31,006 nucleotides of DNA from a virus. Location of the stretch: positions 1 to 31,006 of IMG/VR virus record IMGVR_UViG_3300025818_000114. One strand, given 5' to 3'. The notes under the pieces were generated by a model. The model was given only the letters and a program-made list of their open reading frames with translations. It was not told the DNA's origin and made no database searches. Both the position numbers and the translations under genes were made by a program. Shown here one piece after another: positions 1 to 31,006 of the stretch. The number at the start of each line of letters is the position of its first letter. The stretch's first letter is position 1.

Positions 1-44
1 CTGTTGTTGAACACAACGCTACAGCCGCTAGGAATGAAGACTGA
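1..44 (+). CDS. C-terminal end of an upstream gene (partial)
   Basis: The frame starting at base 3 is open from the window edge and ends in TGA at 42-44, giving a tail that reads VVEHNATAARNED. The stop shares its last base with the ATG of the next gene (TGATG), the same tight coupling seen between most late genes here. Only 13 residues are visible, so no function can be given. By position it would be a tail or virion gene. Confidence 0.5.
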   Translation, partial: VVEHNATAARNED

Positions 45-328
45 TGGCAACGAAGAAAGATCCCAGATTAGCTCGTGCAGGTGTTGCAGGCTATAACAAA
101 CCTAAGAGAACCCCATCCCACCCTAAGAAGTCTCATGTTGTTGTCGCTAAAGTTGGTGACCAAGTAAAGACGATTCGGTTTGGGCAACAGGGTGTTAAAG
201 GCGCTGGTAAAAACCCTACATCCGCTAAAGACAAAGCACGTAAAAAGTCGTTCAAGGCTCGTCATGCCAAGAACATATCTAAAGGTAAAATGTCAGCGGC
301 TTATTGGGCCGATAAGGTGAAGTGGTAA
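44..328 (+). CDS. Small basic conserved phage protein
   Basis: The 94-residue protein is very rich in Lys and Arg with almost no acidic residues. It has a conserved-looking C-terminal block (KSFKARHAKN followed by KMSAAYWADKVKW). Proteins with this ending are, from memory, common in marine podoviruses and cyanophages, where they are annotated as hypothetical or DUF proteins. The high charge suggests nucleic-acid or virion DNA contact, which is inference. The start is fixed by a TGATG overlap with the upstream stop and by an AGGAATGAAG ribosome site. It is the first complete gene before the tail tubular genes and is probably co-expressed with them. Confidence 0.8.
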   Translation: MATKKDPRLARAGVAGYNKPKRTPSHPKKSHVVVAKVGDQVKTIRFGQQGVKGAGKNPTSAKDKARKKSFKARHAKNISKGKMSAAYWADKVKW

Positions 329-702
329 TGGCAATTTCAGCAATCATTCGTTTAATTATGTCTAAAGGCGTACAAGAGGCCACAAAGAAATACGGATCAG
401 CCGCTGTACGTGAAGCTCGTAAGCACATTGATGACTTAATGAAGAAACCTACAGCAGGACAAAACGCTGTTGAGAAGGCTACAAAAAGTCAACGTGCGGC
501 ACGGTCTAAAGTCCGTAAAGCAGTAGTTGGTACTGGAGCCGTTGGTACGGTAGCCGCTGGTGCGGCCTATAAAGCAGGTCAAACTTCGAAAGACAATTCT
601 AAGCGTAAAAACAAAGTTGGCGCACGTACTGCGAATATGCTAAATACGTCTTATCGTGGTAAAGAAGTCTCCCGTACTAATCTTAATAAGCGTAAGAAAT
701 AA
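328..702 (+). CDS. Small basic alanine/lysine-rich protein of the tail module
   Basis: The predicted protein has 124 residues, with a short hydrophobic N-terminus, a Lys/Arg-rich helical middle, a Gly/Ala stretch (VVGTGAVGTVAAGAAY) that could be a short membrane or glycine-zipper segment, and a basic C-terminus. The ATG at 328 is preferred over an in-frame GTG at 322 because it forms a TAATG overlap with the previous stop. It also overlaps the tail tubular A start by one base (TAATG at 700-704). I do not recognise the family. Position and composition suggest a minor virion protein, but that is only inference. Confidence 0.7.
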   Translation: MAISAIIRLIMSKGVQEATKKYGSAAVREARKHIDDLMKKPTAGQNAVEKATKSQRAARSKVRKAVVGTGAVGTVAAGAAYKAGQTSKDNSKRKNKVGARTANMLNTSYRGKEVSRTNLNKRKK

Positions 703-1352
703 TGAACTTCAAAGAACTTGTAAACGCTGTTCTTGTTCGACTACGTGAGCGTGAAGTCGAATCAGTATCTTCTACTGTATACTCAAAGTTGATTGGCGAA
801 CTTGTGAATGACGCTAAGCACGAAGTTGAGAATGCATGGGACTGGTCACATCTAAGAACTACACTCACTACAACAACTGCGGAAGGTATTTTTGCTTACA
901 CTCTGACATCTTCTGGTGACAGGCTAAAAGTGTTGAATGTTGTCAACGACACTAGCAACTGGTACATGACGTACAAATCTGCGGAAGAGTTTACAGATCT
1001 CTACCTAAACTATGATAACGTCACGTCAGGCGCTCCACAGTATTACAGCTTCAACGGCTTAGACGCAAACGATGATACGATTGCTGAAGTCTACCCTAAA
1101 CCTGACGGAGTCTATGAGCTTCGTTTCAACTTAGTGGTTCGACCTTCTAAGCTCGTTAACAACACAGACAAACTGTACGCCCCGTCAGCCCCTATTATTA
1201 TGCTTGCCTATGCCAAGGCCTTAGAAGAGCGTGGAGAGGACGGTGGAGCGTCTCCTGTGGCCGCTTACGCCACTGCAAACAGAATGCTCAATGATGCAAT
1301 TTCATTTGATCAAGAGAAGCACTCTGAAGAGTTAGTGTTTAGGGCTATTTAA
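702..1352 (+). CDS. Tail tubular protein A (T7 gp11-like adaptor/gatekeeper)
   Basis: This 216-residue protein matches the tail tubular protein A family in length (T7 gp11 is about 196 residues), overall character and location directly before tail tubular protein B. In that family the protein forms a dodecameric ring beneath the portal and joins the head to the nozzle. Visible family-like features are a helical N-terminus (NFKELVNAVLVRLRE), a WDWSHLRTT segment, and a C-terminal helical stretch containing IIMLAYAKALEERGEDGG. Both ends use one-base TAATG overlaps with neighbours, so the start is well fixed. It should act in the assembled virion. Identity is from recalled family features, not alignment. 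Confidence 0.85.
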   Translation: MNFKELVNAVLVRLREREVESVSSTVYSKLIGELVNDAKHEVENAWDWSHLRTTLTTTTAEGIFAYTLTSSGDRLKVLNVVNDTSNWYMTYKSAEEFTDLYLNYDNVTSGAPQYYSFNGLDANDDTIAEVYPKPDGVYELRFNLVVRPSKLVNNTDKLYAPSAPIIMLAYAKALEERGEDGGASPVAAYATANRMLNDAISFDQEKHSEELVFRAI

Positions 1353-2887
1353 TGGCTAGTCAATTACGTCCAATCACACTTGCCGCCCCCGGCTTTTTCG
1401 GGCTGAATACACAAGAGTCTGGTATTACACTGGCCTCTGGTTTTGCGTTAGAGGCTAAGAACTGTATCATTGATAAGTTCGGTAGGATCGGTGCTAGGAA
1501 GGGTTGGACACCGTTGTCAGGTACTTCCGTCAGTATGACTGGGCAAGTTAGGGCTATTGCAGAACACGTTGAATCATCTGGTAATCTGCGTATCTTGTTC
1601 ACCGCTGATAACAAACTCTGGCGTTTAGACGGCAGTGATGACCCGGAAGAGGTACTCCCACAGTCTGGCACAGCGATCAACATCACTGAAGACGATTGGC
1701 AGATTATCAGCTACAACAACAAAGCATTGTTTGTTCAGCAAGATCATACAATGGTGTACTATGATGACACAACAGGCACGTATTATGAACTTACTGCCGC
1801 ACCTGCATCGACGACACCATCCTGTGGTGCGGCCTGCTTTAACCGGGTATGGGTTGCTGATGACTATACCGTCTACTGGTCTAAGATCTTAGAGCCTACC
1901 ACCTTCACAGGGACCGGTACAGGCTATATCAATATTCGTGAAGTCTTCGGTGAAGACGACAAAGTTACAGCGGTTACACAGTACAACAATCGATTGGTGA
2001 TCTTTGGGAATAGAAACATTGCACTCTTTGCTGGCGGGGAAGACCCTACCGGTGAAGGGTTTAGAATGGTTGACCACATCACTGGTGTAGGCTGTATCGC
2101 TCGTGATAGTGTACAGTCTATCGGCACAGAGGTGGTGTTCTTAGCCGCTGATGGTGTTAGGGCATTAGGTCGTACAATTCAAGAGACTTCAGCACCTATG
2201 CGGGATATCTCAAAGAATGTTAGAGACGATATTGTAAGCTTTGCAACCTCTGAGCCTAAAACACGAATCAAGTCTATTTATTCACCGAATGATGCATTCT
2301 ATTTACTGTCATTCCCTTCAGCTAACCTGACCTATGTGTTTGATGTTAGAGCGCCATTGCAGGACGGTTCATTTCGAGTTACTAAATGGACCAATATCAA
2401 CCCAACAGCGTTTGCATTGACACGTAGTAATACTCTACTTCTAGGTCAAGAAGGCTATGTAGGTCAGTACGGTAACTATGCCGACAACGGTACAGCTTAT
2501 AGTCTAGTTTACTTTACCAACTACTTTGACTTCGACAGCCCAACAACTGAGAAGCTGTTAAAGAAAATGAGACTGGCTATCTTAGGTGGTGTTGGTCAGG
2601 TAGCCCTGCTGAAGTATGCGTTTGATTACGGTACAGACTATGAGTTCCGTCAGTTTAATTTGTCATCTGGGGAAACCTATGAATACAACGTCGATCAGTA
2701 TTTTTCAGATGACGGAGATGACAATGAAGCTGAATACACCTCCGGTCAGATTCTAGATAACATTTCAATCAACGTGGGTGGTAGAGGTGCTGTCGTGCAG
2801 ATCGGTATTGAATCCACAATTAACGGCGGATCGTTGTCGATACAGAAAATGGACATATTCGCTAAAACAGGTAAACTGGTGACGTAG
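1352..2887 (+). CDS. Tail tubular protein B (T7 gp12-like nozzle)
   Basis: The 511-residue, beta-rich protein begins with the pattern typical of podovirus nozzle proteins: an early LAAPGFFGLNTQES segment, then ALEAKNCIIDKFGRIGARKGW. It follows tail tubular A, as in T7-like phages. The nozzle forms a hexamer at the tail tip and is the conduit for DNA exit, with attachment sites for fibres. At 511 residues it is shorter than T7 gp12 (about 794) but similar to many marine podovirus versions. Its stop (TAG, 2885-2887) directly abuts the next ATG. No truncation is evident. Confidence 0.85.
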   Translation: MASQLRPITLAAPGFFGLNTQESGITLASGFALEAKNCIIDKFGRIGARKGWTPLSGTSVSMTGQVRAIAEHVESSGNLRILFTADNKLWRLDGSDDPEEVLPQSGTAINITEDDWQIISYNNKALFVQQDHTMVYYDDTTGTYYELTAAPASTTPSCGAACFNRVWVADDYTVYWSKILEPTTFTGTGTGYINIREVFGEDDKVTAVTQYNNRLVIFGNRNIALFAGGEDPTGEGFRMVDHITGVGCIARDSVQSIGTEVVFLAADGVRALGRTIQETSAPMRDISKNVRDDIVSFATSEPKTRIKSIYSPNDAFYLLSFPSANLTYVFDVRAPLQDGSFRVTKWTNINPTAFALTRSNTLLLGQEGYVGQYGNYADNGTAYSLVYFTNYFDFDSPTTEKLLKKMRLAILGGVGQVALLKYAFDYGTDYEFRQFNLSSGETYEYNVDQYFSDDGDDNEAEYTSGQILDNISINVGGRGAVVQIGIESTINGGSLSIQKMDIFAKTGKLVT

Positions 2888-3337
2888 ATGGGAAACTATA
2901 CAAAGAATACAAATTTTACAGATAAAGATGCTCTAACACCCGGAAACATCAATAAGAAAGTTAAAGGGTCGGAGTTGGATGCAGAGTTTGATGAGATTGC
3001 ATCTAAGTTTACAGAGAAGGCTGATTTAGCCGCTCCAACCTTTACAGGCAACGCCAGAGCCGAGACACAACCCTCTGGCACAGCAGATAAAACAATAGCC
3101 ACCACAGCCTTTGTAGCGGCGGGGTTTGCACCCTTAGTAGATGCCGCTTTAACTGGAACTCCGACAGCCCCTACAGCGGCCACAGCGGACGATAGCACTA
3201 CAATTGCAACAACTGCCTATGTTAAGCAAGAGATTGACGCTATCCCTGCGGTAGCCTACGCATCTGAATCGACTGCTGGAACAGTACGTATCTATGTAGA
3301 CGGCAGTAACAATCTCCAGATTTATACGCAGGATTAA
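2888..3337 (+). CDS. Short tail-fibre-like protein with ATTAFV repeats
   Basis: The 149-residue protein carries two imperfect copies of a motif common in phage tail fibres: a Pro-Thr-rich stretch followed by a Thr-rich TIATTA(F/Y)V segment (KTIATTAFV near residue 68, TTIATTAYV near residue 103). The N-terminus (NYTKNTNFTDKDALTPGNINKK) resembles the head-proximal part of fibre or collar proteins that anchor to the nozzle. It lies directly after the nozzle gene with no gap. A role as a short fibre, fibre adaptor or tail appendage is likely, but receptor binding cannot be shown. The C-terminus (VRIYVDGSNNLQIY) looks like a short beta strand end. Confidence 0.65.
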   Translation: MGNYTKNTNFTDKDALTPGNINKKVKGSELDAEFDEIASKFTEKADLAAPTFTGNARAETQPSGTADKTIATTAFVAAGFAPLVDAALTGTPTAPTAATADDSTTIATTAYVKQEIDAIPAVAYASESTAGTVRIYVDGSNNLQIYTQD

Positions 3338-3339
3338 TC

Positions 3340-3795
3340 ATGGCAATTGCGCTTAATGGTACATCTTTTGAATGGTATGAAAAGTCTATCCTACTGAATG
3401 GAACGGAAGTTGCAGGAAAGAACAATCCCAGAGATGTATACCTCAATGGTACAAAGGTGATGGGTTTAAGTGGGTTTTCTAATGAAACAACTTTAATGAG
3501 TGGTGGATTAGCACCAGACTCTGCAAACTTTGAAAACAACCAAGTACCGCAACTAGCGGCATTAATTGGATCTGCATTCTTTTCAGGGGGTTATACTCAA
3601 GGGCCGGGAAAGGATACGACTTACACAGTCTATGTTAAAGAAGGTTACCGGGTGGTTTCTAGCGATGGGACTTTTACCGGTACTGCATCACCGGGGACGC
3701 AAGTTAGATTTTATGAGGGACACTCAGTGACAGGAATCAATACATCACACAATGGCGGCACATCATTTACCGTCAGAAGAGACAACGGAGTTTAA
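3340..3795 (+). CDS. Unknown small beta-rich protein of the tail module
   Basis: The 151-residue protein has three LNGT motifs in its first 40 residues (ALNGTSF, LLNGTEV, YLNGTKV), suggesting a short beta-repeat. A Gly/Ser/Thr-rich C-terminal half ends in GTSFTVRRDNGV. It starts two bases after the preceding stop, with an AGGA ribosome site. I do not recognise a family. Its place between a fibre-like gene and the internal virion proteins, plus its composition, suggests a tail appendage or fibre-tip component, but no direct evidence supports this. Confidence 0.7.
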   Translation: MAIALNGTSFEWYEKSILLNGTEVAGKNNPRDVYLNGTKVMGLSGFSNETTLMSGGLAPDSANFENNQVPQLAALIGSAFFSGGYTQGPGKDTTYTVYVKEGYRVVSSDGTFTGTASPGTQVRFYEGHSVTGINTSHNGGTSFTVRRDNGV

Positions 3796-3797
3796 CG

Positions 3798-4688
3798 ATG
3801 TGGGGAGCAGTAGCAGGAGCCGCCCTTAGTGCATACGGGTCATACCGTAGCTCTAAAGCACAGCAGGCTGGTATAGATCGTCAGATAGCGGCAGAGCGTG
3901 AAAACCGTGCGGCGGCTGAAGAGGCGGCTAAGTTTCGTCCGGTAGGCTTTACAAGCCCTTACGGTACGATGCGGACAGAGGTCGATGCTGAAGGGCGTCT
4001 AACTGATGTCGGGTTTGACTTAGATCCTCGATTCCAACAACGTGCTGACATCTATGCAGGCATGGGTGAGCAGATGCTGGGTGGCATCGACATTGACCCT
4101 ATGGCGGCGGCAGAGGCTCGTACAGCCCGCTTAGAAGCCTTGTCACAGCCCGGTCGTGAGTTAGCGCAGGAACGTATGTTTAGCGGCTTAGCTTCTAAAG
4201 GCTTAACAGGTCTTGGAGTTGACATGGGCTACGGGGGTGCGGCTAATCCTTATGCAATGGCGCTGATGCAGGCTCAAGAGGCTCAGAGAGCCAGAACAGC
4301 CGCTGAAAGCTATGACGTTGCACGTTCGGATATCTCTAGAGACTTGTTGCTAGCTCAAACACTGTTCGGACAAGAGCAAGACATTTACGGCCTTGGGCGC
4401 TCTGAGATGGATTATGGCCTAGCTTTGGCTGAGCAAGAAAGAGCGGCACGATTAACCGCCGCAGGTCGATCAGCAGACTCTGCATCAGCTATCGCACGTA
4501 TGCAGGCACAGTCTGGTAATGTCGCCGCAGGCCGTACAGAGGCGCTTCTTAGCTCTTTAGGTCAGCTTGGCGGTAAAGCCTATGATGCAGGGTTGTTTAG
4601 TGGTAAAGTCGATTACAGTCAGCCTTACTACTATGCACCAACCACAGGATTTGACAATCCTAACTCAGCATACTACGGTGAACTATAA
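3798..4688 (+). CDS. Internal virion / ejection protein candidate (T7 gp14-like position)
   Basis: The 296-residue protein opens with a small-residue hydrophobic segment (WGAVAGAALSAYGSY, residues 2-16) followed by a long Ala/Glu/Arg/Gln-rich helical region, a Gly-rich part near residues 125-150, and a Tyr-rich C-terminus. This architecture and the gene order (nozzle, small genes, then three long Ala-rich proteins) match ejection proteins of short-tailed phages, which leave the capsid first and form a channel across the cell envelope. It has a GGAG ribosome site at about 3785, and its stop overlaps the next ATG by one base. Function is inferred from context and composition. Confidence 0.65.
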   Translation: MWGAVAGAALSAYGSYRSSKAQQAGIDRQIAAERENRAAAEEAAKFRPVGFTSPYGTMRTEVDAEGRLTDVGFDLDPRFQQRADIYAGMGEQMLGGIDIDPMAAAEARTARLEALSQPGRELAQERMFSGLASKGLTGLGVDMGYGGAANPYAMALMQAQEAQRARTAAESYDVARSDISRDLLLAQTLFGQEQDIYGLGRSEMDYGLALAEQERAARLTAAGRSADSASAIARMQAQSGNVAAGRTEALLSSLGQLGGKAYDAGLFSGKVDYSQPYYYAPTTGFDNPNSAYYGEL

Positions 4689-6448
4689 TGGCAGAATCAC
4701 AAATCTTAGGATTGTTTGCATCACCACAGATGGTGGAAGATGCAGTACGGCAAGAGATCCGTCAGCAAGCCCCTCAGTTTGACTCAGCACCTAATCAGCG
4801 GTTGTTTACAAACATCGCACAGGCTGGTGCGGCCTTTGACCCACGTGTACAGCGAGCTAGACAACAGCAGGAAGTCGCACGAGGTGTTAGCGGAGAGTTT
4901 GGTACATCTCAGTATTACCGTGACATGGCTGAGCAGTTCCGTCAGCGTGGTATGCTACAGTCTGCAATAGTCGCCGCAGATAAGGCCAAACAATTAGATA
5001 AAGACTTGATGGATGCGGCAAAGCTAAAATATGGTGCGATCAGCTTTGTACAGTATGGAAGCAAGGTTCCAGAGATTCGCCGATTAGTGATGCAAATTGA
5101 AGCAACTAAAGACCCTGCCGTTAAGATTGCTTTAGAGCGAGAATTAACTAACATCATGAAGCAGGGAGCTAAAGAGGTTTCTGAGCGGGAAGCAATGGAG
5201 GCAGGAGCCGCTAAGCAGGCTGAGCTTGATGAAATCCGTATAGGCAATACCAGAGCTGACCTTCAAGAGAGATTTGAAAAGGTCAACAATGCTTCAGAAG
5301 CTGTGTTGTCATTGCAGAACAATATTGAAAGTGCTGTAGACAATAACGAAATCTTTACAGGGCCTCTTGCTAAAATCAAAGAAAATATATACTCATTAGC
5401 ACAATCGTTTGGTTTAACAAGCGAAGAAACTAACCGCATGGTAGAAAATACTCAGTTAGCTGAGTCTATCATCGGACAGGCATTGTTAGAGCAAATCAAA
5501 ACCCTTGGTACAAACCCGTCTAACGCTGACCGTGAGTTCTTAGCTAAGACGCTACCAACAGTTCTCAACAGCCCCGGCGGTATTAAAAAGATTATCGAAT
5601 ACATGCGTATCCGTGCCAATAAAGCTCGTGAAGACGCTGAAGCTAGGCTAACGTACTTCCAAACACCGGATAAAGAAGGTAAGCGTAGAACAGATTTACT
5701 TGGGTATCAATCAGCGGCAACGAAAGAACTTGCTGAATTTTTCCGTGCCAATGATGTTAAAGGCTCGACAGAACCCGGTAAAATTGATCCGACAATTGAC
5801 AAGAGCTTTAGAGTTGAGTCGAAGCATCAGGGAGATGATACTGCAAAGAAGACCTCTCAAGTAGAGACTGCTGAACAGGCTCTAACAGCTATCGATCAAA
5901 GCCCTGTCACTCAACAGGATTCGGACAATCTACAGTCTGTGCGTGACCAACGTGACCAAGCCTCCCAAGCACCTGCGGTGACACCCGGTGAAACTGTAGA
6001 AACTAGGCCTACTGGTGAAGAACCTCCGATGGCTAGGGTAGCTCCGCAGACTGAGCAAGAAGTAGTAGCACGGATTCAACAGATTGACGCAGACTTAACC
6101 GGTGCGTCTGATCTATTGCCTGTAGAACGCCGTCAACTAACGGATGAGCGTACCAGATTAGCTGAACAGTACAATCGAGGTGTACAGCAACGTGATGCTG
6201 TGATTGATACAATGGTGTTAGCACAAATGGGTACGTTTGCCTCACCTCTTATTGGTCAGATTTCAGCACCTATGCCAGAAAGTCAAAAGAGAATGCGACT
6301 AGAAGCCATGCCACGCTCTCGTAAACTTATTATTGTAGAGAACATGCTAAGAACCAAGGCCAACAAAGAAGGTCAATTAAGCCCTGCTGAGCAAAACCTG
6401 CTCAGGGCTGTTCGTGACGAACTACGTCAATTAGGAGCTGGACAGTGA
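4688..6448 (+). CDS. Internal virion protein candidate, coiled coil (T7 gp15-like position)
   Basis: The 586-residue protein is mostly helical with high Gln, Ala, Glu and Arg. It has long stretches likely to be coiled coil (roughly residues 60-330 and 470-580) and a polar linker near residues 370-470 rich in Gln, Asp, Thr and Pro. In T7-like phages the second internal core protein is similarly large and helical and is ejected into the host. The start overlaps the upstream stop by one base (TAATG), and the end overlaps the next gene by four bases (GTGA). No catalytic motif was found. The role is inferred from position and composition. Confidence 0.65.
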   Translation: MAESQILGLFASPQMVEDAVRQEIRQQAPQFDSAPNQRLFTNIAQAGAAFDPRVQRARQQQEVARGVSGEFGTSQYYRDMAEQFRQRGMLQSAIVAADKAKQLDKDLMDAAKLKYGAISFVQYGSKVPEIRRLVMQIEATKDPAVKIALERELTNIMKQGAKEVSEREAMEAGAAKQAELDEIRIGNTRADLQERFEKVNNASEAVLSLQNNIESAVDNNEIFTGPLAKIKENIYSLAQSFGLTSEETNRMVENTQLAESIIGQALLEQIKTLGTNPSNADREFLAKTLPTVLNSPGGIKKIIEYMRIRANKAREDAEARLTYFQTPDKEGKRRTDLLGYQSAATKELAEFFRANDVKGSTEPGKIDPTIDKSFRVESKHQGDDTAKKTSQVETAEQALTAIDQSPVTQQDSDNLQSVRDQRDQASQAPAVTPGETVETRPTGEEPPMARVAPQTEQEVVARIQQIDADLTGASDLLPVERRQLTDERTRLAEQYNRGVQQRDAVIDTMVLAQMGTFASPLIGQISAPMPESQKRMRLEAMPRSRKLIIVENMLRTKANKEGQLSPAEQNLLRAVRDELRQLGAGQ

Positions 6449-8667
6449 CAGAAGCAGAATACAGAGAACTAATGGGCTTGTATGGCCCTGATCGCAACCG
6501 TGAAAAGAAGCGTAAGAAAGCTGTAGAGCAAGCAACCATACAATCTTCAAGTATCACTGATGTCTTTGCATCAGCGGCTAAAGAGATCCTCGATGACGCT
6601 GGGCAGTATATTTCTAAAAGCCCTTTTGGTCGTGGAGGTATGTTAGATGTCAGTAAGTATGTTGACACCCGACCAGCGATTACCGGATTGCAGGCATTAC
6701 AAAGTGGTGTTGCAGGCTTAGTATCTACCCCACGTGAAATACCACGTCTAGCTGAAGCTGGGTATGAATATGCGACAGGGGAAGATGTAGACTTTGATGT
6801 TCTTGCCGGTACAGGCTTCCCTACATACCAAGAAGCTGGCGAATTTATGAGTGGCTACACAGGCCTACCTACACAGCTAAGAGAAGATGCCAGTACCGCA
6901 GAGAAGGCGATGTACTACGGTATTGAATCATTGCCTATGTTTGGTGGAGGCGGTCTACGTAATACGATTATGCGTACTGCACAGGGTTCTGCCGCAGGTT
7001 TCGGTGCTGAAGTCAACCCAGTGTTAGGTATGGCAATTGGAGCCTCTCCTGAACTTCCTCTCACACCTAGTCTTCCCGGTGCATCCCGGAAAGGTTTTAA
7101 AGAAACCCGTATAGATGCACTTGACTCTGACGCACAGAGACTTGCTGAACAGTCTCTAACAGACTTTGGAATCGAAGAGACACGTGGACAGATCTTATAC
7201 CGTCAGGCGTTAGCAGAAACAAACCCACGCCGCAGGACAACAAAGCTTGCAGAGGCTGAACGTGTTCTAGGCTTAGAAGAAGCAGGTCGTCGTGTTGATG
7301 CCCGGAAGCTTAGCCCCGGTGTACGGTCTAACGTCGAGCTTTGGAAAGACGCTGACATCAAACAAGCGAAGCAGATCGAAGACGCTATGCGTAAGATTGT
7401 TGGAGCCGCTGAAGGGCGTAAGAAGCCTGCTGAAGTCAGCCGTAGACTAGCAACTATTTATAATGGTTGGTCTAAGAAGCGTATGAAGGCGCTACGTGAT
7501 GCTAACAAGGCAGACTTTGATTCGCTAGATCCATCAATCCGTTTTGACTTAGAATTTCTGTTACCAGAGATTGACACTCTAATTGATAAGTATGGTCTCC
7601 GGGTCAGAGTAAATCAAGCCCCAGCAAACACTATCCTAAAGATCAGAGAGCAGATCCTCAGTGAGAAAGGAAAACTTCGTCAGTTAAGCCCTAGCGAATA
7701 TCAGACTATCTTAGCTGAGTTAGGGGATATTGCTTGGTCAGGTCGTATTCCGGGTGTTGCAGACTTAGATCCTGGGGTTGCTAAAACTGTCGCAGGACAG
7801 ATGCAACGGATCATGAAACGTGGTCTGGACTCTATGGCTGAAGCAGACGTTCCCGATGCAAAGAAGCTGAAAGATGTACGAGATCGTGTTGCAGGCCGGT
7901 TTGCCGCATTAGAGGACGAAACTAGCGGACCGCTAATGGAGTTCTTTAAGTTTGATGCATCTGCACGTACACCAACAGAGATTGTTGAAGCCTTGGAATA
8001 CTCAGCCACAGATCCTGACAAGATTCGAATCTTCGCCAGTCTGATTCAGCAAGAGCATCCTTCTTTATGGCCTGAAGTTAAGCAGGCTCTGTTTAACCGT
8101 GAGATGCGTAAATTATCAGACTCTGAAGGAAACTTAGATATCATCAAGCTTCGGCAGGCAAAAGAAACTCTAATGGAGAATGAACTGTTGTTTGGTGACA
8201 GCAGTGCATCACAAGGTTTAGAAGAGATGGACCGCCTGTTCACTATGATGGAGGGTATCTTTAAGCGTATTGACCCGGCTGATCTGTCTGCCACTGATCT
8301 GTATAAAACGATGAAGCTAGGCAGTGAGATTGGCGGATCGTTAGGTGGCCCTAAAGCACGTTACGTGTCTGAAGCGGCTACAAAACTTGCAATGCTCGCT
8401 AAAGGTGGAAGACTGCCGGTAGAAGCGGCGGCAGAGTTTGCAACAAACACTAAAGCACGTAAGGTCATGGTTAAAATCCTGAAGGGCGATGCGGCTACGC
8501 TGACACCGGCAGAGATGGGTATCTTGAAGAACATCGTGAGATTAGGTAAGATCCAGACCTTTGCAAGCTTACCATCGATCTACTTCGGTCGTGACGAAGA
8601 CGCTAAGCAAAGCATCGAAGATGCAACCAAAGCTGTGCAGGGAATGTTCAGCGGAACTAACGAATAA
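6445..8667 (+). CDS. Large internal virion protein candidate (T7 gp16-like position)
   Basis: This is the longest protein in the window at 740 residues and the last of the three internal-virion candidates. The start is a GTG in a GTGA overlap with the previous stop, with a TAGGAG ribosome site a few bases before it. The N-terminal 25 residues are highly charged. A Gly/Pro-rich middle (about residues 90-200) is followed by a long helical Lys/Arg/Glu-rich part. I see no lytic transglycosylase motif of the kind at the N-terminus of T7 gp16, and it is about half that length. A DNA-ejection role is inferred. The hairpin at 8666-8688 follows at once. Confidence 0.65.
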   Translation: MTEAEYRELMGLYGPDRNREKKRKKAVEQATIQSSSITDVFASAAKEILDDAGQYISKSPFGRGGMLDVSKYVDTRPAITGLQALQSGVAGLVSTPREIPRLAEAGYEYATGEDVDFDVLAGTGFPTYQEAGEFMSGYTGLPTQLREDASTAEKAMYYGIESLPMFGGGGLRNTIMRTAQGSAAGFGAEVNPVLGMAIGASPELPLTPSLPGASRKGFKETRIDALDSDAQRLAEQSLTDFGIEETRGQILYRQALAETNPRRRTTKLAEAERVLGLEEAGRRVDARKLSPGVRSNVELWKDADIKQAKQIEDAMRKIVGAAEGRKKPAEVSRRLATIYNGWSKKRMKALRDANKADFDSLDPSIRFDLEFLLPEIDTLIDKYGLRVRVNQAPANTILKIREQILSEKGKLRQLSPSEYQTILAELGDIAWSGRIPGVADLDPGVAKTVAGQMQRIMKRGLDSMAEADVPDAKKLKDVRDRVAGRFAALEDETSGPLMEFFKFDASARTPTEIVEALEYSATDPDKIRIFASLIQQEHPSLWPEVKQALFNREMRKLSDSEGNLDIIKLRQAKETLMENELLFGDSSASQGLEEMDRLFTMMEGIFKRIDPADLSATDLYKTMKLGSEIGGSLGGPKARYVSEAATKLAMLAKGGRLPVEAAAEFATNTKARKVMVKILKGDAATLTPAEMGILKNIVRLGKIQTFASLPSIYFGRDEDAKQSIEDATKAVQGMFSGTNE

Positions 8668-8688
8668 AAAAGCCCCTGCATAGGGGCT
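8666..8688 (-). terminator. Intrinsic terminator of the leftward operon
   Basis: AGCCCC at 8671-8676 pairs perfectly with GGGGCT at 8683-8688 around a six-base loop. Read on the minus strand, the stem is followed by a run of six T (8671-8666), the classic intrinsic terminator. It lies where the rightward virion genes and the leftward nrd operon converge. On the plus strand there is no T tract after the stem, so termination should mainly act on leftward transcripts. Confidence 0.85.
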
Positions 8689-8718
8689 AAGATCTCACTG
8701 GAGAGATTCTGTTAGAGT

Positions 8719-8904
8719 CTACTCAAATGCTTCAAAAACATCCCCGATCATAATCTTAACAAAGGGGATATTGATTACAAACCCATCAAAAAAGAATACC
8801 TGTGCCTCGTCGATGTCCTGATCTTGTTTCCAACCTAGCACTGGTTGGCTCTGTACCGTCTCTATCGACAGCCCGAATACATGATGAAACCTTGCCGCTA
8901 CCAT
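8719..8904 (-). CDS. Small unknown protein after nrdB
   Basis: The 61-residue protein is the last gene of the leftward operon. The ATG at 8904 is preferred over a TTG at 8910 because it gives an ATGGTAG overlap with the nrdB stop and lies about ten bases after a GGAG ribosome site. The C-terminal half is rich in Phe, Val, Ile and Asp (FFFDGFVINIPFVKIMIGDVF), likely a small beta sheet. I see no glutaredoxin-type CxxC and no other motif. Co-transcription with nrdB suggests nucleotide metabolism or takeover, but the function is unknown. Confidence 0.65.
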   Translation of the reverse strand: MVAARFHHVFGLSIETVQSQPVLGWKQDQDIDEAQVFFFDGFVINIPFVKIMIGDVFEAFE

Positions 8905-9851
8905 CCCCAATCGTCTCCTTCTAATCCATGTGCGTTGTAGTCTGTAACCCTCTTCTCAAAGAAATTACTCATACTACTACCACCTAATAACTCTTCCATC
9001 CACGGTAAAGGATTCTCCTTAACCTTCCAGTTCGTCTTGAGACCAAGTTGGAGTAAACGTCTGTCTGCGAGGTAGCGAATGTACTGCTTGACATCTGCCG
9101 CCGACAAACCTTCCAAGTCACCCATCTCATACGCAAGATCAATAACTTTGTCTTCCAGCTTGACCGCAGTTCTAAACATTTCGTAAATATCTTTCTTAAA
9201 ATCATCATTCACAACTCTTGGATGTTCTTCGCAGAACTCCCTAAACAACTTCGCCATACCTTCAGCGTGTTGGCTCTCATCACGTACTGACCATTCAACA
9301 ACAGTACACATACCCGGCATCTTACCGAATCTCTGGTAGTTTAACAACATTGCAAATGCTGAGAACAACGACATCCCTTCATTCAGTACAGAACGTGCGA
9401 TAGCCATTGCTGTGCCTGCATGAGAATGTACGTCTAATCCGGACATGAACTCCAGTTTTGCAGACATTTGATGATATTCTAGGAACGTACTAAACTCCTC
9501 TTCAGGAAGTCCAAGAGTGTCATTGAGAAGGGCGTATGCTCGTTGGTGGATGAACTCACGTGAAGCAAAGGCTGTGAGCATGGCTCTGATTTCGTTGTTC
9601 TTGAACTTGGGAATGTAATACTCAAGATAGTTTGTTCCAACCGCCACGTCTGTTTGCGTAAATAACCGCAGGATCTGGGTGATGTGGTGCTTCTCGCTTT
9701 CCGATAATGCCCCCGACTTCCAGTGATTGACATCTGTCTGTAACTCCAGTTCATCTTCTATCCAGTGAATGCGCTCATGTTCTGTTGCATACTTTACAGC
9801 CCATGGGTAGGTAAAGGGCTTGTATGCTGTGTTACTCTCTAGTAGGGGCAT
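8898..9851 (-). CDS. nrdB: Ribonucleotide reductase class I, small subunit (R2)
   Basis: This 317-residue protein holds the di-iron centre and tyrosyl radical that drive reduction of ribonucleotides to deoxyribonucleotides. Every metal ligand can be placed by alignment to E. coli R2: Asp68, Glu99, His102, Glu158, Glu192 and His195, with the same spacings as residues 84, 115, 118, 204, 238 and 241. The radical Tyr106 is present seven residues after Glu99, as Tyr122 follows Glu115. The C-terminal acidic tail ending DDWGW is of the kind that docks to the large subunit. A GGAG site seven bases before ATG 9851 supports the start. It works with NrdA encoded just upstream and supplies dNTPs for phage replication. 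The gene appears intact. Confidence 0.97.
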   Translation of the reverse strand: MPLLESNTAYKPFTYPWAVKYATEHERIHWIEDELELQTDVNHWKSGALSESEKHHITQILRLFTQTDVAVGTNYLEYYIPKFKNNEIRAMLTAFASREFIHQRAYALLNDTLGLPEEEFSTFLEYHQMSAKLEFMSGLDVHSHAGTAMAIARSVLNEGMSLFSAFAMLLNYQRFGKMPGMCTVVEWSVRDESQHAEGMAKLFREFCEEHPRVVNDDFKKDIYEMFRTAVKLEDKVIDLAYEMGDLEGLSAADVKQYIRYLADRRLLQLGLKTNWKVKENPLPWMEELLGGSSMSNFFEKRVTDYNAHGLEGDDWGW

Positions 9852-10044
9852 CTAAGTTCTCCAGTTCTGTTTGGTTCTGATATATTACATTCATCAGGTT
9901 ATTGTTGTGGTATTGCAGTCTTTCTATCTCGCTGTATGATTTTTGTAAGACCGTAAAACAATCATTAAGTAGTCGTCTATTAAAGGGGTCAGAGTCCTTA
10001 ATTATATCCAGTCTTTTAATCAGATTGCTTATCTCTTCTTTCAT
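9832..10044 (-). CDS. Small helical protein between nrdA and nrdB
   Basis: The 70-residue protein is charged, with leucine/isoleucine spacing typical of a helix or short coiled coil (ISNLIKRLDIIKDSD near the N-terminus, SYSEIERLQYHNNNLMNVIY later). The start ATG overlaps the stop of the 46-residue gene by four bases (ATGA), with a GGGGACAAGG ribosome site. The 3' end overlaps nrdB by 20 bases. Conserved tight packing within the reductase operon argues that it is expressed, but no known domain is recognised. Confidence 0.7.
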   Translation of the reverse strand: MKEEISNLIKRLDIIKDSDPFNRRLLNDCFTVLQKSYSEIERLQYHNNNLMNVIYQNQTELENLDAPTRE

Positions 10045-10181
10045 CCTTGTCCCCTATAAGGTTTGTAAGAACGTCTCTTGTTCTTATTCATCGATGATGT
10101 CTTAGTCATACCTCTGCCTATACTCGTGCCTTTAATAACAGGTTCTATCTTTACTCGTTCTGTTTGCTTAGTTCTAGCCAT
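10041..10181 (-). CDS. Very small basic protein (46 residues) between nrdA and nrdB
   Basis: This short frame starts at ATG 10181 inside the nrdA stop (ATGGCTAG overlap) and ends in TGA at 10043-10041, sharing bases with the next ATG (ATGA). Both junctions are the translational-coupling type used throughout this operon, which is the main evidence that it is real. The protein is rich in Lys, Arg, Ser and Gly with a Thr/Ser centre and a C-terminus ending in RRSYKPYRGQG. I recall similar short basic endings in marine phage genomes but cannot name a family. A nucleic-acid-binding role is possible from charge only. Confidence 0.7.
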   Translation of the reverse strand: MARTKQTERVKIEPVIKGTSIGRGMTKTSSMNKNKRRSYKPYRGQG

Positions 10182-11931
10182 GACAGCTTAAACACTCCTC
10201 TGTATCTTCAAAGTCCTTCAGCGCATTACGGTCCACTTTAGTCCCAACCTTCTCCGCTGTAACACCTGCTGTCGTGCGTAGATAATATAATCCTTTAAGC
10301 CCTTCCTTCCACGCTTTGAGGTGTACCTGATTAACAATAGCCTTGTCAGTACCCGATGGGAAGAACACGTTAACACTCTGCCCCTGACATATAAACTCTT
10401 GTCTTTTGGCGGCGTGTTCGACAACCCATCCCTGATCGAGTTCAAATGCTGTCTTAAATGTAGCCTTCTCTTCGTCGGATAGGAACTCCAAGTGCTGTAC
10501 AGAGCCTTCATTCTCAAGAATACTTTGCCATACCTTCTTGGTGTTCTGTCCTTTGGCATCTAGAAGTTCCTCCAAGTACGGATTACGAACAGTATGACTA
10601 CCGGCACGAGTACGATGGACAAAGCAGTTGCTAATACGTGGTTCAATGCTAGCAGAACACCCACATAGGATACTAGAATTAGCGTTAGGAGCAATAGCCA
10701 ACAGATGCATATTTCTAACACCATAACCCACTCCATCAGGACATTCAGAACGCTCCATAGCGAGAGAGTAGGTGGCCTGTAAAGACTGTTCTTTGATCTC
10801 TTTGAAGATTGCATAGTTCTCACTGGCCGCCTGCCACGACTCCCAAGCTATCCCTTTGCTTTGGAGATACCCATGGAATCCCATTGCTCCGAGGCCGACT
10901 GAACGCTCTCTATAAGCTGAGTAGACAGCTTTTCCAAGTTCTTCTGGTGCGTTGTCAATAAAGTATTGAAGCACGTTGTCCAAGAATCGGATAAGGTCGC
11001 CAACCATGCCACTTGTTCTCCACTCATCGTATTTTTCGAGGTTGACGCTTGAGAGGCAACAGACTGCTGTGCGTTCTTCACTTGTTGCGAGATGGATTTC
11101 GTTGCAGAGGTTACTGCCATTAATTGACAATCCAAGTTTTCTTTGAGCTTCTGGTAAGCCTCGTCTGGCTGTGTCGATAAAGTTAAGGTAAGGACTGCCA
11201 GTTCTGAAGCGAGCCTCAAGTATTCGTTGCCAAAGCTTGCGAGCTTTGATTGTATCTCTGACAATTCCTGTATTTGGATCTGTAAGTTGCCATTCTGTAT
11301 CATTGATTACACACTCCATAAAGTTGTCTGTGATGTTCACAGCGTTAAACAAATTAAAACATTTCCGATTGATGTCCCCACCAGTCGGTACTTTAAAACT
11401 AATAAACTCTTCGATGTCAGGGTGACTCACATCTAAGTAAGCGGCATAGCTTCCTTTCCGTGTCTTCCCCTGTTTGTACGCAGTCATCTGAGAGTCTATC
11501 ACTTTCATAAATGGGATAGGCCCGGGAGCTTTATCGCTGATTCCCCGGACATCACCCCAATGACCTCCGACACCTCCGCCTTTGACGGAGAGCCATGCTA
11601 CTTCACCATTATGCTCAATAAGGCTATTAAGATTGTCCCCCACGTAAGTAAGGAAACAACTAATAGGCAAGCCCCAATTGTTTCTGCCATGTTCAGGTGC
11701 GTTTGACAACACAGGTGACGCAAACATAAACCAACCTTTCGAAGCATAATCATAAATACGCTGTGCAAAGTCGAGGTCCCCATCGCAGTAAGCCACTGAA
11801 GCACGTGCAAAGGCTTGCTGAGGACTGTTTTCATGCTCAAGCATATAGTAGTCTTGCATGAGTTTAATTGCTTGATCACTGAGTCTAAGGTCTCTTTCAT
11901 AATCAATCGTTATCCCAAGATGTGTTGTCAT
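10174..11931 (-). CDS. nrdA: Ribonucleotide reductase class I, large subunit (R1), compact
   Basis: The 585-residue catalytic subunit reduces ribonucleoside diphosphates together with NrdB. Key residues are visible: Cys92 (in PISCFLTYVGD) and Cys291 (AVCCLSS) as the redox pair, N274-x-C276-x-E278 as the active-site Asn, thiyl Cys and Glu, a YYLRT motif holding the two radical-transfer tyrosines near the C-terminus, and a C-terminal CLSC pair (580, 583) that would exchange electrons with a host redoxin. E. coli R1 has 761 residues including an N-terminal ATP cone. Here the sequence begins near the catalytic domain, so the dATP-sensing cone is absent. ATG 11931 with a GGAG site ten bases upstream is preferred over a TTG at 11967. 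It overlaps its upstream neighbour by 29 bases. Confidence 0.95.
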   Translation of the reverse strand: MTTHLGITIDYERDLRLSDQAIKLMQDYYMLEHENSPQQAFARASVAYCDGDLDFAQRIYDYASKGWFMFASPVLSNAPEHGRNNWGLPISCFLTYVGDNLNSLIEHNGEVAWLSVKGGGVGGHWGDVRGISDKAPGPIPFMKVIDSQMTAYKQGKTRKGSYAAYLDVSHPDIEEFISFKVPTGGDINRKCFNLFNAVNITDNFMECVINDTEWQLTDPNTGIVRDTIKARKLWQRILEARFRTGSPYLNFIDTARRGLPEAQRKLGLSINGSNLCNEIHLATSEERTAVCCLSSVNLEKYDEWRTSGMVGDLIRFLDNVLQYFIDNAPEELGKAVYSAYRERSVGLGAMGFHGYLQSKGIAWESWQAASENYAIFKEIKEQSLQATYSLAMERSECPDGVGYGVRNMHLLAIAPNANSSILCGCSASIEPRISNCFVHRTRAGSHTVRNPYLEELLDAKGQNTKKVWQSILENEGSVQHLEFLSDEEKATFKTAFELDQGWVVEHAAKRQEFICQGQSVNVFFPSGTDKAIVNQVHLKAWKEGLKGLYYLRTTAGVTAEKVGTKVDRNALKDFEDTEECLSCHG

Positions 11932-12079
11932 CGAATTGGCTCTCCAGAGTTTCGTATTGTTCTTCAATTAAGTCACCGCAACGGTTGACGATGTCTTCTG
12001 ACGTTAGCTCTAAGAGTTCTATCAGAGTGACCTCTTCAACCTGCATCAGTTTTTCTTTCAGTTCTTCAATCGTCAGCAT
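11903..12079 (-). CDS. Small acidic protein upstream of nrdA
   Basis: A 58-residue frame runs from ATG 12079 to TGA 11905-11903. It fills the gap between the DUF3310 gene and nrdA and overlaps the nrdA start by 29 bases, with the nrdA ribosome site inside it. The protein is very acidic and helical (LTIEELKEKLMQVEE at the start, ending DDNTSWDND). A GGACGG ribosome site lies about eight bases before the start. Gene order, lack of any alternative frame and sensible composition support it. No family is recognised. Confidence 0.65.
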   Translation of the reverse strand: MLTIEELKEKLMQVEEVTLIELLELTSEDIVNRCGDLIEEQYETLESQFDDNTSWDND

Positions 12080-12097
12080 AAAACGGAACCGTCCATT

Positions 12098-12352
12098 CTA
12101 CAGTAACTCAAGCAGTTTGTCAATATAATGACGGGCTTTTTCAACATCGATCTTACCACCCTTCTCAGGATATCGGGCTATGTATTTGATAATGTTACCA
12201 CGAATGTAGCCTTCAAACTGTTCTTCAGACATTACAGCCTGCATAAAGTCCCAAGGTTGTATTGACTTCGATGTGTAATGCTCGCCAGCAACTTGATGAT
12301 CTCTAGCAAAGTTACAATCAAACTCCTTAGCCATCTCATGCAAATCAATCAT
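12098..12352 (-). CDS. DUF3310-type nucleotide-metabolism-associated protein
   Basis: The 84-residue protein shows the DUF3310 pattern: a HYTSKSIQPWDFM segment near residues 25-37, then GYIRGNIIKYIARYPEKGGK (residues 48-67) and a C-terminal helix with ARHYIDKLLELL. DUF3310 proteins are common in phages and are often annotated as nucleotide kinase-like, but a biochemical activity is not well established. The start is set by an ATGA overlap with the nuclease gene upstream. Placement just before the reductase genes fits a role in nucleotide supply or host takeover. Confidence 0.85.
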   Translation of the reverse strand: MIDLHEMAKEFDCNFARDHQVAGEHYTSKSIQPWDFMQAVMSEEQFEGYIRGNIIKYIARYPEKGGKIDVEKARHYIDKLLELL

Positions 12353-12750
12353 TTCTTTACAAGCTCCATAAAGTGTTCTAAATCTACGACAGCCAATGGC
12401 TTTGATCTGTCTTGCTTGATAACTACAAGAGGTTCGTAGTCATTGTGTCCAGTTGCTTGGACGTAATAATTATAGACTGCAATCTTTGCTAAATTCTTAC
12501 ATTCAACAGTGTAGGGAAACAGCTTCCTTGCCGCCGGTGATAACTGGACATCCTCTCCTCCAGCCCCCATAGAGGTACTACGTACATCATCAGTCTCTAA
12601 ATTAGGGAAAGCGTTGAGTATCGAGTCTCTAACAGTCTGTTGCAACCTACGACCTTTCGCCTTCGCAGACTGAGTTTTTATGCCTGCGTTCGCCTTTCTT
12701 GTAGGCTTTTTTACGGTCTTTGAAGACTTTCGGTTTGTTGAACCTGTCAT
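12349..12750 (-). CDS. PD-(D/E)XK nuclease, possible Holliday junction or ssDNA endonuclease
   Basis: The 133-residue protein has a basic, disordered N-terminus (about 35 residues) followed by a compact nuclease core. Visible catalytic-like residues are Glu66-Asp67 in GAGGEDVQL and Glu83-x-Lys85 in TVECKNL, the D...ExK arrangement of the PD-(D/E)XK fold. It lies between the exonuclease and the nrd block in the replication operon, and small nucleases in that position resolve recombination intermediates or degrade DNA, like T7 gp3. ATG 12750 is chosen over a TTG at 12765 because it overlaps the exonuclease stop as ATGA. The exact substrate is not known. Confidence 0.75.
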   Translation of the reverse strand: MTGSTNRKSSKTVKKPTRKANAGIKTQSAKAKGRRLQQTVRDSILNAFPNLETDDVRSTSMGAGGEDVQLSPAARKLFPYTVECKNLAKIAVYNYYVQATGHNDYEPLVVIKQDRSKPLAVVDLEHFMELVKK

Positions 12751-13439
12751 TGTGTTTCGCAACAAAGTTGCGGCGGTTGAAATACGTCATCATTCTTTCT
12801 CAACATGTACAACAAATGTCCGTTCTCAACAGCTCTATCATAACCCAACAGTTCAACGCAGATATCCCACATCTCCTGTTCGCTCTTGTCAGTTAAAAGC
12901 TTTTCGGCTTTAACCTCACCGATGCCTCTAACACCCTTAATATTATCCACACGGTCACCTGTGAGCATCTGCTTATAGAATCTAAACAGACCCTCAACAG
13001 GATCAATGTGGTACAGCTCCTTCTTCGTAAAATTATAATGCCATCCGGGGACTTGATCGAGATCTTTATCAAGGCTCACGATCACGCTAGTGTCTCCTAG
13101 CTCTGTCGCCCGGATTGCCAATGCATCATCTGCTTCGATACCGTCCGACACAGTGGCCGACCAAGCGTCTACAAGGTATTCCCGTAACAGATGATAGTGG
13201 ACAGGCTTCTCAGTGCCTTTACGGTTGCCCTTATACGGTACAGTGACAGCAATGTCATTACGGAAGTTCTTCTTCCCTGTGAGATGAAGCTCCCATGTCT
13301 GGACTTTCGGTAAATCGACCAGCAACATATCCTCTAAGAAGTGTGCCATCGTTCTGATGGCGACACCTTCAGTTTCATTGTTGCAGGCAAACCCAATGCG
13401 ATAGTTCAGAATATCTGCATCGATAAGGGCATGGTTCAT
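12747..13439 (-). CDS. 5'-3' exonuclease, flap-endonuclease fold (T7 gp6-like)
   Basis: The 230-residue protein carries acidic metal-binding residues in the expected order: Asp7 and Asp9 (LIDADIL), Glu102-Ala-Asp104-Asp105 (DGIEADDALA), Asp124 and Asp126 (SLDKDLDQ), then Asp162 and Asp165 (TGDRVDNIKGV). A helix-3-turn-helix segment (about 160-182, GVRGIGEVKAEKLL) binds DNA backbone. The YKGNR segment at 69-73 matches the basic arch region of the family. It removes RNA primers and takes part in host DNA degradation and recombination in related phages. It is coupled to SSB by a TAATG overlap. The protein appears complete. Confidence 0.9.
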   Translation of the reverse strand: MNHALIDADILNYRIGFACNNETEGVAIRTMAHFLEDMLLVDLPKVQTWELHLTGKKNFRNDIAVTVPYKGNRKGTEKPVHYHLLREYLVDAWSATVSDGIEADDALAIRATELGDTSVIVSLDKDLDQVPGWHYNFTKKELYHIDPVEGLFRFYKQMLTGDRVDNIKGVRGIGEVKAEKLLTDKSEQEMWDICVELLGYDRAVENGHLLYMLRKNDDVFQPPQLCCETQ

Positions 13440-13855
13440 TATAACAGCTCGTCGTCGTCGACAGACACAGATACATCACCTGCATCGCCTTCGAACGAAA
13501 CAAGTTCGGAGATAACCAGCTTCTGAAGAGAAGGGCTACGACCGGCCTTGTTCTTCCAGTTCCAATCATAGAAACCAACCAAAGCAACAGCTTGAGAACC
13601 GTTGCCGATACCGACACCATCCAACTCTTCACCAGAGCTATCGTAAGCCCGGATAGGATTGTTGGACTTACAGGTTACAAAGTAACCCTTGCCTTCTTTT
13701 TGACCGACTGTCAGCCCCATAGATTCTAGGGCAGAAACAGCACCGTCTGAGAGATTGCAGAGGTCGATCTGATACTTGTTCGACATCTCGTTACGACGAT
13801 CTAAATAAGCCCACATGACATCGGCTTTGATCTTAACACGCTGTGTGTCATTCAT
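13439..13855 (-). CDS. Single-stranded DNA-binding protein
   Basis: The protein has about 138 residues, a beta-rich central part with aromatic residues (GYFVTCKSNN, ALVGFYDWNW) and a strongly acidic C-terminus (SVDDDELL) typical of phage and bacterial SSBs, which use the tail to recruit replication partners. It lies beside polymerase and exonuclease in the replication operon. Two ATGs exist, at 13861 and 13855. The AAGGAG ribosome site is only one base from the first but about seven bases from the second, so 13855 is preferred. A strong promoter lies about 30-60 bases upstream, giving this gene its own transcript start. Family assignment rests on tail, size and context. Confidence 0.75.
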   Translation of the reverse strand: MNDTQRVKIKADVMWAYLDRRNEMSNKYQIDLCNLSDGAVSALESMGLTVGQKEGKGYFVTCKSNNPIRAYDSSGEELDGVGIGNGSQAVALVGFYDWNWKNKAGRSPSLQKLVISELVSFEGDAGDVSVSVDDDELL

Positions 13856-13886
13856 AGTCATTCTCCTTAGTGGTGACTAAAACAAT

Positions 13887-13914
13887 ATTATAACATACTC
13901 TTAATGAGTTTCAA
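13887..13914 (-). promoter_or_regulatory. Sigma70-type promoter for ssb and downstream leftward genes
   Basis: On the minus strand TTGAAA (13914-13909) is followed after 16 bases by TATAAT (13892-13887), preceded by TGT to give an extended -10 (TGTTATAAT). It straddles the end of the polymerase gene and the short gap before ssb. It would raise expression of ssb, exonuclease, nuclease and nrd genes above that from the distal promoter. Confidence 0.75.
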
Positions 13915-15556
13915 ACCAATTTTTACCGATTTTTGCTTCGGCATCTACTGGGCATCGAAAGCCCATGGTAATCCCGGCTTGTGAGGCCGATTCGCACATA
14001 ATCTGTGCAACGTCTTCACCATATCTCTCCGCTGTTTCAACTTGTATTTCGTCGTGGACAAATGCAACCTGCTGTACAGGTAGTCCTTTTTGTCGTAGGG
14101 TTTTATGCGCTTCAATACACCACTGCTTTGCAATGATAGCCCCACACCCTTGTAGTAGTGAATTAAGTGCGGCATGCTCTGAACGCACCAGTATTCTTCT
14201 ACCGTCCAAGCCCGGTACATACCCTTCGCTCGCCACTTTCGCCACCTTCTCCATGAGGATTCGTAGCTTAGGGGTGTTAGAATAAAAGCGATGCAGGATT
14301 TCATTCCCTTCTTTCGCCCCACCTCCAACAATACTGCCAACTTTGCTTGGTCCCGCACCGTATAGGGTAGCATAGATAAGCGTCTTTGCTTGAGGGCGTG
14401 TGATACCTGCGGCATCAGCGTTCTTCTGATGGATATCGCCATTTAAAAGTTCCTCTGTCCATTCATCATCCCGCATGTAGTGTGCAAGACACCTTAATTC
14501 AATCCCTGCAAGATCTGTCCCGACTAATACATTACCGTCATCAACAGTCCACAGTGATCGGATCTCCTTACCGAACGGTTTAGTCACACTAGGCACTTGA
14601 CCTAAATTCGGATTTCTATGTGTCATACGCCCGGTAATAGTCCCATTAGTGATGATACCTCCATGCACCCGGTCTGTCTCTTCATCGACATGTTTCAGCC
14701 ATGAGTCGATCATACCGACACGTTTCTGAAGCATGAGATACTCAGCGATCAGTTGAGCCTCCGGGATATCAATCCCTTCAAGCGTACTCTCGTCGACAAT
14801 CGGTTGACCTTTCTCTGTTTGTTTTGTTGGCTTCCATCCTTTGCTGATCAATCGCTCTGCAATCTGCTTACGTGATGCAAGGTTAAAGATTGTCACCTTA
14901 TCCTTCAGCCTCTTGCCGGTCTTTTCAGACCAACGCTCCTCAGTAATCGGCGGAAACACTGCCTGAACCTCGTCCTCAATAACGCCCATGCGATCCATAA
15001 ATGAAGCTCGCAGACTTTGAGTTGCAGATACATCCAGTTTAAAGCCTGTTCGTTCCTGTTGCCTGCAAATGACTGCGATGTCGTGTTCCAGTAGTATACT
15101 CTTCGACGGATCTTTCCATTCGTTAAGGGATTTAGTAAGGAACTGATAGAGCTTACGGGTAAGTCTAACATCTTGGATACAGTAATCCTGCATCTCTTGA
15201 GTAAGTCCATTGTCAAAGTCCTCAAATGCAAACTCAATCTTCCGATCTTCCAGTCTCTGACCCCATGCCTTCAAGCTGTGGCCTCCTTCGATGACGGGGT
15301 TCAAAAGTCTTGAAAGAATCAACGTGTCGACCGCTTTCGATTTCGGAATCCCAATGTTCCAAACTGTCCGCAACACTGGTGCATCGAAACCAATTAAGTT
15401 GTGACCGATGATTTGATCGTACTCCTTTACCAGTGGAGCCAGAGTTGATGGATCTGTATGACATTCAATTACTCCTGTACTAACATCCTGTGTTACACAA
15501 AGCCAAATCGTGCTGTGGACACTGTTCGTCTCGATATCCAATATTAACTTATTCAT
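13901..15556 (-). CDS. Family A DNA polymerase with 3'-5' exonuclease (T7 gp5-like, short)
   Basis: The 551-residue replicative polymerase has an intact proofreading domain: Exo I D7-x-E9 (DIETN), Exo II around GHNLIGFD (51-58), Exo III YCIQD (125-129). Polymerase motifs are A, D348-LAGIELR; B, RPQAKTLIYATLYG with Lys391 and Tyr395; and C, H501-D502-E503. Tyr395 aligns with T7 Tyr526 and E. coli Phe762. The stretch between Exo III and motif A is about 100 residues shorter than in T7 gp5, so the thioredoxin-binding insertion appears absent and host thioredoxin is probably not its clamp. The start overlaps the endonuclease VII stop (ATGA) inside a run of seven A. It works with the primase-helicase and SSB encoded nearby. 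Confidence 0.95.
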   Translation of the reverse strand: MNKLILDIETNSVHSTIWLCVTQDVSTGVIECHTDPSTLAPLVKEYDQIIGHNLIGFDAPVLRTVWNIGIPKSKAVDTLILSRLLNPVIEGGHSLKAWGQRLEDRKIEFAFEDFDNGLTQEMQDYCIQDVRLTRKLYQFLTKSLNEWKDPSKSILLEHDIAVICRQQERTGFKLDVSATQSLRASFMDRMGVIEDEVQAVFPPITEERWSEKTGKRLKDKVTIFNLASRKQIAERLISKGWKPTKQTEKGQPIVDESTLEGIDIPEAQLIAEYLMLQKRVGMIDSWLKHVDEETDRVHGGIITNGTITGRMTHRNPNLGQVPSVTKPFGKEIRSLWTVDDGNVLVGTDLAGIELRCLAHYMRDDEWTEELLNGDIHQKNADAAGITRPQAKTLIYATLYGAGPSKVGSIVGGGAKEGNEILHRFYSNTPKLRILMEKVAKVASEGYVPGLDGRRILVRSEHAALNSLLQGCGAIIAKQWCIEAHKTLRQKGLPVQQVAFVHDEIQVETAERYGEDVAQIMCESASQAGITMGFRCPVDAEAKIGKNWFETH

Positions 15557-15942
15557 TTTTTTCTCAAATAACTTAATGCCCTTAGTATACCGTCTTCATC
15601 ATCGCCAAGCAAGCCTATCGACAAATTACAATGAGAGCAGAGCCAGCCCCTAAACTGTTCGGTATGATAGCAATGATCTAAAACCAGTTTAGTATCAGTT
15701 TTACCACAACAATCACAGTTATCTGAAACAGGTGGGGCCGTCTCTTTTATGCGAGCTACGACAGAAGCATTGTATTTCTGACAGTCTTTACAAGAAGTGC
15801 TACGGCACTCTCGATCACCTGTAGCCCTACGATACAAACGAAACATTTCACGAGGTTTCTCCTGATTACAGTGTCTGCAAACAATCGTAGGACTGAGATC
15901 ATCTGTTTCATCACTCTCTTCGAACAGGCTGTCCTGTATCAT
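15553..15942 (-). CDS. Recombination endonuclease VII-like, zinc-bound His-Me/HNH nuclease
   Basis: The 129-residue protein has a C-terminal endonuclease VII core: Cys76-x2-Cys79, the LVLDHCYH catalytic segment (Asp89, His90, His93), and Cys102-x2-Cys105-Asn106. The four outer cysteines form the structural zinc knuckle. An extra N-terminal cysteine-rich part (Cys22, Cys25, Cys51, Cys54) probably binds a second zinc. Enzymes of this family cut Holliday junctions and branched DNA before packaging. It overlaps primase by ATGA at the start and polymerase by ATGA at the end. The A7 run at its stop codon could allow frameshifting into the polymerase gene. Confidence 0.9.
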   Translation of the reverse strand: MIQDSLFEESDETDDLSPTIVCRHCNQEKPREMFRLYRRATGDRECRSTSCKDCQKYNASVVARIKETAPPVSDNCDCCGKTDTKLVLDHCYHTEQFRGWLCSHCNLSIGLLGDDEDGILRALSYLRKK

Positions 15943-17555
15943 AACGCATCGACCTCGTCCTCACGCATACGCCCGGTATGGTGATTGTACAGCAATGCAC
16001 AGGCTTTACCAGTTGTACCACTGAAACGATTCTTCAGCACCCGTACATACGTAGTGTTGCGCTCTTTCTCATCATCAGCCTGTCCATTACGTTCTAAGCC
16101 TATAACCATGTCAGAGAGCTGTGCAATCGATCCAGAGCCACGAAGCTGTGCCAGTGACGTTGCCGCACCCTCTTCATGTCCTTTAGACTCAGGACGTTTA
16201 AGGTGTGACACACAGATCACTGCAATCCCTGTCTCCTGAACCAACATCCGTAGCTTGGTCATGATCTCATCTATCGCTTTACGCTCATCCCCGTTAGACT
16301 GAGCAGAAACAATGATACTGATATGATCAACGAACACATAATCACATCTGGCAACTTTGGCAAGGTAGCGAACACGACTGACGATATTATCAACATCGCT
16401 GGAGCCGAAATGATCAAAGAGATACAGACGATCTGTACCAAGGGTTTGATGAAAAGCATCATCTTTCTCCTGTTGGGTTGCCTCAGTATCTGGTAGGTGT
16501 AGAGGCTTGTTAGCGGCTAACGACATCAAAGACAGTCCAGTCTTCCGGGTTGACTCTTCTAAGAACATCATACCGATATTAGACTGTGTGTTCTGAATGA
16601 TATGCCAGATCACCTCACGTAAGAATTGTGACTTACCTAGACCAGACCCTGCTGTCACTGTCACCAACTCTTCTTTACGGATACCGTAGGTGAGCTTATT
16701 CAGCCCTCCGAATGGATAGTCTACGTCAGACTTCTGTACCGGTCTCATTACCTCATCATAGAGGTTAGAGCCTGCAACAATTCCATCAGGTGTCCATCTC
16801 TCAGCATGTTTGATAGCGTTGACATACTCAGCAGAACGATTGTTCTGTAGATAGTCTGAGGCATCCTTCAAGCCGTTGACAGGGACCACACTGTAGGCCT
16901 TGTGACTGAACAGCTCTGCACAGAGTGCCTGAGCTTCTAAGCCAGCCTGATCAGAATCAAAGCTAAAGATGACATTGGTGAAGCTATCTAGATACTCATA
17001 GTTAGCTTCACAGTCCTTTAAGGCTGATCCTGCACCATTACGCACAGAGACTACAGCAACCTTCTGAGGGTGTAGCATCTGGTAGGCTGACATAGCATCA
17101 TACTCACCTTCGGTGACAATAACAGTCTTTCCCCCAGAAGGGAATTTATCTTGCCCAAATAGATCGTTAGAGGCTGACCAGTCACCTTCAGTCTTGAACC
17201 TCTTCTCATTGTTGATACGAACTTTAGCGGCTTTGTTGCGGTTGTAAGGAAACACCATGTCAGTGCCTCTTAAACCAACACCATAGACCTGACAGGTGTG
17301 GATGTTAAGTTTACGCACCGCTAAGTTGCTGTAAGAGATGCCCTGAGACGCATTGTAAGGCTCTGTATCGGACGATCTCTGTTTAGGTGATGTCACCCTA
17401 CCACGCATAGGTATTACCTCTGCTGTTATCCCTGAATTTTCAGGAGGTATGTTAGAGCCACAGCTAAAGCAGTGACCCCAACCGTTATCATTGATTGCGA
17501 ATGCATCGGAGCTGTCGCATTTAGGACAGCCGATGTGTGTGTCAACGAACGCCAT
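15939..17555 (-). CDS. DNA primase-helicase (T7 gp4-like)
   Basis: The 538-residue bifunctional enzyme unwinds the fork and makes primers. From N-terminus: a zinc ribbon (Cys10, Cys13, Cys29, Cys32), a TOPRIM primase domain (Glu149 in VTEGEYDA; Asp200 and Asp202 in FSFDSDQAG), then a RecA-like DnaB-type helicase with Walker A GSGLGKS (303-309), paired Glu333-Glu334 after it, and a Walker B-like YVFVDHISI followed by VSHLKRP and a Gln-rich motif (SLAQLRGSGSIAQLSD). It has about the T7 gp4 length (566) and appears complete. Its 5' end overlaps the preceding small gene by 14 bases. It should act as a hexamer at the fork. Confidence 0.95.
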   Translation of the reverse strand: MAFVDTHIGCPKCDSSDAFAINDNGWGHCFSCGSNIPPENSGITAEVIPMRGRVTSPKQRSSDTEPYNASQGISYSNLAVRKLNIHTCQVYGVGLRGTDMVFPYNRNKAAKVRINNEKRFKTEGDWSASNDLFGQDKFPSGGKTVIVTEGEYDAMSAYQMLHPQKVAVVSVRNGAGSALKDCEANYEYLDSFTNVIFSFDSDQAGLEAQALCAELFSHKAYSVVPVNGLKDASDYLQNNRSAEYVNAIKHAERWTPDGIVAGSNLYDEVMRPVQKSDVDYPFGGLNKLTYGIRKEELVTVTAGSGLGKSQFLREVIWHIIQNTQSNIGMMFLEESTRKTGLSLMSLAANKPLHLPDTEATQQEKDDAFHQTLGTDRLYLFDHFGSSDVDNIVSRVRYLAKVARCDYVFVDHISIIVSAQSNGDERKAIDEIMTKLRMLVQETGIAVICVSHLKRPESKGHEEGAATSLAQLRGSGSIAQLSDMVIGLERNGQADDEKERNTTYVRVLKNRFSGTTGKACALLYNHHTGRMREDEVDAL

Positions 17556-17739
17556 TAACTTGTATCCCTTTTTTTGCTATTTCGATGTTATCGACAAGCC
17601 GGATGATCTGCTGTTGAATTTGTGTTTTACGCCCGACATCGAGTACACGTGCTTCACGCTTTCTGAGTTCTGTTAAGATTTCATAAAGGCTGTCTAAGCA
17701 CCATTGCTTCGATTCTTGCGAGACATACTTTACCATCAT
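17542..17739 (-). CDS. Small helical protein upstream of primase
   Basis: The 65-residue protein is charged and helical, with a likely amphipathic stretch through LYEILTELRKREARV and TQIQQQIIRLVDNIEIAKK. The first ATG (17739) overlaps the upstream stop as ATGA; a second ATG three bases later is better spaced from the GGGAG ribosome site and may be the true start. It overlaps primase by 14 bases. No family is recognised. Confidence 0.7.
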   Translation of the reverse strand: MMVKYVSQESKQWCLDSLYEILTELRKREARVLDVGRKTQIQQQIIRLVDNIEIAKKGIQVNGVR

Positions 17740-17921
17740 AGGCTCCCTAAGTAATATTCCAATTTAGTATGCGCATGAGAAACCGATGTAGATATCTGGT
17801 CTAGTTCTTCAGACTCTACATCACCTGTGTCATTGATCAGCTCATTCGCAGACTCTAGGTGCTTTAAAGCTTCTTTGAGCAAAGGCTCCATCGCTCTTCT
17901 CACTCTGATATCAGTCATCAT
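17736..17921 (-). CDS. Small acidic helical protein
   Basis: The 61-residue protein has a basic start (TDIRVRRAMEPLLKEALKHLES) and an acidic centre (GDVESEELDQ). It starts at an ATGATG overlapping the upstream stop by 11 bases and is coupled to the next gene by ATGA. It is one of a string of very small genes on the first leftward transcript. Such promoter-proximal small genes often act early against the host, but nothing in this sequence shows a specific target. Confidence 0.7.
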   Translation of the reverse strand: MMTDIRVRRAMEPLLKEALKHLESANELINDTGDVESEELDQISTSVSHAHTKLEYYLGSL

Positions 17922-18105
17922 TCATGCACTCATTGATTAGGTCATGTCCAAGTCGCTGTGCGGCTGTGTCAACACGCTTGCGGAGATAATCCATTCTATT
18001 CTCTTGAAGACGACAGAACTCTGAGATCTTCTGAACAGACTCTGTACCGATTGCCAGCGTTGATAGGTACTCTTCAAGCTGATCGATGCTATAGATATTT
18101 TCCAT
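17911..18105 (-). CDS. Small early protein, helical
   Basis: The 64-residue protein has Leu/Ile spacing typical of helices (IDQLEEYLSTLAIG; FCRLQENRMDYLRKRV) and mixed charge. A GGAG ribosome site lies eight bases before the ATG, and the start overlaps the upstream stop by one base (TAATG). Function is unknown. Confidence 0.7.
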   Translation of the reverse strand: MENIYSIDQLEEYLSTLAIGTESVQKISEFCRLQENRMDYLRKRVDTAAQRLGHDLINECMNDD

Positions 18106-18239
18106 TATATTTTCTCCATACGAACAATTTGTCCGTTTTCAATTGTGGCTATGAAGTTTGGAGGTAACAACCTGCTATACCCAAACGTAATGTAACCTTC
18201 ACGATCTAAGATTAGGCGAAGCTTTACTTTCTTAGTCAT
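18105..18239 (-). CDS. Very small early protein (44 residues), beta-rich
   Basis: A short frame from ATG 18239 to TAA at 18107-18105 exactly fills the space between two neighbours. It overlaps the upstream stop as TGATG and the downstream start as TAATG. The protein begins MTKKVKLRLILDREGYI and reads as alternating polar and hydrophobic residues, suggesting a beta hairpin. The perfect fit at both junctions is the main evidence for it. Function is unknown. Confidence 0.7.
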   Translation of the reverse strand: MTKKVKLRLILDREGYITFGYSRLLPPNFIATIENGQIVRMEKI

Positions 18240-18436
18240 CACGGCTCCTTTAGCTCATTCAAATATTCTTGGTATCGAACTTCAACGTCAACACCGAATA
18301 TCGAATAGTATATTGACTCCACTGCAAGTTTGTCAAGTTCTTTCACACGATGGATCTCTTCGATGATCTCTTCGATACAGAACTTCAACGCCTCATCGTA
18401 GTCGTCATCACATCCGGTTTTAGGATCAACCTTCAT
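18239..18436 (-). CDS. Small acidic early protein
   Basis: The 65-residue protein starts MKVDPKTGCDDDYDEAL and is strongly acidic and helical after that. ATG 18436 is preferred over an in-frame GTG at 18466 because it lies ten bases after a GGAG and overlaps the upstream gene by only 11 bases. It is coupled to the next gene by TGATG. No family is recognised. Confidence 0.7.
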   Translation of the reverse strand: MKVDPKTGCDDDYDEALKFCIEEIIEEIHRVKELDKLAVESIYYSIFGVDVEVRYQEYLNELKEP

Positions 18437-18650
18437 TATCGAAATGCTCCATATTGTCCTGAACACGTTGCAGTATCACATCAGTGTATTCTTCTAACAC
18501 CGATTGTAATGCTTCTTTCAGCGCCTGTACAGACTCTTCAGTGACGTTGCACAGACAGTCATCACTACCATCGTAGTAGAACACACGTTTGTCTAGCTCT
18601 CTCACTAGGATGATGGTGCTGACGTTATCTAATCCGTAGACTGAGTCCAT
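18426..18650 (-). CDS. Small acidic early protein
   Basis: The 74-residue protein has a beta-type N-terminal half (VSTIILVRELDKRVFYYDG) with two cysteines (CLC at about 32-34) and a helical acidic C-terminal half (VQALKEALQSVLEEY). It overlaps its upstream neighbour by 22 bases. The Cys-x-Cys alone does not define a metal site. Function is unknown; position places it in the early leftward block. Confidence 0.7.
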   Translation of the reverse strand: MDSVYGLDNVSTIILVRELDKRVFYYDGSDDCLCNVTEESVQALKEALQSVLEEYTDVILQRVQDNMEHFDNEG

Positions 18651-18877
18651 TTGAGTATTTCCTTTTCCAGTTTGTTAGAGTGAAACGATGACACGGTTGC
18701 CTTGCCCGGTTTAGGCTCTAACGACTCAGCCATCGATTTAAATACATCGTACAGCAAAGGATCATCAGAGTCAAACAAATAATGCTCTGCTACAAACAAA
18801 GCCCATTTGTATGCTGACTCACCGGTCAAGCCTCCGCTGATCATGTCACGCTGTACTGTTGGAATCTTACCGTTCAT
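18629..18877 (-). CDS. Small early protein
   Basis: The 82-residue protein has a central helix (ESAYKWALFVAEHYLF) and a basic C-terminal end (NKLEKEILKW). It is the first gene after the palindrome-rich gap at 18878-18999, with an AGAGGT ribosome site before ATG 18877. Because the gap may hold a control element, this gene could begin a separately regulated block. No domain is recognised. Confidence 0.7.
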   Translation of the reverse strand: MNGKIPTVQRDMISGGLTGESAYKWALFVAEHYLFDSDDPLLYDVFKSMAESLEPKPGKATVSSFHSNKLEKEILKWTQSTD

Positions 18878-18892
18878 AGTACCTCTACTTAG

Positions 18893-18981
18893 CTATTTAG
18901 CTATGTATACATAGTCTCTAACAGTCTATGTATATAATCCCTAAAGGACTATTTAGCTAAATAGCTTTAGAGCTAAATAGT
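18893..18981. repeat. Cluster of palindromes built on CTATTTAGCT
   Basis: Four copies of the ten-base word CTATTTAGCT occur, two forward (18893-18902, 18949-18958) and two reversed (18955-18964, 18971-18980). Together they form a perfect 16-base palindrome CTATTTAGCTAAATAG (18949-18964) and an 11-base-arm inverted repeat (18948-18958 with 18971-18981). A separate perfect palindrome CTATGTATACATAG lies at 18901-18914. All sit in the untranslated gap between the first and second genes of the leftward operon. A repressor site or an RNA hairpin is possible. There is no T tract, so it is not a standard terminator. Confidence 0.75.
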
Positions 18982-18999
18982 CTATATAGGAGGGTAACA

Positions 19000-19182
19000 C
19001 TAATCTTCATAGCTGTCAACCTCATCTTCAACATCCATTAAGTCATATCTTTCAACAGCTTGGATGTCATAGTTTACATGTTTGTAACAACTGTTGCAGA
19101 GATCTAAGAACTCTCCGCTAACAGAGCTTTTGCGTGTTGACTCAAAGTCATTCAATTCCACATTGCAGGCTTTGCATCTCAT
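19000..19182 (-). CDS. Small zinc-ribbon protein, first gene of the leftward operon
   Basis: The 60-residue protein has two Cys-x2-Cys pairs (Cys3/Cys6 in RCKAC and Cys29/Cys32 in LCNSC), a likely zinc ribbon, followed by a very acidic tail (DLMDVEDEVDSYED). The promoter-proximal position suggests an early role, perhaps binding nucleic acid or host transcription machinery, which is inference. An in-frame GTG at 19191 is possible, but the AGGA ribosome site is only two bases from it, so ATG 19182 is preferred. Its leader would be about 30 bases from the predicted transcript start. Confidence 0.75.
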   Translation of the reverse strand: MRCKACNVELNDFESTRKSSVSGEFLDLCNSCYKHVNYDIQAVERYDLMDVEDEVDSYED

Positions 19183-19218
19183 GGGCTTCACAGTCCTATG
19201 TTGTTTATTGAGTGTTCG

Positions 19219-19246
19219 ATTATAACAGGTGTTGCCGACTGGTCAA
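19219..19246 (-). promoter_or_regulatory. Strong sigma70-type promoter for the leftward operon
   Basis: On the minus strand TTGACC (19246-19241) is separated by 16 bases from a perfect TATAAT (19224-19219), preceded by TGT for an extended -10. The predicted transcript start is near 19212, about 30 bases before the zinc-ribbon gene. No other comparable leftward promoter lies upstream, so it probably drives the early and replication genes using host RNA polymerase. Confidence 0.85.
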
Positions 19247-19369
19247 CTGTTTTTTTCAAAACAGGGTTCAACAGTCCCAATATCGTGGGACCTCGCAGTC
19301 CCTTATATATATGTTATACACTTTTAATTTATATATCCTGAAATTTCAGAAATCTGAAGAGGGGAGAGC

Positions 19370-19384
19370 GCACCGGATTGGTGC
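19370..19384. promoter_or_regulatory. NtrC-like box, site 1
   Basis: GCACC-GGATT-GGTGC is a perfect inverted repeat with five-base arms and fits GCACC-N4-TGGTGC, the known core of NtrC (NRI) sites. It lies between the divergent promoters, about 75 bases before the possible rightward -10. Four related sites lie beyond the cassette it precedes. Confidence 0.6.
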
Positions 19385-19430
19385 ATCTTTCGTTCGCTAT
19401 CGATACAGGCGGATCGATTGAAATATACAA

Positions 19431-19462
19431 TTGTAGTTGCTGGGTTCGATTGTGCTTATAAT
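19431..19462 (+). promoter_or_regulatory. Possible promoter of the GGCC-rich cassette
   Basis: A perfect TATAAT lies at 19457-19462, about 55 bases before the ATG at 19517. A -35 is less clear: TTGTAG at 19431-19436 leaves a long 20-base spacer. This looks like a promoter needing an activator, or a weak one. A good ribosome site (AAAGGAGCG) precedes the gene it would serve. Confidence 0.45.
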
Positions 19463-19516
19463 TTGTCACCGGCAAAAACCGGCATTTTTAACCCATCGCA
19501 AAAGGAGCGATAAATT

Positions 19517-19747
19517 ATGATTAAATTTCAACTCTTCAGCCTAAAGGCCTCAGACGTTCAAAATGGTCGTATTCGTTTTGATATGTATATTTGCAATAAG
19601 CGCATTGCAGGCCTTATCGGCCTTCGCAAAAAACAGTATCGTTTCGGTTTCGATGGAGGCGACACTTTCAAGCAAGCGCATTTAGGCAAAATCACAGTAG
19701 GTGTTGAAAAGCGCAAACCACTACGCCAGCTCTGGAATTGGGTTTAG
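19517..19747 (+). CDS. Small basic protein, first gene of the GGCC-rich cassette
   Basis: The 76-residue protein is basic and aromatic, with alternating hydrophobic residues (FQLFSLKAS, RIRFDMYICNKRIAGL) that suggest a small beta-rich domain, ending LRQLWNWV. The ribosome site AAAGGAG is eight to nine bases before ATG 19517. The gene uses GGCC words unlike the late or replication genes, as do its neighbours. No family is recognised. Adjacent control sites suggest it is conditionally expressed. Confidence 0.7.
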   Translation: MIKFQLFSLKASDVQNGRIRFDMYICNKRIAGLIGLRKKQYRFGFDGGDTFKQAHLGKITVGVEKRKPLRQLWNWV

Positions 19748-19763
19748 GTATTAATCAACTATT

Positions 19764-19779
19764 GCGGCCTTCGGGCCGC
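19764..19779 (+). promoter_or_regulatory. Intercistronic hairpin with UUCG tetraloop
   Basis: GCGGCC (19764-19769) and GGCCGC (19774-19779) pair perfectly around TTCG, giving a C(UUCG)G tetraloop, among the most stable RNA loops known. No T tract follows. Five bases later comes the ribosome site AAGGATCT of the next gene. It could protect the upstream mRNA from decay or affect translation of the downstream gene. Confidence 0.7.
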
Positions 19780-19791
19780 TAAGGATCTAAC

Positions 19792-20088
19792 ATGCAAACA
19801 GTAATCGAAGTGACACCAAACCCATATAGCGATTTGCCAGCTTATTCGGTACAGGTTCCTAATGCTTTATCTGGTATGTATCTCAAAGACTATCTTGACG
19901 GTAGTCAGCCGCATTACAGTAATTCGCCGCAATTGTGTCAGATATTGGAATATCTAAACATTGAATTTGACACCATTGCCGACTATCCAAAAGACGACAA
20001 TACATTGCGGTTTCTGTTTGATTCAGAAGAAGACGCAAATGATGCCGCCGCCGTCTTCACTCAAATTCAATCTATTAAGGGGCTGTAA
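19792..20088 (+). CDS. Unknown acidic protein of the GGCC-rich cassette
   Basis: The 98-residue protein is acidic. It begins QTVIEVTPNPYSDLPAYSVQV and ends with a helical segment (SEEDANDAAAVFTQIQSIKGL). Predicted strand-helix alternation would suit a small alpha/beta fold, but no motif is recognised. AAGGATCT precedes the ATG. It ends one base before the next gene. It lies inside the cassette but is itself less rich in GGCC than its neighbours. Confidence 0.7.
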   Translation: MQTVIEVTPNPYSDLPAYSVQVPNALSGMYLKDYLDGSQPHYSNSPQLCQILEYLNIEFDTIADYPKDDNTLRFLFDSEEDANDAAAVFTQIQSIKGL

Positions 20089-20089
20089 C

Positions 20090-20791
20090 ATGCGCTTACT
20101 TTCAATCGATGGCAACTCGAAAATTGCCAAGACTAACAAGGCCGCCAAAGGCCGGTATCTATTTGCAGGCCTTTCATTAATGCCAGCCGATGACCTATGC
20201 CCGGGCGCTAAGGCCGCCGGATGCATGGAAACTTGTTTGCAATCGGCAGGCCGTGGAATATTCAAGAATGTTCAGGCCGCTCGCAAATCTAAGGCCGATT
20301 GGTTTCGATGCGATAAAGACGGGTTTCTGGACCAGCTTCGCAAAGATTTACATGCGCTTGAGCGTAAAGCGAAGCGTGAAGGCCTTCAGCCTGTAGTGCG
20401 TCTTAACGTGTTATCAGATATCGCATGGGAGGCCTATGGAATCCCCCAGGCATTCCCAGACATTCGGTTCTACGACTATACAAAGAGACAAGGCCGCATC
20501 GGTTCAAAGTTTATGCCCGATAACTATCATTTGACGTTTAGCTATTCCAATCAACCGGGATATTCGAATCAAGTCATTCGGGCATTGCATAAAGGCGCAA
20601 ATATCGCTGTAGTCTTCTCTGGTGGTTTGCCTGCCAAGTTTCTAGGTCGACCGGTAGTTGATGGTGATTTGCACGATATCCGCATTGACGATCCATCGGG
20701 AATCATTATCGGCCTTCGTGCTAAAGGTAAAGCGAAGAAGCAACCAAATAATTTCGTCGTACCGAATCCAGAGGTCATTGCCACATGCTAG
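20090..20791 (+). CDS. Conserved phage protein resembling the GP88 family
   Basis: The 233-residue protein starts at ATG 20090, one base after the preceding stop; a longer frame upstream only runs through the previous gene. The N-terminal part contains a cysteine cluster (LCPGAKAAGCMETC, residues 38-51) followed by a QSAGRG segment. Downstream are VVRLNVLSDIAWE and FYDYTKRQGRIG, and a C-terminal HDIRIDDPSGIIIGLRAKGK. This layout reminds me of the GP88-type phage family of unknown function, but I cannot confirm it. The conserved cysteines could hold a metal or iron-sulphur centre. About 11 GGCC tetramers lie in the gene, against about one per kilobase in the leftward replication genes, which suggests separate ancestry. 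Confidence 0.75.
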   Translation: MRLLSIDGNSKIAKTNKAAKGRYLFAGLSLMPADDLCPGAKAAGCMETCLQSAGRGIFKNVQAARKSKADWFRCDKDGFLDQLRKDLHALERKAKREGLQPVVRLNVLSDIAWEAYGIPQAFPDIRFYDYTKRQGRIGSKFMPDNYHLTFSYSNQPGYSNQVIRALHKGANIAVVFSGGLPAKFLGRPVVDGDLHDIRIDDPSGIIIGLRAKGKAKKQPNNFVVPNPEVIATC

Positions 20792-20850
20792 AACTGATCG
20801 AAATCGGCCTAGCTATCGGCCTTTTATGTTACGTAGTTTTTGATATGTAA
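20785..20850 (+). CDS. 21-residue membrane peptide
   Basis: A short frame starts at ATG 20785, overlapping the previous stop (ATGCTAG), and ends in TAA at 20848-20850, just before the terminator. The peptide is nearly all hydrophobic in its centre (IGLAIGLLCYVVF) with acidic residues at each end, as for a single membrane span. Stop overlap, position and composition favour a real gene, but its size makes this uncertain. It could be a small holin-like or regulatory peptide; nothing shows which. Confidence 0.45.
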   Translation: MLELIEIGLAIGLLCYVVFDM

Positions 20851-20874
20851 AGGCCTTATTAATTCCCTCACTTC

Positions 20875-20901
20875 AGCCTGCTTAATCGCAGGCTTTTTTT
20901 T
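20875..20901 (+). terminator. Intrinsic terminator of the GGCC-rich cassette
   Basis: AGCCTGC (20875-20881) pairs perfectly with GCAGGCT (20888-20894) around a six-base loop and runs straight into eight T (20894-20901). It is a textbook rightward terminator, 25 bases after the last short gene, and separates the cassette from the late operon. Confidence 0.95.
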
Positions 20902-21115
20902 GCCTGCAGTGTATGTATCGCAGGCCTTAAAAGCATTAAGCAGCTTATGCCTACAACGCATTCTAAGCGCCTCCAAGCGACTCAGCCGGTAAAGTAATAC
21001 CCTAGTATATGCCAGCATGTTGCAGGCTGTTACAGGCCTTTACAATCGGTCGTAGTGCTACAGGCTTTTCAGGCTTTCGAGACTACAGAGGGTACTTGAC
21101 CGTCTCTCACACTTC

Positions 21116-21208
21116 ATCGCCTGCATCGCCTGCACCGGCGCAAAAACAGCAACACAGACTGCATCGCCTGCACAATATGCCGGCGCTTTACAGCCTGCAC
21201 AGCCTGCA
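21116..21208. repeat. Nine-base tandem repeats around GCCTGCA
   Basis: ATCGCCTGCA occurs at 21116-21125, 21125-21134 and 21163-21172, the first two in tandem with a nine-base period. CAGCCTGCA occurs in tandem at 21191-21199 and 21200-21208, again with a nine-base period. All share GCCTGCA in one orientation, like the iterons of replication origins. The last copy runs into the first of three NtrC-like boxes. Confidence 0.75.
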
Positions 21209-21262
21209 CCATCTTGGTGCGACAGTCTGCACCGTTCTGGTGCGTCTGCACTGTTTTGGTGC
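21206..21262. promoter_or_regulatory. Three clustered NtrC-like boxes
   Basis: The sites are GCACC-ATCTT-GGTGC (21206-21220), GCACC-GTTCT-GGTGC (21229-21243) and GCACT-GTTTT-GGTGC (21248-21262). The third also has flanking T and A, matching the full 17-base TGCACY-N4-TGGTGCA. Site starts are 23 and 19 bases apart, about two helix turns, as suits cooperative binding on one DNA face. They lie 210-265 bases before the late promoter, a usual enhancer distance. I found no sigma54-type -24/-12 promoter downstream. Confidence 0.6.
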
Positions 21263-21360
21263 AGTCTGCCCTGCCCTGCTTTAAAGGCCCGGGGAGGGGC
21301 TATAGGACTTTAATATTATTATAGTACCTGCATAGACTTGCAAGAGGGCAAAATAGAACT

Positions 21361-21396
21361 TAAAAGCTATAAAAAAGAGCGTTTTTATAACTTTTA
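21361..21396. repeat. AT-rich inverted repeat with 15-base arms
   Basis: Bases 21361-21375 and 21382-21396 are inverted repeats with one mismatch (C367/A390) around a six-base loop AGAGCG. The arms are mostly A and T. As DNA this is an easily melted or cruciform-forming element. As RNA it would be a hairpin, but no active promoter upstream is evident. It lies about 75 bases before the late promoter. Confidence 0.75.
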
Positions 21397-21471
21397 TGTG
21401 ATATATCAAGCCTTTGATAACTTTACAGATCTTGCACTGTCGTCTGTTATGCACGATCTATGCCAAAATGG

Positions 21472-21500
21472 TTGACTTTGCACCGTTTTTGTGCTAGACT
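21472..21500 (+). promoter_or_regulatory. Late promoter 1 with an embedded NtrC-like box
   Basis: TTGACT (21472-21477) and TAGACT (21495-21500) are exactly 17 bases apart, with TGC before the -10 for an extended element. The spacer contains GCACC-GTTTT-TGTGC (21480-21494), a one-mismatch copy of the NtrC-like site, so a protein bound there would block RNA polymerase. The predicted start near 21507 lies about 25 bases before the first late gene. Confidence 0.8.
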
Positions 21501-21532
21501 ATGAAGCCTGTGGAGAAAACCAAGGTAGTTCC

Positions 21533-21919
21533 ATGACTGAAACAGTAAAAAGAGGTCCCGGCAGGCCTAAAAAGGGTGAAGTTGTTGCTAAGAAAGAAGG
21601 CAACAGAGGTGTTAGAGGCCGTCCACCCGGTGATGCCGCTATCATTAACGAGTATAAAGCTCGTATGTTGGCTTCACCGAAGTCTGGAAAGGTGATGGAC
21701 GCTATATTTAATGCGGCGTTGGATGACGAGCATAAGAATCAAGCGGCGGCTTGGAAGTTGCTGATGGATCGGATGTTACCGGTTAGCTATTTCGAAAAGG
21801 ACAAGATGTCACAGGGCAAAAACAGCGTATCTATCACGATTACAGGTGTTGGTACAAAAGCCTCTGTGCAGAACGACGAAGACATTATCGATATTGAACC
21901 GGTGGAATCAGATGACTGA
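21533..21919 (+). CDS. Probable terminase small subunit with two AT-hook motifs
   Basis: The 128-residue protein begins with two AT-hook-like stretches (RGPGRPKKG and VRGRPPGD), which bind the minor groove of AT-rich DNA, then a helical segment (DEHKNQAAAWKLLMDRMLP) and a short beta-rich end (VSITITGVG) with an acidic tail. It is the first gene of the packaging module, a few genes before the large terminase, where T7-like phages often place the small subunit. ATG 21533 is chosen over a GTG at 21491 because the earlier codon overlaps the promoter -10 and would not be in the mRNA. Terminase identity is inferred from position and DNA-binding motifs. Confidence 0.6.
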   Translation: MTETVKRGPGRPKKGEVVAKKEGNRGVRGRPPGDAAIINEYKARMLASPKSGKVMDAIFNAALDDEHKNQAAAWKLLMDRMLPVSYFEKDKMSQGKNSVSITITGVGTKASVQNDEDIIDIEPVESDD

Positions 21920-22352
21920 AGAGTTGATTGAACAGATTAAACTAGATTTAACAAAGCATGAAGGTTGCAAGACTGATGTGTATCTTTGTTCAGAGGGCTA
22001 TGCAACCGCAGGTATCGGACATATGTTGGTTGGAGACGAGGAGATGCCTGTTGGCGCTGAAGTCTCAATGGAACAGGTGTTAGAGTGGTTTAAGTCTGAT
22101 TTCGATGAGGCTGTTGCAGACTGTTGTGCTTTGTTTCTAAACTTTAGTTCGTTACCTGATCAAGTTCAACGTGTGTTGGTTAACATGGCGTTTAATCTAG
22201 GACGGTCTCGACTCAGTAAGTTTAAGAATATGATTAAAGCAGTCAACGAAGGTAGATGGGCTAAAGCCGCTGATGAGATGGTAGCCTCTCGTTGGTACAA
22301 CCAAGTTGGCAACAGGTCTATTGAGTTAGAAAACTGGATGAGAAACGCATGA
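21912..22352 (+). CDS. Lysozyme/endolysin, T4-like glycoside hydrolase family 24
   Basis: The 146-residue protein cuts peptidoglycan between N-acetylmuramic acid and N-acetylglucosamine. The catalytic triad of this family, Glu-8 residues-Asp/Cys-5 residues-Thr, is seen as Glu17, Cys26 and Thr32 within HEGCKTDVYLCSEGYATAGIGH-type context. The Cys variant is a known alternative at the second position. The ATGACTGA overlap with the previous stop fixes ATG 21912. There is no N-terminal membrane or signal segment, so it would need a holin to leave the cytoplasm. It lies in the packaging module and would be made late. Confidence 0.93.
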   Translation: MTEELIEQIKLDLTKHEGCKTDVYLCSEGYATAGIGHMLVGDEEMPVGAEVSMEQVLEWFKSDFDEAVADCCALFLNFSSLPDQVQRVLVNMAFNLGRSRLSKFKNMIKAVNEGRWAKAADEMVASRWYNQVGNRSIELENWMRNA

Positions 22353-23188
22353 GCTTATTTGAAGAGTTGCAGGCCAAAGGACGCAGTGTATTTCCAGCAC
22401 CACAACGATTCTTTGATCCTGCCGATAAAGCCTACAATCCGAAGTTAGGTGGTCAGTTTGAATACACACCCGGCGGTCGTTATTTAGAAATGGGTCCAGA
22501 AGGTCCGCAGGACATTACAGGTCAAAGGCCTAAGCAGGCTGTAATTGGTGTGACTGGTGAAGGTAAACCGGTCATGAAGGTGTCGCAAGAATTAGATACT
22601 ACCGGTGAAATTAAAAAGACCGGTCGCAAAGTAAAGACCAATCTGTTTAAGAAAAAAGCAGGTTGGAACTGGACTGAAGTTCCTCCGGGGTTTAATCCAC
22701 AACCAGATAAAAACTTTCCGTTAGTGTCTGTTGAAGACGGTAAACAACATTACTACACAGTGCAAGCTGAGTTTCCAGAAGGTGTTGATCTGGCTCGTTA
22801 TGAAAAGTCTAAGACTGAACCAAGGTTGCGTCCTACCAAAAAAGGTGGTATTCAACTCGGTGAAAAAGTCGGTGAAATTGAAGTCCGTGGTAAGAAACAT
22901 CCGGTATACAACGCTATTAAAATATTTGGTCCAGCAGGTGCGGCAGTTGGTTTAGGACTTTCTGCGCTGGGGATGTCAGATGATGTTATGGCCGGGGGTA
23001 TTAATTTAGACGATACAACACCCGGTGACGTATTAGACTTCTTAGCTCCTCTTGGGTTTGAAATCCCTAGAGCTGGTGAAGGTGCTGATGTTGTACCGAT
23101 GGATGAACAAGGTGAGCCTGTATATCCGTTTCTAGATGAGATGGATATGCGTAACAATATGTTGATGCGGAACCCTCTGCTTGACTGA
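22349..23188 (+). CDS. Unknown protein between lysozyme and large terminase
   Basis: The 279-residue protein has a charged, Gly/Pro-rich N-terminal two thirds (with LFEELQAKGRSVFPAPQRFF near the start) and one short hydrophobic Gly/Ala segment (FGPAGAAVGLGLSALGM, near residue 194-210) that might be a membrane or glycine-zipper span. An acidic C-terminus is rich in Asp and Met. It is coupled to its neighbours by ATGA at the start and TTGACTGA at the end. I do not recognise the family. A virion, holin-linked or packaging role is possible from context only. Confidence 0.75.
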   Translation: MSLFEELQAKGRSVFPAPQRFFDPADKAYNPKLGGQFEYTPGGRYLEMGPEGPQDITGQRPKQAVIGVTGEGKPVMKVSQELDTTGEIKKTGRKVKTNLFKKKAGWNWTEVPPGFNPQPDKNFPLVSVEDGKQHYYTVQAEFPEGVDLARYEKSKTEPRLRPTKKGGIQLGEKVGEIEVRGKKHPVYNAIKIFGPAGAAVGLGLSALGMSDDVMAGGINLDDTTPGDVLDFLAPLGFEIPRAGEGADVVPMDEQGEPVYPFLDEMDMRNNMLMRNPLLD

Positions 23189-24437
23189 ACTCAAAGTAGA
23201 GCTGTTACCGTGGCAACAAGAAGTATTTGATAGCCCAGTACGATTTAAGATTGTTGCGGCAGGTCGTCGTACAGGAAAGTCTCGACTAGCGGCATGGATG
23301 TTAATCATCAACGCATTGCAGACTGATAGAGGACATGTGTTCTACGTTGCACCGACTCAAGGTCAGGCACGTGACATTATGTGGAACACCCTGTTAGAGT
23401 TAGGTAACCCTGTTGTTACATCATCGCATGTGAACAACATGCAAATTAAGCTCATCAACGGTGCAACAATATCGTTGAAGGGCGCTGACAGACCAGAGAC
23501 GATGCGTGGTGTATCTCTGAAGTTTTTGGTGTTGGATGAATACGCAGACATGAAACCGTCTGTATGGGAAACTGTACTGCGTCCTGCACTGGCTGACCAG
23601 AAGGGTTCAGCAATGTTTATTGGTACTCCTCTTGGAAGAAACCACTTCTATGAGCTGTACAAGTATGGTGAGTTAGCTGATGACCCGACATATCAGGCAT
23701 GGCACTATACCAGTTATGACAATCCGTTACTAGATCCAGAAGAAATCGACATGGCTAAGAAGTCTATGTCAAGCTATGCTTTCCGACAGGAGTTCATGGC
23801 GAGCTTTGAGGCTCTTGGTTCAGAGATTTTTAAAGAAGATTGGATTAAGTTCACGGATGAAGAACCGACCGAAGGTGACTACTATATTGCAGTTGACCTT
23901 GCAGGCTTTGCAGACATTGCGGGCAAAGCAACGGGCAAATCTTCAAAGCTTGATAATACGGCTATCGCCATTGTCAAAGCCGGAACTGAGGGGTGGTATG
24001 TTGCTGACATTGTCTATGGGCGTTGGGACATCAAAAAAACAGCCCGTAAGATATTTGAGGCTGTTCGTGAATATCAGCCTATTGCAGTGGGTATTGAAAA
24101 AGGTGCGCTACGTAATGCGGTTCTTCCGTACCTAACAGATTTAATGAAGTCTGAACAACGGTTCTTTAGAGTTGAAGAACTAACCCACGGTAACAAGAAA
24201 AAGACTGACCGTGTTGTCTGGGCTTTGCAGGGACGCTTTGAGCATGGCAACATCTCATTAGCAGAAGGAGAATGGAATACAGAGTTCTTAGATGAGCTAT
24301 TCCAGTTTCCAAATCCGTTGGTGCATGACGATTTAGTTGATGCACTGGCGTATATTGATCAGCTTGCTAAGGTTAGCTATTACGTTGACTTTGAGGAAGA
24401 AGAATTTCAATTTATTGATCCAATCGCAGGGTATTAA
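23181..24437 (+). CDS. Terminase large subunit
   Basis: The 418-residue motor packages DNA into the prohead and cuts concatemers. It has Walker A AGRRTGKS (27-34), Walker B LVLDE (116-120), a FIGTPLG coupling-like motif (147-152) and nuclease acids Asp239 (YIAVDLAG), Glu306 (VGIEKG) and Asp384/Asp387 (HDDLVDALAY), so ATPase and nuclease both look intact. The start is probably TTG 23181, overlapping the previous stop; no ATG lies before the ATPase motif. At 418 residues it is shorter than T7 gp19 (about 586), as in other marine podoviruses. It acts with the portal encoded next. Confidence 0.95.
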   Translation: MTELKVELLPWQQEVFDSPVRFKIVAAGRRTGKSRLAAWMLIINALQTDRGHVFYVAPTQGQARDIMWNTLLELGNPVVTSSHVNNMQIKLINGATISLKGADRPETMRGVSLKFLVLDEYADMKPSVWETVLRPALADQKGSAMFIGTPLGRNHFYELYKYGELADDPTYQAWHYTSYDNPLLDPEEIDMAKKSMSSYAFRQEFMASFEALGSEIFKEDWIKFTDEEPTEGDYYIAVDLAGFADIAGKATGKSSKLDNTAIAIVKAGTEGWYVADIVYGRWDIKKTARKIFEAVREYQPIAVGIEKGALRNAVLPYLTDLMKSEQRFFRVEELTHGNKKKTDRVVWALQGRFEHGNISLAEGEWNTEFLDELFQFPNPLVHDDLVDALAYIDQLAKVSYYVDFEEEEFQFIDPIAGY

Positions 24438-24439
24438 AT

Positions 24440-26395
24440 ATGGATTATGAAAATCGTTCACTAGTGTTAGCTGGCTTAGAAAACTGGGTCATTGGTAAAT
24501 GTGATCAGTGGCGAGACCACTATGAAGCAAACTACTCTGAAAAGTTTGATGAGTATTACAGACTATGGCGTGGTATCTGGGACCCATCAGATAAGATGCG
24601 AGACTCAGAGCGTTCACGCCTAATCAGCCCTGCGCTACAACAGGCTGTCGAGTCTGCGGTTGCTGAAGTTGAAGAGGCTACATTTGGACGTGGTGTCTGG
24701 TTTGATATTAAAGATGACTTAGGTGACCAGAATCCTGTTGATGTACAACAACTACGTAACCAGTTAGCTGAAGATTTCCAAAAGACCCAAGTGCGGAAGG
24801 CTGTTGCAGAATGCGTATTGAATGCCGCAATCTTTGGCACTGGTATGGGTGAACTGGTCTTAGAAGAAAAGAAAGAGATGAGACCGGCAACACAGCCTGT
24901 ACTGGACGGTGCTATGGCGGCTTTCGGTGTGATGGAAACAGATCGCTATGTTGTTCGTTTACGCCCGGTGTTACCGCAGAACTTTCTTATTGATCCGGTT
25001 GCAACATCTATTGAAGAAGCAATGGGCGTAGCTATCGATGAATATGTACCCCGTCATCACATTCTAAACGGTATTGAAAACGGGATCTATCGCAACATTG
25101 AAGTTGAGAACACCTACACCGACACCGACTTAGAGCCAGACAAGCAGTTGGTGATGTACGACGAAGACAAAGTACGTCTGACTAAGTATTACGGTTTGAT
25201 TCCATCTGAGTTGTATATTGATGCAATTTCAGAAGGGTTATCTGAAGAGGAGGTTGAAGACTTAGACACTCCATCAACAGAATACATTGAGGCTATCGTA
25301 GTGCTTGCTAACGGTGGTCAATTACTCAAAGTAGAGGCTAACCCCTACATGATGCAAGATCGCCCTGTGGTGGCTTTCCCATGGGATGTCGTACCCGGTC
25401 GTTTCTGGGGACGTGGAATCTGTGAAAAGGGTTACAATGCACAGAAAGCGTTAGACACTGAACTGAGAGCCAGAATTGATGCGCTTGCGCTTACTGTACA
25501 CCCTATGCTTGCTGTTGATGCTTCACGTCTTCCTAGAGGGGCAAAGATGGAAATCAGACCCGGCAAGACGATTCTTACCAACGGAAATCCTTCAGAGATC
25601 CTCCAACCGTTTAAATTCGGGTCGCTTGATCAGGTCTCATTCACCCAAGCTCGTGACCTGCAAACTATGGTACAGATGGCAACAGGTTCTATCGATGCCG
25701 CCGGAATACCCGGTAGTATTAACGGAGACTCTACTGCCGCCGGTATCTCAATGTCGCTCGGTGCAATCATCAAGCGTCACAAGCGTACACTGATTAACTT
25801 CCAAGAAGCTTTCTTACTACCGTTTGTTGAGAAAGCAGCATACCGGTACATGCAGTTTGATCCTGAATTGTACCCTGTACAAGACTATAAGTTTGTAGCA
25901 TCAAGCTCGTTAGGCATTATTGCCCGTGAGTATGAGGTAACACAGCTTGTTCAATTGTTGCAGACTATGTCACCGGATAGCCCAATGTATCCGATGTTGA
26001 TTGAATCTATCGTAGACAACATGAACCTGTCGAATCGTGAAGCAATCATCGAAGGGCTTCGTCAGGCTAATCAGCCTAATCCAGAAGAGCAACAGATGCA
26101 ACAACAGCAGATGCAAGCTCAGATGGCGGCACAGCAAGCTCAGTTGGATCTATCAAATGCTCAGGCTACTGAAGCAATGTCTAGAGCTAGAAAGAATGCG
26201 GCTGAAACAGGCTTAACAGCCTATGAAGCTGAAACAAACCGATTGAAGGTTCTAACAACCAATCTAGAACCCGGAGATCAGGACGAGAAGGAATTTGAGC
26301 GTCGAGTGAAGTTAGCTGAGTTGTTACTCAAAGAGCGAGCGATTGCATCAGATGAAGCTATTGTATCTAAACAAATGAGGGAAAATAATCAATGA
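24440..26395 (+). CDS. Portal protein (head-tail connector)
   Basis: The 651-residue portal forms the dodecameric ring at one capsid vertex. It follows the terminase by two bases and precedes scaffold and capsid, the fixed late order. Family-like features are an N-terminal DYENRSLVLAGLENWVIGKC with DEYYRLWRGIW, a segment with AFPWDVVPGRFWGRGICEKGY near 314-335, and TGSIDAAGIPGSINGDSTAAGIS near 413-436. The C-terminal 120 residues are Gln- and Ala-rich and likely coiled coil (QQMQQQQMQAQMAAQQAQ). The gene looks complete and ends with an ATGA overlap to a small gene. Confidence 0.93.
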   Translation: MDYENRSLVLAGLENWVIGKCDQWRDHYEANYSEKFDEYYRLWRGIWDPSDKMRDSERSRLISPALQQAVESAVAEVEEATFGRGVWFDIKDDLGDQNPVDVQQLRNQLAEDFQKTQVRKAVAECVLNAAIFGTGMGELVLEEKKEMRPATQPVLDGAMAAFGVMETDRYVVRLRPVLPQNFLIDPVATSIEEAMGVAIDEYVPRHHILNGIENGIYRNIEVENTYTDTDLEPDKQLVMYDEDKVRLTKYYGLIPSELYIDAISEGLSEEEVEDLDTPSTEYIEAIVVLANGGQLLKVEANPYMMQDRPVVAFPWDVVPGRFWGRGICEKGYNAQKALDTELRARIDALALTVHPMLAVDASRLPRGAKMEIRPGKTILTNGNPSEILQPFKFGSLDQVSFTQARDLQTMVQMATGSIDAAGIPGSINGDSTAAGISMSLGAIIKRHKRTLINFQEAFLLPFVEKAAYRYMQFDPELYPVQDYKFVASSSLGIIAREYEVTQLVQLLQTMSPDSPMYPMLIESIVDNMNLSNREAIIEGLRQANQPNPEEQQMQQQQMQAQMAAQQAQLDLSNAQATEAMSRARKNAAETGLTAYEAETNRLKVLTTNLEPGDQDEKEFERRVKLAELLLKERAIASDEAIVSKQMRENNQ

Positions 26396-26523
26396 TTACC
26401 CAAACAGAACTGAATCAAGTATTGATTGAAATTAACAAAATCCTTGATGGATTAAACAAACGTATCACAGATCTAGAGAAGGCACCAGCCCCTATTAAGA
26501 AGCCAACACCTTCTAAGTCTTGA
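26392..26523 (+). CDS. Small coiled-coil protein after portal (43 residues)
   Basis: The frame from ATG 26392 overlaps the portal stop (ATGA) and ends in TGA at 26521-26523. The protein has a clear helical heptad pattern (LNQVLIEINKILDGLNKRITDLEK) followed by a Pro/Lys-rich tail. Its stop lies inside the -35 of the next promoter. Tight coupling and composition support a real gene. A role beside portal or scaffold is inferred. Confidence 0.7.
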   Translation: MITQTELNQVLIEINKILDGLNKRITDLEKAPAPIKKPTPSKS

Positions 26524-26548
26524 CTTTTGGCATAAAATATGCTAGAAT
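26520..26548 (+). promoter_or_regulatory. Late promoter 2, ahead of scaffold and capsid
   Basis: TTGACT (26520-26525) and TAGAAT (26543-26548) are 17 bases apart with TGC before the -10. The first eight bases and the TGCTAGA-TAT block match late promoter 1 at identical spacing, while the spacer differs and lacks the NtrC-like site. It would boost capsid and scaffold mRNA. Confidence 0.8.
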
Positions 26549-26580
26549 ATTCTTTATAGACAACGCACCAATAGGAGAAT

Positions 26581-26832
26581 GTGTTGACAAAAGAAGATGA
26601 AAAATATTATGAAACCTACTTCGACCTCTTCCTTCATTCAGGATGGAAGCAGTTGGTAACAGACCTTACTGAAAGTTTGGATTCTTACCGAATAGAAGAT
26701 ATTGCAGACGCTGATGCCCTAAAGCGGGTACAAGGCGAAAGAGCAATATTAAGTAGGCTTGTAAATTTTGAAGTTTCTATAAAGGAAACCTATGATTTAA
26801 TATTGGAGGCCGAACGTGCTGAAGCGGTTTGA
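26581..26832 (+). CDS. Conserved small phage protein before scaffold
   Basis: The protein of about 83 residues is acidic and helical, with KYYETYFDLFLHSGWKQL near the start and ILSRLVNFEVSIKETYDLILEAE near the end. From memory, similar small proteins lie between portal and scaffold in marine podoviruses; the function is unknown. The ribosome site AGGAG is three bases before GTG 26581 and six before an in-frame TTG at 26584, so either codon could start it. It overlaps the next gene by 17 bases. Confidence 0.75.
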   Translation: MLTKEDEKYYETYFDLFLHSGWKQLVTDLTESLDSYRIEDIADADALKRVQGERAILSRLVNFEVSIKETYDLILEAERAEAV

Positions 26833-27025
26833 CTTCCGATGTACAGAATGTAATCACATTGAAGAACAATGGGTAGACTCTGAAGAGAAGCTAACCACTT
26901 GTTATGAATGTGGACATACCGCCGTGCGGATAATCTCTCCGATTCGAACACATTATAAGGGATCAGGTTGGCCTGATGCTGACGATAAGTGGGCTAAGGA
27001 TCATGAGAGAGCCGCTCGTAAATAA
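26816..27025 (+). CDS. FmdB-like zinc ribbon protein
   Basis: The 69-residue protein has a zinc ribbon with Cys9-x2-Cys12 and Cys29-x2-Cys32 in a CTECNHIEEQW...TTCYECGH context, which is the FmdB regulatory-protein pattern. It ends with a basic segment (DHERAARK). It starts at GTG 26816 after a well-spaced GGAGG. Such proteins are frequent in phage late modules, with unclear roles; they may bind nucleic acid or assist assembly. No DNA-binding activity can be inferred from sequence alone. Confidence 0.85.
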   Translation: MLKRFDFRCTECNHIEEQWVDSEEKLTTCYECGHTAVRIISPIRTHYKGSGWPDADDKWAKDHERAARK

Positions 27026-27061
27026 ACACTTCCATAATGCTTTAACGGCACGGAGTACAAT

Positions 27062-27862
27062 ATGGCAAAATTAATTGAGCGTCCTGAAGAGGACACAACT
27101 GAAGAGTACACAACGCTCGAAAAAACTGAAGAACAATTTGAAGAGCCTGAACAGCCTGAAGAGGTAACTGCACAGGAAGATGAAATCCCTGATAAGTATC
27201 AAGGGAAAGACATCAAAGATATCGTTAGGATGCACCAAGAAGCTGAAAAGCTTTTAGGTCGTCAAAGTTCTGAAGTTGGAGAGTTGCGGAAAATCGTTGA
27301 TGACTTCGTAAAGACTCAACTCGATACACAAAAACAAAGCCCACAGGCACAGGTCGAAGAAGACGAGTTAGACTTTTTCTATGATCCTGAAGCCGCTGTT
27401 CAGAAGGTGATTGACCGTCATCCGAAGATTAAAGAAGCCGAAGAATACACCCGCCAAGCTAAGCAGGCGTCAATTATCGGTAAGATCGAACAGAAGCATC
27501 CAGACTTTAAAGACATTGTCGCTGACAATGCATTTGCAGAATGGGTTCAAGCTTCAAAAGTTCGAACAGAGCTTTATATTCGGGCTGACCAGCAATTTGA
27601 CTTCGACAGTGCTGATGAGCTTCTAAGCCTCTGGAAAGAGCGTAGACAAGCTGTATCAAACACTGAAGACCTCAATAAAGCTGATCGGCAACGACAGGCA
27701 AGAGCCGCCTCAACAGGAGCCGCTAAAGGATCGGGTGAAGCCCCATCTCGAAAGATCTATCGACGTGCCGACATTATTGAACTCATGCAGAAAGATCCAA
27801 AGCGTTACAATGCCATGGCTGATGAAATCATGGCGGCGTATGCAGAGGGTCGTGTTAAATAA
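27062..27862 (+). CDS. Scaffolding (capsid assembly) protein
   Basis: The 266-residue protein has an acidic, Glu/Gln/Pro-rich N-terminus (about 45 residues), a central helical part with EKLLGRQSSEVGELRKIVDDF, and a basic C-terminal end (ADIIELMQKDPKRYNAMADEIM). This acidic-helix-basic design and the place directly before the major capsid gene match phage scaffolding proteins, which direct prohead assembly and then leave. An ACGGAG ribosome site lies before ATG 27062. Identification rests on context and composition. Confidence 0.85.
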   Translation: MAKLIERPEEDTTEEYTTLEKTEEQFEEPEQPEEVTAQEDEIPDKYQGKDIKDIVRMHQEAEKLLGRQSSEVGELRKIVDDFVKTQLDTQKQSPQAQVEEDELDFFYDPEAAVQKVIDRHPKIKEAEEYTRQAKQASIIGKIEQKHPDFKDIVADNAFAEWVQASKVRTELYIRADQQFDFDSADELLSLWKERRQAVSNTEDLNKADRQRQARAASTGAAKGSGEAPSRKIYRRADIIELMQKDPKRYNAMADEIMAAYAEGRVK

Positions 27863-27886
27863 CCTAAAGCATTAAGGAGCTTTAAA

Positions 27887-28831
27887 ATGGCACTTGGTAC
27901 TAACCACGTCACCAATACTACTGGGGCTACTTTCATCCCAGAGATTTGGTCCGACGAAATCATTGCGGCCTACGAGAAATCACTCGTATTGGCTAATCTT
28001 GTTAACCGTATGCCCATGACAGGCAAGAAAGGCGATACACTTCATATCCCTAAGCCTACTCGTGGCGATGCATCTGCAAAGACTGCTGAAGCTCAGGTCA
28101 CCCTGATTGCGGCAACTGAGTCAGAAGTGCAAGTCACTATCGATCAGCACTACGAGTATTCTCGTTTGATCGAAGACATCACTGACGTGCAAGCTCTGTC
28201 TTCACTCCGTCAGTTCTACACTTCAGACGCTGGCTATGCGCTTGCTAAGCAAGTTGACACTGATTTGTTTGCATTGGGTAAGTCTTTGGGTAACTCTGAT
28301 GGTGCAGACTGGATTCACAGCAACTCATACTACATGGACGCTTCTACAGGCTTAACTGCTTATACGGCTGATACTGTGGTTCCTGCTGACGTGTTCTCAG
28401 ACGCTGGTTTCCGTGCGGCAATCAAAGAGTTGGATGATGCTGATGTTCCTATGGATCAGCGTTTCCTTGTTATTCCTCCATCAGTCATTCAGACTATCCG
28501 TGGGGAAAGCCGTTATGTGTCTTCAGACTTCGTATCTGGACAGACTGTTGTTAACGGAAATGTTGGTAGCCTCTACGGTATCGACATCTATGTTTCAACA
28601 AACTGCCCGCTCATCGAAACTGCGGCACAAAACGGCGCTACAGACGGTGGCGATCTGAAAGCAGGTATCTTAGGTCATAAAGACTTTGCGGTATTTGCAG
28701 AGCAGATGGGCGTCCGCTCACAAACTCAATACAAGCAAGAGTATCTTGGTGACTTGTTCACTGCCGACACTCTCTACGGCGTAAAAGTTTTACGTCCTGA
28801 ATCAGCATTGGCATTGGTCTTCAACGCCTAA
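27887..28831 (+). CDS. Major capsid protein (T7 gp10-like)
   Basis: The 314-residue protein has the N-terminal pattern of T7-like marine capsid proteins: FIPEIWSDEIIAAYEKSLVLANLVNR (residues 17-42, in two shorter blocks), then GDTLHIPKPTRG and a QHYEYSRLIEDI segment. It follows scaffold with an AAGGAG ribosome site seven bases before ATG and is followed by a hairpin terminator, as for T7 gene 10. It builds the icosahedral shell in the HK97 fold. Clean codon use and a strong ribosome site fit high expression. The gene appears complete. Confidence 0.95.
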   Translation: MALGTNHVTNTTGATFIPEIWSDEIIAAYEKSLVLANLVNRMPMTGKKGDTLHIPKPTRGDASAKTAEAQVTLIAATESEVQVTIDQHYEYSRLIEDITDVQALSSLRQFYTSDAGYALAKQVDTDLFALGKSLGNSDGADWIHSNSYYMDASTGLTAYTADTVVPADVFSDAGFRAAIKELDDADVPMDQRFLVIPPSVIQTIRGESRYVSSDFVSGQTVVNGNVGSLYGIDIYVSTNCPLIETAAQNGATDGGDLKAGILGHKDFAVFAEQMGVRSQTQYKQEYLGDLFTADTLYGVKVLRPESALALVFNA

Positions 28832-28843
28832 TCTGATTACTAT

Positions 28844-28869
28844 AGGGGCCTCAATCGAGGCCTCTTTCT
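28844..28869 (+). terminator. Intrinsic terminator after major capsid gene
   Basis: Bases 28844-28852 pair with 28857-28865 around AATC, giving nine pairs including one G-T. A T-rich tail (TCTTTCT) follows. A partial terminator here would keep capsid mRNA more abundant than tail mRNA, as in T7. Confidence 0.75.
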
Positions 28870-28892
28870 AATTCTAATCACTGGAGAGACTA

Positions 28893-30221
28893 ATGGCGAT
28901 CTTTCGTGGAACTGGTAGCGCATCTGCTACAGCCGATCAAACAACGATTGATACAGTAACACAGGCTGTTGTAGACGCTGAAGCGGCTCGTGATCTTGCT
29001 GAAGATTATAAGGATGATGCCCAGATTGCTAAGAATGCGGCAGAAGCTCTCTACGGTGATCTAGCGGCTGTAAGCACTGCCAAGACTGATGCAGAAACAG
29101 CGGCTACCACAGCAACAACTAAAGCAAGTGAAGCATCTGACGATGCGGCTGATGCACAGAAACTAGCACTCAACCCTGTAGACTCAGAGTTTACACTGTC
29201 TGATGGATCTACTACAGGCTACTCAGCTTTACACTATAACACACAAACACAGTTACGTTACGATAACTTTGACGACCGTTACTTAGGTTCTAAATCGGTA
29301 GAACCATCTGTAGATAATGATGGAGACCCTTTAATCACCGGTGCGATGTACTTCGACACCACTGATAATTTAATGTATGTGTGGACTGGATCAGGATGGG
29401 TTAACGTAACACCGTCTTCAACAGTCACTATTTCTCAAGTAACAGACGTTACCTCTAATTCATCAGAACTCAACATCCTCGATGTCTCTGCACAGACTCC
29501 TTCAGACGGTAATGTATTAACCTACACCACTGCTGATGGTCTTAACTGGGCTACCCCATCCACAGAGACTAACGACTTAACAGCCTCCGTCACTTGGGCT
29601 AACGTACCAGACGCTAACATCACACAGTCATCTGTCACACAACATCAGGCGGCTCTATCTATTACAGAGTCTCAGATCAGTGACCTTCAGACTTATCTCA
29701 CGACAGAAACTAATGATCTCACAGCGGCTGTTACATGGGCCAATGTTCCTGATGCAAACATTACTCAGTCTTCTGTTACACAACACCAAGCGGCACTGTC
29801 GATTACTGAAAGCCAGATTAGTGACTTTGGTACATACGAGCCTGTCGATACTGACATCCTCCGGGCAGACACAGCAGACACAATCACTGCACCGATGCGT
29901 GGCACTATCACAGACAATACAACCTCGCTTACGTTCGACATGATTACAACAAACAACTTCAAAGCGGCTGTATCTAGTGGAACGCCTACGCTGACATTCC
30001 AATATAACTCAACATCAACGCTTACAAATGCTGAAGGACAGTCAGGAAACATTTACCTTAACAATACTGGCGCAACCATATCGGCTGATACAGCGGTATT
30101 CATTAGCTCTGCTGACCTGACGACAATCAATACAGCAGGTAAATACTGGTTGAGTTACTTCTGTGATGGCACTAATGTGTTCGTTGCTGTAACTCCCGCA
30201 TTAACTTCACAAGGTCTATAA
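28893..30221 (+). CDS. Tail fibre protein with 47-residue tandem repeats
   Basis: The 442-residue protein has an Ala-rich, probably coiled-coil N-terminus (residues 15-90), a middle segment with MYFDTTDNLMYVWTGSGWV typical of phage fibre shafts, two repeats of 47 residues (225-271 and 272-318) with a SITESQISD motif common in phage fibres, and a beta-rich C-terminal end rich in Thr, Asn and Ser. It should help bind the host surface. A GGAGAG ribosome site precedes ATG 28893, and its stop overlaps the next start (TAATG). It may be a trimer, which is inference from fibre families. Confidence 0.85.
   Translation: MAIFRGTGSASATADQTTIDTVTQAVVDAEAARDLAEDYKDDAQIAKNAAEALYGDLAAVSTAKTDAETAATTATTKASEASDDAADAQKLALNPVDSEFTLSDGSTTGYSALHYNTQTQLRYDNFDDRYLGSKSVEPSVDNDGDPLITGAMYFDTTDNLMYVWTGSGWVNVTPSSTVTISQVTDVTSNSSELNILDVSAQTPSDGNVLTYTTADGLNWATPSTETNDLTASVTWANVPDANITQSSVTQHQAALSITESQISDLQTYLTTETNDLTAAVTWANVPDANITQSSVTQHQAALSITESQISDFGTYEPVDTDILRADTADTITAPMRGTITDNTTSLTFDMITTNNFKAAVSSGTPTLTFQYNSTSTLTNAEGQSGNIYLNNTGATISADTAVFISSADLTTINTAGKYWLSYFCDGTNVFVAVTPALTSQGL
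29565..29846 (+). repeat. Two 141-base tandem repeats, protein conserved but DNA diverged
   Basis: Unit 1 is 29565-29705 and unit 2 is 29706-29846. In the first 40 codons of each unit only one residue differs (Ser/Ala), yet 27 codons differ, almost all silently. The last seven residues differ more (LQTYLTT against FGTYEPV). Confidence 0.9.
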
Positions 30222-31006
30222 TGGCGATCATCCAAGGTAATGCAAAGCAAGGCTCTACACGAGGCTTCTATCCTAAGACCATTGAAGGATCGCTACGGTT
30301 TAACGATGATGACTCTGCGTACCTGAGTTGGACTCCTGATAGTGCGGGTAATCGTAAGACTTGGACTTGGAGTGGTTGGGTTAAGCGTGGGAATCTGGGC
30401 GGCAATAAAGTTTTGTTTGCCGCAGGTGTTTCTGGAGATACATCTACTCATGATTCATTAAGATTTAATGTTAATGACAATCTACAATTTTTGACACAGG
30501 CGGCAACAGGTACGTTAGTTGAAACATCTGCGGCATTTCGTGATCCGTCTGCTTGGTATCATGTAGTTCTTGCACACGATAGCACTCAGGCAACAAGTAC
30601 AAACAGAGTTAAAATTTATGTCAACGGCCAATTACAAACTACTTCAGGAACTTACCCAACACTAAATGTTGATACTGCTATCAATAACAATGTTTCTCAG
30701 CAAGTAGGCGCACGTCAAATAACTGGAAGTGTTACAAACTACCTTGACGGCTACCTAGCCGAAGTCCACTTCTTAAACGGGATTGCGGCAGTTCCTGAAG
30801 ATTTCGGTGAACTCAAGAACGGTGTGTGGGTGGCTAAGACTCCAGATGTCACCTACGGTACGAATGGGTTCTACCTCAACTTCCAAGACGATACAGAGGT
30901 TGAGGCGTTCAATACAGTTTTGTGGCGTGGAGATGGCCTTAGCTCAAGCTCTGTTACAGGAATGGGCTTTGAGCCTGACTTAGTGTGGATAAAAGCTCGT
31001 GATGGC
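30221..31006 (+). CDS. Tail protein with LamG/concanavalin A-like domain (partial)
   Basis: The frame begins at ATG 30221, overlapping the fibre stop (TAATG), and is open for 262 codons to the window end, so the C-terminus is missing. A LamG-like jelly-roll domain is suggested at about residues 24-195: the YLSWTPDS start, WTWSGWVKRG, WYHVVLAHD and VKIYVNGQL strands, and GYLAEVHFLNG. The end shows GFEPDLVWIKARDG, a block that often follows such domains in marine phage tail proteins. A carbohydrate-binding role at the host surface is likely by family but not shown. Confidence 0.85.
   Translation, partial: MAIIQGNAKQGSTRGFYPKTIEGSLRFNDDDSAYLSWTPDSAGNRKTWTWSGWVKRGNLGGNKVLFAAGVSGDTSTHDSLRFNVNDNLQFLTQAATGTLVETSAAFRDPSAWYHVVLAHDSTQATSTNRVKIYVNGQLQTTSGTYPTLNVDTAINNNVSQQVGARQITGSVTNYLDGYLAEVHFLNGIAAVPEDFGELKNGVWVAKTPDVTYGTNGFYLNFQDDTEVEAFNTVLWRGDGLSSSSVTGMGFEPDLVWIKARDG

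Follow-up and report, generated by a model that had tools for sequence, protein, structure and literature searches.

Two intergenic gaps beside the terminase genes

The window analysed here, a stretch of 31,006 bases, comprises an entire IMG/VR entry, and because near-complete relatives measure approximately 36 kb, two of them being circular through overlaps of ~120 nt, it is probably short of about 5 kb. This aquatic phage has genes for a primase-helicase and a DNA polymerase, and a TerS-TerL-portal operon runs from 21533 onward. The features around the two gaps considered below are the following, box matches being relative to GCACCN4TGGTGC.

19370 to 19384, plus strand: NtrC-type box GCACCGGATTGGTGC, exact match, in the divergent gap before the GP88 cassette
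19517 to 20791, plus strand: three-gene cassette (76 aa, 98 aa and a GP88 family protein)
20090 to 20791, plus strand: GP88 family gene (PF17338, E 7.9e-45; phrog_1617)
20874 to 20902, plus strand: intrinsic-terminator-like hairpin 3' of GP88, read from sequence
21206 to 21220, plus strand: array site 1, GCACCATCTTGGTGC, exact on both strands
21229 to 21243, plus strand: array site 2, GCACCGTTCTGGTGC, exact, 23 bp after site 1
21248 to 21262, plus strand: array site 3, GCACTGTTTTGGTGC, one mismatch, 19 bp after site 2
21288 to 21299, plus strand: G-rich element CCCGGGGAGGGG, inferred candidate cosN, conserved directly 3' of the arrays
21324 to 21347, plus strand: core GTACCTGCATAGACTTGCAAGAGG, conserved across the family 3' of the G-rich element
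21404 to 21419, no strand assigned: IHF-consensus site, overlapping matches on both strands
21472 to 21500, plus strand: sigma-70-type promoter of the TerS operon, TTGACT-N17-TAGACT, read from sequence
21480 to 21494, plus strand: NtrC-like box GCACCGTTTTTGTGC, one mismatch, within the TerS promoter spacer
21533 to 21919, plus strand: presumed small terminase subunit (TerS), identified by position
23181 to 24437, plus strand: large terminase subunit (TerL), the anchor for collecting relatives

A scan of the whole window for GCACCN4TGGTGC with at most one mismatch returned eight strand-hits against 0.40 expected from dinucleotide shuffles (largest count 3 in 100 shuffles), all of them falling at five places, exactly at 19370, 21206 and 21229 and with one mismatch at 21248 and 21480; no sixth site was found in the window at this threshold. 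The five sites reported in a first-pass annotation of this DNA are thus real, and its remarks that they share T as the last spacer base and avoid genes hold for five out of five boxes, which are confined to two gaps outside credible genes among the window ORFs. Box 19370 occupies the gap between the start of a leftward ORF at 19191 and that of a rightward ORF at 19517, and the other four lie between the GP88 stop at 20791 and the TerS ATG at 21533. The likeness to the NtrC consensus that had been pointed out also proved to be close, since the window boxes carry the TGCACC-N5-GGTGCA dyad and the logo of 26 sites reads TGCACC-A...T-GGTGCA. Conservation of fixed versus spacer positions in NtrC arrays was left out, because rows picked by their fixed bases are biased. 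Box 21480 fills the N17 spacer between TTGACT (21472-21477) and TAGACT (21495-21500), near-consensus promoters are found at the same place in relatives, and two of these, L007 and L009, hold GCACTGTTTTTGTGC with two mismatches at the position of the box, which could be partly promoter sequence.

Downstream of the arrays the order of elements is array, G-rich element, core, IHF site (in about a third of phages), promoter and TerS. The family core, GTACCYRC followed by AGAYACAAAAAAG or AGACTTGCAAAAGAG, lies ~35-40 nt after the G-rich element, and the IHF-consensus site of relatives, matched strictly in roughly one region out of three, is mostly found 51-54, 62-66 or 69-73 nt after the core, that is, at approximately 5, 6 or 7 helical turns. 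In the 67 regions with automatic placement, array sites stand almost only 5' of the G-rich element; the window is not among these regions and displays the same order by eye. As a G-rich element, an IHF-consensus site and a small-terminase gene follow each other in the order of the lambda cos region, we infer a cos-like packaging site beside the arrays, with the difference that the candidate cosN of the window phage is deduced from sequence; an array of sites for host regulators is not known from the lambda cos region. The data give no clear indication of physical genome ends at the array, contig ends being just mildly clustered and two near-complete records closing by the overlaps of ~120 nt.

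Several minor observations concern the neighboring genes. The presumed TerS returned no match in family searches and its structural model is helical with low confidence (pLDDT 64), too weak for a fold search; two N-terminal AT-hook-like motifs with GRP cores are kept in an alignment of 52 homologues. GP88 is located near the genome end in several isolates (HMO-2011, Lo5R7ANS and CRP-235), and GP88 genes close to NtrC arrays also occur in L286, L287, L319, L338, L348 and L358. No cultured close relative of the family was found: the lone megablast hit, Roseobacter phage CRP-406, shares just 102 bp of a virion structural gene at 84% identity (window ~30293-30394, position inferred from the query offset). 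Likewise, the lone hit in bacterial genomes, in a MAG labelled Euryarchaeota, was rejected as a guide to the host and taken as binned phage DNA.

Exchange of array classes among relatives

Searches of viral contigs with TerL and the primase-helicase yielded 265 loci, some of which share a contig. The conservation of sites in related phages, by which the first-pass annotation proposed to judge its reading, is found in part. The triple NtrC array is kept in the close relatives L007, L009, L086, L090 and L091 (site 2 in L007, L009 and L086), and box 19370 in L009, L086, L087, L090, L091 and L094, but in other relatives the array is replaced. In fact, relatives with 91-96% identical TerS have no NtrC array, the slot of L008, L010 and L012 being filled by six to eight TTATCCACA DnaA boxes, and the more distant L017, L033, L100 and L114 carry tandem TGGCAY-N5-TTGCW sigma-54 elements. 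One array, in L037, combines NtrC, DnaA and sigma-54 sites.

The enrichment of each class was assessed between -750 and -200 of TerS in 99 non-redundant phage regions, relative to the rest of the same contigs. NtrC sites were enriched 131-fold (23 sites in 13 phages), DnaA boxes 76-fold (89 sites in 26 phages) and sigma-54 elements 62-fold (51 sites in 22 phages), and permuted motifs in these 99 regions averaged 0.10-0.24 occurrences, with at most 3. According to the site logos, DnaA boxes vary mainly at position 5 (TTATNCACA), so that relatives contain clusters of multiple boxes with a DnaA-like tolerance, and sigma-54 elements follow TGGCA[CT]...TTGC with almost no exceptions, 47 of 55 being on one strand. 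These substitution patterns agree with the specificities known for the real proteins. On the TerL tree of 94 phages at least 36 changes of class are required, against 43.0 with shuffled labels and a minimum of 7; the turnover of array class is therefore fast, and the array type differs even between phages whose TerS is 96% identical.

The divergent gap, which holds site 19370 in the window, usually has the same class as the TerS array. The clade of the window has NtrC boxes in both gaps, L012 has four DnaA boxes in the divergent gap and about ten in the TerS array, and L102 and L105 have sigma-54 elements in both, L164 being an exception. The divergent gaps of L102 and L110 contain Fur-like AATGNGAATGATTCTCATT sites as well. 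Counted over both slots there are 25 Fur-like sites, permuted motifs giving 0.1; those upstream of TerS do not clearly belong to the arrays, since most stand alone and many are found 3' of the conserved core. Taken as consensus matches, the basis of every assignment of a protein to a site, these data indicate that the two intergenic slots are very probably modular arrays of sites for host regulators.

In a panel of known motifs, sites of some proteins were present and those of others absent, no enrichment being found for CRP, FNR, PhoB, PurR, TrpR, MetJ, NrdR, matS, alpha-type LexA and others in the panel. No recognised class was assigned to 51 of 97 phages, some of which have repeats of their own. 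Other repeats in the slot upstream of TerS are TTAGTCATGACTAA in L042, TAGACTTTAGTA with a period of ~15 bp in L109 and L112, GTGTGCGC in L058 and L170, and ATATTCTAATG in L063. A parS-like GTTTCACGTGAAAC, possibly a ParB site, lies amid five DnaA boxes 525 bp upstream of TerS in L031, and single LexA-like CTGTATAN4TACAG sites are located ~115-160 bp upstream of TerS in L021, L024, L026, L037 and L100.

Possible roles of the arrays

NtrC classically activates sigma-54 promoters, and it had been suggested in the first-pass annotation that the phage senses host nitrogen status to control its late genes. In the window, no sigma-54 -24/-12 promoter in matching orientation was found at TerS; the single candidate, TGGCATAGATCGTGCA with one mismatch at 21450, is on the opposite strand, points away from TerS and was rejected. 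As a general explanation, a nitrogen-sensing switch for late genes is unlikely, because no good sigma-54 promoter stands beside TerS in the window, because the slot is not nitrogen-specific, holding DnaA boxes or sigma-54 sites in relatives, and because four of the five sites are away from the TerS promoter, mostly far upstream, and that promoter is sigma-70-like. Such a switch needs a conserved regulator, and for activation also a sigma-54 promoter, and neither was seen.

A broader version, in which NtrC-P, DnaA-ATP, Fur-Fe and LexA would report the state of the host by regulating the promoters of the cassette and of TerS (in this phage, NtrC and nitrogen), agrees with the position of both slots upstream of rightward sigma-70-type promoters, with the site 21480 inside the TerS promoter spacer, with the shared class of both slots, with the LexA-like sites near the TerS promoter in the five phages listed above and with the fact that many of the proteins are sensors. 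We nevertheless consider it rather unlikely, as the identity of the regulator is switched between near-identical phages, the arrays are mostly 200-600 bp upstream of TerS, apart from its near-consensus promoter, and TerS in the window has no good sigma-54 promoter. The alternative put forward in the first-pass annotation, operators of a phage-encoded repressor whose core resembles NtrC boxes by chance, would account for palindromes in tandem and for a box within a promoter spacer, both reminiscent of phage operators, but it is exceedingly improbable: at least three well-known host specificities, unrelated to each other and each with its own substitution rules, are matched in this one slot, instead of a single one set by a phage gene.

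Clusters of DnaA boxes resemble replication origins, and the parS-like site of L031 lies beside such boxes, which would suit an origin using host initiators. This is nonetheless very doubtful, since the phage has its own primase-helicase and DNA polymerase, and we know of no NtrC, Fur or sigma-54 array that loads a helicase. A structural role at the genome end, in which bound, oligomerising host proteins would aid packaging, end protection or DNA entry, is also unlikely, although with more in its favor. The slot abuts the lambda-like cos region (G-rich cosN, IHF, TerS), where any strong host binder would suffice, and such a role is in agreement with arrays placed almost only 5' of the G-rich element, with an IHF site at approximately helical-turn spacing, with classes that are interchangeable and mixed, and with a GP88 gene that adjoins the array and is near the genome end in isolates, e.g. 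HMO-2011 and Lo5R7ANS. Against it stand the second slot, ~2 kb away and usually of the same class, the abundant CRP and FNR, which are unused, and the overlap closure of near-complete maps together with the mild clustering of contig ends.

Arrays that match known specificities and replace each other at a conserved place are what the family displays, and from them we infer binding by host proteins, their capture as the purpose, and a benefit to the phage. We hypothesize, with a confidence that stays somewhat short of even, that the arrays capture, by titration or re-localisation, host DNA-binding regulators as the phage DNA multiplies. The candidate sites would then come to outnumber the host protein, and NtrC, Fur, DnaA and sigma-54 would be pulled off the host chromosome, while SlmA, whose DNA-bound form blocks cell division, would be activated in the wrong place; host replication, division and stress responses could thus be disturbed without any phage protein. 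Capture is favored because the quality, number, clustering and exchange of the sites fit it, as does the limited set of proteins found by consensus matching, which comprises DnaA, sigma-54, NtrC, Fur and SlmA-like sites without CRP or FNR. In E. coli there are ~200 DnaA molecules per oriC (PMC5835720) and 499-2,091 NtrC molecules per cell (PMC3870243), and a phage genome carries up to 14 DnaA boxes (L012) or, in the window, 5 NtrC sites; this stoichiometry permits titration. For SlmA, Z rings are inhibited when a multicopy plasmid carries its sites, the protein being modestly overexpressed in that system (PMC4117426). Against capture, some slots have a single site (19370), which would titrate little, 47 of 55 sigma-54 sites share one strand, a bias that a pure sponge does not need, 51 of 97 phages have no recognised class, and the arrays keep a fixed place beside the cos-like element, which is needless for titration. 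The single site 19370, the strand bias and the fixed place fit a sensing or a structural role as well.

Arrays in unrelated viruses and comparison with known systems

Paired NtrC boxes were found in at least 119 viral contigs, with a chance expectation that we estimate to be under one; for DnaA, triples of boxes are present in at least 120 contigs. Among the matches listed, most contigs with an NtrC pair have no gene in common with the window. Enrichment around these NtrC and DnaA arrays extends to Fur-like, sigma-54 and SlmA-like sites. With two mismatches allowed, the 20-bp dyad GTTAGTGANNNNTCACTAAC was counted 26 times in the 129 kb surrounding arrays, whereas 1.05 Mb of other sequence contained none; its arms resemble E. 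coli SBS17 as read from a primer (PMC4117426). At least eight NtrC boxes stand in a row in L351, and in L338 six NtrC boxes and SlmA-like dyads are followed by CGGCCGGGGGAGG and a terminase gene. An isolate, Limnohabitans phage DC31 (PQ492658.1; host Limnohabitans sp. DCL3), contains five TTATCCACA and one sigma-54 element within ~120 bp, near 20.23-20.35 kb of its record, and its genome paper makes no mention of DnaA or binding sites (PMC12195039). No NtrC, DnaA or sigma-54 clusters were found in the terminus-proximal gaps of CRP-118, CRP-235, S2B and Lo5R7ANS.

The glnA-type NtrC enhancers of enterobacteria consist of tandem TGCACC-N5-GGTGCA boxes, as in the window phage, but the phage TerS lacks a conserved sigma-54 promoter in matching orientation and the class is swapped in relatives. 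Cyanophage promoters with NtcA boxes also place a site for a host nitrogen regulator in a phage; these are promoter elements for one regulator, whereas the clusters in the family of the window are interchangeable and mostly away from promoters. Clustered DnaA boxes are shared with datA and the DnaA titration loci of E. coli, where DnaA is bound and thereby titrated, and the initiation mass rises when plasmids carry boxes of this kind (PMC5835720); datA is chromosomal and serves one protein, in contrast to the viral slot with sites for different proteins. Multicopy plasmids with SlmA-binding sites (PMC4117426) and synthetic decoy sites (PMC7826281) likewise show that cell physiology changes when additional sites move a DNA-binding protein elsewhere or titrate it; both are laboratory constructs, and neither source describes SlmA-like sites in arrays of natural phages. 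Phages with host-regulator sites and chromosomes with titration loci are each known on their own, and the open-access PMC literature, in which subscription papers and preprints are largely missing, returned no account of a phage slot with exchangeable arrays for several master regulators of the host.

Still more tentatively than for the family itself, we propose that aquatic phages share a widespread, protein-free strategy in which swappable blocks of decoy DNA next to the packaging site would trap or misplace DnaA, sigma-54, NtrC, Fur and SlmA, all master regulators of the host, and thereby upset its replication, division and stress responses while phage DNA accumulates. Should the arrays indeed act on host proteins, the non-coding DNA of phages would itself be an effector, and one could read from the arrays which host regulators are worth capturing for a phage. 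Limnohabitans phage DC31 and Limnohabitans sp. DCL3 (PQ492658.1) provide an isolated pair for studying such a takeover by DNA decoys. Were the role structural instead, interchangeable arrays for host factors next to a cos-like site would still be new for terminase biology within the open-access literature. A further palindrome, TCTTATATAAGA, recurs in the unrelated arrays of L240 and of L519 (phage DC31, 1120-2070), and is perhaps the target of a further host protein.
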